Assembly: GCA_026390635.1 (NCBI GenBank)
Contig: JAPLFO010000180.1
Location: 1 to 38,591 of the forward strand
Reading direction: 5' to 3'
DNA from: Ignavibacteriales bacterium
Lineage (GTDB): Bacteria > Bacteroidota > Ignavibacteria > UBA10030 > UBA8401
Length of the DNA: 38,591 bases
The translations under genes and the position numbers were made by a program. Each line of letters starts with the position of its first letter. Position 1 is the stretch's first letter. Below the pieces are notes generated by a model. It did no database searches. It was not told the DNA's origin and saw nothing but the letters and a program-made list of their open reading frames with translations. Shown here in pieces: positions 1 to 38,591 of the stretch.

Positions 1-2247
1 CCGTTGAATCCCGGCAATACGTGGGTGTCGGTGTCGGCAGATTCTTTCTCGGGATCGGCGATTATGCGCGCCGATGCAATCCGCCTGCTGCGGAGCAAAC
101 TGCCGGGAGCCGATCTCGAATTCGGGCGGCGCCTGCGCGATGTGTTCGATGTTGTGGGCAATCGCACCGTTGAATCATGGTGGGATTCTCCTCTCGGGTT
201 GACGACATACCGGGAATTCCCGCTCTACAATCTTGGTAAGACAGATCTGGTTGTCAACAAAGCATATGTGACCACGAAGCCCACCCGTTGGGATGTCAAG
301 GCGCGGGACGGATCGTTCCCGATTACAATTCCACCGGGATCAAAGAAGATCATTACTGTCGGATTCCGGCCATTTGAAGAGGAAACAGTAAGTGACACAC
401 TCGTTATTGAAAGCAACGATTCGACCGAGACTCGTGCGACACTTCCCTTGTACGGCACCGGTATCAATTATAATTTCATTATGAATGCAAGCCTGACAAA
501 CGAGCCGCAATACAATCTGCCGTTTGACCGGCTCGGAAATCCGAAACGTCCCACCATCACCACGTTCGGCGTATGGTCGACCAGCGGAACCGGGATTTCA
601 GCGTTTCCGTACCCGATTGCCGGAGGGAATTTGTTCGGAATTTATGGTGCAAGCGCCGATCCTGCAACCGGGATCGAATATAAATTTCAACTTCCGGACA
701 GTGTGAATGGAAGGCCAGGATCCAGCGGGTACTACTACGTTGAGTACGGCGCTATTCCATTTACCAGCAATTCGGAATCTCAGTGTCGCTTCTTCATAAA
801 ACCGGCATTCTCTGATTCCACCGGATGGGTCGTAGGAACGTACAGCCAAAACGCGCTTGAAGTTCCGCCTTTCTTCTATGCCTTGGGCAACAGGCCGGTT
901 TGGCTTTCGCAGGGAGATTACAATTCCGTCAGTTGGTTCCGTCCAACAACTCCAACCGGGCAAGCCGTGTTACGCGCAGATTTGCTCCGCATCCGAAAAA
1001 TCCCCACCGGGCCTTCCGTGGCGGCTACCGCCACAGCGTATTTCGGCAGTGTGTCGATCTATGATGCCATTCGCAGAGCGGCAGACAATTACAGGCTGGA
1101 CATTGAGATCAGCAGCGGCGGCGAAAGCGCCTTGCGCATTGATAGCATGAAGTTCAGCACGGGCCGCGTGTTTTCAGTTCTCAATGCTCCGAAGGCTCCG
1201 TTCCAATTGGCAGCAGTCAATGGAACGCAGCGACTGACGATCGTCTTCACACCGGACACCACTTCACTTTTGTCCGATATCCTCTCGATCTATTCCAACG
1301 ATACGACGAAGAATCCCTTCCGCGTTCAGCTTTCAGGAACCGGTATCGGAACGAATCTTGTCGTCGAAGAAAATGCCACGCAGGGTGCATTCTTCTTCCC
1401 CGCGAATCCTGTGTATTATCCTGATCTGAGCAATATGTCCAAATGGCAGATGATTACGGATGCGGTGGGAAGCGGTGGATCGCGCATGGTTGGATTTGCG
1501 TACAACCTGCAGGGCGATCCCACATCGAAGAATCGCGCATATGTCGAATATTTTCCGAAGGTGCCCAAATTGGGTCCGCAGGCCCAGATCGATACATTTG
1601 CGGTCTATGCTCTGGTGCCGTCAGGGTCTGCAAACTCTTCACCGAGGGTTCGCTATACGATGTTCCCGGCGTTGGGCGATACGCCGTTTGACAGCATCGT
1701 CAGCCAAAACGGAGTCTCCGCCGGCAGTATCTATCTTGGTAAATTGGCGTTGCTGCGTGCCGACATGATGGATTCACACAATGGCGGGGCGACGGTCGGA
1801 TACATCCGGATGGAGAACGATACCGCATTGATCAGCGCCTACTACCGCGATTCGTTGGTGAACCGTGCGAAACGTGATACATTTGTCATTCGGGCGGATG
1901 CCATGCAATTCGTTCAGATAAATGGAAAGACAACGGGCGTTCAATTTACGGTTGAGCCGTCGCTTCCCTCAGTCTATTCCATGAGCCAGAATTTCCCTAA
2001 TCCATTCAACCCGACAACCCAGATGAAGTATACGCTGCCGAAAGACGGACTCGTCTCCCTGGTGGTGTACGACATCCTCGGCCGGGAGATACGTACTCTG
2101 GCCTCGGGCAGTTATCGGGCCGGGACGTATGTGGCGATGTGGGATGGCAGAAATAACTACGGAGCCTCGGTAGCATCCGGAGTGTATTTCTACAAACTGA
2201 CAGCGGGTGAATTTGTCACCACGAAAAAAATGTTGATGCTGAAGTAG
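1..2247 (+). CDS. T9SS-exported protein with choice-of-anchor-D modules (5' end outside window)
   Basis: The reading frame is open at base 1, so the N-terminus and signal peptide lie upstream; the first TTG (base 4) is not a credible start. Two Ig-like choice-of-anchor-D segments are visible, at about nt 205-470 and 1090-1350, each closing with the family's SNDxT...LxGTGI signature. Between them and after them, segments end in RADA(I/M/L)R-like motifs, resembling the ADA(V/I)R end of golvesin/carbohydrate-binding-like beta domains; that second assignment is weak. The last ~85 residues form a T9SS type A sorting domain (NFPNPFNP, then VYDILGREIRTL, then SGVYFYKL and KKMLMLK). The protein is expected to be secreted and anchored at the cell surface. 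No catalytic domain is visible, so an adhesive or structural role is an inference. Confidence 0.85.
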   Translation, partial: PLNPGNTWVSVSADSFSGSAIMRADAIRLLRSKLPGADLEFGRRLRDVFDVVGNRTVESWWDSPLGLTTYREFPLYNLGKTDLVVNKAYVTTKPTRWDVKARDGSFPITIPPGSKKIITVGFRPFEEETVSDTLVIESNDSTETRATLPLYGTGINYNFIMNASLTNEPQYNLPFDRLGNPKRPTITTFGVWSTSGTGISAFPYPIAGGNLFGIYGASADPATGIEYKFQLPDSVNGRPGSSGYYYVEYGAIPFTSNSESQCRFFIKPAFSDSTGWVVGTYSQNALEVPPFFYALGNRPVWLSQGDYNSVSWFRPTTPTGQAVLRADLLRIRKIPTGPSVAATATAYFGSVSIYDAIRRAADNYRLDIEISSGGESALRIDSMKFSTGRVFSVLNAPKAPFQLAAVNGTQRLTIVFTPDTTSLLSDILSIYSNDTTKNPFRVQLSGTGIGTNLVVEENATQGAFFFPANPVYYPDLSNMSKWQMITDAVGSGGSRMVGFAYNLQGDPTSKNRAYVEYFPKVPKLGPQAQIDTFAVYALVPSGSANSSPRVRYTMFPALGDTPFDSIVSQNGVSAGSIYLGKLALLRADMMDSHNGGATVGYIRMENDTALISAYYRDSLVNRAKRDTFVIRADAMQFVQINGKTTGVQFTVEPSLPSVYSMSQNFPNPFNPTTQMKYTLPKDGLVSLVVYDILGREIRTLASGSYRAGTYVAMWDGRNNYGASVASGVYFYKLTAGEFVTTKKMLMLK

Positions 2248-2270
2248 TCGAAGGGAAGAGAGATCTCTGA

Positions 2271-2324
2271 GAAGATGGAATTGCCTGCAGGCGCACGGCC
2301 TCCGAAGCAGTCAATTCCATCTTC
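2271..2324. terminator. 13-bp perfect inverted repeat after the T9SS gene
   Basis: The arms at 2271-2283 and 2312-2324 (gaagatggaattg and its exact complement) enclose a 28-nt loop, 24 nt after the stop codon. There is no U-tract on either strand, so it is not a textbook intrinsic terminator. It may still end or stabilise the transcript. The rest of the 258-bp gap up to 2505 shows nothing else I can support. Confidence 0.35.
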
Positions 2325-2505
2325 TGCAGGGATGTCTGAAGGGCGTCTCGGTGCGGTACCTCTGCTCATGCAGCCCCCAGCAATCGCTCTGCAATACAAG
2401 CAAGCAGCTTCCTGTAATTTCAGCAGAATCTACATTTTCCATAGGCATCCCCATTGGGACAGGATCTGCGGCAAATCTTTGTCCAACGCTGAATAGTAAC
2501 ACTCT

Positions 2506-5500
2506 ATGTCTCTGAAGATTATCATATTTGTTTTGCTGGCAGCCAGCGGTGCGAGCTATTTTGTTCCGACGCCGCAACAGGTGCGCAATTCTTTTATTTC
2601 CGGTCAGAATTATTTTGCGGCCCGCAACTATCCGATGGCGATAGAGCAGTATAACAAAGTGCTGAATACCGAGAGCAATCTCTTGACCGCGGACAGCATT
2701 CGTGTCACATTGATGAGCGGTGAATTGAGCGTCGGTGTGCGTACTGCGGCAATGTATCAGAAGGCGAATGCATGGCGCAATCTTGGCAGGATGGATACTG
2801 CTATTGCGTTGTTCCGCCTTGCCCAGTCGCGACCGGATACTCCCAAACTGCTGGCACTCTCGCAGTATCAAATCTACGACATCTTTTTCCAGAACAAACA
2901 GTATGACAGCGCTTTGACCGAAGCACGCAAGCTCATCGCCAACTATCCGGGCGATGAGAAGGTCGAACAAGCATATTACGACATCGGATGGACATTCCGC
3001 ATTCAAAAACAGTATGACAGTTCCTCGGCGGCGTTTACCTGCCTCTTTGACACATTCATCGACAGTCCGTACCGCATTCGTGCATTATATCAAGTGGGCC
3101 AGAATGCCGTCGACGTGGACAACTGGGAGAAGGCGCTGCAGACCTTCAAACTGCTCGTTGCCACCTACAAGCCGGAATCATTTTCGAAGACCGATTTCCA
3201 GAACATTGAACTCCGGGCGAACCGGGAACGCCAGATTTTTGACGCGGCCTCCAACCGCGAATCCGAGAACACGAGCTTGGAACTCGTTTCGAAATCGGAA
3301 TTCAAGATCGCAGAAGCCTATGAGCATCTGAATCAATTCGACTCGTCAATCCAGCGGTACCGGTATATTATCCGGACGTACACCCTGATGCCGACATTGG
3401 TGGAAATATCGTACATCAAGATGGCCGAACTGACACTGCGTGTCAAGGGGCTGGAGCCAGCCATCGACGTGTATCGAAAAGCCATCGATGAGAACTTCCA
3501 GAACAAAGTGTTCCAAGCTCGAATGCAGTATAAGATCGCCCGGACGTATCAGGATAACAACCACTATACCCGGGCGGCGGAAGAGTATGATTTCTACACA
3601 AAAGTCTATGCCGAGTACGCAGAGGCCGCAGAATTCTCATTGGAAAACGGGCGATTCTTTGCCGTTCTCAATTACTATGCCGACAAGGCGTACAAAAAGA
3701 CTATTGCAGCGTCCGACGATTCTTTTCTTGTCTATCACTCGGAGAGCGAGTTCGTTCCAAAAGCGCTTGTGATGCGCGGAACGTCCTTCCAAAATATCAA
3801 CAGTTACGAGCAGGCCAGAACATGTTTCCAATCCGTTGTGGACCGGTTTCCGACGACGGAAGAGGCAACGCACGCCCGCATGCAATTGGCACGGACGTAT
3901 TACGAAGAGAAGAAATACGATCTGGCTATTGCCAACTACACGAAGCTGCTGGGACAGGAGAGCGCCGCAGTGGATACGAGCGAGGCTCACTACTATCTGG
4001 GCATGTCGCATTTCTTTGTTGCGCACCTGGACAGCGCGCAAAACCATCTCTCACGAGTGCATTCCACCTCTCCCTATTATCCCTTTGCGTTTGCCCGGAA
4101 CACAAAAATCTATTCGTCGAAGCTTAAGTTCGAAGAGGGCGAGCGCTACATTGCTGCGGTCATCCGTGCCGCTGAAGCCGATTCGTCCAAGCATCGGGCG
4201 TACGCCCATCTGTCATATGGCGACCTGCTTGCCGCGTGGGGCAAATTCGAGCCGGCCGCAAAAGAAATGGCGCTGGTCTTGCGCGATACCACTATCAGCG
4301 AGAATGCGAAGTTCCAGGCCATCTATGGACGGGGAGCATTGAACCAGCAGTTGAAGAAGTACGCCGAGGCCATCAAGGACCTCCAGTACTGTCTGGCACA
4401 ACCGAACTTTGTGAAGAATTTTTCCTCTGTCGTTCCGGCGGCCCAGGAAAAACTCGCGCTCTCCCTGCTTGGCATCGGGAAGAAGAAAGAGGGCCTCGAA
4501 AGACTGCAGGCATTGCTGTCGGCTGCATCAAATGCGACGGAGCGGATTCGTTACATGTCTGCTTTATTGGAGATCTATTCTCAATCCGGCGATCAGTCAA
4601 GGGTGATCGAATTCGGTACGAAGATCGTGAACGCGGACAGCGCCGACGAAAATTCGCGCGCTCGCGCTTACGTTTCGCTGGCAAACACTTATGGCAACCA
4701 GAACAATGCGGACAAAATGTCCGCCACGGTACTCGAGGCAGCAGAAAGATTGCCGCGTCATCCGTACATCGCCGACATCATGATGCAGACTGCACAATTG
4801 TTTTATGATGCGCAGGCATACGAACAGGCGGCGGCAATTTACGGGAAATTTATTGCGACGAATGGAAGCGATCCGCGAAGCGAAGATGCCTTGTACTATC
4901 GAACGCTGGCACTGGTAAAACAGGGACGGGCAGATGACGGCATTGCGAGTCTGCGCACATATCTTGCAAAGTATCCGGCAAGCACACGCCGCGCCGAAGC
5001 GCAGTTTGAACTGGCCGAAAACTATTTCAATTCCAAGCGATTCGATCAGGCCATTCGCGAATATGAACGGACCGCACATGACTATCCCAAGTCGCCGTTT
5101 GCCCTCTCCGCATTGTTCAACAAAGGGTGGTGCTATCTGCAGATGAAGGATACTGCAAGCATGGTGCAGTCATTTGAAACGCTCGTGGCCTTGCACCCGC
5201 AATCACAGGAGGCGGCCGACGCGCAGTTCAGCATTGGCGACTACTATTACAACAAGCAGAAGTACGAAAAGGCGAGGGAAGCGTACACCGTCATCGTAAC
5301 GAAGTTCCCGGAGAATGCGCGTGCAGGAACGGCGGCATCGCTGATCAAAGAGCTGGATCAAATCAATTCATTTAAAGACTATGAAGTTGCGATGCGGCCG
5401 TTCGATGCAAAGGACTACAAAAAGGCGATCGAGCTGCTGGGCAGCGTGATAAAGAAGCATCCGGACTCCGAAGTCCGTTACGCATGTGAAGTAAACATAG

Positions 5501-5652
5501 CATCGGCATACGAAGAAACCGGACAAAAGAAAAAATCACTGGAATTATTTACGGATATCCTGACAAAATACAAAGACGTGCCGGCTGCTCAGAGCATTCT
5601 GTTTTTTGCCGAACAGCATAAGCGATGGATCGAAAGCGGGAAGACGGAATGA
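2506..5652 (+). CDS. Secreted tetratricopeptide-repeat protein, 1048 aa
   Basis: The N-terminus is a short signal peptide (hydrophobic stretch at about residues 3-18). From about residue 25 to the end the protein is an alpha-helical solenoid of TPR units, with recurring AxxxYxxxxxxYP and A(D/E)AxFxxGxxYxxxxxYxxA patterns (e.g. QEAADAQFSIGDYYYNKQKY near the C-terminus). This is the YbgF/BamD-like tol-pal-type TPR style. No catalytic motif is seen; the expected role is as a periplasmic scaffold for an envelope complex. Its stop codon overlaps the start of the next gene (ATGA), so the two are probably co-translated and work together. The ATG at 2506 is chosen because it begins the signal peptide; no strong ribosome-binding site is visible in front of it. 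Confidence 0.85.
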   Translation: MSLKIIIFVLLAASGASYFVPTPQQVRNSFISGQNYFAARNYPMAIEQYNKVLNTESNLLTADSIRVTLMSGELSVGVRTAAMYQKANAWRNLGRMDTAIALFRLAQSRPDTPKLLALSQYQIYDIFFQNKQYDSALTEARKLIANYPGDEKVEQAYYDIGWTFRIQKQYDSSSAAFTCLFDTFIDSPYRIRALYQVGQNAVDVDNWEKALQTFKLLVATYKPESFSKTDFQNIELRANRERQIFDAASNRESENTSLELVSKSEFKIAEAYEHLNQFDSSIQRYRYIIRTYTLMPTLVEISYIKMAELTLRVKGLEPAIDVYRKAIDENFQNKVFQARMQYKIARTYQDNNHYTRAAEEYDFYTKVYAEYAEAAEFSLENGRFFAVLNYYADKAYKKTIAASDDSFLVYHSESEFVPKALVMRGTSFQNINSYEQARTCFQSVVDRFPTTEEATHARMQLARTYYEEKKYDLAIANYTKLLGQESAAVDTSEAHYYLGMSHFFVAHLDSAQNHLSRVHSTSPYYPFAFARNTKIYSSKLKFEEGERYIAAVIRAAEADSSKHRAYAHLSYGDLLAAWGKFEPAAKEMALVLRDTTISENAKFQAIYGRGALNQQLKKYAEAIKDLQYCLAQPNFVKNFSSVVPAAQEKLALSLLGIGKKKEGLERLQALLSAASNATERIRYMSALLEIYSQSGDQSRVIEFGTKIVNADSADENSRARAYVSLANTYGNQNNADKMSATVLEAAERLPRHPYIADIMMQTAQLFYDAQAYEQAAAIYGKFIATNGSDPRSEDALYYRTLALVKQGRADDGIASLRTYLAKYPASTRRAEAQFELAENYFNSKRFDQAIREYERTAHDYPKSPFALSALFNKGWCYLQMKDTASMVQSFETLVALHPQSQEAADAQFSIGDYYYNKQKYEKAREAYTVIVTKFPENARAGTAASLIKELDQINSFKDYEVAMRPFDAKDYKKAIELLGSVIKKHPDSEVRYACEVNIASAYEETGQKKKSLELFTDILTKYKDVPAAQSILFFAEQHKRWIESGKTE

Positions 5653-7043
5653 AGTTTCGATCAGACTCGTCAAAGTTCAAGCGGTTCATGACGATCGGCC
5701 TCGCGCTGTCCATCGGCGTCCATGTTCTCTTCTTCCTCGTGAGCAGGATGCTGACGGAGGGGGAAGCGGAGAAGACGGTGAAGATCACCATTGGGTATGA
5801 TCTTCCCAAACCTCCGGTACGTTTCGATCCGCAGCCTCCGCGCTTTGTCAAGTCGTTCGCGTTTTCAAAAGAGGTGTCGTATGCGGCGGCAACGGCGGCG
5901 AGGGAAATCCAATTGACCAGATCGGAAGCTCCGCGCACTGCCGGACCGAGCAGTTCCAGCAAGACGAATGCAAATGCCGGCCGACCCAGCGAGGGAAGCG
6001 TTTTCTTTGGCGCACTCACGGCGTCCGGAGGGACGAGTGAGCTTGGTTGGGGCATTCCGGGTGGTGCGACGAGCTACGGGCGCAGCTTCGGCGTCGGCGG
6101 CAGCGGTGGATACGGTGCCGGGCCGGGCGACGGTAAAGAGTGGGGTCCCCAATTTGCGGCCGACGTGGAGAATACAAGGGGAAGCGGAGCCGCCAGCCTC
6201 TCTTCGATGCGGGAGAACCTTCTTGCGTCAGAAAATTTCCAGGATCGCTTTGACGGCTTCATCGAAGTAAATCCGAAAAACAAAAAAGACGTCAAAGGTT
6301 TTCTGAACGTGTACCAACTGCAATATAATTCCGCCCGGCTCGAGAAGTCTCCGACCACCGGATGGGATGTAGTTGACAATCAACCGTCGTGGAACTGCGT
6401 CCCCCAGGCGCTTCCGAGTTTGGCCCAATATGCGAACGAAAGCACAAAGCTGAGAGTGCAGATCCGCGGCACGATTCGCCTGGATTCCAAAGAATTGAAC
6501 ACCGTTCCATTTCTCTTCATGATGGGCTTCCAGGCTCCCATCAAGTACACGAAAGAAGAAGCGCGCAGTCTCGCCCGCTATTTGCGCAACGGTGGATTCC
6601 TTTTCATCGACGACGGCTGTGCATACCAGCCCGGAGCATTCAACCAGACAATCCGGCAAATGCTCAAAGAGGGCCTGGGCTACGACGCAATTTTCGAAAA
6701 GGTCCCCAATTCGCACCCGCTCTATACTTCGTGGGAAAATTTCAACGGGCCGCCCTCCGGCGAAGATCTCGTCCGGTACAACAAGCTGGTTCGCGAAATC
6801 AAAGAAATCTATCCCTATGTTGAAGCGATATTTCTCAACGGAAGAATGGCGGTGCTCATTTCCAATCGCGGCTACAGTTTTGCCTGGGGCTACTGGAAAT
6901 TCCTTCCCTCCAGTTCCGGCGGTCCGTACGACAATCAGCGGCAACTTCAGTTTGGTCTGAATGTGGTGGTGTATGCCTTGACACAACGCGGAGGTATTGC
7001 GGACCAGAATCGTTCAAAAATTGCTGCCGAGCAAAAACGCTGA
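5649..7043 (+). CDS. Membrane-anchored DUF4159 protein with TonB-like N-terminus
   Basis: I place the start at the ATG overlapping the upstream stop (ATGA); an in-frame upstream ATG at 5625 would lie inside the TPR gene. Residues ~14-36 are one transmembrane helix, followed by a proline-rich stretch (LPKPPVRFDPQPPR) like the periplasm-spanning part of TonB-type proteins, then a glycine/serine-rich linker (~100-180). The C-terminal ~230 residues match DUF4159, with the conserved PFLFMMG and YLRNGGFLFIDD segments and a closing LNVVVYALTQRGG. DUF4159 is related in fold to glutamine-amidotransferase-like domains, but its function is unknown. The N-in, C-out topology and coupling to a TPR protein suggest a subunit of an envelope assembly; the partners are inferred. 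Confidence 0.8.
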   Translation: MKFRSDSSKFKRFMTIGLALSIGVHVLFFLVSRMLTEGEAEKTVKITIGYDLPKPPVRFDPQPPRFVKSFAFSKEVSYAAATAAREIQLTRSEAPRTAGPSSSSKTNANAGRPSEGSVFFGALTASGGTSELGWGIPGGATSYGRSFGVGGSGGYGAGPGDGKEWGPQFAADVENTRGSGAASLSSMRENLLASENFQDRFDGFIEVNPKNKKDVKGFLNVYQLQYNSARLEKSPTTGWDVVDNQPSWNCVPQALPSLAQYANESTKLRVQIRGTIRLDSKELNTVPFLFMMGFQAPIKYTKEEARSLARYLRNGGFLFIDDGCAYQPGAFNQTIRQMLKEGLGYDAIFEKVPNSHPLYTSWENFNGPPSGEDLVRYNKLVREIKEIYPYVEAIFLNGRMAVLISNRGYSFAWGYWKFLPSSSGGPYDNQRQLQFGLNVVVYALTQRGGIADQNRSKIAAEQKR

Positions 7044-7165
7044 CATTCCGGAAATCCTTTCATTCGTTGGCGGATTATGATGGAACTCGTTCCCGATGCA
7101 AGCGCTTCAATGCCATTGGGTTAACGGAAATTTCTGATGGTCACAGAAGCCAGCTATCTCCCCAA

Positions 7166-7188
7166 ACAACCCCACCGTGAGGGGTTGT
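7166..7188. other. 8-bp stem-loop in the leader of the amidase gene
   Basis: The arms acaacccc (7166-7173) and ggggttgt (7181-7188) flank a 7-nt loop, about 60 nt before the amidase start. No U-tract follows. It could be a weak terminator for the DUF4159 transcript or part of the amidase 5' leader. The surrounding gap (7044-7248) shows nothing else. Confidence 0.3.
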
Positions 7189-7248
7189 CCCAGAAGTCGA
7201 CCGTTCCGGTGCCGGTGTTTGGAAAATTGTCATGAGAGACATATTGAG

Positions 7249-9891
7249 ATGAATCGTATTCGAGCAATAGCTACCGCCCTGTCGTTCGTTCTGCTTTGGT
7301 CATTCTCATACTCTCAGGATGCCAAGAGGGAAGAATATGTCCCCATGTTCGAACAGGCAGCCCGGGAATTTGGAGTGCCGGCAGACATACTCAAAGGCAT
7401 CGCCTTCGCAGAGACCCGCTGGGACCAATTGATGTGGGCGGATGGGGACACCGCTTCCGCCTGCAACGGGATGCCGCGGCCGTACGGTATCATGTCTCTC
7501 TGGAACAATTCTCACTTCGGCCACAGCCTGTTCGATGCGGCACGCATGATTGGCAGATCTCCTGATGAACTGAAAAGAGATCCATTGCAGAATATTCGCG
7601 GCGCAGCCGCGCTGTTGAGAAAATTTCACGACGAGCGTCCGCTGCCGGAGGGAACTGCGGCCGGTGATATCGAAAGCTGGAGTGATGCAATCGCTGCCTA
7701 TTGCGGTATCCCGCAGGGCGATCTTGCACAGCAGCATGCACTCGATGTGTACACGCATATGATTCACGGCTATCACGGGTATGGCATCGAATGGCGCCCG
7801 TGTGAAGTGAATCTGGACCTTGTCCGCACCCACGTGAATAGGATCCAGGAATCCATACGTGAAGCCCGGATGCGAGAGGGTGGACAGGCGGCGAAGCCGG
7901 CCGGCCAGCCCGACTACCCGCTGGCAAAATGGGTATCTGCCGCCGCCGGACATTGGTACACCTCCGGCAACGGCAGAAATTTTGTTGTCATTCATGATAT
8001 GGAAGGATATTACGTTTCAACGATTTCGTACTTTCAAATGGCTTCGACGCAGGCCAGTGCTCATTTCTGTGTGAACAGCGGCTACCAGGCTAACGGACGT
8101 CCGGCTGGAGAGATCACTCAAATGGTCGAACTTCAATATTGGGCATGGCATGTGGTCTGCTGGAATCTCTGGATGATAGGTATTGAGCACGAAGGCTTCG
8201 TCAATAATGGAGCATGGTATACGAATGAGATGTATCAGTCATCCGCAAAGCTGACTTCTTTCATCTGCGACAAATTCAATATCCCGAAAGACCGGAATCA
8301 TATCATCGGCCATAGTGAATGGCAGAACGTGACGTGGAAAACCTGGCTGGCGGCGAACTATCCATCGATCGATCCGACCTGCAACACACATACGGATCCC
8401 GGTGCGAATTGGAACTGGCCGCTCTACATGAGTTTGATGATGAAGGATACCATTCCTCCGAAGATTACAGCTGCAACTCCCTCAACGACCGGATTCGACC
8501 TGGTTCCGGCGTACAAGGATATTGTCATACAGTTCTCATCGCCGATGGACGCGACTTCCACCAATGCGGCATTATCCATAACGCCGTCGATTGTGAACAT
8601 GACAAAAACATGGAATGAAGATTCCAGGCAGATGACAATCCATGCGACACCGCGGCTCGAATTCGGGATGTCCTATACCGTGCGCATTGCGGCCACGGCA
8701 AAAAGCATCGCGGGACTCCAGCTTGACGGCAACGGCGATGGAACCGGCGGGGACGCTTATCAGTTTTCATTTACTACCGTTCCGCTGGACACTTCCGGGC
8801 CGGCCGTAGCAAAGAGCTATCCGGTGTCGGGTGCTGTGGTTCCCGTATTGGCGGATGTCTCTGTTCGCTTCGACGAGCCGGTGGTTGCAGGTACGTTGGC
8901 CGGACGTGTACTCCTGGAATCCGATTCAGGCAGGACCGTGTCTTATACGTCTTCCAGCTATGCAACTATCAATGATCAGGGAGTTATCGGATTTACACCG
9001 GTTGGGTTGCTGGCGACCAGGCAATATCGGATCCGTTTTAAAGCCGGATTGGCGGATTTGTACGGCAACATAACAAAAAACGAGATAGTCATTCCATTTT
9101 CAACCGATAACAATTTCTATTTCGACGGCCGGGTCATAGACTCATTCGAATCGAATCTGGAAGGTTGGTCACAGCCCCGACTTTCGCCAGGAAACGCGGA
9201 CATCGATTCCAACGCTACGGCGTTCGCCATCACAGCCGAAAAGAAGAGATATGGAGCAATGTCCGCAAAACTCTCATATGGGTTCACAAAATTGACCGGC
9301 GGCCTTGCGGTCTTCCAGGCGGCAATTGGCATCTCTGTCGATTCCGCTGCAACGATTGGCCTTTGGGTGAATGGTGACAATAGCAATAACGTCCTGGAGT
9401 TGGTGCTTTCTCCTGGAAATCAGACAATTTCTTTGGGAAATTTGAATTGGATGGGTTGGCGCATCATCGCTAAGGAAATTCCAAATGCTGCTGCTGCCGG
9501 CAAGAAGATTGCGGCCATTCGAATCCGCCAATCTGACAGTGGGACGATCTCTGGAAATGTCTATATCGATGATCTGCAGCTTGATGCATATGTGCAAACA
9601 GTCGTGAAGCGGGTAGATGCAAACCCTGTAACTTATTATCTATCTCAGAATTATCCTAATCCATTCAACCCGAGTACATCAATCAGTTTTGCGATTCCAT
9701 CGAGAGAACGCGTCCGACTGGCGGTGTTCGATGCATTGGGTAGGGAAGTTGCAATCTTGGCAGACGGCCTCTACGAAGCAGGGTTATATTCGGTCTCCTG
9801 GAAGGTAGGAAATCTTCCGAGCGGAATCTATTTCTATACTTTGGCCGCAGGAAAATTTTGCGAAACGAAAAAACTTATGGTGCTCAAGTAG
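7249..9891 (+). CDS. T9SS-exported N-acetylmuramoyl-L-alanine amidase (Amidase_2) with lysozyme-like domain
   Basis: The ATG at 7249 begins a clear signal peptide ending near SYSQ; the upstream GTG at 7177 is rejected because it would add a basic, cysteine-rich leader. Domains in order: a lysozyme/transglycosylase-like helical domain (~28-180; AREFGVPADILKGIAFAET with a candidate catalytic Glu); a peptidoglycan amidase of the Amidase_2/PGRP fold (~225-390), with zinc-ligand candidates in VIHDME, GHSEW and TDPG; two SbsA-type Ig-like (Big_5) modules (~403-510 and 513-620); a jelly-roll-like domain (~627-783); and a T9SS type A sorting domain (NYPNPFNP...KKLMVLK). The amidase cleaves between MurNAc and L-Ala of peptidoglycan stem peptides. 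Export through T9SS puts it outside the cell, so the substrate may be foreign walls or shed peptidoglycan (inference). Confidence 0.88.
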   Translation: MNRIRAIATALSFVLLWSFSYSQDAKREEYVPMFEQAAREFGVPADILKGIAFAETRWDQLMWADGDTASACNGMPRPYGIMSLWNNSHFGHSLFDAARMIGRSPDELKRDPLQNIRGAAALLRKFHDERPLPEGTAAGDIESWSDAIAAYCGIPQGDLAQQHALDVYTHMIHGYHGYGIEWRPCEVNLDLVRTHVNRIQESIREARMREGGQAAKPAGQPDYPLAKWVSAAAGHWYTSGNGRNFVVIHDMEGYYVSTISYFQMASTQASAHFCVNSGYQANGRPAGEITQMVELQYWAWHVVCWNLWMIGIEHEGFVNNGAWYTNEMYQSSAKLTSFICDKFNIPKDRNHIIGHSEWQNVTWKTWLAANYPSIDPTCNTHTDPGANWNWPLYMSLMMKDTIPPKITAATPSTTGFDLVPAYKDIVIQFSSPMDATSTNAALSITPSIVNMTKTWNEDSRQMTIHATPRLEFGMSYTVRIAATAKSIAGLQLDGNGDGTGGDAYQFSFTTVPLDTSGPAVAKSYPVSGAVVPVLADVSVRFDEPVVAGTLAGRVLLESDSGRTVSYTSSSYATINDQGVIGFTPVGLLATRQYRIRFKAGLADLYGNITKNEIVIPFSTDNNFYFDGRVIDSFESNLEGWSQPRLSPGNADIDSNATAFAITAEKKRYGAMSAKLSYGFTKLTGGLAVFQAAIGISVDSAATIGLWVNGDNSNNVLELVLSPGNQTISLGNLNWMGWRIIAKEIPNAAAAGKKIAAIRIRQSDSGTISGNVYIDDLQLDAYVQTVVKRVDANPVTYYLSQNYPNPFNPSTSISFAIPSRERVRLAVFDALGREVAILADGLYEAGLYSVSWKVGNLPSGIYFYTLAAGKFCETKKLMVLK

Positions 9892-9944
9892 GCTACAAAA
9901 GTCTACGTTTCCGACAGCTTCATTCATACATCAAAGGATTCACT

Positions 9945-10859
9945 ATGCAAATGAATCGTCTTCTACTATTCGTCGTGGGGATTTTCTTTGCAGCGTCTCT
10001 CACTGCGCAGATGAAGATCACGAAGGCAGAACGGCTGCCGATTTCCCAGACACATCACTGGACGTTGCCGGTATTTGGCCCCAATGGGGAAAAAATCTAC
10101 TTCACCGAGGAGAATTTTGACGGAATCTGGGAATACACCCGTTCATCCAAGAGCGTACGGCAGGTCTGTGATGATTCCCGCAGCGGATTCGGTTTTTCCC
10201 TCTCCGCAGATGGCAGACAACTGGCCTATCGTACAACGACGAATGAAGGCTCCAGAGACAGAGTGCAGCGCATCATTCTTAAAGATCTCCAAACGGGTGC
10301 CGCGAAGGTTTCCCGCGAGGGAAATGATATTGCTCTCCCGGCTTTCAGCGGATCGACGCCGGTCTCTTCGGACGCCGTGGGACCGGAGAACGCTGCGCCG
10401 ATCACCGGAGGAATGCCGGTGCTTTTGGGAATTGAGAACACAAAAATTGCCGTGTTGATTAACGGCCGCAAAACATTGTTGGATCCTCTTAAAGGTGGAA
10501 GCTACATCTGGCCGTCGCTCTCCACAAACAAGGAACTGCTTCTTGCCTATGGAATGGGAAGGGGAGCATTTGTGTGCGATTTATCCGGCAACCATGTGAC
10601 CGGACTTGGTCCTTGCGATGCTCCCGTCTGGACGCGGGACAACGACTGGATCATCTACATGGCGGACAAAGACGATGGTCGCCGCATATTCTCATCGGAG
10701 ATTATGGCGGTTTCCATTGATGGCAAGACGACCATTGCATTGACATCCACTCCGGACATCCTGGAGATGAATCCAAACTGTTCACCTGCGGACAATACAA
10801 TCGTCTGCTCGACCGCGGCCGGTGATCTGTACCTTTTGACGTACGAGGTGACACGATGA
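9945..10859 (+). CDS. Periplasmic WD40-like (PD40) beta-propeller protein
   Basis: The chosen ATG at 9945 follows an AAAGGA ribosome-binding site at 9933-9938 and opens a signal peptide ending near SLTAQ. The mature part contains PD40/TolB-like blades: phrases such as PVFGPNGEKIYFTEE, SLSADGRQLAYRT, and NPNCSPADNTIVCSTA are typical of the 'SPDG..I.F' blade motif. No sorting domain is present, so it probably stays in the periplasm or outer membrane. It lies between two T9SS amidases and overlaps the second by ATGA, so the three form one operon. A role in substrate binding or in helping the amidases is inferred from context only. Confidence 0.72.
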   Translation: MQMNRLLLFVVGIFFAASLTAQMKITKAERLPISQTHHWTLPVFGPNGEKIYFTEENFDGIWEYTRSSKSVRQVCDDSRSGFGFSLSADGRQLAYRTTTNEGSRDRVQRIILKDLQTGAAKVSREGNDIALPAFSGSTPVSSDAVGPENAAPITGGMPVLLGIENTKIAVLINGRKTLLDPLKGGSYIWPSLSTNKELLLAYGMGRGAFVCDLSGNHVTGLGPCDAPVWTRDNDWIIYMADKDDGRRIFSSEIMAVSIDGKTTIALTSTPDILEMNPNCSPADNTIVCSTAAGDLYLLTYEVTR

Positions 10860-12898
10860 AAAGCCAAAATGAAAGAGGCAAAACGCAAACGGAAAATGGC
10901 AAAATGAAGAACTGTTCTGTTGGATCAACTCCTTGTGCCTTGGTGCCTTTTACGAAGCATCCTTCGGAGCGCCACTTGTTTTCGATCGCATGGAGCATTG
11001 CCTTGCTCCTCATCATTGTTTCTTCTCTTTGTTATGCCCAGCGTGGCGATCTTACGGGACTAAAATTCTGCTTCGATCCCGGTCACGGCGGCCACAGCGA
11101 TGCAACCGACCGTCATGTCATTCCCGATGTCGGCACAAATTTCTATGAATCCGAGAGCAATTTTCAAAAAGCTCTTTGGCTGAAACCAATGCTCGAAGCG
11201 AAGGGGGCGTGGGTCATTCTGACACGCTACACAAACGATTATCCAAACGATGCAGATGAGCCGAGTCTTACATCGCGGTGGACGCTGGCAAACACAAACA
11301 ATGTGCATTGGTTTCATTCAATTCACTCGAATGCAACCGGCGGGACGAACACAAGTACCAACTATACGTTGGTCCTGATTAAAGAAAATATTGCGACACG
11401 CGCCGCGGCATTTCCGGCGGATATTACGATGGCCGGGATGATCTATCAGAATATCCGGACAAATATGCGGACGTCGGCGTGGTCTGGAAGTTATCCCGCA
11501 ACCCCCGGGGTGTCGCTCGACTACACATTCTATGGCGGCGCCAATGGAGGATTCAACCTCGGTGTGCTAAACGGTCTGACTATGCCGGGTGAATTGTCGG
11601 AAGGTGAGTTTCATGATTACTATCCTGAAACGCGCCGGATGATGAACAACGACTACCTCAGGATGGAAGCGTACGCACTGCGCAATTCATTCCTCCAGTA
11701 CTATGGTGCACCATTTGATACACTCGGCGTGATCGCGGGATTCCAGAAGAACGGCACGGCGCCGATTAATAATATCGTCATCCGCCTGCTTCCAAAGAAT
11801 ATCGTGTATAGAGGCGATGCTTACAACAACGGCTTCTATATGTTCGACTCGCTCGCTCCTGGTACGTACACCGTCCGGTTTGAGACACCGGGCATTGCGG
11901 TTGACTCTGTTTTCGTGACCATTCCCCGGGCACGGACAATTCTCAGTGCAACGCCCCTGCAGGGGGCTACCGCTATCGCACGGAATGCACAGGTTGCTTT
12001 CACGTTCGTGATGCCTATGGATACCGCGGCTGTACGTAGTGCCTGGAGTATATCGCCTGCCCTGCCGGGATTGTTGTCGTGGAATTCACAGCGTACCGTG
12101 TTGACGTTCACGCCTTCAGGACTCATGGACTACAAGACGATGTACTCATTCTCGCTTGACAAAATGGGGAATTCACCGTCGCCGACTTATTTCGTGGACA
12201 ACAAAACGGTAAGCGCTGCCGCAGCCGGGACAGGAGGGGCGTACGTTCTCTCATTCCAGACCGTTGCGCTGCCGCCGTTTGTGTCGCTCACCCAACCGTT
12301 GGCAACGGATACATCCTTCGACGTAACGAGAAACATCGGCATCCGCTTCTCCGAGGCAATGGATACCGCCTCCGTTAGGACGGCTTTGTCCATTACTCCC
12401 AAAGTGGAAGGTGCTTTGACCTGGCTTTCCAGCAACACGACATTGCTCTTCAAACAGGCGGCAAACCTGGCGTATGGAACGACGTATACATTCACCATAG
12501 CCGGCACTGCGCGCGCGGCAACAGGAGCATTTTTGGATGGGAACAAAGATACCATTCCCGGGGATCCGTACTCGTTCAGCTTCCGCACAGAGACCCAGCC
12601 AACTGCGGTTGAGCGAAATGGTGCGGCACTCCCGGGAGCATTTGCGTTGCATCAGAATTTCCCGAATCCATTTAATCCCTCGACAACCCTCCGCTTCGAT
12701 CTGCCTGAGCGTGCGGACGTGAGCGTCGTGATGTACGATGCGCTTGGCAGAAGAGTTGCCGAATTGCTGCATGAGACAATGGATGCCGGATATTATTCTG
12801 TCCCCTGGAACGCAAGTGCGCTCTCCAGCGGTACTTATTATTGCGTCGTGCGTGCCGGAGAAAAACATGCGGTGCGTGCGCTGCTGCTTTTGAAGTAA
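10856..12898 (+). CDS. T9SS-exported N-acetylmuramoyl-L-alanine amidase (Amidase_3)
   Basis: The catalytic domain (~residues 66-280) has the zinc ligands of the AmiC/LytC family: His in DPGHGG (~76), Glu in NFYESESNF (~96-98) and His in HSIHSNA (~155). A Glu in GELSEGEFHD (~247) fits the catalytic base. It is followed by a carboxypeptidase-regulatory-like module (~292-358), two Big_5 Ig-like modules (~365-580) and a T9SS type A sorting domain (NFPNPFNP...ALLLLK). The ATG at 10856 is coupled to the preceding stop, but residues 2-38 are low-complexity and unlike a normal leader. A TTG at 10976, with GGAG 6 nt upstream, would give a compact signal peptide directly, so the true start is uncertain. 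Confidence 0.87.
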   Translation: MKSQNERGKTQTENGKMKNCSVGSTPCALVPFTKHPSERHLFSIAWSIALLLIIVSSLCYAQRGDLTGLKFCFDPGHGGHSDATDRHVIPDVGTNFYESESNFQKALWLKPMLEAKGAWVILTRYTNDYPNDADEPSLTSRWTLANTNNVHWFHSIHSNATGGTNTSTNYTLVLIKENIATRAAAFPADITMAGMIYQNIRTNMRTSAWSGSYPATPGVSLDYTFYGGANGGFNLGVLNGLTMPGELSEGEFHDYYPETRRMMNNDYLRMEAYALRNSFLQYYGAPFDTLGVIAGFQKNGTAPINNIVIRLLPKNIVYRGDAYNNGFYMFDSLAPGTYTVRFETPGIAVDSVFVTIPRARTILSATPLQGATAIARNAQVAFTFVMPMDTAAVRSAWSISPALPGLLSWNSQRTVLTFTPSGLMDYKTMYSFSLDKMGNSPSPTYFVDNKTVSAAAAGTGGAYVLSFQTVALPPFVSLTQPLATDTSFDVTRNIGIRFSEAMDTASVRTALSITPKVEGALTWLSSNTTLLFKQAANLAYGTTYTFTIAGTARAATGAFLDGNKDTIPGDPYSFSFRTETQPTAVERNGAALPGAFALHQNFPNPFNPSTTLRFDLPERADVSVVMYDALGRRVAELLHETMDAGYYSVPWNASALSSGTYYCVVRAGEKHAVRALLLLK

Positions 12899-13122
12899 AA
12901 GTGCTCAGAGAGGACGGAGCGGTTTTCATTTCATAGAGTAGTTGATGTTTCGCAACGGCATCACTACAATGGTTTCACTTCGGCAGTTTGGGAGCGAGAT
13001 CTCCGATTCCATTCGCGAGTTGGTGCTGCCCGTCTCTTCATTGTTGAATGTCGATCTGACCCTGGAGGGGGCGAACTGGTGCAAAATGCGGAAAAGCGTT
13101 GAGAGCGGGAGGATGCAAGAAA

Positions 13123-13150
13123 AGGCGAATCATCGAAGAATGATTCGCCT
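13123..13150 (-). terminator. Intrinsic terminator of the minus-strand lipoprotein gene
   Basis: Perfect 11-bp arms (aggcgaatcat at 13123-13133 and its complement at 13140-13150) enclose a 6-nt loop. Read on the minus strand the stem is followed by a T-rich run (tttctt). It lies 20 nt downstream of the lipoprotein stop. It may also stop plus-strand transcripts from the amidase operon, since the two units converge here. The rest of the 12899-13170 gap has no supportable gene. Confidence 0.75.
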
Positions 13151-13170
13151 CTTCTATCAAAGATCAAGTA

Positions 13171-13611
13171 TTACCTCTTATCATGCGGACAGACGACAGT
13201 CGTTGTGCTACTTCCACCCCCGTTGGTCAGAGTAAACGTATAATAACGGCCGGTCTTGTCACTTCCCTCGCGTGACGCTTCAAGATTGAGCGTTATTCCA
13301 GTTGCGTTCGCGGGTACAGTTCCATGATAAGTGATCTGTCCGTACTCATCTGTCAAATCATATTTTGTTCCGGTCGCCAGCGTTCCTGAAAAAGCAAATG
13401 TAACCGGGATCATCTGTTTATTGGGAGGCCACAGAATATTTGGTGACGCAATTGCCGGATTAGGCGGATCACAAGTCACCGAAATGTTCGATGGTGGGGC
13501 GATTCCTGCAGATGAGTTGAGTACCGGAGCGGAGGGAACAGAACTCTCGCCCTGGCAACCGCTCACCAGCAGCATCCCGAGAACCAGGAAAAATATCAAT
13601 AAGTATTTCAT
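13171..13611 (-). CDS. Small secreted lipoprotein with LWPPNK motif
   Basis: The start (complement of 13609-13611) is chosen because an AGAGG ribosome-binding site lies 8 nt upstream and it directly opens the signal peptide; an upstream ATG at 13653 would add a hydrophilic leader. The signal peptide ends in a lipobox (LLVSGC), so the protein should be lipidated and envelope-anchored. The mature domain, about 125 aa, contains ILWPPNKQMIPVTF, close to the LWPPNHKMVPV motif found in many extracellular bacterial beta-sandwich proteins, followed by beta-rich sequence ending in TTTVVCP. No enzyme motif is visible. It is transcribed alone and followed by a good terminator. Confidence 0.75.
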   Translation of the reverse strand: MKYLLIFFLVLGMLLVSGCQGESSVPSAPVLNSSAGIAPPSNISVTCDPPNPAIASPNILWPPNKQMIPVTFAFSGTLATGTKYDLTDEYGQITYHGTVPANATGITLNLEASREGSDKTGRYYTFTLTNGGGSSTTTVVCPHDKR

Positions 13612-13701
13612 GATTTTGCCTCTTAGTAGTTGTGAACATCCATTCTTTTTCATGACATGATTTCGAAAAAATGAACGGCTCTGTCAAGCCAAAAATATTT
13701 T

Positions 13702-13738
13702 CAAATTGGAGATGTAGTCGGCCAATTTCTCCAATTTG
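13702..13738. repeat. 11-bp inverted repeat upstream of the lipoprotein gene
   Basis: The arms caaattggaga (13702-13712) and tctccaatttg (13728-13738) are exactly complementary, with a 15-nt spacer. The element lies about 90 nt upstream of the minus-strand lipoprotein start, where an operator or leader structure would be expected. Its function is not known. Confidence 0.45.
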
Positions 13739-14029
13739 GTGATCCCATGGCATCTATCGCACAATCAAGGCACCCGATCCCCAAACTCGTCCGGGGCAAC
13801 TCACCAAAATGGCAAATTTGCACGAAGAAAGGACCACACCGTGGCCATTTTCGTGACTACAAGGAATTACCTTTATTATTCATCCTTTCTATCTATTCAA
13901 AATTATGCAAATCCTCAGTGCTCTTTTTCAGGGTCACCCGTAGTTCCTGCTATTGACGGTGGTGTAGATCGATACTGTGGTCTCGTTCAGTAGAATCATT
14001 GATGTCGCAGTCTTTGCCGTTTTAATGGT

Positions 14030-14049
14030 CGCGACTCCACGGAGTCGCG
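14030..14049. repeat. GC-rich REP-like palindrome
   Basis: cgcgactcc and ggagtcgcg (9 bp each) surround a 2-nt centre in otherwise A+T-rich DNA. It has the same design (GAxxC, short centre, complement) as the paired hairpins at 37384-37420, so it may belong to a dispersed short palindrome family. This is a style comparison, not a sequence match. Confidence 0.45.
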
Positions 14050-14226
14050 CTACAAATTGTGCTCCAATCTACGGAGAGCGGGCATTACACATTCAGGCGG
14101 ACTTTTCCACCGGTTTTCCATCGACTCCCCGAGAAAAATGTCATATTCTTAAGTCATTTAGTATCAAACACTTAGTGGCTTCAGAATCAGCGTATGAGTA
14201 AAAGACGATCGATAGCGTCAATTGTA

Positions 14227-14251
14227 CTCGATCGATCGAGAGAATTCTCGA
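14227..14251. repeat. Two overlapping perfect palindromes
   Basis: A 14-bp palindrome (ctcgatcgatcgag, 14227-14240) overlaps a 16-bp palindrome (tcgagagaattctcga, 14236-14251). The two are mutually exclusive as cruciforms or hairpins. They could be a protein-binding site upstream of the S9 peptidase gene, about 450 bp away. Confidence 0.5.
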
Positions 14252-14698
14252 GAAAATCGAATTTGTACATTGAATCGCAGAAAAGAGACAAATCGTCATC
14301 AGTTGTTTCTTGTCAAAATTGATTTTGCTTTCGTTTTCGGCTACATTGTCTGCACCTATGTGGGAAAAACAATACAACTGGGGAATTTAACCCGTCACGC
14401 TGAAGAAATTCTGACGCTGAACGGGTCCTTGTTTCTAAGTCGGGTAACGATAATAGGACGGAACTCGAGGGCACCGGTTGGAGGTTGTCGAGAGTTTGTC
14501 AGAATACGCGAATCACCTGCGAAGTGTTGAAATATCATATGTGCCAGGTGTATTGCGAGATGTCGTCTTGCCTTTTTGTCCACCGAGAATCTCACATAGT
14601 CGTATCGAAACCGTTGAAGAATGACGAAGTGCAGAGAAGAGTAGCTCTACTTCAGAAACAAACGGCAACTGTGCATGAAACAATATAGAGGAGGATAT

Positions 14699-16588
14699 AT
14701 GAAATCGTTTCGGATCATTTTCAGTTTGATTGCGGCAGCGAGCATTGTTTGTCTCCTCACAATCATTGGGTGTACGCAGCCGGCCAAACAGATCCCCATG
14801 CGCGACTTTTTCAAGAATCCCGAGAAGGCGTACTTCCAGGTATCGCCGGATGGAGACTATATCTCATTCACGCAGCCGTACGAAAAGCGAATGAATATTT
14901 TTGTTCAACCGCGGGCGGGCGGCGAAGCGAAGCGCATCACCTCGGTAACTGATCGCGACCTGAGCGGATACTTTTGGAAAGGAAATGATCGGTTGTTGTT
15001 TGTGAAGGACTTCGGCGGCGACGAGAACTTTCACCTCTTTGCTGTCGATCGCGAGGGAAAGCAGATGAAGGATTTAACCCCATTCGACAGTGTACAAGTT
15101 CAGGTCATCGATGATCTGAAGGACCACGAAACCGACGTCATCATCGGCATGAACAAGCGGGTGAAAGAGGTCTTTGATGCCTACCGGCTGAACACGGTCA
15201 CCGGTGCGCTGACGATGGTCGCCGAGAATCCCGGCAACATCACCGGATGGCTGACTGATCACGACGGGCACATTCGCATTGCCACTACAACCGATGGAGT
15301 GAACACTAGCATTCTGTATCGTGAAACTGAAAAGAATCGCTTCAAGACAATCTTGACGACGACATTCAAAGAAACGTTCCAACCCCTCTTCTTCACGTTC
15401 GATAATAAAAACCTGTACGCCGTGTCGAATATCGGACGGGACAGAAACGCGATTGTCACGTTCGATCTTTCAGCCGTGAAGGAGACTGGTGTCATTTTCG
15501 AGCATCCCGAAGTGGATGTCGACGGCATGAGCTACTCCAGACTGCGCAAGGTCCTGACTGAGATTTCCTATGTCACGTGGAAACAGGAACGGAAATTCCT
15601 TGACAAGGAGACGGAAGCTGTGTACAGTGCACTGCAGAAGAAATTTCCGAACTATGAATTACACCTGACATTCAACAATAAGCAGGAAGATGTCTTCACC
15701 GTCCGCGTGCTGAGCGATCGTACGCTCGGGTGGTACTACCTGTACGAAAAGAGAACAGACAAGCTTACGAAGCTCGCCGATCGGAATCCGTGGCTTATAG
15801 AAAATGACCTGGCAGAGATGAAACCGATAGAGTACACATCCCGCGATGGACTCATCATCCACGGCTATCTGACACTGCCCAAGGGTGCGACGCCGAAGAA
15901 TCTGCCGATTGTGGTGAATCCGCATGGAGGACCCTGGGCGCGCGATCAGTGGGGTTTCAATCCGGAAGTGCAATTCCTGGCGAACCGGGGGTATGCAGTA
16001 CTTCAGATGAATTTCCGCGGGTCAACGGGCTACGGCCGAAAGTTCTGGGAACTTTCGTTCAAGCAATGGGGAAAGACGATGCAGAACGATGTTACAGACG
16101 GTGTGAAGTGGTTGATCGCCCAGGGAATTGCCGATCCGAAGCGGGTCGCAATTTACGGCGCAAGCTACGGCGGGTACACAACACTCGCCGGTTTGACTTT
16201 CACACCCGATCTATACGCCTGTGGTGTTGACTATGTGGGGGTCTCGAATATTTTTACGTGGCTGAAGGCAATTCCCCCTTATTGGAAGCCGTACCTCGAG
16301 ATGCTTAAAGAGATGGTGGGTGATCCACAAAAAGATAGCCTATTGCTGGCGTCCGCGTCCCCCGTCTTCCACGCGAATGACATCAAAACACCGCTGCTGG
16401 TGGCCGCGGGCGCGAAGGACCCGCGGGTGCCTCTTGCGGAGTCGGATCAAATCGTGAACGCCTTGAAGAAAAAGGGTATCGACGTTCCCTACATGGTCAA
16501 GCAGAACGAGGGTCACGGCTATAGTAACGAGGAGAACCGGTTCGACTTCTATGAGGCGATGGAGAAGTTTCTGGCAAAACACTTATAG
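14699..16588 (+). CDS. S9-family prolyl oligopeptidase-like lipoprotein peptidase
   Basis: A strong AGAGGAGGA ribosome-binding site (14687-14694) fixes the ATG at 14699. The N-terminus is a signal peptide with lipobox (LLTIIGC), so the enzyme is an envelope lipoprotein. Residues ~35-370 form a beta-propeller (QVSPDGDYISFTQ, LSGYFWKGNDRLLFVKD). The C-terminal ~250 residues are an alpha/beta hydrolase with the S9 triad: Ser489 in GASYGG, Asp574 in GAKDPRVP and His606 in EGHGYSNEEN. The substrate-binding HGGPWARD segment is intact. It should hydrolyse short peptides taken up from the surroundings, as acylaminoacyl-/dipeptidyl-peptidase-type S9C enzymes do. It is 629 aa, normal for the family, and transcribed alone. 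Confidence 0.92.
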   Translation: MKSFRIIFSLIAAASIVCLLTIIGCTQPAKQIPMRDFFKNPEKAYFQVSPDGDYISFTQPYEKRMNIFVQPRAGGEAKRITSVTDRDLSGYFWKGNDRLLFVKDFGGDENFHLFAVDREGKQMKDLTPFDSVQVQVIDDLKDHETDVIIGMNKRVKEVFDAYRLNTVTGALTMVAENPGNITGWLTDHDGHIRIATTTDGVNTSILYRETEKNRFKTILTTTFKETFQPLFFTFDNKNLYAVSNIGRDRNAIVTFDLSAVKETGVIFEHPEVDVDGMSYSRLRKVLTEISYVTWKQERKFLDKETEAVYSALQKKFPNYELHLTFNNKQEDVFTVRVLSDRTLGWYYLYEKRTDKLTKLADRNPWLIENDLAEMKPIEYTSRDGLIIHGYLTLPKGATPKNLPIVVNPHGGPWARDQWGFNPEVQFLANRGYAVLQMNFRGSTGYGRKFWELSFKQWGKTMQNDVTDGVKWLIAQGIADPKRVAIYGASYGGYTTLAGLTFTPDLYACGVDYVGVSNIFTWLKAIPPYWKPYLEMLKEMVGDPQKDSLLLASASPVFHANDIKTPLLVAAGAKDPRVPLAESDQIVNALKKKGIDVPYMVKQNEGHGYSNEENRFDFYEAMEKFLAKHL

Positions 16589-16743
16589 ACGCGCTGAAGA
16601 ATCGAGAATGCTCAGTGGTCAGGGAATGATACCGTCCCTTTCGCAAGGCAGTGTCACCTACGGGATAATGGACTGTGGAAGAGACCCGGCGTGGACAAAT
16701 TCAAATGGATGCTAGACCAAATTCTATCGTCGTACACGGAACT

Positions 16744-17550
16744 ATGTCAGACACCAATCCATACCGCGAACGAAAACTATTTGGTGTCAATAAAATCATA
16801 TGGGTCGGCATTGCTGTCGCAATTTATTTCCCGATCTTCAATTCAATGCTTGCTCTTCGGGTGTACGCTTCGCTCTTTGTGATGACGGTAGTGTGGATCC
16901 TTCTGGTAAGGATTCTCGGGCTCTTTGCGAAAAAATCCCGTTTGAATGTATATCATGAAGTTGACGACAGCGTTATCGCCCGGACGAAGAAAGAACTGGC
17001 CGCCTCCCGTGAAAAACAAAAAAAAGACGCGTCAGAATTGGAACTCGCCATGCTGAACGAGGGAAAGCCGCTTCCGGTGCTCGATTCATGGCGGATAAAC
17101 AGCGAACAGCGTCGCATCCATCCGTTCTTTGGAAACATTGTCCATTGCGTTCTGGACCCGGCATCCAAGGAGCTTCATCTTTGTGTCTCCATAGGGACAA
17201 TGGAGATGCCCGCAGACGGGGATGTGCCGAGATATCGTGTTTGGTTCAAAAAGAGAATCCAGGAGTTTCTGAAGCTTGCGGCGCAGAGCGGGGACGCTCT
17301 CGTCCTCAAAGACTATTTCGGGACGTTGGTTCTGCAGTGCGATGCGCTGCGCGAGGATGAACGGGGATATGATGTCCCGTTTCCGGTCTTCAGTATGGAA
17401 ATGAGCGCAGACAAGTTCTGGAAGCTCGGAGCGCTTGAATCGCACGTTGTCGTAGAGATGGAGCGGATCGCAGATGTTCGATTCGCGGATGCAAAGGAAA
17501 TCGTGCCGCACCGGGAAATGAAATATTTGGAGACCCACGGCGGAAAATGA
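16744..17550 (+). CDS. Unknown membrane protein with two TM helices and a soluble C-terminal domain
   Basis: I do not recognise the family. From the ATG at 16744 (MSDTNPYRERK) there are two hydrophobic helices (~residues 17-60), a charged, probably coiled segment rich in K, E and Q (~75-105), and a ~165-residue soluble domain with alternating beta-like sequence. A GTG at 16675 and an ATG at 16705 are alternative starts; none has a strong ribosome-binding site. The hydrophobic hairpin suggests inner-membrane anchoring with a cytoplasmic C-terminal domain (inference). A small CPxCG gene follows closely. Confidence 0.6.
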   Translation: MSDTNPYRERKLFGVNKIIWVGIAVAIYFPIFNSMLALRVYASLFVMTVVWILLVRILGLFAKKSRLNVYHEVDDSVIARTKKELAASREKQKKDASELELAMLNEGKPLPVLDSWRINSEQRRIHPFFGNIVHCVLDPASKELHLCVSIGTMEMPADGDVPRYRVWFKKRIQEFLKLAAQSGDALVLKDYFGTLVLQCDALREDERGYDVPFPVFSMEMSADKFWKLGALESHVVVEMERIADVRFADAKEIVPHREMKYLETHGGK

Positions 17551-17601
17551 CTCGCCCGCACTTCAAGGAGGATTTTCTGCGGCCGCACAAAGGAACGTAC
17601 G

Positions 17602-17754
17602 ATGGCGTACAATCGAAAATGGATTGTCCCGGGCGAGGAGAAACGCTGCCCCCAGTGTGGATGTTTTCTGTCTTTTCGAAGCGGCACGGCACGTGTAAAA
17701 GTGTTGGTTACAAAGCAAGAGTTGAGTACATTCATGGGCGAATTGAGCGCATGA
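17602..17754 (+). CDS. 50-aa CPxCG small protein
   Basis: An AAAGGA ribosome-binding site (17589-17594) lies 7 nt before this ATG. The product has one zinc-knuckle-like cluster (RCPQCGCFLSF) and a C-terminal helix (TKQELSTFMGEL). Only one cysteine pair is visible, so it would need to dimerise to form a full four-ligand zinc site. A competing frame starts at 17547 by overlap with the previous stop; it is rejected because its product is not protein-like. The function is unknown. Confidence 0.45.
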   Translation: MAYNRKWIVPGEEKRCPQCGCFLSFRSGTARVKVLVTKQELSTFMGELSA

Positions 17755-17865
17755 ATTCCGCGCCGTTCCCGGGGAGCTCCGACCAGAAGGACACTTCGGA
17801 CAGGTGAGCTCAAGTCCTGCGCCAAACAAGCAGCATCATGGACGCAAAAAGAAGGTATCATTAGT

Positions 17866-18132
17866 ATGCCGCTGCAAATTCGATTCACCATTCACGAGAG
17901 AGATCTGCTCTTCACTCTCACAAGCATTGAATCAGAAATTGTGAAAAGATTGAAGCATGCAATGCTTCAAAAGAACTCAATTGCGATCAGTGTCGATGAG
18001 GACGAGTTAGATGTTTTGTTGGGGTCAATTGCTGCCGATGCGAATCACACAGAAAATCGCAAACGTGAGAAAGAATTAAACGCACTTTTCCATCGTTTGG
18101 ACGAAATTCTTCGAATTCATATGTCAACATAG
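17866..18132 (+). CDS. Small unknown protein, 88 aa
   Basis: The ATG is preceded by a purine-rich AGAAGG element (~14 nt upstream). The product is soluble and mostly helical, with an acidic middle (DEDELDVLLGSIAAD) and a basic segment (ENRKREKELNALFHRLDEIL). No known domain is recognised. It lies 17 nt before the next small gene, which has its own Shine-Dalgarno sequence, so the two are probably co-transcribed. Base composition is more A+T-rich than in genes to the left, consistent with an acquired segment next to the decayed integrase. Confidence 0.55.
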   Translation: MPLQIRFTIHERDLLFTLTSIESEIVKRLKHAMLQKNSIAISVDEDELDVLLGSIAADANHTENRKREKELNALFHRLDEILRIHMST

Positions 18133-18149
18133 AGGAGGCAGGCGAACCA

Positions 18150-18413
18150 ATGGGAGACACGATGACGTCAATTGAAGATCTTACGGCATTAAGGAAAGCG
18201 GAGATAGCCGCAAAAGATGCATTACGAGCAAAAAATAGAAGCGACTTACGTAAGTTCTTTAGTGGGATGCTGGTGGGTGACTCGGTGGGCGCACTCGTTA
18301 CCGCCTATGTGGGAAAGCAAGCATATCTTAACATGTGGATAGATCCTATGATTGCAGTTCCCTGCGCAACTATCACTCTGGCAATAGCGGTATGGCTCTA
18401 TCTAAAAAAATGA
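18150..18413 (+). CDS. Small two-TM membrane protein, 87 aa
   Basis: A strong GAGGAGG ribosome-binding site lies about 12 nt upstream of the ATG. The N-terminal ~35 residues are a charged helix (LRKAEIAAKDALRAKNRSDLRK). Two hydrophobic segments follow (~39-55 with several glycines, and ~66-84), ending in KK. The family is not recognised. It sits between the 88-aa gene and the integrase remnant, so it may be cargo of the same former element. Confidence 0.6.
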   Translation: MGDTMTSIEDLTALRKAEIAAKDALRAKNRSDLRKFFSGMLVGDSVGALVTAYVGKQAYLNMWIDPMIAVPCATITLAIAVWLYLKK

Positions 18414-18530
18414 GCAATTACAGAATTGTATATGGTGGGAGTTCTTTTTCATCGTTACTCAGCATCATCACAAACTCCTCGCTCTCAATAGCTGCATATA
18501 GTGATTGCGTTCCTTAAGAAGGAGCGCGAG

Positions 18531-19440
18531 ATGTTCCTCTCCAAATCACCCTCCGGTATTTACTACCTATATTTCTTCGATGCTCGAGGTATCAGGCAGA
18601 AGGTATCAACACACGCCAAACTGAAAACCGATGCTCTGGCATTTTTGCATAGCTTCAAGCAGGAAAAGAAGATGGCAAGATCGCGCGTTTTGCTTTCATG
18701 CTTCAAGAAGGAACTCATATCTCATATTGAGGTCCAATACACCAAAGCGACTGTGAAGGTTTACACACATGCATTTGACACTTTGTTGGAAATTATTGGC
18801 GATGTGCCGCTCCATTCAGTTAGTATGAGAGATGTAGATCTTTACAAGTCGGAGCGGCTCAAGAAAGTCAAACCGATAACCGTAAATACCCGTCTCATCG
18901 CACTGAAAAGCGCCTTCAACTTTGCCATGCGGTGGAAATACATTGGCGAAAACCCATTCGCTCATGTTCGGTTCTGCTCTATCCCGCAGCAAACTACTAT
19001 CTTTTTTACGAGGGAGGATTTCCAGTAACTCATTAGCAAGATCAAAGAAGGTTGGCTGAAAGAAATTGTCATCTTTGCAACCTTAACCGGAATGCGGTTG
19101 AGTGAAATTACAAATCTGCGCTGGCGAGCCGTTGATTTGCAGCGAAAACTCATATCAGTGGAGAGTAGCGCGACATTCAAAACCAAACATGGGAAGAAAA
19201 GAAATATTCCGCTGAATGATGCAGTTGTATATCTGCTAGGACCGAAAGCTCAGCCGGAAGGGGCGAAGGGGACGGATGATTATGTATTTACGCTCAACAA
19301 CAATAAAATCCTCGACACGTGGCTTTCTCACAAATTCAAATATTATGTCTATGAATGCCGGTTTCAAGAAGATCGACTACTTGGGGGAATTATCGGCGGC
19401 GGGAAAATAAATGCCCGAACCTTGCGATTCAGGCATCTTT
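18531..19440 (+). pseudogene. Tyrosine recombinase (phage-type integrase), interrupted and 3'-truncated
   Basis: An AAGGAG site (18519-18524) precedes the ATG at 18531. The N-terminal part (to 19025) carries an AP2-like/SAM-like core-binding domain: SPSGIYYLYFFDARGIRQKVST, then VNTRLIALKSAFNFAMRW. A TAA at 19026-19028 interrupts the frame, but the catalytic domain continues in the same frame with LTGMRLSEITNLRW (first catalytic Arg) and RNIPLNDAV. The segment expected to carry HxxR and the tyrosine nucleophile is absent: after NARTLR the frame runs into tRNA-like DNA and ends at 19550. Two separate lesions (in-frame stop, lost C-terminus) make an active enzyme unlikely. Its position at the end of a small-gene cluster suggests an old integrative element. 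Confidence 0.85.
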
Positions 19441-19442
19441 AC

Positions 19443-19469
19443 GTTGGAACGGCGGGATTTGAACCCGTC
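19443..19469 (-). other. tRNA 3'-end-like sequence (possible att relic)
   Basis: On the minus strand the stretch reads gacgggttcaaatcccgcc followed by gttcca. This matches a T-arm with loop TTCAAAT and four of five stem pairs, then an acceptor-like 3' strand. No matching 5' acceptor, D-arm or anticodon arm is found upstream, so it is not a full tRNA gene. It lies exactly where the integrase frame stops being integrase-like. Tyrosine recombinases commonly use tRNA 3' ends as attachment sites, so it may be an attL/attR remnant. Confidence 0.4.
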
Positions 19470-19507
19470 TCGACATGCCGGGACGCTCCGCGCCATACCC
19501 AAGAAAT

Positions 19508-20824
19508 TCATTGCCAGGCTTCCGATCCTATTGCACGAAAAACCATGTAGCGATTCATCGAACATGAAAACAGAGCCTGAAGATGCTGCAAGTCAGCCTG
19601 CAGTAGTGCCGTCTGTGTATCAAGCAGATCGATGTTGCTGATAGTGCCGGTATCGTATCGCTTGCGGGCGATGGACAACGCTTCGCGCGCCTGAGTTACC
19701 TGAAGCTCTGTCGCTGCCAGCTTATCTTCTCCAGATCGAAGATCAGATACCGCTTGGCGCACTTCCTGGGCCGCCTGCAGCTTGGTGTCGGCCGACCGTG
19801 CCTGCACACCCCGCAACGACGCTTCGGTCTCCTCCCGGCGATAATCCGTCCTTCCGCCGTCATAGATCGGGACTTCAAGCTTTATCGCAGCGGCAATATT
19901 TCCCCGCAAGACGTCGAGATTGGGAAGATACCCGTTCTTCAATCCATAGCTGATTCCGGCATTCAATGTCGGACGGTCCGAGATCTCGGCCACGCGCACT
20001 TGCAGCCGGGATGCTTCCTCCTCTTTCAGGGCCGTAATAATTTCCGGCCGCTGATGATATGCGATCTGCACAAGCGAGTCGCCATCCAGCACCATATGCA
20101 TCCGTTCGAAATCCCCCTTGACACATATAAGATCGCCGTTCTCGCGTCCCATCAATCGTCCGATCTGGATTTGTGCTTTTCGCTCTGCATTCTGGAGATC
20201 AATGAGTTGGTTCTGTGCGGCTGCTGCTCGCACTTCGGTTGTGAGAACATCGAAGTCGGTTGCAGTACCGGCGGCGATGCGTTTTTTGGCGACATCGATG
20301 TGCTCCTGCAGCGTGCGGATTTGTTCATTCTGAACCGCAATGGCTGAGCGAAGATACAGCGCCGTATAAAAAAGCTGGATCGTTTGGTACGCCAGCGAAG
20401 TGCGTATCAATTCGATGCCCGACTTGGCAATCTCCGTGCGCGATCTATTTGCATCCGCTGATGCCGCATTTTTTCCGAAATCATAGACCAATTGACGGGC
20501 AGTGACGTGAACATCATAATTGTCCGACGGATACATTCGGAACGCCATCGATCCGAATTCTATTTCAACAATGGGCGCCAGTCTCGTATAACCCGCTTCG
20601 AGGCCGACTGTCGGATTCCAAGCGCTTTCCGTCTGCTTCGTACGGATGTCCGCGGCAATCATCTGTTCGGCAGCCTGCCGAAGAGCGGGATGCTTGCTCA
20701 GGACGACGTTCACCACTTGATTGAGTGAGAGCGAATCGCCATCCGGCTGACCGCCGAACAGAGTCGCACGAAACATCATCAGCATGCTGAAGTACAGGCA
20801 TTGTTGCATCACGCGCACTTTCAT
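19508..20824 (-). CDS. TolC-family outer-membrane efflux protein
   Basis: The start at 20824 is chosen because GAAGGAAG lies just upstream on the minus strand and the reading opens a signal peptide ending near LFGG. The mature protein has the duplicated helical layout of the outer membrane efflux family: SLNQVVNVVLSKHPALRQAAEQ, LVYDFGKN, then the second repeat LVQIAYHQRPEIITALKEEE and the conserved YDGGRTDYRREE turn. The C-terminal half contains ALSIARKRYDTGTISNIDLLDTQTALLQA, typical of TolC homologues. It should form the trimeric outer-membrane channel for the pump encoded just upstream (16-nt gap to emrB). At 438 aa it is of normal length. Confidence 0.93.
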   Translation of the reverse strand: MKVRVMQQCLYFSMLMMFRATLFGGQPDGDSLSLNQVVNVVLSKHPALRQAAEQMIAADIRTKQTESAWNPTVGLEAGYTRLAPIVEIEFGSMAFRMYPSDNYDVHVTARQLVYDFGKNAASADANRSRTEIAKSGIELIRTSLAYQTIQLFYTALYLRSAIAVQNEQIRTLQEHIDVAKKRIAAGTATDFDVLTTEVRAAAAQNQLIDLQNAERKAQIQIGRLMGRENGDLICVKGDFERMHMVLDGDSLVQIAYHQRPEIITALKEEEASRLQVRVAEISDRPTLNAGISYGLKNGYLPNLDVLRGNIAAAIKLEVPIYDGGRTDYRREETEASLRGVQARSADTKLQAAQEVRQAVSDLRSGEDKLAATELQVTQAREALSIARKRYDTGTISNIDLLDTQTALLQADLQHLQALFSCSMNRYMVFRAIGSEAWQ

Positions 20825-20840
20825 TCGTCTTCCTTCATAG

Positions 20841-22463
20841 TTATTCCGTTGATACTGTCTGATGAGCATCGCTGTCTTTTTTCTCTCGCTTGGCGCGCAA
20901 CACGAATACGGGAAGTATTCCGAGCAGCGTCAGCCCGGCGGCAACAAGAAACGCATCGTCAACACTGCGGACAAATGCCTGTTGAACGATATGGTTCGCG
21001 ATCAGCGAATTTGCCCGTTGTCCGGCAAGCGCAGCCGGCCCTCCCACGGTCTGTTGGGCAAACTGCCGAAGCATGAATGACATCTGCTTCAATGCCGGCG
21101 CTGTCTGATCCACCGCCTGACTGAACATGGCTGTATGGTAGACGACACGCCGCGAGACCAGCGTCCCGAATATTGCAACACCAAAGCTGCCGCCAACCTG
21201 GCGGATGACATTGAACATTCCGGACGCTTGCGCCATTTTGCGTTTCGGAATGTCGGAGAGCGCTAGTGTTGAAAGCGGCGTGAAAAGCATTCCCATCGCG
21301 ATGCCGCGGATGTACAGCGGCAGCATGATCTGGGAGTGCATTGAAAACAACGAGATGCTGCCGTTCATTCCGAGACTGATTCCAAGCAGCGCAATGCCGA
21401 TGGCTGCGGGAATTTTTGGATTAAGCTTGTCCGACATGATCCCTGCAATCGGAGAAAGAAACGCCTGCAGTATTCCCACCGGCAGAAACACCGCCCCGGC
21501 CTGCAGCGCCGTGTATCCAAGCGAATTCTGAAGATAGAGCGGCAGCAGAAATGTGCTGCCGAACATTCCGAGTCCGAACAGAAAGAGGATTGCATTCGTA
21601 ACTGCGAAATTGAAATCCTTCAGCAGCCGGAGTTCGATCAGCGGATGCTCAATGGTCAATTCCCTGAAGAGAAAAACGCAGAGCGCCACGATCGCGATTG
21701 TAAAAAAGGAGAGAATCATCGGCGAAGTCCAGCCGCCGGTATTCCAGGATGCGTTACCGTCAGCCAGGGCGAGCAGCAGAAAACTAAGAAAGACCGACAC
21801 AGACACAAAACCAACGACGTCGAACGACCGGGTCCGCTCTGCACGGTATTCGCGCTGAATCACATACGTAGCCGCCATGGCCACCAGTCCGACAGGAACA
21901 TTCACGTCAAAGATCGCATGCCAGCTGATATTATCGACGAGATATCCGCCCGCGAGCGGTCCGAGAGAGACCGACGCAGCCGCAGCAATTCCCCAGAAGC
22001 CAAGTGCAAGTCCGCGCTGTTTTGGCGGGAACTCACGCGTAACGATCGCCATGCCGACCGGCATCATACATCCCGCGCCCGCGCCTTGAATGACGCGGAA
22101 GAGTATCAGCATATTTTCATTCCACGCAAGGCCGCACAGCAGGGAACCAAGGGTAAACACAAACAGTGCCCAGAAGTAGGTTCGTTTGTAGCCGAAATGA
22201 TCGGCTATCCATCCTGACGTCGGCAGCATCACTGCAAACACAAGCATGTACGCCGTAATCACCCATTCTACTTTGTCCATATCAACGCCGAAGGTGGCCA
22301 TGATTTTCGGCAACGCCACATTCACGATCGTGCTGTCGAGCACGGCCATGAATGTTCCGATCATGACATTGACAAGGACCCACCAGCGGTAGGATTCGTG
22401 CTCATGATGAAGCGACGTAACGCGCGAGTGGACGTGGCCGCGCAGGCTTTTAAAAGGCGACAT
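20841..22463 (-). CDS. emrB: DHA2-family MFS drug efflux transporter (EmrB/QacA type)
   Basis: This 540-aa protein has 14 hydrophobic segments, as expected for the DHA2 (drug:H+ antiporter-2) group. Motif A-like GWIADHFGYKRTY and the TM1 motif MAVLDSTIVNVALPKI are intact, as is the GAGAGCMMPVGMAIVTREFP segment near TM4-5. It should export hydrophobic drugs using the proton gradient, together with the HlyD-type adaptor and TolC protein encoded on each side. The gene starts 1 nt after the hlyD stop, so translation is probably coupled. The family assignment is secure; the symbol reflects similarity, and the drug range is unknown. Confidence 0.93.
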   Translation of the reverse strand: MSPFKSLRGHVHSRVTSLHHEHESYRWWVLVNVMIGTFMAVLDSTIVNVALPKIMATFGVDMDKVEWVITAYMLVFAVMLPTSGWIADHFGYKRTYFWALFVFTLGSLLCGLAWNENMLILFRVIQGAGAGCMMPVGMAIVTREFPPKQRGLALGFWGIAAAASVSLGPLAGGYLVDNISWHAIFDVNVPVGLVAMAATYVIQREYRAERTRSFDVVGFVSVSVFLSFLLLALADGNASWNTGGWTSPMILSFFTIAIVALCVFLFRELTIEHPLIELRLLKDFNFAVTNAILFLFGLGMFGSTFLLPLYLQNSLGYTALQAGAVFLPVGILQAFLSPIAGIMSDKLNPKIPAAIGIALLGISLGMNGSISLFSMHSQIMLPLYIRGIAMGMLFTPLSTLALSDIPKRKMAQASGMFNVIRQVGGSFGVAIFGTLVSRRVVYHTAMFSQAVDQTAPALKQMSFMLRQFAQQTVGGPAALAGQRANSLIANHIVQQAFVRSVDDAFLVAAGLTLLGILPVFVLRAKREKKDSDAHQTVSTE

Positions 22464-22464
22464 A

Positions 22465-23424
22465 CTACCGCACCTTTATCGATACTTCCACCGACATCCC
22501 GGGAAGAAGCGGCAGTGCTTTCGTTCGGACCTGATCAGGAGTGACCGATAGTTTCACGGGGATTCGCTGCGTCACTTTCGTAAAATTGCCCGCTGCATTA
22601 TTCGGAGGGATCAGGGAAAACTGCGCAGCGGTATTTGTTCCAAGCTGCAGCACCATTCCATGGAATCCGGCATCAGGGTACGCATCGATGCCGATGGAGG
22701 CGGTATCACCGGCTTTCAGCGCCGAGATCTTTGTCTCTTCAAGATTTGCTGTCACCCAGACACTGTCGAGACTGTAGATGCTCAGAATCGGCTGCGCGGG
22801 CTGCACGACGTCGCCGGCAAGAGCCCATCGCTTTGACACCGTGCCGTCCATCGGCGAGCGGATCACCGTATTCAACAGTTGTGTTTCAATAACCCCGAGC
22901 TGCGCATGTGCTGTTGCGATCTGCGCACCGGCGATCGCCTGACGGCTGCGCGCGGCTTCCAGTTCATTTTGAGCGTGGTCGAATTGTTCACGCGTGACAA
23001 TTCCTTCGCGGAATTGTTTCTCGGATCTCTTGAAATCATCCTGCGCTTTCGAAAGACTGACGCCTGTCAGTTTTTGATTTTCTTCCGCAAGGATGCAAGC
23101 GGCACGGGACTGTGCTTCCTGTGCCCGCAGGTCACTATCATCAAGCCTCACCAGCACCGATCCGCGCGCGACTGAATCGCCTTCGTTGACGGCAACCGCA
23201 GTGATCCTTCCGAGAATTTTCGCACTGACGGTGATCCTGTTGCAGTCGATAAACGCGTCGTCCGTATTGACAAAGTCGAGGGACCCCTGATATAATTTCC
23301 AGACACCGGCTGATGTAATAATAATCAGCAGCATGAATGGAATGACGATCTTCATTTTCCGGTAGATGGGAACCGCGTCGATGGATTGTTCTTCCTCTTC
23401 GTTCTTGATGTCCGGGTTTGTCAT
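22465..23424 (-). CDS. emrA: HlyD/EmrA-family periplasmic adaptor subunit
   Basis: The layout is that of EmrA-type membrane fusion proteins: a short cytoplasmic tail, one TM helix (~residues 25-43), a lipoyl-like half domain (FVNTDDAFIDCNRITVSAKILGRITAVAVNEGDSVARGSVLVRLDD), a long coiled-coil hairpin (~100-175; includes KSEKQF/REGIVTREQFDHAQNELEAAR-type heptads), the second lipoyl half (VIRSPMDGTVSKRWALAGDVV) and a beta-barrel region. It bridges the MFS pump and the TolC channel. It lies 16 nt after tetR and 1 nt before emrB. At 319 aa it is slightly shorter than E. coli EmrA, mainly in the coiled coil. Confidence 0.93.
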   Translation of the reverse strand: MTNPDIKNEEEEQSIDAVPIYRKMKIVIPFMLLIIITSAGVWKLYQGSLDFVNTDDAFIDCNRITVSAKILGRITAVAVNEGDSVARGSVLVRLDDSDLRAQEAQSRAACILAEENQKLTGVSLSKAQDDFKRSEKQFREGIVTREQFDHAQNELEAARSRQAIAGAQIATAHAQLGVIETQLLNTVIRSPMDGTVSKRWALAGDVVQPAQPILSIYSLDSVWVTANLEETKISALKAGDTASIGIDAYPDAGFHGMVLQLGTNTAAQFSLIPPNNAAGNFTKVTQRIPVKLSVTPDQVRTKALPLLPGMSVEVSIKVR

Positions 23425-23440
23425 TCGATTGCTCTTTTCT

Positions 23441-24079
23441 CTATTTGAGTTTTCTGGCAGTGGTTCGTTTTTTCATTCCGGTCAGCAGCAGGTGGAGCAG
23501 CTCTTGCGTTTCTTCTCCGAGCTCGGTATACAGGGCGGCGGCTTCGTCGGGAGTCTGTAGACGCCTGATGACGCGCAGGCGCAGACCATGCAGCACATGC
23601 AGAATAATCGTTGCTGTCCGTTGCGGGTTGCGGAGGCAGAGATCCCCCTTTTCTATGCCTTCTCTCAGAATACGTGTCAGGATGTGCAGGTCCTTTTTCT
23701 CTATCGAAGCAAGGTGAACTTGAAACGCGGGTTTCATTTGCTCCCATGAATCAGCCTTGAATCGGCCGAGATTCAGAAGCCGCTGAAATAGTTCAAGTCT
23801 CTTCGCGAAGAACTGCTCCAGCTTTTCGTCCGGAGCGATATCCGCGCCGGTAATTTCGCTCAGGGCGGCAATAAATTCTCCCTCCTCCCGTTCCAACACT
23901 GCTTTGAAAACATCCTCTTTCGTTGGAAAGTAGTAATACAGGGATGCTTTTCCAAGACCGACATCCGCCGCAATTTCGTCCATGGTGGCCTTGGAGATGC
24001 CGTAATGTGCGAAGCGCTTCTGTGCCGCATCCAGGATTGCCCCTTGTCGTTCGCCACCATTCTTACATGCACGTGCCAT
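23441..24079 (-). CDS. TetR/AcrR-family transcriptional regulator of the efflux operon
   Basis: The N-terminal ~50 residues are a classic TetR helix-turn-helix domain: ILDAAQKRFAHYGISKATMDEIAADVGLGKASLYYYFPTKEDVF. The C-terminal ~150 residues form the helical ligand-binding and dimerisation domain, variable in sequence. It is the first gene of the tetR-emrA-emrB-tolC operon, so it most likely represses its own operon until a pump substrate binds. A candidate promoter with an overlapping GACT-N5-AGTC site lies directly upstream. The IS element 95 bp upstream may have altered this control. Confidence 0.92.
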   Translation of the reverse strand: MARACKNGGERQGAILDAAQKRFAHYGISKATMDEIAADVGLGKASLYYYFPTKEDVFKAVLEREEGEFIAALSEITGADIAPDEKLEQFFAKRLELFQRLLNLGRFKADSWEQMKPAFQVHLASIEKKDLHILTRILREGIEKGDLCLRNPQRTATIILHVLHGLRLRVIRRLQTPDEAAALYTELGEETQELLHLLLTGMKKRTTARKLK

Positions 24080-24100
24080 TTATTGACCTTTCGACTATTA

Positions 24101-24142
24101 GACTTGAGCAGTCAAAATACAAAAGAATTCACAAATGTGCAA
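24101..24142 (-). promoter_or_regulatory. Candidate promoter and operator of the efflux operon
   Basis: On the minus strand TTGCAC (24137-24142) and TATTTT (24114-24119) are separated by 17 bp, a sigma70-like arrangement. Just downstream, GACT-N5-AGTC (24101-24113) is a small dyad where a TetR protein could block initiation. The tetR ATG follows about 22 nt later. This is pattern reading only; FCB-group promoters can deviate from this consensus. Confidence 0.35.
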
Positions 24143-24158
24143 CTCTTCAACCGTTTGG

Positions 24159-24174
24159 GGGCGGACAACCGACC
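24159..24174. repeat. 16-bp target-site duplication, left copy
   Basis: GGGCGGACAACCGACC abuts the left end of the IS element and recurs exactly at 25621-25636 beyond the right end. Long target duplications are a known feature of IS1202-type elements. Removing the element and one copy restores a plausible ancestral intergenic sequence. Confidence 0.85.
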
Positions 24175-25620
24175 TGTTATAGCTTAGTTAAAATGTCATA
24201 TAATCGTGCTTAGTTAGAATGTCAGGGTATAGAATGCTTGGTGCTGTGGTTTGTGGGTTTCTTTGATTTAGATCCATGATACGGTTTTGGGTGATGTCGG
24301 TCAAATAGTTTGTCAAGTCGTTGCTGGGCGCGAACGGAACCGACGAGTTTCTGTCTCCAAGGGTGATCTGCTGGCACATTGTGGGGCCGAGGAACCGGAG
24401 GTCGTGGTTTGTTGGAGAAGAACTCATATCGTAGTTCATGATCGTTCCAGAAGATGTGAAGAGAGTTGTCGAGCCATCGCCGGACAATAAGCTGTGTTCG
24501 AGGCGGAGGCATGGGTTGGTTCGATCGCAGAAGCTGAACAAACGTGTTGTTAATGGTAATGGTAGAGTCATAGTAAACGTGTCGTGTTGTTTCAAAGCAG
24601 AAGATGTTTTTGAGATCAAGGCCCGTGGCTGAACGACGAATGTCATGAAGCCCCGTAGTGTTCGCAAAGCGTTGATTATGTTCGGCGATGTAGGTGTGTT
24701 CGAGAAATTGGTTTGCTGCCTCGATCGTTGAGATGTTGTTGCGCCGTAAGGCTTTGATGAGTCGATCCTGATGGGTGCGGTTAGATCGTTCGACGCGGCC
24801 CTTGGCTTGCGGGGAACGTGCATAGATGAGTTCAACACCGAGTCCTTTGAGTGCGCGTGCGACATCGGTTTGATGGTGGTGTTCGGTGTAGTAAACAGAG
24901 CCATGATCGCAGTAGAATTGATGAGGTATCCCAAAGTGCTCGACATAGCTCTGGAGCATACGGAGAATATCAGCAGTATTCTCAGAAGCGGCGAAACGCA
25001 GGAAAACTTCACCTGAGGCGTCATCAATAGCGACCAGCAGACAACACACTGGTCCCCGGCCTTCGAACCAGTCGTGGATACTTCCGTCGAATTGCAGCAA
25101 TGATCCGATAGCTTCACGTCGGGCACGCTTTTGACGATGTAATCGAGCTGCCCGGGCTCCGTTCCAGAGTTTTGCCTGCTTGAGCCACCGGCGAAGAGTA
25201 TCGGAGTCGATATGCATGTGGTGATTCTTCGCCAAGATCTCCGAGAATAAGGTCGGACCATAGTCGTCATATCGTTCTTGATATATTTTCAATGCCTGGT
25301 CACGGACGACAGTGGCATAGCCATTGTTTGAGGCCTTGCCCCGCAATCGGTGAATGATTCCTCGATCGCCATCGAGCTTGTGACGGGACAAGAGGCGATA
25401 CATCTGCCGCTGGCTGATGTGCAGACTTTCGGCAGCTGCCGCGACCGTGGTGTCTGAGTGTTGTATCCGGCCGATGACTTGCAGCCGTTGTCGTTCTTTC
25501 GTGCTCATTGTCAGGGTCTCCGTCATCTCGGGCTCCTTCCTGGTAGTCGGATCCCAAAGATGCTAATTACCTGACATTTCTATTAAGCACAAACCATGAC
25601 ATTTTAACTAAGCTATTACA
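24175..25620 (-). mobile_element. IS1202-like (ISNCY group) insertion sequence, 1446 bp
   Basis: The ends are 25-bp terminal inverted repeats (24175-24199 and 25596-25620; TGT(T/A)ATAGCTTAG then TTAAAATGTCAT) with one mismatch. Each end also carries a second, diverged copy of the CTTAGTTAxAATGTCA word further in (24208-24224 on the left), likely a second transposase-binding site. A 16-bp direct duplication flanks it. One intact transposase gene fills the element. The combination of intact ORF, near-perfect ends and perfect target duplication points to a recent insertion. Confidence 0.9.
24222..25526 (-). CDS. IS1202-like DDE transposase, 434 aa
   Basis: An N-terminal helix-turn-helix region (VAAAAESLHISQRQMYRLLSRHK, ~28-50) precedes an integrase-core (rve) domain. 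The candidate catalytic triad is Asp in LQFDGSIHDWFEGRGP, Asp in FYCDHGSVY and Glu in KGRVERSNRTHQDRL. DGSxHxWFEGRGP is characteristic of the IS1202/ISNCY type. The gene is complete, with a basic C-terminal tail (HHPKPYHGSKSKKPT). It reads toward the efflux operon, ending 143 bp before the tetR start. A start at MSTKERQ (residue 7) is also possible. Confidence 0.92.
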   Translation of the reverse strand: MTETLTMSTKERQRLQVIGRIQHSDTTVAAAAESLHISQRQMYRLLSRHKLDGDRGIIHRLRGKASNNGYATVVRDQALKIYQERYDDYGPTLFSEILAKNHHMHIDSDTLRRWLKQAKLWNGARAARLHRQKRARREAIGSLLQFDGSIHDWFEGRGPVCCLLVAIDDASGEVFLRFAASENTADILRMLQSYVEHFGIPHQFYCDHGSVYYTEHHHQTDVARALKGLGVELIYARSPQAKGRVERSNRTHQDRLIKALRRNNISTIEAANQFLEHTYIAEHNQRFANTTGLHDIRRSATGLDLKNIFCFETTRHVYYDSTITINNTFVQLLRSNQPMPPPRTQLIVRRWLDNSLHIFWNDHELRYEFFSNKPRPPVPRPHNVPADHPWRQKLVGSVRAQQRLDKLFDRHHPKPYHGSKSKKPTNHSTKHSIP

Positions 25621-25636
25621 GGGCGGACAACCGACC
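25621..25636. repeat. 16-bp target-site duplication, right copy
   Basis: Exact copy of 24159-24174, directly outside the right end of the IS element. Confidence 0.85.
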
Positions 25637-25718
25637 GCAGGTCTATTTGCTACTCTCCCCGATTCCACCTACATTCCTGCACATAATTGAACGGTCGTAT
25701 GACGATTGGGGTCGTCTA

Positions 25719-25752
25719 AAGCGCCTCTCTCGGGTTTACGGCAGAGGCGTTT
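25719..25752 (+). other. Terminator-like hairpin in the leader of a T9SS gene
   Basis: aagcgcctct (25719-25728) pairs with agaggcgttt (25743-25752; one G-U) around a 14-nt loop, and gtgttttt follows. It lies 79 nt before the next start codon, with no plus-strand gene upstream to terminate. A similar hairpin with the same loop length precedes the DUF3160 gene. An attenuator-like leader is one reading. Confidence 0.5.
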
Positions 25753-25831
25753 GTGTTTTTCAAATGATGGTCATGCGAAATGTGAAACGATGGATGGCGA
25801 ACGATCAAGTTCATCAATTTGGAGGATCGCT

Positions 25832-27052
25832 ATGAAGAAAATGCTATCGTACCCGTTTGTTGCCGTGATGATTTGTGCATCTTCGGCGTTGGCACAATGG
25901 ACAGCTGTCGGTCTTGCCGGAAAAAATATCTATGCACTCACCGCTGATACGAAAAACATCGTTGCAGGCACGGATGCTCAGGGTGTCTGGCGCTCCACGA
26001 ACAATGGTGCCGCGTGGGATTCTATTAATAAGAATATTGTAAGCAAAGGTATTCTGACACTGTATACAAACGGGGCAACCACTATTGCGGGAACATCACA
26101 AGGAGTGTGCTACACTGCAACCGATTCAAATGCGTGGACGTCTGCGGTATCCGGACTTTCCACGCTTTTCACCCGTGCAGTCCTGATGAAGGGAAATGCA
26201 ATTTTCGCTGGAACAGAGGGCGGTGGATTTTTCAGCGCAGTGCAGCTCGGCGGTACATGGACCGCCAATAACAGCGGACTCACGACGACAACGGTTCGCA
26301 CGTTGACTCTTCAAGGAACAAACCTCATCGCAGGAACGACCAGCGGCATTTTCCGTTCGACAAATGATGGTGTGCAGTGGACTGCTCTGAGCACCGGGCT
26401 CTTGACGTCATCGAGTCTTTTTGTGCGGGCTGTCGTCGTGTATGGATCAACTTTGGTCAGCGGGACGCAGGGAGGGATATACACGGCACCGGTCAGCACG
26501 GGCATCTGGACGAAGTCGAACATCGGGTTGACCGATACAAGCGTCGAAGCGTTGTATGTTTCGGGAACAACGATCTATGCGGGAACATCCGGCGGCGTCT
26601 ACCAGTCAACAAATGGAGGTGCAAATTGGAGTGCAATGAATACCGGATATCTGAAGGAAGTGCGGGCGTTGGTGAAAAAAGACAACTATCTCTACGCGGG
26701 TACATTCGGAGACGGAGTCTATCGCTATCCGGTAGCGTCTTCCGGCGTTGCGAAGGAGAGAAAGCTGCCTTCTTCGATAGCTCTGTACCAGAATTATCCG
26801 AATCCGTTCAATCCATCAACGACAATACGATATGGGTTGCCGGTTTCAAGCCGCGTCTCTATTAAGATATACAATGTCCTTGGGCAGCAAATCTCAGATC
26901 TCATTAATTCGGAACAATCCGCCGGCTGGTATGAGATCACTTGGAGCGCAAATGTCGCGTCCGGAATGTATTTGTATCGCATAGAAGCCGTCAGTTCTTC
27001 GGACCCGTCAAAGCGTTTCGTAGACGTGAAGAAAATGATATTGATGCGGTGA
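25832..27052 (+). CDS. T9SS-exported BNR/propeller-like repeat protein, 406 aa
   Basis: GGAGGAT (25821-25827) fixes the ATG at 25832; an upstream frame start at 25706 is discarded. A signal peptide ends near SSALAQ. About 275 residues follow, built from repeats of the form TIxAGTxxGVYxSTNxGxxWxxxxxGL, like the BNR/Asp-box and photosystem-II-stability-factor (YCF48-like) propellers. The C-terminus is a T9SS type A sorting domain (NYPNPFNPSTTIRYGLP ... KKMILMR). It should be exported and displayed on the surface. No catalytic residues are evident; binding or structural roles are inferred. A conserved 28-bp element starts 24 bp after the stop codon. Confidence 0.88.
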   Translation: MKKMLSYPFVAVMICASSALAQWTAVGLAGKNIYALTADTKNIVAGTDAQGVWRSTNNGAAWDSINKNIVSKGILTLYTNGATTIAGTSQGVCYTATDSNAWTSAVSGLSTLFTRAVLMKGNAIFAGTEGGGFFSAVQLGGTWTANNSGLTTTTVRTLTLQGTNLIAGTTSGIFRSTNDGVQWTALSTGLLTSSSLFVRAVVVYGSTLVSGTQGGIYTAPVSTGIWTKSNIGLTDTSVEALYVSGTTIYAGTSGGVYQSTNGGANWSAMNTGYLKEVRALVKKDNYLYAGTFGDGVYRYPVASSGVAKERKLPSSIALYQNYPNPFNPSTTIRYGLPVSSRVSIKIYNVLGQQISDLINSEQSAGWYEITWSANVASGMYLYRIEAVSSSDPSKRFVDVKKMILMR

Positions 27053-27451
27053 GCAGTCTACAAAGCAATAAATAAAGACCTGCCAGCCTCACACACAGAC
27101 AGGCCTCTCTACTACAACGCACGCAACGAAGAGAGTGTCTAACTGGCAAAGTCTGGATCCCCGCCAACTGTCAGCTTGCAGGAAACTGGAGAAAAAGAGC
27201 GACGTGTCGCACCAATTTGGTGATTTTGTCGTTTACCTGAATGTTCCAGTTGCCTCAGAAAGCATTGCCATTGCCCGTGGATAAGCCTATATTTGGCCCA
27301 TACACATTGACCCCAGCTGTCCTCACCAGAGGACTCCTATCTACAGGCAACACTACCGTTAATACTTAGAAGCCTCTGTTGGCGAAAGCTGGCAGGGGCT
27401 TTACTGTTTCTAGTGCACGTCGTTTCGCAGTTCCTCAAAAGAGTGCGATGT
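27053..27451. other. 399-bp interval between two T9SS genes with hairpins
   Basis: It contains, in order, the conserved 28-bp element (27076-27103), a 6-bp stem-loop with 4-nt loop (27319-27334; gtcctc acca gaggac), and a 9-bp hairpin (27370-27378 with 27393-27401, one G-U, 14-nt loop) followed by a T-rich tract. No open frame has a credible start. The last hairpin ends 50 nt before the DUF3160 start codon. I looked for a cyclic-di-GMP or SAM riboswitch core and found none. Confidence 0.55.
27076..27103 (+). repeat. Conserved 28-bp post-stop element, copy 1
   Basis: Begins agacctgccagcctcacac and ends gacagg; the first base is 24 nt after the stop codon at 27052. It matches 30067-30094 at 27 of 28 bases. 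The ends can pair (CCTGCC with GACAGG, one mismatch), so it may form a 3'-UTR stem-loop. Confidence 0.75.
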
Positions 27452-30043
27452 ATGAAAAGAACAATTCGCATTTTGGTTTTGACACTACTATTGATAGTGT
27501 CTGCAACAATCATCGTTGCGCAAACAAATCCACAGTTCGACGTTTCCGTGTACAAACAATTTCTGTCTTCACATCAAAACATGTCCGCACAGCAACTGTT
27601 GTCGCTTCATCCTGCGGGGATATTTGAGAAAGGGGCGGCAACACAATTTGTCGGCGCACTTTACAGCGACAGCATCCAGATCAAATATGCTCTTACGAGC
27701 TATGAAAAGTCGTTGATTGGAAAAAATGGATTCATGGTAACGGAGCGGCTTTCACGTCAGTCATTCGGGACGGCATTCGAGGAGATCTACAATAAAGATC
27801 TCCCGGTCTTCGTCTCGACCGACGCAATGCTTCATGCAATGCACATGTCGATGGATTGTATAATCCAAGACATCGAAGAATCGATCCTCATCCCAAAGCT
27901 CGATTCAATGCTTGCACTATTCCATGCTCAACTACCCGCACTTGCAATCCGATATGCGGCATATCCTGAGATGAAGCGTATGCTTCAAGATGTTGATCTC
28001 TATCTGACCGTGCCAAGAAAATTACTGAACAGTACCGTCACTCCGGTGTTTACCGAAACATCCGGCGAAGTGGCAAAAATGATGGAACACATAAAATCCG
28101 AAAGTCCATGTGATGACACGATCTTTTCATCAACACCGAAGACCATCGACTTCAGTCAATTCACCGTGCGTGGACACTATACGCAAAGTAAACAACTAAG
28201 CAAATATTTTCAGGCGCTGATGTGGCTTGGGCGAATGGAGATCTACCTGATCGCACCCAAAAATGCAAGTGGTCCAGAGCAAACAAAGTCCGATATCCAA
28301 CGGCAGATCATTGATGCCGTATTGATTGCAGAAGTTGTTGAGACTGCAAAAGGGTATCCATTGCTCGGCGAGATCGAACGCATTCTTCAATTCTTTATCG
28401 GAGAATCCGATAACGTCGCTCTTCCGCATATTCGTACGCTCATGGAATTGACAAAAACTGATAGCGCACACAAATTGTTGGACACGTTGCGATGTAGAAA
28501 TGTTCAAGACACACTTAAACAAAAATCGTGGGCGTTCCAGAAGATTCTCTCTCAGATCCTCATCAGCGATATGACAACTCCGGAAGCCGTTCAACCGGCA
28601 TCTGCATTTCTGCTCCTGGGTCAGAGATTTATCATAGACTCGTACATCGCGTGCAATGTGGTGTTCGATAAGATTCTTTACAATAATCAAAAAGTGTGGC
28701 GCGCGTTGCCCTCACGATACGATTTCTTATTCGCTCTCGGGAATGATGCCGCGGGGCAACTATTGGAACCGGAACTCAATCAATACAAATATTCATCGAA
28801 TCTTGCAGCGCTTACTTATCTTGTTGAATCCTATGAACCGCAGTTTTGGAAGGGATCCATCTATAATAACTGGTTGAATTCAATCAGAACACTCAATCCG
28901 CCGCAAGTAAGGAACACTCTACCCAAGTTTATGCAAACTGCTGCTTGGTGGCAGGAAAAGATGACCACGCAGCTCGCCTCTTGGGCAGAATTGCGTCATG
29001 ATTTTCTCCTTTATGCCAAACAGTCATATACGGGCGGAGGAGCATGTTCATTTCCGGAAAGTTATGTCGAGCCGAATCCTGAATTCTACCGAACGTTGAA
29101 AGAATTCGCAACAATTGCAAAGGACACATTCAACATTCTGATACCATCCTCGTCTGGTGGAATGAAAGAAAAAATTCTACACTATTGGACTTTCTTTGGT
29201 TCGGTCGCAGACACGCTAGAATCCATCTCAAGAAAAGAACTGGCAATGTCTCCTTTGACCGACAATGAAAGGGAGTTCCTGGCGGGAATGATTCGGAACG
29301 GGGTACATTCAGCGTGTCGGGGTGGAGATGGAGGTTACGAGCGTTTTGGATGGTATGCTTACGTTTTCTATGGATTTGTTGACAATGGTGTATTTAATGA
29401 AGGGTATACAAAACAAGACTATATCGTTGCTGATGTTCATACATGTCCATATGATTATGATACGCCAGTCGGTTGGGTAATGCATGCCGGAACCGGTTCT
29501 GTGAATCTTGCGATCGTCACCACAGAATCACCTGGCGGCAAACTGGTTTCATACATCGGACCGGTATCGAGCTACTACGAACATGTCAGTGTTAATTTTA
29601 AGCGATTGACGGATGAAGAATGGCAATCTGCATACCAACTTTCGCCGTCGTTCCGTCCTGATTTTGTCAATCTCTATAGTGCAAATCCATCCGGAAACAG
29701 TCGCGGCACCGGTGCATCCCTTCTTACAGGTATTTCCGATCGCACGGGGAAACAAAATATTCCTGCAACGATGATGCTGGGACAAAATTATCCCAATCCG
29801 TTCAATCCGACTACAATCATCACACTTTCCATCTCTCTACCAACGGACGTGCAATTGACAATCTACAATGCTCAGGGTCAGCGTGTCCGACGACTATTGA
29901 ATCAAGCGTTGCCTTCGGGAAACTACGCTGTCCGGTGGGATGGAAAAATTGAAAATGGATTGCCGGCAGCAAGCGGCGTCTATTTCTATTCAATGCAGGC
30001 AGGAAAATTCAGAGAAACAAAACGGATGGTTTTAATGAAATAG
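27452..30043 (+). CDS. T9SS-exported DUF3160 protein, 863 aa
   Basis: The ATG at 27452 opens a signal peptide (MKRTIRILVLTLLLIVSA..IVAQ); upstream in-frame ATG at 27413 would add a hydrophilic leader. Residues ~80-720 match DUF3160, a large helical extracellular domain, recognisable from the N-terminal LPVFVSTDAMLHAMHMSMD segment (consensus: 'VT.DA.LH..H') and the C-terminal YIVADVHTCP..GWVMHAGTG region. The last ~85 residues are a T9SS type A sorting domain (NYPNPFNPTTII ... KRMVLMK). DUF3160 has no established function; the conserved His/Asp residues hint at metal binding or hydrolysis (inference). The same post-stop element as in the preceding T9SS gene follows. Confidence 0.88.
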   Translation: MKRTIRILVLTLLLIVSATIIVAQTNPQFDVSVYKQFLSSHQNMSAQQLLSLHPAGIFEKGAATQFVGALYSDSIQIKYALTSYEKSLIGKNGFMVTERLSRQSFGTAFEEIYNKDLPVFVSTDAMLHAMHMSMDCIIQDIEESILIPKLDSMLALFHAQLPALAIRYAAYPEMKRMLQDVDLYLTVPRKLLNSTVTPVFTETSGEVAKMMEHIKSESPCDDTIFSSTPKTIDFSQFTVRGHYTQSKQLSKYFQALMWLGRMEIYLIAPKNASGPEQTKSDIQRQIIDAVLIAEVVETAKGYPLLGEIERILQFFIGESDNVALPHIRTLMELTKTDSAHKLLDTLRCRNVQDTLKQKSWAFQKILSQILISDMTTPEAVQPASAFLLLGQRFIIDSYIACNVVFDKILYNNQKVWRALPSRYDFLFALGNDAAGQLLEPELNQYKYSSNLAALTYLVESYEPQFWKGSIYNNWLNSIRTLNPPQVRNTLPKFMQTAAWWQEKMTTQLASWAELRHDFLLYAKQSYTGGGACSFPESYVEPNPEFYRTLKEFATIAKDTFNILIPSSSGGMKEKILHYWTFFGSVADTLESISRKELAMSPLTDNEREFLAGMIRNGVHSACRGGDGGYERFGWYAYVFYGFVDNGVFNEGYTKQDYIVADVHTCPYDYDTPVGWVMHAGTGSVNLAIVTTESPGGKLVSYIGPVSSYYEHVSVNFKRLTDEEWQSAYQLSPSFRPDFVNLYSANPSGNSRGTGASLLTGISDRTGKQNIPATMMLGQNYPNPFNPTTIITLSISLPTDVQLTIYNAQGQRVRRLLNQALPSGNYAVRWDGKIENGLPAASGVYFYSMQAGKFRETKRMVLMK

Positions 30044-30066
30044 CTTTTGGTCAGCAAGAATATATC

Positions 30067-30094
30067 AGACCTGCCAGCCTCACACACTGACAGG
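30067..30094 (+). repeat. Conserved 28-bp post-stop element, copy 2
   Basis: Begins agacctgccagcctcacac and ends gacagg, 24 nt after the stop codon at 30043. The single difference from 27076-27103 is T for A at one position in the loop. The identical spacing in both places implies a conserved 3'-UTR or processing signal, or duplication of the gene end. Confidence 0.75.
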
Positions 30095-30165
30095 ATTGAT
30101 TATCGAAGCAACGGGCGCTATCAATTCAATTAATCGTTCAACCTCAATGAACGGAAGGACTACTC

Positions 30166-32415
30166 ATGAAAAATGTACTGTTTCTACTCTTGATCGGGAG
30201 TATGATTGCTTCTGTCTCAGGCTGCAAGAAAACGAACGATATAGTCTCTCCGGGAAACGGCAACAGCGACACCACCGGCGGAAAGATTATAGCTACCGGT
30301 ACTATTGGGATTCAGGGAGGGACTCTTTCCACATCTGAGGTTGCAATTGCTATACCACAAGGATCAATATCCACCTCAGCCACAATTACTATTGTCGAGG
30401 CTACTCAAAATTACGGCGGCACCACTCAATTTTCAAAAGCATATACAATTGAAGGATTGCCTCAAGGATTTCAAGGTAAATTGGGCGTAAAAATTAAATA
30501 TACGAAACCACTTCAAAATAGTAGTTATGTTTCGTCCTATTTTACAACAACTCCAAAGAGTGTCGGACATTCCATTACTTCGTTCAATTACTTTGAAGCA
30601 AAAGATTCTTCAGGATTTCTCATCTCTTCAATAGATTTCGGTTCTGGTGCGTTTGGCCTTAAGAAATCAGTAGCAACGGACGATACAAAAGTTACTGTGA
30701 CGGCAGCGTCAGGGATAGATACGAGTTCATTCGCAATAACTCCAGACCCGCATATGGCTTTTGTCGTTTATCGGGAAGCGAATGCAATACCATTGAACTG
30801 GGTTATAAAATTAGGTGAAGCCCTTGCAGCTTCTTCGGCACTCTATTCAACAATGGGCTTCAGCTATTCCGCCAGAAGTTCCACCCGCCCGTTCCCAATT
30901 TACATTATTAATGATCCGACCAGTGACGACTTTGGATATTACAGCAGAGGATTTCCATGGACGATTAACGGTTCTTATATCACGGTAAATTACGCGAAGG
31001 TTCAAATCGACGATGACATCCGCTCAATTGCCGCTCACGAATATTTCCATTTTATTCACTCTTGTTATGGACTCTCTGACGATGCGACTTTGTGGTATCA
31101 GGAAGCCCTAACTACGTATGCAGAAGAATTAATTCAGCCTGATCCTGCCAGCTTTTACTCAGCTCAGTTCCTTCTCTACTACAATCGTCCATTTTTTGGG
31201 ATAGAAGCCGGGAAATTATTCATCGATAACGATGTTACAGTACCAAAACCAGCCCGGCATGGATACGGTATGGGGGTATTTATTAAAGAATTGTTTCATA
31301 ATTCCAATTATAAAGATCCAACGGCATTACTTAAACTTGTCACAAATGTGAGTACTAATAAATCAGTGCCTGTTGATGCCATTAAATCGGTTTTTCCGGA
31401 TTATGTTGATGTATGGAAAACATATTTGGATAAGTTTTTTACAGGAAGAGTTTCATTTATTAGACCTTCGACGATTAGAGGAGAGGGGGAACTCGATCCT
31501 CAAAGGACGAGAACTTGGACTGTTGCTACTGCCGGCGATACGCTGAAGACGTATAACGAAAACATGTATGACCTTTCTGCGAAAGTATACAGAATTCATC
31601 TTAATAAGGATTTTGACGATCTTCAAGACTTGAAAATAATTTCCACTCCCTTGGGCGACAAGAGCGAAATTGAGGTGAGCGTCTATAAATATAAAAATGC
31701 AAATAACACCCCGGCACCCGAATTTGTTACAAAGTCTGTTGTTGGTAGGGACACAACGATTGTCTCCGACTTGAAAGGCATAAAGAGCGGCTATACCTCC
31801 TTGATCGTGCTCGTAACAAACCGTCACGCGGTCAATCCCTATGAAGGAATGCGGAGTCTTTCGCTGACTTTCAAAATAGAAAAACAGGAATTCTTGGCCC
31901 AGCTACGGGGTGCTAATAATTTTACTTTTACCGCATATGGAACTTCGACGAACAACTATTACATCAGCAAGCCTATAACACTCACTGTCTGGAATTTTGG
32001 ATGGACTTCACCGACTGCTTTTTCCTATGCATACACGGAACCTCACGGACCCGGGACTTATATAGAGCTAAAGACTTCTCTTAATGGGCAATTGTCTTTG
32101 GATGGGAAAACACTCAATTCTGTTGCTGCTACGTATGTTGTTTCAACCTATAATTCCGCAAGTCAGATTATAGAGGTTGAAACCACTGAATTGTCGGCAG
32201 CCAATTTACCTCTATCGCCCACTGGATATCTTCCGGGATATATCGCGGTGTATTCGGTCAACGGCGCAGCTGCAAGCAGCAATGTGACGAAATATCACTA
32301 TAGGCATGTTAGAATCAGTTACTCGTCTGGTTCAGCTGTTCAGACTGTAATCAAAGATGTTACTTCGACAACCTGGACTATTGATTCGATGCTTTATTTC
32401 CGATTTGAGAAATGA
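30166..32415 (+). CDS. Lipoprotein metallopeptidase-like protein with HEYFH motif, 749 aa
   Basis: GGAAGGA precedes the ATG. The signal peptide ends in a lipobox (ASVSGC), so it should be outer-membrane anchored. Residues ~43-110 resemble a ZU5-like beta module (GGTLSTSEVAIAIPQGSIS). The central region has IAAHEYFHFIHS, an HExxH zinc site (His291, Glu292, His295), followed 18 residues later by Glu313 in WYQEALTTYAEE, which fits a gluzincin third ligand. The C-terminal ~300 residues are beta-rich and unknown. It is therefore probably a secreted zinc protease. It carries no T9SS sorting domain despite its neighbours, and codon use is more A+T-rich than in region 1. Confidence 0.8.
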   Translation: MKNVLFLLLIGSMIASVSGCKKTNDIVSPGNGNSDTTGGKIIATGTIGIQGGTLSTSEVAIAIPQGSISTSATITIVEATQNYGGTTQFSKAYTIEGLPQGFQGKLGVKIKYTKPLQNSSYVSSYFTTTPKSVGHSITSFNYFEAKDSSGFLISSIDFGSGAFGLKKSVATDDTKVTVTAASGIDTSSFAITPDPHMAFVVYREANAIPLNWVIKLGEALAASSALYSTMGFSYSARSSTRPFPIYIINDPTSDDFGYYSRGFPWTINGSYITVNYAKVQIDDDIRSIAAHEYFHFIHSCYGLSDDATLWYQEALTTYAEELIQPDPASFYSAQFLLYYNRPFFGIEAGKLFIDNDVTVPKPARHGYGMGVFIKELFHNSNYKDPTALLKLVTNVSTNKSVPVDAIKSVFPDYVDVWKTYLDKFFTGRVSFIRPSTIRGEGELDPQRTRTWTVATAGDTLKTYNENMYDLSAKVYRIHLNKDFDDLQDLKIISTPLGDKSEIEVSVYKYKNANNTPAPEFVTKSVVGRDTTIVSDLKGIKSGYTSLIVLVTNRHAVNPYEGMRSLSLTFKIEKQEFLAQLRGANNFTFTAYGTSTNNYYISKPITLTVWNFGWTSPTAFSYAYTEPHGPGTYIELKTSLNGQLSLDGKTLNSVAATYVVSTYNSASQIIEVETTELSAANLPLSPTGYLPGYIAVYSVNGAAASSNVTKYHYRHVRISYSSGSAVQTVIKDVTSTTWTIDSMLYFRFEK

Positions 32416-32521
32416 TGAGCTGATGGAATGTGTTGTCGGTCTCCTTCGATGCTCTGAGTATGTCACAGAATCGTTCCGGAGACAATGCCGCCATTGGCAG
32501 AGATCTGGGATCAGCTGACAA

Positions 32522-32561
32522 TGACCTGCCCCCGAAAAAGTGATCCAGAATGAACTTCGTA
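32522..32561 (+). repeat. Solo left end of an IS3-family element
   Basis: The 40 bp match 33668-33707 (left end of the complete IS3 element) at 39 of 40 bases, then similarity stops abruptly. It begins TGACCTGCCCCC and ends AACTTCGTA. No transposase sequence follows. It may be the scar of a deletion or of an incomplete transposition event. Apart from this and the terminator, 32416-32717 has no gene I can support. Confidence 0.8.
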
Positions 32562-32600
32562 AGACGGAATGTCTGGGCCAAATCGCGCTGAGGACATGCA

Positions 32601-32636
32601 TAAAAAAACACGGCCCCACCAATTCTCCGGTGGGGC
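32601..32636 (-). terminator. Intrinsic terminator for the EF-hand-like gene
   Basis: gccccacc (32613-32620) and ggtggggc (32629-32636) form a perfect 8-bp GC-rich stem with an 8-nt loop. On the minus strand it is followed by cgtg and seven T residues. It lies about 80 nt downstream of the minus-strand gene ending at 32718. Confidence 0.85.
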
Positions 32637-32717
32637 GTTTCACCATTCCTGAAGTGGAACAACCTCCATAGTGACATATATTCAAAGGGCCGGTTACTAT
32701 CAGAATCTCCGAGAGAC

Positions 32718-32981
32718 TTAATCAAGAGCATCCAATATTCCACCGGTCGGACTATTCGCGCTCTTGCCCTGCTGATTGTAGGTCTGAACGTTTTGCGCTA
32801 TGTCCTTTTTCCCAGCCGGTTTTCCCTTTGGCGAAGGATGTTTCATTTCATATCGCAGTTTTTCGATGTCGGTGACTTTCCCGTCCTTATTCAAATCACG
32901 CTTGTCGTAGATTTTTGCACCCGAACTGCTGAGCACGGAACTCACTGCGGCGCTGGTAGAGCTACTCACTGGGCTGGCCAT
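32718..32981 (-). CDS. Small EF-hand-like calcium-binding protein, 87 aa
   Basis: AAGGAG lies just upstream of the start on the minus strand. The N-terminus is Ser/Ala-rich (SPVSSSTSAAVSSVLSSSG), followed by DKRDLNKDGKVTDIE, an EF-hand/dockerin-style loop with acidic or polar ligands at the expected spacing (DxNxDGxxTxxE). The remainder is basic and low-complexity. There is no clear signal peptide. One EF-hand-like loop alone binds calcium weakly, so pairing with another molecule is possible. It has its own terminator. Confidence 0.7.
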   Translation of the reverse strand: MASPVSSSTSAAVSSVLSSSGAKIYDKRDLNKDGKVTDIEKLRYEMKHPSPKGKPAGKKDIAQNVQTYNQQGKSANSPTGGILDALD

Positions 32982-33369
32982 CTTGTGGCTCCTTATCTTC
33001 TATGGCTATTGCTGGAGAGCATTCTGCCTCCTATATATGTTATCGGCGCAATATCTGGAAACTCCAACTTACGGCAAAATGCTCTGTTCTGTCGTTGTGT
33101 CATATGGCAAAAGCGCTAACATTGTTAAACAGCCGCGCTTTCGCTACATTGAATACATGAATTATCGCGTTAATTTTCCTGGAACGAAATTCTCAACGTC
33201 GATCGTCAGTCGTCACACCACGCGGCAACGAACTGGATCTTCTTGTGTTCAACTACCTTCTACCAATCCTACAATTGTCTCTATATGCGCAGGATGGGTC
33301 AAAGAAAGTATCAGCGCTCCCATTTGCCGATTTGTTCTATCCCTGGACACTCACCTCGTTCAATCATTC

Positions 33370-33667
33370 ATGGACAATTATGGAATTAATCACCTTCTTG
33401 CCGCTTCATTGACCTACGGCCTCGTCAAGAACGGCACAGATTGGAAGTGGAACAATTTTGCGAACGACAGAGGTATTTCACAGGCCGGATTTGCTTCGGT
33501 CGAAGCGGGAGCTCTCGCTCCTATCGTAATCCCCCTCGGACTGTATTTGTATGGGAGATCTACTGAGGATGACAAGCTTCAAATCACAGGTCTGGCTGTG
33601 GGACAGGCTGCAATTCTCAGCGTCGGTATTATCGCGGTGTTTACGATGGTTGGCCCAGCAGTCATAC
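33370..33667 (+). pseudogene. PAP2-like phosphatase, truncated by IS3 insertion
   Basis: The segment GTDWKWNNFANDRGISQAGF, then EAGALAPIVIPLGLYLYGR and KLQITGLAVGQAAI, resembles the N-terminal half of PAP2-superfamily membrane phosphatases. The phosphatase signatures expected next (KxxxxxxRP, PSGH, SRxxxxxHxxxD) are missing: the frame enters the IS3 left end at 33668 and stops 32 nt later. The other half is not found beyond the element. The upstream part of the frame (32983-33369) does not look like this family, so the true start is unclear and may lie in another frame. Confidence 0.5.
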
Positions 33668-33741
33668 TGACCTGCCCCCCAAAAAGTGATCCAGAATGAA
33701 CTTCGTAGGAAGTATATCATGGGTCAAAGAAGGAGGCAATC

Positions 33742-34020
33742 ATGGCCATAAAGAAACACACCGCAGAACAGATCATCGGCAAACCTCGAGAAGCCGATGT
33801 ATTGCAGTCGCAAGGGATGTCGATGGAGGAGATCCTGCGGCAGCTTTGCATCAGCGATGCGACCTATTACAAATGGCGCAAGGAATATGGCGGACTTCGT
33901 ATTGATCAAGCGAAGCGATTGAAGGAGCTGGAACAAGAAAATAATCGCTTGCGGAAGGTGGTAGCAGATCTAACGATCGACAATTCAATATTGAAGGAAG
34001 TTACACGGGGAAACTACTGA
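33742..34020 (+). CDS. IS3-family OrfA (helix-turn-helix protein)
   Basis: AAGGAGG precedes the ATG. The product has the HTH_Tnp_1 core (EILRQLCISDATYYKWRKEYGGL) and a leucine-zipper-like tail (RLKELEQENNRLRKVVADLTIDNSILKEV), standard for IS3 OrfA. The stop (34018-34020) is in the same frame as orfB. In most IS3 elements orfA and orfB overlap in different frames and are joined by a -1 frameshift; here that arrangement seems altered. Confidence 0.9.
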   Translation: MAIKKHTAEQIIGKPREADVLQSQGMSMEEILRQLCISDATYYKWRKEYGGLRIDQAKRLKELEQENNRLRKVVADLTIDNSILKEVTRGNY

Positions 34021-34071
34021 GCTCGACAGAGTGCGTCGAAGTCTGACGACCCGGTAAAGAAGCGCCGGGCA

Positions 34072-34890
34072 GTGAACGATGCCATGGAACAGCTTCATGT
34101 ATCAGAACATAAAGCGTGTGAGGTTTTGGAGCAACCAAGATCAACGCAGCGGCGAGAGTCCGTGATCAAGACAGATGAAGAACCGCTGCGAGAGCGGATT
34201 GTCTGGTTTGCCTGTGAGTATGGCCGCTATGGTTATCGCAGAGTTACGTGGTTGCTGGTGAATGAAGGATGGCGTGTGAATCATAAGCGGGTCGAGCGGA
34301 TATGGCGCCAGGAAGGCCTGAAAGTGCCTGCAAAACAGCCTAAACGCAGACGACTGTGGCTCAATGACGGATCGTGTATTCGCCTTCGGCCAACGCACAG
34401 AAATCACATCTGGAGTTATGATTTCGTTGCAAAGCGAACAAGCGACGGCAGAGCCATACGAATGCTGAACATCATCGATGAGTTCACACGAGAGTGTTTT
34501 GCTATTCGGGTAGACCGACATATCGAAGCTATTGATGTGATTGAAACACTGGCGGACCTGTTCATCGAGAGAGGAATCCCTGAGCACATCCGATCGGACA
34601 ATGGTCCTGAGTTCATCGCGGAGATCATTCATGCTTGGCTTCAGCGATTGCATGTGAAACCATTATTCATCGAACCGGGTAGTCCTTGGGAGAATGGTTA
34701 CATTGAATCTTTTAACGGAAAACTGAGAGACGAGTTGTTGAACGGAGAGATCTTTGATACGATCATTGAGGCGAGAGTTATCACAGAACGCTGGAGGAAA
34801 TACTACAACACTATCAGACCACACAGCTCGTTAGGCTATCGCCCACCAGCCCCCGAATCCTATTTTCCCTATCTGGTAGCCAATGTTTGA
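34072..34890 (+). CDS. IS3-family OrfB transposase (DDE)
   Basis: The integrase core is complete: Asp in IWSYDFVAK, Asp in IRSDNGPEF and Glu in ENGYIESFNGKLRDELLN, followed by RPHSSLGYRPPAPESY. The N-terminal HVSEHKACEVLEQPRSTQRR segment is typical of the IS407 group. The ATG at 34072 is only one option, because homologous residues (KKRRAVND) extend upstream in frame to just after the orfA stop, so readthrough or reinitiation may be used. All catalytic residues are present, so it may be active. Confidence 0.92.
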   Translation: MNDAMEQLHVSEHKACEVLEQPRSTQRRESVIKTDEEPLRERIVWFACEYGRYGYRRVTWLLVNEGWRVNHKRVERIWRQEGLKVPAKQPKRRRLWLNDGSCIRLRPTHRNHIWSYDFVAKRTSDGRAIRMLNIIDEFTRECFAIRVDRHIEAIDVIETLADLFIERGIPEHIRSDNGPEFIAEIIHAWLQRLHVKPLFIEPGSPWENGYIESFNGKLRDELLNGEIFDTIIEARVITERWRKYYNTIRPHSSLGYRPPAPESYFPYLVANV

Positions 34891-34940
34891 TAATAGGAAT
34901 AAACTAACTTATCATTGGCACAAAATCTGGGGGCAGGTCA

Positions 34941-35068
34941 ATTTCAATTCAGTTGAGATTGAATAGTGCTTTCCGATTCTCTACGGCAAGCCTCCGCCAG
35001 ATACTCGTTGGCCTTGCCATCATCGCTCTTCTTGCATTCATCACATCGTTCAATGGCTCTAATGCTGC
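34941..35068 (+). pseudogene. 3' remnant of a second four-TM gene, cut by IS3
   Basis: The frame LRQILVGLAIIALLAFITSF resembles the last TM helix of the intact four-TM protein (35979-36350; LIVGVIFSALAFLVARAIL). Homology continues past the gene end into the next intercistronic element (L1; 35067-35115 versus 36343-36393). The upstream part is missing because the IS3 right end is at 34940, and the stop codon position has changed (CCAAA versus CTAAC). Read-through gives a frame that ends at 35141. This implies that a duplicate cassette was destroyed by the insertion. Confidence 0.4.
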
Positions 35069-35243
35069 GCCCAAATCACTTAAAGGAAATAGTCCCCCCA
35101 AAGAACGCGGGATCTGCGACAATAGCAGAGAGATCTCCTGATGCACGAAGGGTAATCATTGATTGACGGTATTGCAGGAGCGCCGATCTCCATTGTGGGA
35201 CTACCCCGCCACTTTTATTTTAGCTATATAGAAATCGTTAGGG
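35069..35243 (+). repeat. attC-like recombination site S1 (candidate)
   Basis: The left arm starts GCCCAAA (degenerate RYYYAAC box) and contains TAGTCCC (35090-35096); the right arm contains GGGACTA (35198-35204) and ends GTTAGGG (35237-35243; GTTRRRY-like). The arms show further nested complementarity (GATC-GCG elements, CAATA/TATTG). The right 48 bp (35195-35242) recur at 35912-35960. The overall layout, one long imperfect hairpin ending in GTTAGG directly before a short gene, is that of an integron attC site. It is 175 bp, longer than typical sites. Confidence 0.4.
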
Positions 35244-35275
35244 ACAACGCAAAAAACATAGGAGTTGATGCTGAA

Positions 35276-35839
35276 ATGAAATTATTAGTAATCATAGGTT
35301 TCTCATACTTATACGCATTCTTTGAAATATTTCTGAATATTCGACAAAGAAGAAAAGGCATCATGATCGCTTTGAATGATAAAGGTAGTTTATGGTTGTT
35401 ATATATTTCCATAACCATTGGATATATTTTGTCATTTTCGATCGGCGCAACATCAATCGGTAGGATATATCATTGGGATACTCTATTTGGTATTGGAGTT
35501 GTGTTGGTCATTGCAGGTATGATCATCAGAATACAATCAATATTAACGCTTAAGAACAGTTTTACATATTCGGTTGCAAAAGTTGAGGATCATAAATTGA
35601 TAGAAACGGGAATGTATAGATATATTAGACATCCAGGATATTTAGGGCAGCTTCTTATTTTTATTGGGATTTCGATCTCATTGTCAAATTGGCTATCAGT
35701 TATCTTTATGGTAATTCCAATTGCTATTGGGTACAATTACCGAGTAGCTGTTGAAGAACGGTTTATGGCTGAACAATTCGGACAAAAATATTTGAACTAC
35801 AAAAACAAGACAAAAAAAATAGTTCCAATGATTTACTAG
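35276..35839 (+). CDS. Isoprenylcysteine carboxyl methyltransferase-family membrane protein
   Basis: The start at 35276 (MKLLVIIGF) follows GGAG 10-12 nt upstream; the open frame extends to 35159 but crosses the S1 site. The protein has about five TM helices, and the C-terminal half carries the ICMT/PEMT signature: KVEDHKLIETGMYRYIRHPGYLGQLL, then VEERFMAEQFGQKYLNYKNKTKK. Bacterial members methylate lipids, isoprenoid-like or other small substrates using S-adenosylmethionine; the substrate here is unknown. The gene is A+T-rich and lies 33 nt after GTTAGGG, as expected for a gene cassette. Confidence 0.78.
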   Translation: MKLLVIIGFSYLYAFFEIFLNIRQRRKGIMIALNDKGSLWLLYISITIGYILSFSIGATSIGRIYHWDTLFGIGVVLVIAGMIIRIQSILTLKNSFTYSVAKVEDHKLIETGMYRYIRHPGYLGQLLIFIGISISLSNWLSVIFMVIPIAIGYNYRVAVEERFMAEQFGQKYLNYKNKTKKIVPMIY

Positions 35840-35911
35840 GATGTGTTGTGCCTGACCGACGGATCAAGTATTCGCGTGCTGCACGATCTATCGAAGGCGG
35901 TGAGAATGTGC

Positions 35912-35961
35912 GTGGGACTACCCCGCCGCTCTAATTTTTCGCAATATAGAAATCGTTAGGT
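35912..35961 (+). repeat. attC-like right arm (S2), repeat of 35195-35242
   Basis: GTGGGACTACCCCGCC is identical in both copies, then the sequence diverges (ctc/ctt runs) and converges again on ATAGAAATCGTTAGG. GTTAGGT (35955-35961) is a full GTTRRRY match. The four-TM gene starts 17 nt later with a GGAGG in between. The matching left arm expected after the methyltransferase stop codon (35839) is not seen; a weak IS3-orfB-like stretch (about 35849-35885) lies there instead. Confidence 0.5.
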
Positions 35962-35978
35962 GCCTTGGAGGAAAACGC

Positions 35979-36350
35979 ATGAAAATACGCTCAACTGTTC
36001 GGCGGATCATCCTGACAAGTACGATATTTCTACTCCTTGTTCTGGCTTGGTTTTCGATCTCGGGAGGCCTCAACCAAATTCCTCGATCCCAGACAATTGG
36101 CCAAGTAGTGGAGACCATTGTTCAGATTACGTGCGGGCTTTTGAGCTTGCTGACTGCGGTTACTTGCTTCTACTGGCAGAAGTTGCATCGTCCAGTCCGC
36201 CTCGCTTGGCTTATCTCGCTGATAATGACAGCCGGGATATCTTCAGTTGTGTGGGGACCTCCGATGCTGATTGTGGGAGTGATCTTTTCCGCATTAGCCT
36301 TTCTTGTGGCGCGAGCAATCCTCTGGTTATTGCGGGTTGGCGGCGCCTAA
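35979..36350 (+). CDS. Four-TM small membrane protein, 123 aa (cassette-like)
   Basis: GGAGG lies 7 nt upstream of the ATG. The protein has four hydrophobic segments (~10-27, 40-62, 72-90, 95-118) with short loops, and no known domain. The stop TAA (36348-36350) is embedded in GCCTAAC, the RYYYAAC box expected at the start of an attC site. The gene is also flanked by an inverted repeat (GTTAGGTGCC before, GGCGCCTAAC after, one mismatch). Both features are typical of integron gene cassettes. A decayed relative lies at 34941-35068. The function is unknown. Confidence 0.65.
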   Translation: MKIRSTVRRIILTSTIFLLLVLAWFSISGGLNQIPRSQTIGQVVETIVQITCGLLSLLTAVTCFYWQKLHRPVRLAWLISLIMTAGISSVVWGPPMLIVGVIFSALAFLVARAILWLLRVGGA

Positions 36351-36393
36351 CAACTTAAGAAGGGAAAGAGTCCCCGCAAAGAACACGGGATCT
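36343..36393 (+). repeat. attC-like left arm (S3), repeat of 35067-35115
   Basis: GCGCCTAACAACTTAAG, then GGAAAGAGTCCCCGCAAAG and GGGATCT, align with GCGCCCAAATCACTTAA, GGAAATAGTCCCCCCAAAG and GGGATCT in S1. The right arm ending GTTRRRY is not found downstream, so the site seems truncated. The same bases can also be read as protein in frame with the preceding gene (36351-36548). Confidence 0.45.
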
Positions 36394-36548
36394 ACTTTCA
36401 ATCGCACTCGGATGCAGAGTCGAATGCAAGGCTGGTACTCAATCGTATGGGCGATCCGAAGAATGAAAAAGTAGGGCTGAAGTCGGCGAAAGCAGGAGTC
36501 AAGAGCGGGGAGCTCGTTGTTGGCACGTGGTATTCCGTGGTGGTGTGA
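36351..36548 (+). pseudogene. Possible 3' fragment of an unknown gene
   Basis: In frame after the four-TM stop, 65 codons without a stop give a protein-like sequence (KEHGIYFQSHSDAESNARL, then NRMGDPKNEKVGLKSAKAG and GELVVGTWYSVVV). No start or ribosome-binding site is visible. It may be the tail of a gene whose front was lost in a cassette rearrangement, or a chance frame. No family is recognised. Confidence 0.25.
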
Positions 36549-36697
36549 TTGTGAAAAAAATGGAGCATAGAGAGATCGGTCGCATAATTGCTTCTGTTCT
36601 CAATTCGGCCTACATTGACGCACATGGTAAAAGGGTGGTAAGGCGCTGTTGGCCTAAAGGTGGTGGACGATGCTTAACTGTCCTACGAAAAATGATA

Positions 36698-36740
36698 CCC
36701 TCATTGTCACGTAAGTGGCGGTGGGGGTTTTTATGTTTTT
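36698..36740 (+). terminator. Strong intrinsic terminator
   Basis: A 13-bp stem (36698-36710 with 36715-36727, four G-U pairs) closes on a GTAA tetraloop and is followed by tttttatgttttt. It ends the transcript of the preceding cassette-like genes and insulates the DUF4177 gene. The stretch 36549-36813 otherwise holds no supportable gene. Confidence 0.82.
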
Positions 36741-36813
36741 AAGGGTTGAAATATAAGAGTGTGCTGCAGATCTGGACAAACAACTTCCCATCCACTAATC
36801 AAACGAGGGCAAG

Positions 36814-37008
36814 ATGAAAGAATATAAGATTCTCACCCAAAAGGATAGATTTTTTGCAGGCAAGTTTGACCCAGAAAAATTGGAATCTGCAATAAATTCG
36901 TATGCAACTGAAGGCTGGGAAGTAAAGGCCGCAACGACAGCCAATATTCCCTCTTTCACCGGAGCTCGTGAAGAGATGATTATTGTCCTCGAGAGAGATA
37001 AAAAATAG
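36814..37008 (+). CDS. DUF4177 small protein, 64 aa
   Basis: An AGGGCAAG element precedes the ATG. The sequence has the DUF4177 pattern: MKEYKILTQ at the N-terminus, then LESAINSYATEGWEVKAAT (consensus LN.lg.eGWE) and EEMIIVLERDKK at the end. These are small alpha/beta proteins of unknown function, common in genomic islands. The gene ends in an A6 run (AAAAAATAG), and the following frame overlaps it by 26 nt, so a frameshifted fusion with the next ORF is possible. Confidence 0.75.
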   Translation: MKEYKILTQKDRFFAGKFDPEKLESAINSYATEGWEVKAATTANIPSFTGAREEMIIVLERDKK

Positions 37009-37252
37009 TGGAAATCCGGAATGGTCTAAGAGGGACGGTCTTGCGAGACGTATTCTTCACCGAAGAATCATTTATTGGCGCAGCCACGATGAAGAGTTTG
37101 CGTGTGGAAATATCAAGGCAAAATTCCAATCTAATGGAGGTGAAAGAAAGCTTGCGATGGAAGCTAAGGCGATAGGAGCAAATGCGGTAGTGAATTTTCG
37201 ATATGGTCAACAAGCACATAAGCGCTGGGAACTTATCTTCTCCTTCAAATAG
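36983..37252 (+). CDS. YbjQ/heavy-metal-binding-like small protein, possibly a frameshifted extension
   Basis: The recognisable part is the C-terminal half: ERKLAMEAKAIGANAVVNFRYGQ, the A..lGANAVv.. pattern of YbjQ/DUF74-like and related small domains. The only frame starts are a TTG at 36983, inside the preceding gene, or an ATG at 37156 that would cut into the domain, so the start is uncertain. A +1 shift at the A6 run of the DUF4177 gene would fuse the two. The gene may be partly decayed. Confidence 0.45.
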   Translation: MSSREIKNSGNPEWSKRDGLARRILHRRIIYWRSHDEEFACGNIKAKFQSNGGERKLAMEAKAIGANAVVNFRYGQQAHKRWELIFSFK

Positions 37253-37373
37253 GATACGGAATCTTGGCACGGCGAAGGAGATGCTGTCAAGATGTGAATA
37301 ATGCATGTTACAAACGAAGCCGCTGGCGGACAACCAGATTGTGTAATATTTACATGTGCATTGACACCGCGCC

Positions 37374-37427
37374 GTCCCAACGGGATCTTCGACCCGAAGG
37401 GTCTTCGATCCGGAGGATCCGTTGGAC
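37374..37427. repeat. Tandem hairpin element with GTTGGAC end (attC-like site S4 or REP)
   Basis: Two adjacent 16-bp units, TTCGACCCGAAGGGTC and TTCGATCCGGAGGATC, are each hairpins (GACCC/GGGTC and GATCC/GGATC); most differences between them are compensatory. They sit between CCCAAC (left) and GTTGGAC (37421-37427, a GTTRRRY match), which pair with each other. The GAF-protein start codon lies 29 nt after this. Either a compact attC site or a REP-type palindrome. Confidence 0.5.
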
Positions 37428-37456
37428 AGGTTAAGTCAAATCGTTGGGAGCGAAGA

Positions 37457-38155
37457 ATGATAAACGATAAAATCGAGATTGTTTTGCCAGAGAATATTAT
37501 GGAAAACTGGCAGGAACTCCTTAACATCCTCGCTCACGTTGCGAACATTCCTGCCGCATTGATTATGAGATTGCGCGATGCTGATATTGAAGTGTTTGTT
37601 TCCAGTCAGAGTGAGGGAACTCCTTACCATCCAGGTGACAGTGCGCAGTTCCAAGGGTCGGGACTGTATTGTGAAACCGTCATTAGAACGCAGGAGAAAC
37701 TTCTTGTGCCCGATGCTCTGGCGGACGACCACTGGAAAAATAACCCAGACATAAAGCTGAACATGATTTCCTATTTGGGATTTCCCCTTCTGTTGCCAAG
37801 TAAACAGCCGTTCGGCACTATTTGTGTTCTTGACAACAAGAGAAATGAATATTCGAAAACACTTGAAAATCTCATGCTAAATTTCAAGAGATTGATAGAG
37901 ACACATCTTGAAATAATTTATGTGAATGCAGTGCTTGGCGAAAAAAACAAACGATTAACAGACTATTTGATGGAGCTTCAAGCTCTACGAGGGATCGTCC
38001 CAATTTGCTCAAACTGCAAAAGCATCAGAGACAATGAAGATAGTTGGCATCCCATTGAGCATTATCTTCTTCGACACCCTCAAGCTGATTTCAGTCACGG
38101 CATTTGCCCTGCGTGCATTAAAAAGCTGTACCCGGAGTATGAAAAACGCTCCTAG
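37457..38155 (+). CDS. GAF-domain protein with C-terminal CxxC...CxxC metal-site tail
   Basis: The ATG at 37457 follows GGGAGCGAAGA; an in-frame ATG at 37301 would translate the S4 hairpin and is rejected. Residues ~10-165 form a GAF sensory domain (ENWQELLNILAHVANIPAALIMR, then GSGLYCETVIRTQEKLLVPDA and SYLGFPLLLPSKQPFGTICVLD). A coiled coil (~166-190) leads to the C-terminal module PICSNCKSIRDNEDSWHPIE...FSHGICPACIKKLYPE, a zinc-site-like tail (CSxCKxIRD, SHGICPxC) usually found at the end of signalling kinases and cyclases. No kinase or GGDEF output domain is present, so this may be a stand-alone sensor or adaptor. Confidence 0.85.
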   Translation: MINDKIEIVLPENIMENWQELLNILAHVANIPAALIMRLRDADIEVFVSSQSEGTPYHPGDSAQFQGSGLYCETVIRTQEKLLVPDALADDHWKNNPDIKLNMISYLGFPLLLPSKQPFGTICVLDNKRNEYSKTLENLMLNFKRLIETHLEIIYVNAVLGEKNKRLTDYLMELQALRGIVPICSNCKSIRDNEDSWHPIEHYLLRHPQADFSHGICPACIKKLYPEYEKRS

Positions 38156-38173
38156 AAACTTGGTCAAAAGGCA

Positions 38174-38242
38174 TTGCCACAAAGACACGAAGACACAAAC
38201 TTGGATTTTTCAATCAGCTTTTTTCCTTTTTCTTTGTGGCAA
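38174..38242. repeat. Inverted-repeat element with CACAAAGACAC core
   Basis: ttgccacaaaga (38174-38185) and its exact complement (38231-38242) enclose 45 nt that start with an 8-10-base repeating acacgaagacac pattern. It follows the GAF gene directly. The design resembles short dispersed palindromic elements. A diverged relative of the repeat may underlie the start of the Amidase_3 gene (10930-10957). Confidence 0.55.
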
Positions 38243-38276
38243 ATAATAGGGTTTTCGTCCAAGTCTCTAGCAACTG

Positions 38277-38339
38277 CATCAACTCGGTCTGACAATTCCG
38301 CTGTGCTCCATTGCCAGCCGGCTATGCAGAGCGTTGGGC
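38277..38339 (+). repeat. attC-like recombination site S5 (candidate)
   Basis: Nested helices pair CAAC (38280-38283) with GTTG (38333-38336), TCTG (38288-38291) with CAGA (38327-38330) and GCTG (38300-38303) with CAGC (38315-38318), with unpaired spacers between. It ends in GTTGGGC (38333-38339), an exact GTTRRRY box. At 63 nt it is within the normal attC size range, and the next gene starts 20 nt later. Confidence 0.5.
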
Positions 38340-38359
38340 ATTTAATTGAAAGGGTGAAG

Positions 38360-38591
38360 ATGGATAGTGAAAGAAATCGCGTTTGTCCTGTCGAGTATGC
38401 CAATTCGCTCGATAGCAAAATTAGAAAGTGGTTACAAAATCCCAAAAAGATACTGGCCCCGTATGTTCAAGAGGGAATGACAGTCCTCGATATTGGATGT
38501 GGCCCCGGGTTCTTTTCCATCGAAATGGCAAAGATGGTTGGAAAGACCGGGAAGGTCATATCGGCTGATCTACAGGAAGGAATGCTCCAGA
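38360..38591 (+). CDS. SAM-dependent methyltransferase (3' end outside window)
   Basis: The ATG at 38360 is preceded by GAAAGGG. The visible 77 codons include a class I methyltransferase motif I (MTVLDIGCGPGFFSIEMA) and the motif-II acidic position (GKVISADLQEGML), as in UbiE/Methyltransf_11/25-type enzymes. The frame is open at the window end. The substrate cannot be judged. The gene follows the S5 attC-like site directly. Confidence 0.88.
   Translation, partial: MDSERNRVCPVEYANSLDSKIRKWLQNPKKILAPYVQEGMTVLDIGCGPGFFSIEMAKMVGKTGKVISADLQEGMLQ

Follow-up and report, generated by a model that had tools for sequence, protein, structure and literature searches.

What kind of genetic system is formed by the short genes that close this stretch of an Ignavibacteriales genome? 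The window, by which we mean the whole analysed stretch of 38,591 nt, is C196:1-38591; contig C196 runs on to 43,353, and the genome is a 3.98-Mb draft of 202 contigs. Between 35.2 and 38.9 kb of C196, the genes are short, all on the + strand, and carry integron recombination boxes at their borders. An earlier note on this DNA had raised the possibility of an integron-type gene-cassette array without an integrase. With corrections, the array was borne out by the complementarity of cassette starts and ends, a match to an attC model at one site (S4), and an intact integron integrase (IntI) and canonical attCs in the genome. We judge, with a probability of roughly 0.86, that the last 3.6 kb of the window belongs to a sedentary chromosomal integron and has decayed.

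Upstream of the array, an IS3-family element adjoins the first site, S1. Its transposase (33742-34890, +) is spread over two ORFs, 33742-34020 and 34072-34890, with Pfam matches to HTH_Tnp_1 and to rve, rve_3 and HTH_21; terminal inverted repeats of this element were looked for and none was resolved. The first cassette holds an ICMT/PEMT-like methyltransferase gene (35276-35839, +; PF04191 1.7e-17, PF04140 1.2e-16) and the second an orphan gene for a four-TM protein (35979-36350, +), which has no Pfam match and no homologue among the 97 other genomes of the order. A piece of another cassette follows (36396-36739, +; 81% identical to C83:5057-5369 and 87% to C145:9633-9744), then a DUF4177 gene (36814-37008, +; PF13783 9e-15), for which the start of a cassette was looked for and not found. 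The last two cassettes encode a GAF-domain protein (37457-38155, +; PF13185 2.5e-9, PF01590 2.7e-8) and a methyltransferase (38360-38591, +, continuing to C196:38930; PF13847 1.1e-8). The same-strand genes of unrelated type that had been described are thus all present, their Pfam families differing from one to the next, and the arrangement of one short same-strand gene between recombination boxes is that of integron gene cassettes.

Several other features of this region can be recorded here. Residues 165-231 of the GAF protein (window 37950-38150) form a C-terminal Cys-rich motif of ~65 aa (ICSNCKSIRD...FSHGICPAC), which numerous further signalling-type proteins also carry, in 76 of the 98 genomes of the order; matches in a search with the GAF protein are mostly to this widespread motif. 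A repeat-like element at 38165-38270, between the GAF gene and site S5, reads CACAAAGACACGAAGACAC ... TTTGTGGCAAA with ACTTGG/CCAAGT at its flanks. A relaxed Rfam match to a microRNA family at this place lies far under threshold; the Rfam scan gave nothing at the gathering threshold and chance matches only when relaxed. Fragments of a single small-ORF sequence (MNPPTTYTILSR... on C83) are repeated in the genome, each beside different genes (C83:4934-5369, C196:36396-36739, C196:39218-39282, C106:3519-3583 and C145:9633-9744). C196 also carries two related phage-type tyrosine recombinases, at C196:39695-40723 and at window 18501-19550, the second of which is interrupted. Ahead of the recombinase beyond the array lies a tRNA-like stretch, with no ARAGORN call, which is found again as the terminus of contig C83 (98.6% over 69 bp). 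Finally, T9SS-type C-terminal tails were seen by eye in window proteins, with a TIGR04183 match in the relative G031; such tails would place the genome on the Bacteroidota/Ignavibacteria side.

The sites between the cassettes are of uneven quality. S1 (35067-35243, +) is a complete copy of a sequence of ~180 bp, here called S1-type, with an intact right box (GTTAGGG, 35237-35243) and a degenerate left box (CCCAAAT); it is 88% identical to C83:7659-7838, with the boundary at G^TT. S2 (35912-35961, +) has the S1-type right arm only, ending in GTTAGGT (35955-35961), so that the GTTAGG ends reported for both sites hold. It is a hybrid, this right half being joined to a different left half, and its arm is 88-92% identical to those at S1, C83 and C51 (88% against S1). 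S3 (36346-36395, +) is an S1-type left arm only, 88% identical to C83:7663-7712; it opens with GCCTAAC, overlapping the four-TM stop codon (36350) as had been described. S3 is broken, truncated by the 344-bp piece of the other cassette into which it continues and which is also found on C83 and C145. S4 (37375-37449, +) is a probable attC with R'' TCCCAAC and R' GTTGGGA, parts of which (46 and 57 bp, 86-89% identical) are present twice on C51. The GTTGGAC at 37425 that had been taken for its end is an inner hairpin arm, and the true right box is GTTGGGA at 37443-37449. S5 (38277-38339, +) does end in GTTGGGC (38333-38339), which opens the methyltransferase cassette. By eye, the attC of that cassette has a left arm and L' box, with GTATTGA in place of the expected GTTRRRY.

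Gene starts had been placed 17-33 nt after the boxes. The ATG lies 32 nt from the box at S1, 17 nt at S2 and 20 nt at S5, but 7 nt at S4 once the true box is used. Of the sites described as foldable, S4 alone stands out, its bottom-strand fold having a z of -2.24 (6 of 200 shuffles); the fold of S1 is less stable than those of its shuffled versions (z +1.05), and that of S5 is at chance (z -0.25). That the sites are not all complete is clear: S2 and S3 are half-sites, and most sites are half or degenerate.

The covariance check recommended in the earlier note was made with a model, R1, built from 14 attCs, 11 of them from intI-adjacent arrays in relatives and three from this genome (C52, C83:6893 and C145:2366), with none from the window. 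With filters off, the top match in the window was S4 (14.2 bits, E 0.047), and there was no match at S1, S2, S3 or S5. As a control, R1 found all three attCs of the class 2 array of plasmid R721 (aadA1 45.9, sat2 31.4 and dfrA1 11.7 bits). The score of S4 therefore falls within the range of genuine attCs, at its weak end, and exceeds that of the dfrA1 attC. In the rest of the genome, R1 matched C52, C83:3751, C145:2366, C145:9102, C51:1199, C51:120 and C42:1531, of which C52 and C145:2366 were training members; C51, C83 and C145 also carry copies of the S2 arm. A home-made box-plus-stem scan for attCs was dropped, real and shuffled sequence not being separated by it.

A second line of evidence comes from the cassettes themselves. 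Each gene of the array would once have been a mobile cassette, a circle with one gene and one attC, which IntI would put between the G and the TT of GTTRRRY; the inserted cassette would begin with TTRRRY and have the left box of its attC (RYYYAAC) near the stop codon of its gene. Start and end of the same cassette would be complementary because the two pair together only in the excised circle. Such complementarity is a criterion for accepting cassettes as genuine (PMC4909258), and the R721 cassettes show it as well (sat2 12/12, aadA1 10/12). For every cassette start, the best 12-base reverse-complement match was located within the next 3.35 kb. In 8 of the 10 cassettes with an ORF in this genome, it fell within -7 to +56 nt relative to the first stop codon (p 1e-10), and in most cases an attC-like spacer, for example AATTCGCTCAACCTG, came next.

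Three of the C196 cassettes behave in this way. The ICMT cassette ends in GTTGTGCCTGAC (35845-35856, +), the left box of S2, which is complementary at 10/12 positions to its start, GTTAGGGACAAC. The four-TM cassette ends in GCGGCGCCTAAC (36340-36351, +), overlapping the stop codon and 9/10 complementary to its start GTTAGGTGCC, a pairing also listed as GTTAGGTGCC / GGCGCCTAAC. The end of the methyltransferase cassette, AAAATGCCTAAC, lies past the window (C196:38920-38931) and is 10/12 complementary to the start GTTGGGCATTTA. Complementarity of R' and R'' within one cassette was thus found for these three and not for the GAF cassette, whose end complementarity is unclear and degenerate, only CGCTCC being left at the stop. 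The pairing is cassette-specific: in the five bases outside the box, 39/45 matched over nine cassettes of the genome, against 1.42/5 in swapped pairs (permutation p ~1e-5). For the three C196 cassettes, 12/15 extension bases matched, equalled by 1 of 504 pairings, and the match lay at the stop codon in 3 of 4 (p 1.8e-4), values that are somewhat optimistic, as the swap and stop-codon tests were devised after the matches had been seen by eye. These tests replaced an earlier 14-base shuffle test that was too blunt for single C196 sites (p 0.06 for S1, 0.98 for S2 and 0.70 for S5; significant for C83, C145 and C51).

The claim that the array lacks an integrase is right for this contig and wrong for the genome. 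The search for an intI-type recombinase, which the earlier note had called for, found an intact IntI without stops at C52:23889-24833, the one integrase in the genome above the TIGR02249 cut-off (473 bits against 265), and thus the IntI with its specific domain that marks a complete integron. The protein has 330 aa and carries the IntI-specific stretch between the catalytic boxes, with HxxR and Y motifs. About 150 nt past its stop stands GTTAGTTAGCATG, then a cassette with the end CATGCTAAC and an attC of ~125 bp that folds into a textbook hairpin. The contig stops 700 bp beyond this gene. The cassette next to intI (C52:24836-25534), the first of the array, has no obvious ORF and recurs as a second copy at the contig end, a repeat that probably broke the assembly there. 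The C52 intI is oriented toward its array, in the cassette direction, whereas in the relatives G031, G025, G004 and G036 the layout is the usual divergent one.

The only unusual part of the array is the ~180-bp S1-type site. In this genome a further complete copy lies at C83:7658-7845 and an almost complete one at C145:1303-1445, with partial copies on C51, C106 and C100 as well as at S2 (C196:35912) and S3 (C196:36346); the five loci outside the C196 array lie beside different genes. With relatives in G031, G060, G055 and G071, it occurs in 5 of the 98 genomes of the order, this one included. Copies of the S2 arm therefore do not come from a local tandem duplication. The earlier note had named two results that would count against it, no attC match at any site and an arm confined to such a duplication; neither was observed. 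S1-type sites adjoin or sit between same-strand R1 matches on C83 and on G031 contigs C8 and C16. Adjacent to these sites, we observed that a CRISPR array (C145 1-1280; 30-nt repeat GATTCAGTCGAACCAGAGTGGAATTGAAAT) abuts the S1-type site on C145, where the neighbouring cassette has perfect end complementarity (14/14). In G031 C8:70000-88000, the long genes between attC matches encode T9SS-secreted proteins (PorU/C25-like, glycosylhydrolase), beside an ICMT-like protein 28% identical to that of the window; these cassettes would be unusually large, if they are single ones.

The simplest account of S1-type sites is that they are attCs with one box lost: most copies have a degenerate left box, and most have an intact right box. 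In the minimum-energy fold the boxes are unpaired, unlike those of attC. We consider it doubtful, though worth entertaining, that they are instead a divergent cassette recombination site of ~180 bp without the canonical R/L hairpin and still served by the integrase of this clade; this judgement covers both an attC with another fold and a landing site needing the right box only.

The missing hairpin and the conservation of the 180-bp sequence would equally suit a short non-autonomous mobile element, or an intergenic repeat, with attCs as its insertion targets, the cassettes being real and S1, S2 and S3 its marks; copies on C100 and C106, where no attC match was found, fit this as well. We regard it as unlikely, since the conserved block stops exactly at G^TT, the junction between site and cassette, and gives way to cassette-specific sequence: the C145 site ends ...GAAATCG and is followed by TTAGCTGGTAATT, which is exactly complementary to the end of the cassette there. 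Moreover, the block in S3 opens with the left box whose partner is the start of its own cassette, and the copy on G031 C16 runs from GCCTAAC to GTTAGCG. It is quite improbable that the S1-type sequence serves as an attI-like landing site whose right box suffices, with cassettes inserted beside dispersed copies. The state of the two boxes would suit this, as would the cassettes with different attCs of their own that come next at C83 and C145, but by eye there is no similarity to the intI-proximal region of C52, S3 has the S1-type left arm as a cassette end, and copies occupy attC positions in mid-array. An ordinary run of small genes, in which an intergenic repeat had been duplicated locally and the GTTRRRY-like boxes arose by chance, might be favoured by the failure of a generic box-and-stem scan to separate the region from shuffled sequence, but it is hardly credible, being contradicted by the cassette-specific complementarity, the model matches and the repeats on other contigs and genomes.

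In favour of the decayed integron are the boxes and the complementarity specific to each cassette, a single weak match to the attC model, an intact intI, canonical attCs at other places in the genome and arms repeated beside other genes. Against it stand the lack of a model match at S1, S2, S3 and S5, the weak match at S4 (E 0.05), the folds of S1 and S5, no better than shuffles, and the unclear GAF end and DUF4177 start. The IS3 element at S1, the hybrid S2, the run-on of S3 and the GTATTGA box mark the array as decayed. Because S1 is without an intact left box, S2 is a hybrid and S3 is broken, the array is presumably mostly immobile now. The C52 integrase would act, or have acted, in trans on it, and the S1-type sites appear to be former attCs that this integrase served.

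As to class, the C196 array most resembles sedentary chromosomal integrons; complete integrons have been reported in Chlorobi and Ignavibacteriae (PMC9024848). It shares with such integrons an IntI, canonical attCs, start/end complementarity and short genes of unrelated type arrayed on one strand, but differs in that the part in the window either lies far away from intI or occupies a different contig, and has a single weak attC, several half-sites and S1-type sites without the canonical fold. The CALIN arrangement that had been suggested, an attC cluster without an integron-integrase (IntegronFinder, PMC9024848), fits insofar as the window cassettes have no intI on their contig; however, the window has one R1 match, under the threshold of at least two covariance-model attCs, and the genome has an intI. 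The split between intI and array may be an assembly effect, as PMC9024848 notes for drafts, and C196, C52 and the other array contigs may be one array split by repeats. Treponema has a reverse integron (PMC3607928, PMC4909258) in which intI faces the array (PMC3607928), as on C52, unlike the divergent layout of the relatives in this clade. The R721 class 2 array (dfrA1-sat2-aadA1) resembles the C196 array in complementarity and range of attC scores, but is mobile, with short attCs and intact boxes.

Start/end complementarity can recover cassettes that attC models miss. The finding points to a chromosomal integron whose arrays are scattered and in part decayed, in a clade where the attC model overlooks most of the sites; if the S1-type sites are active, the requirement for a folded R/L hairpin would need qualifying.
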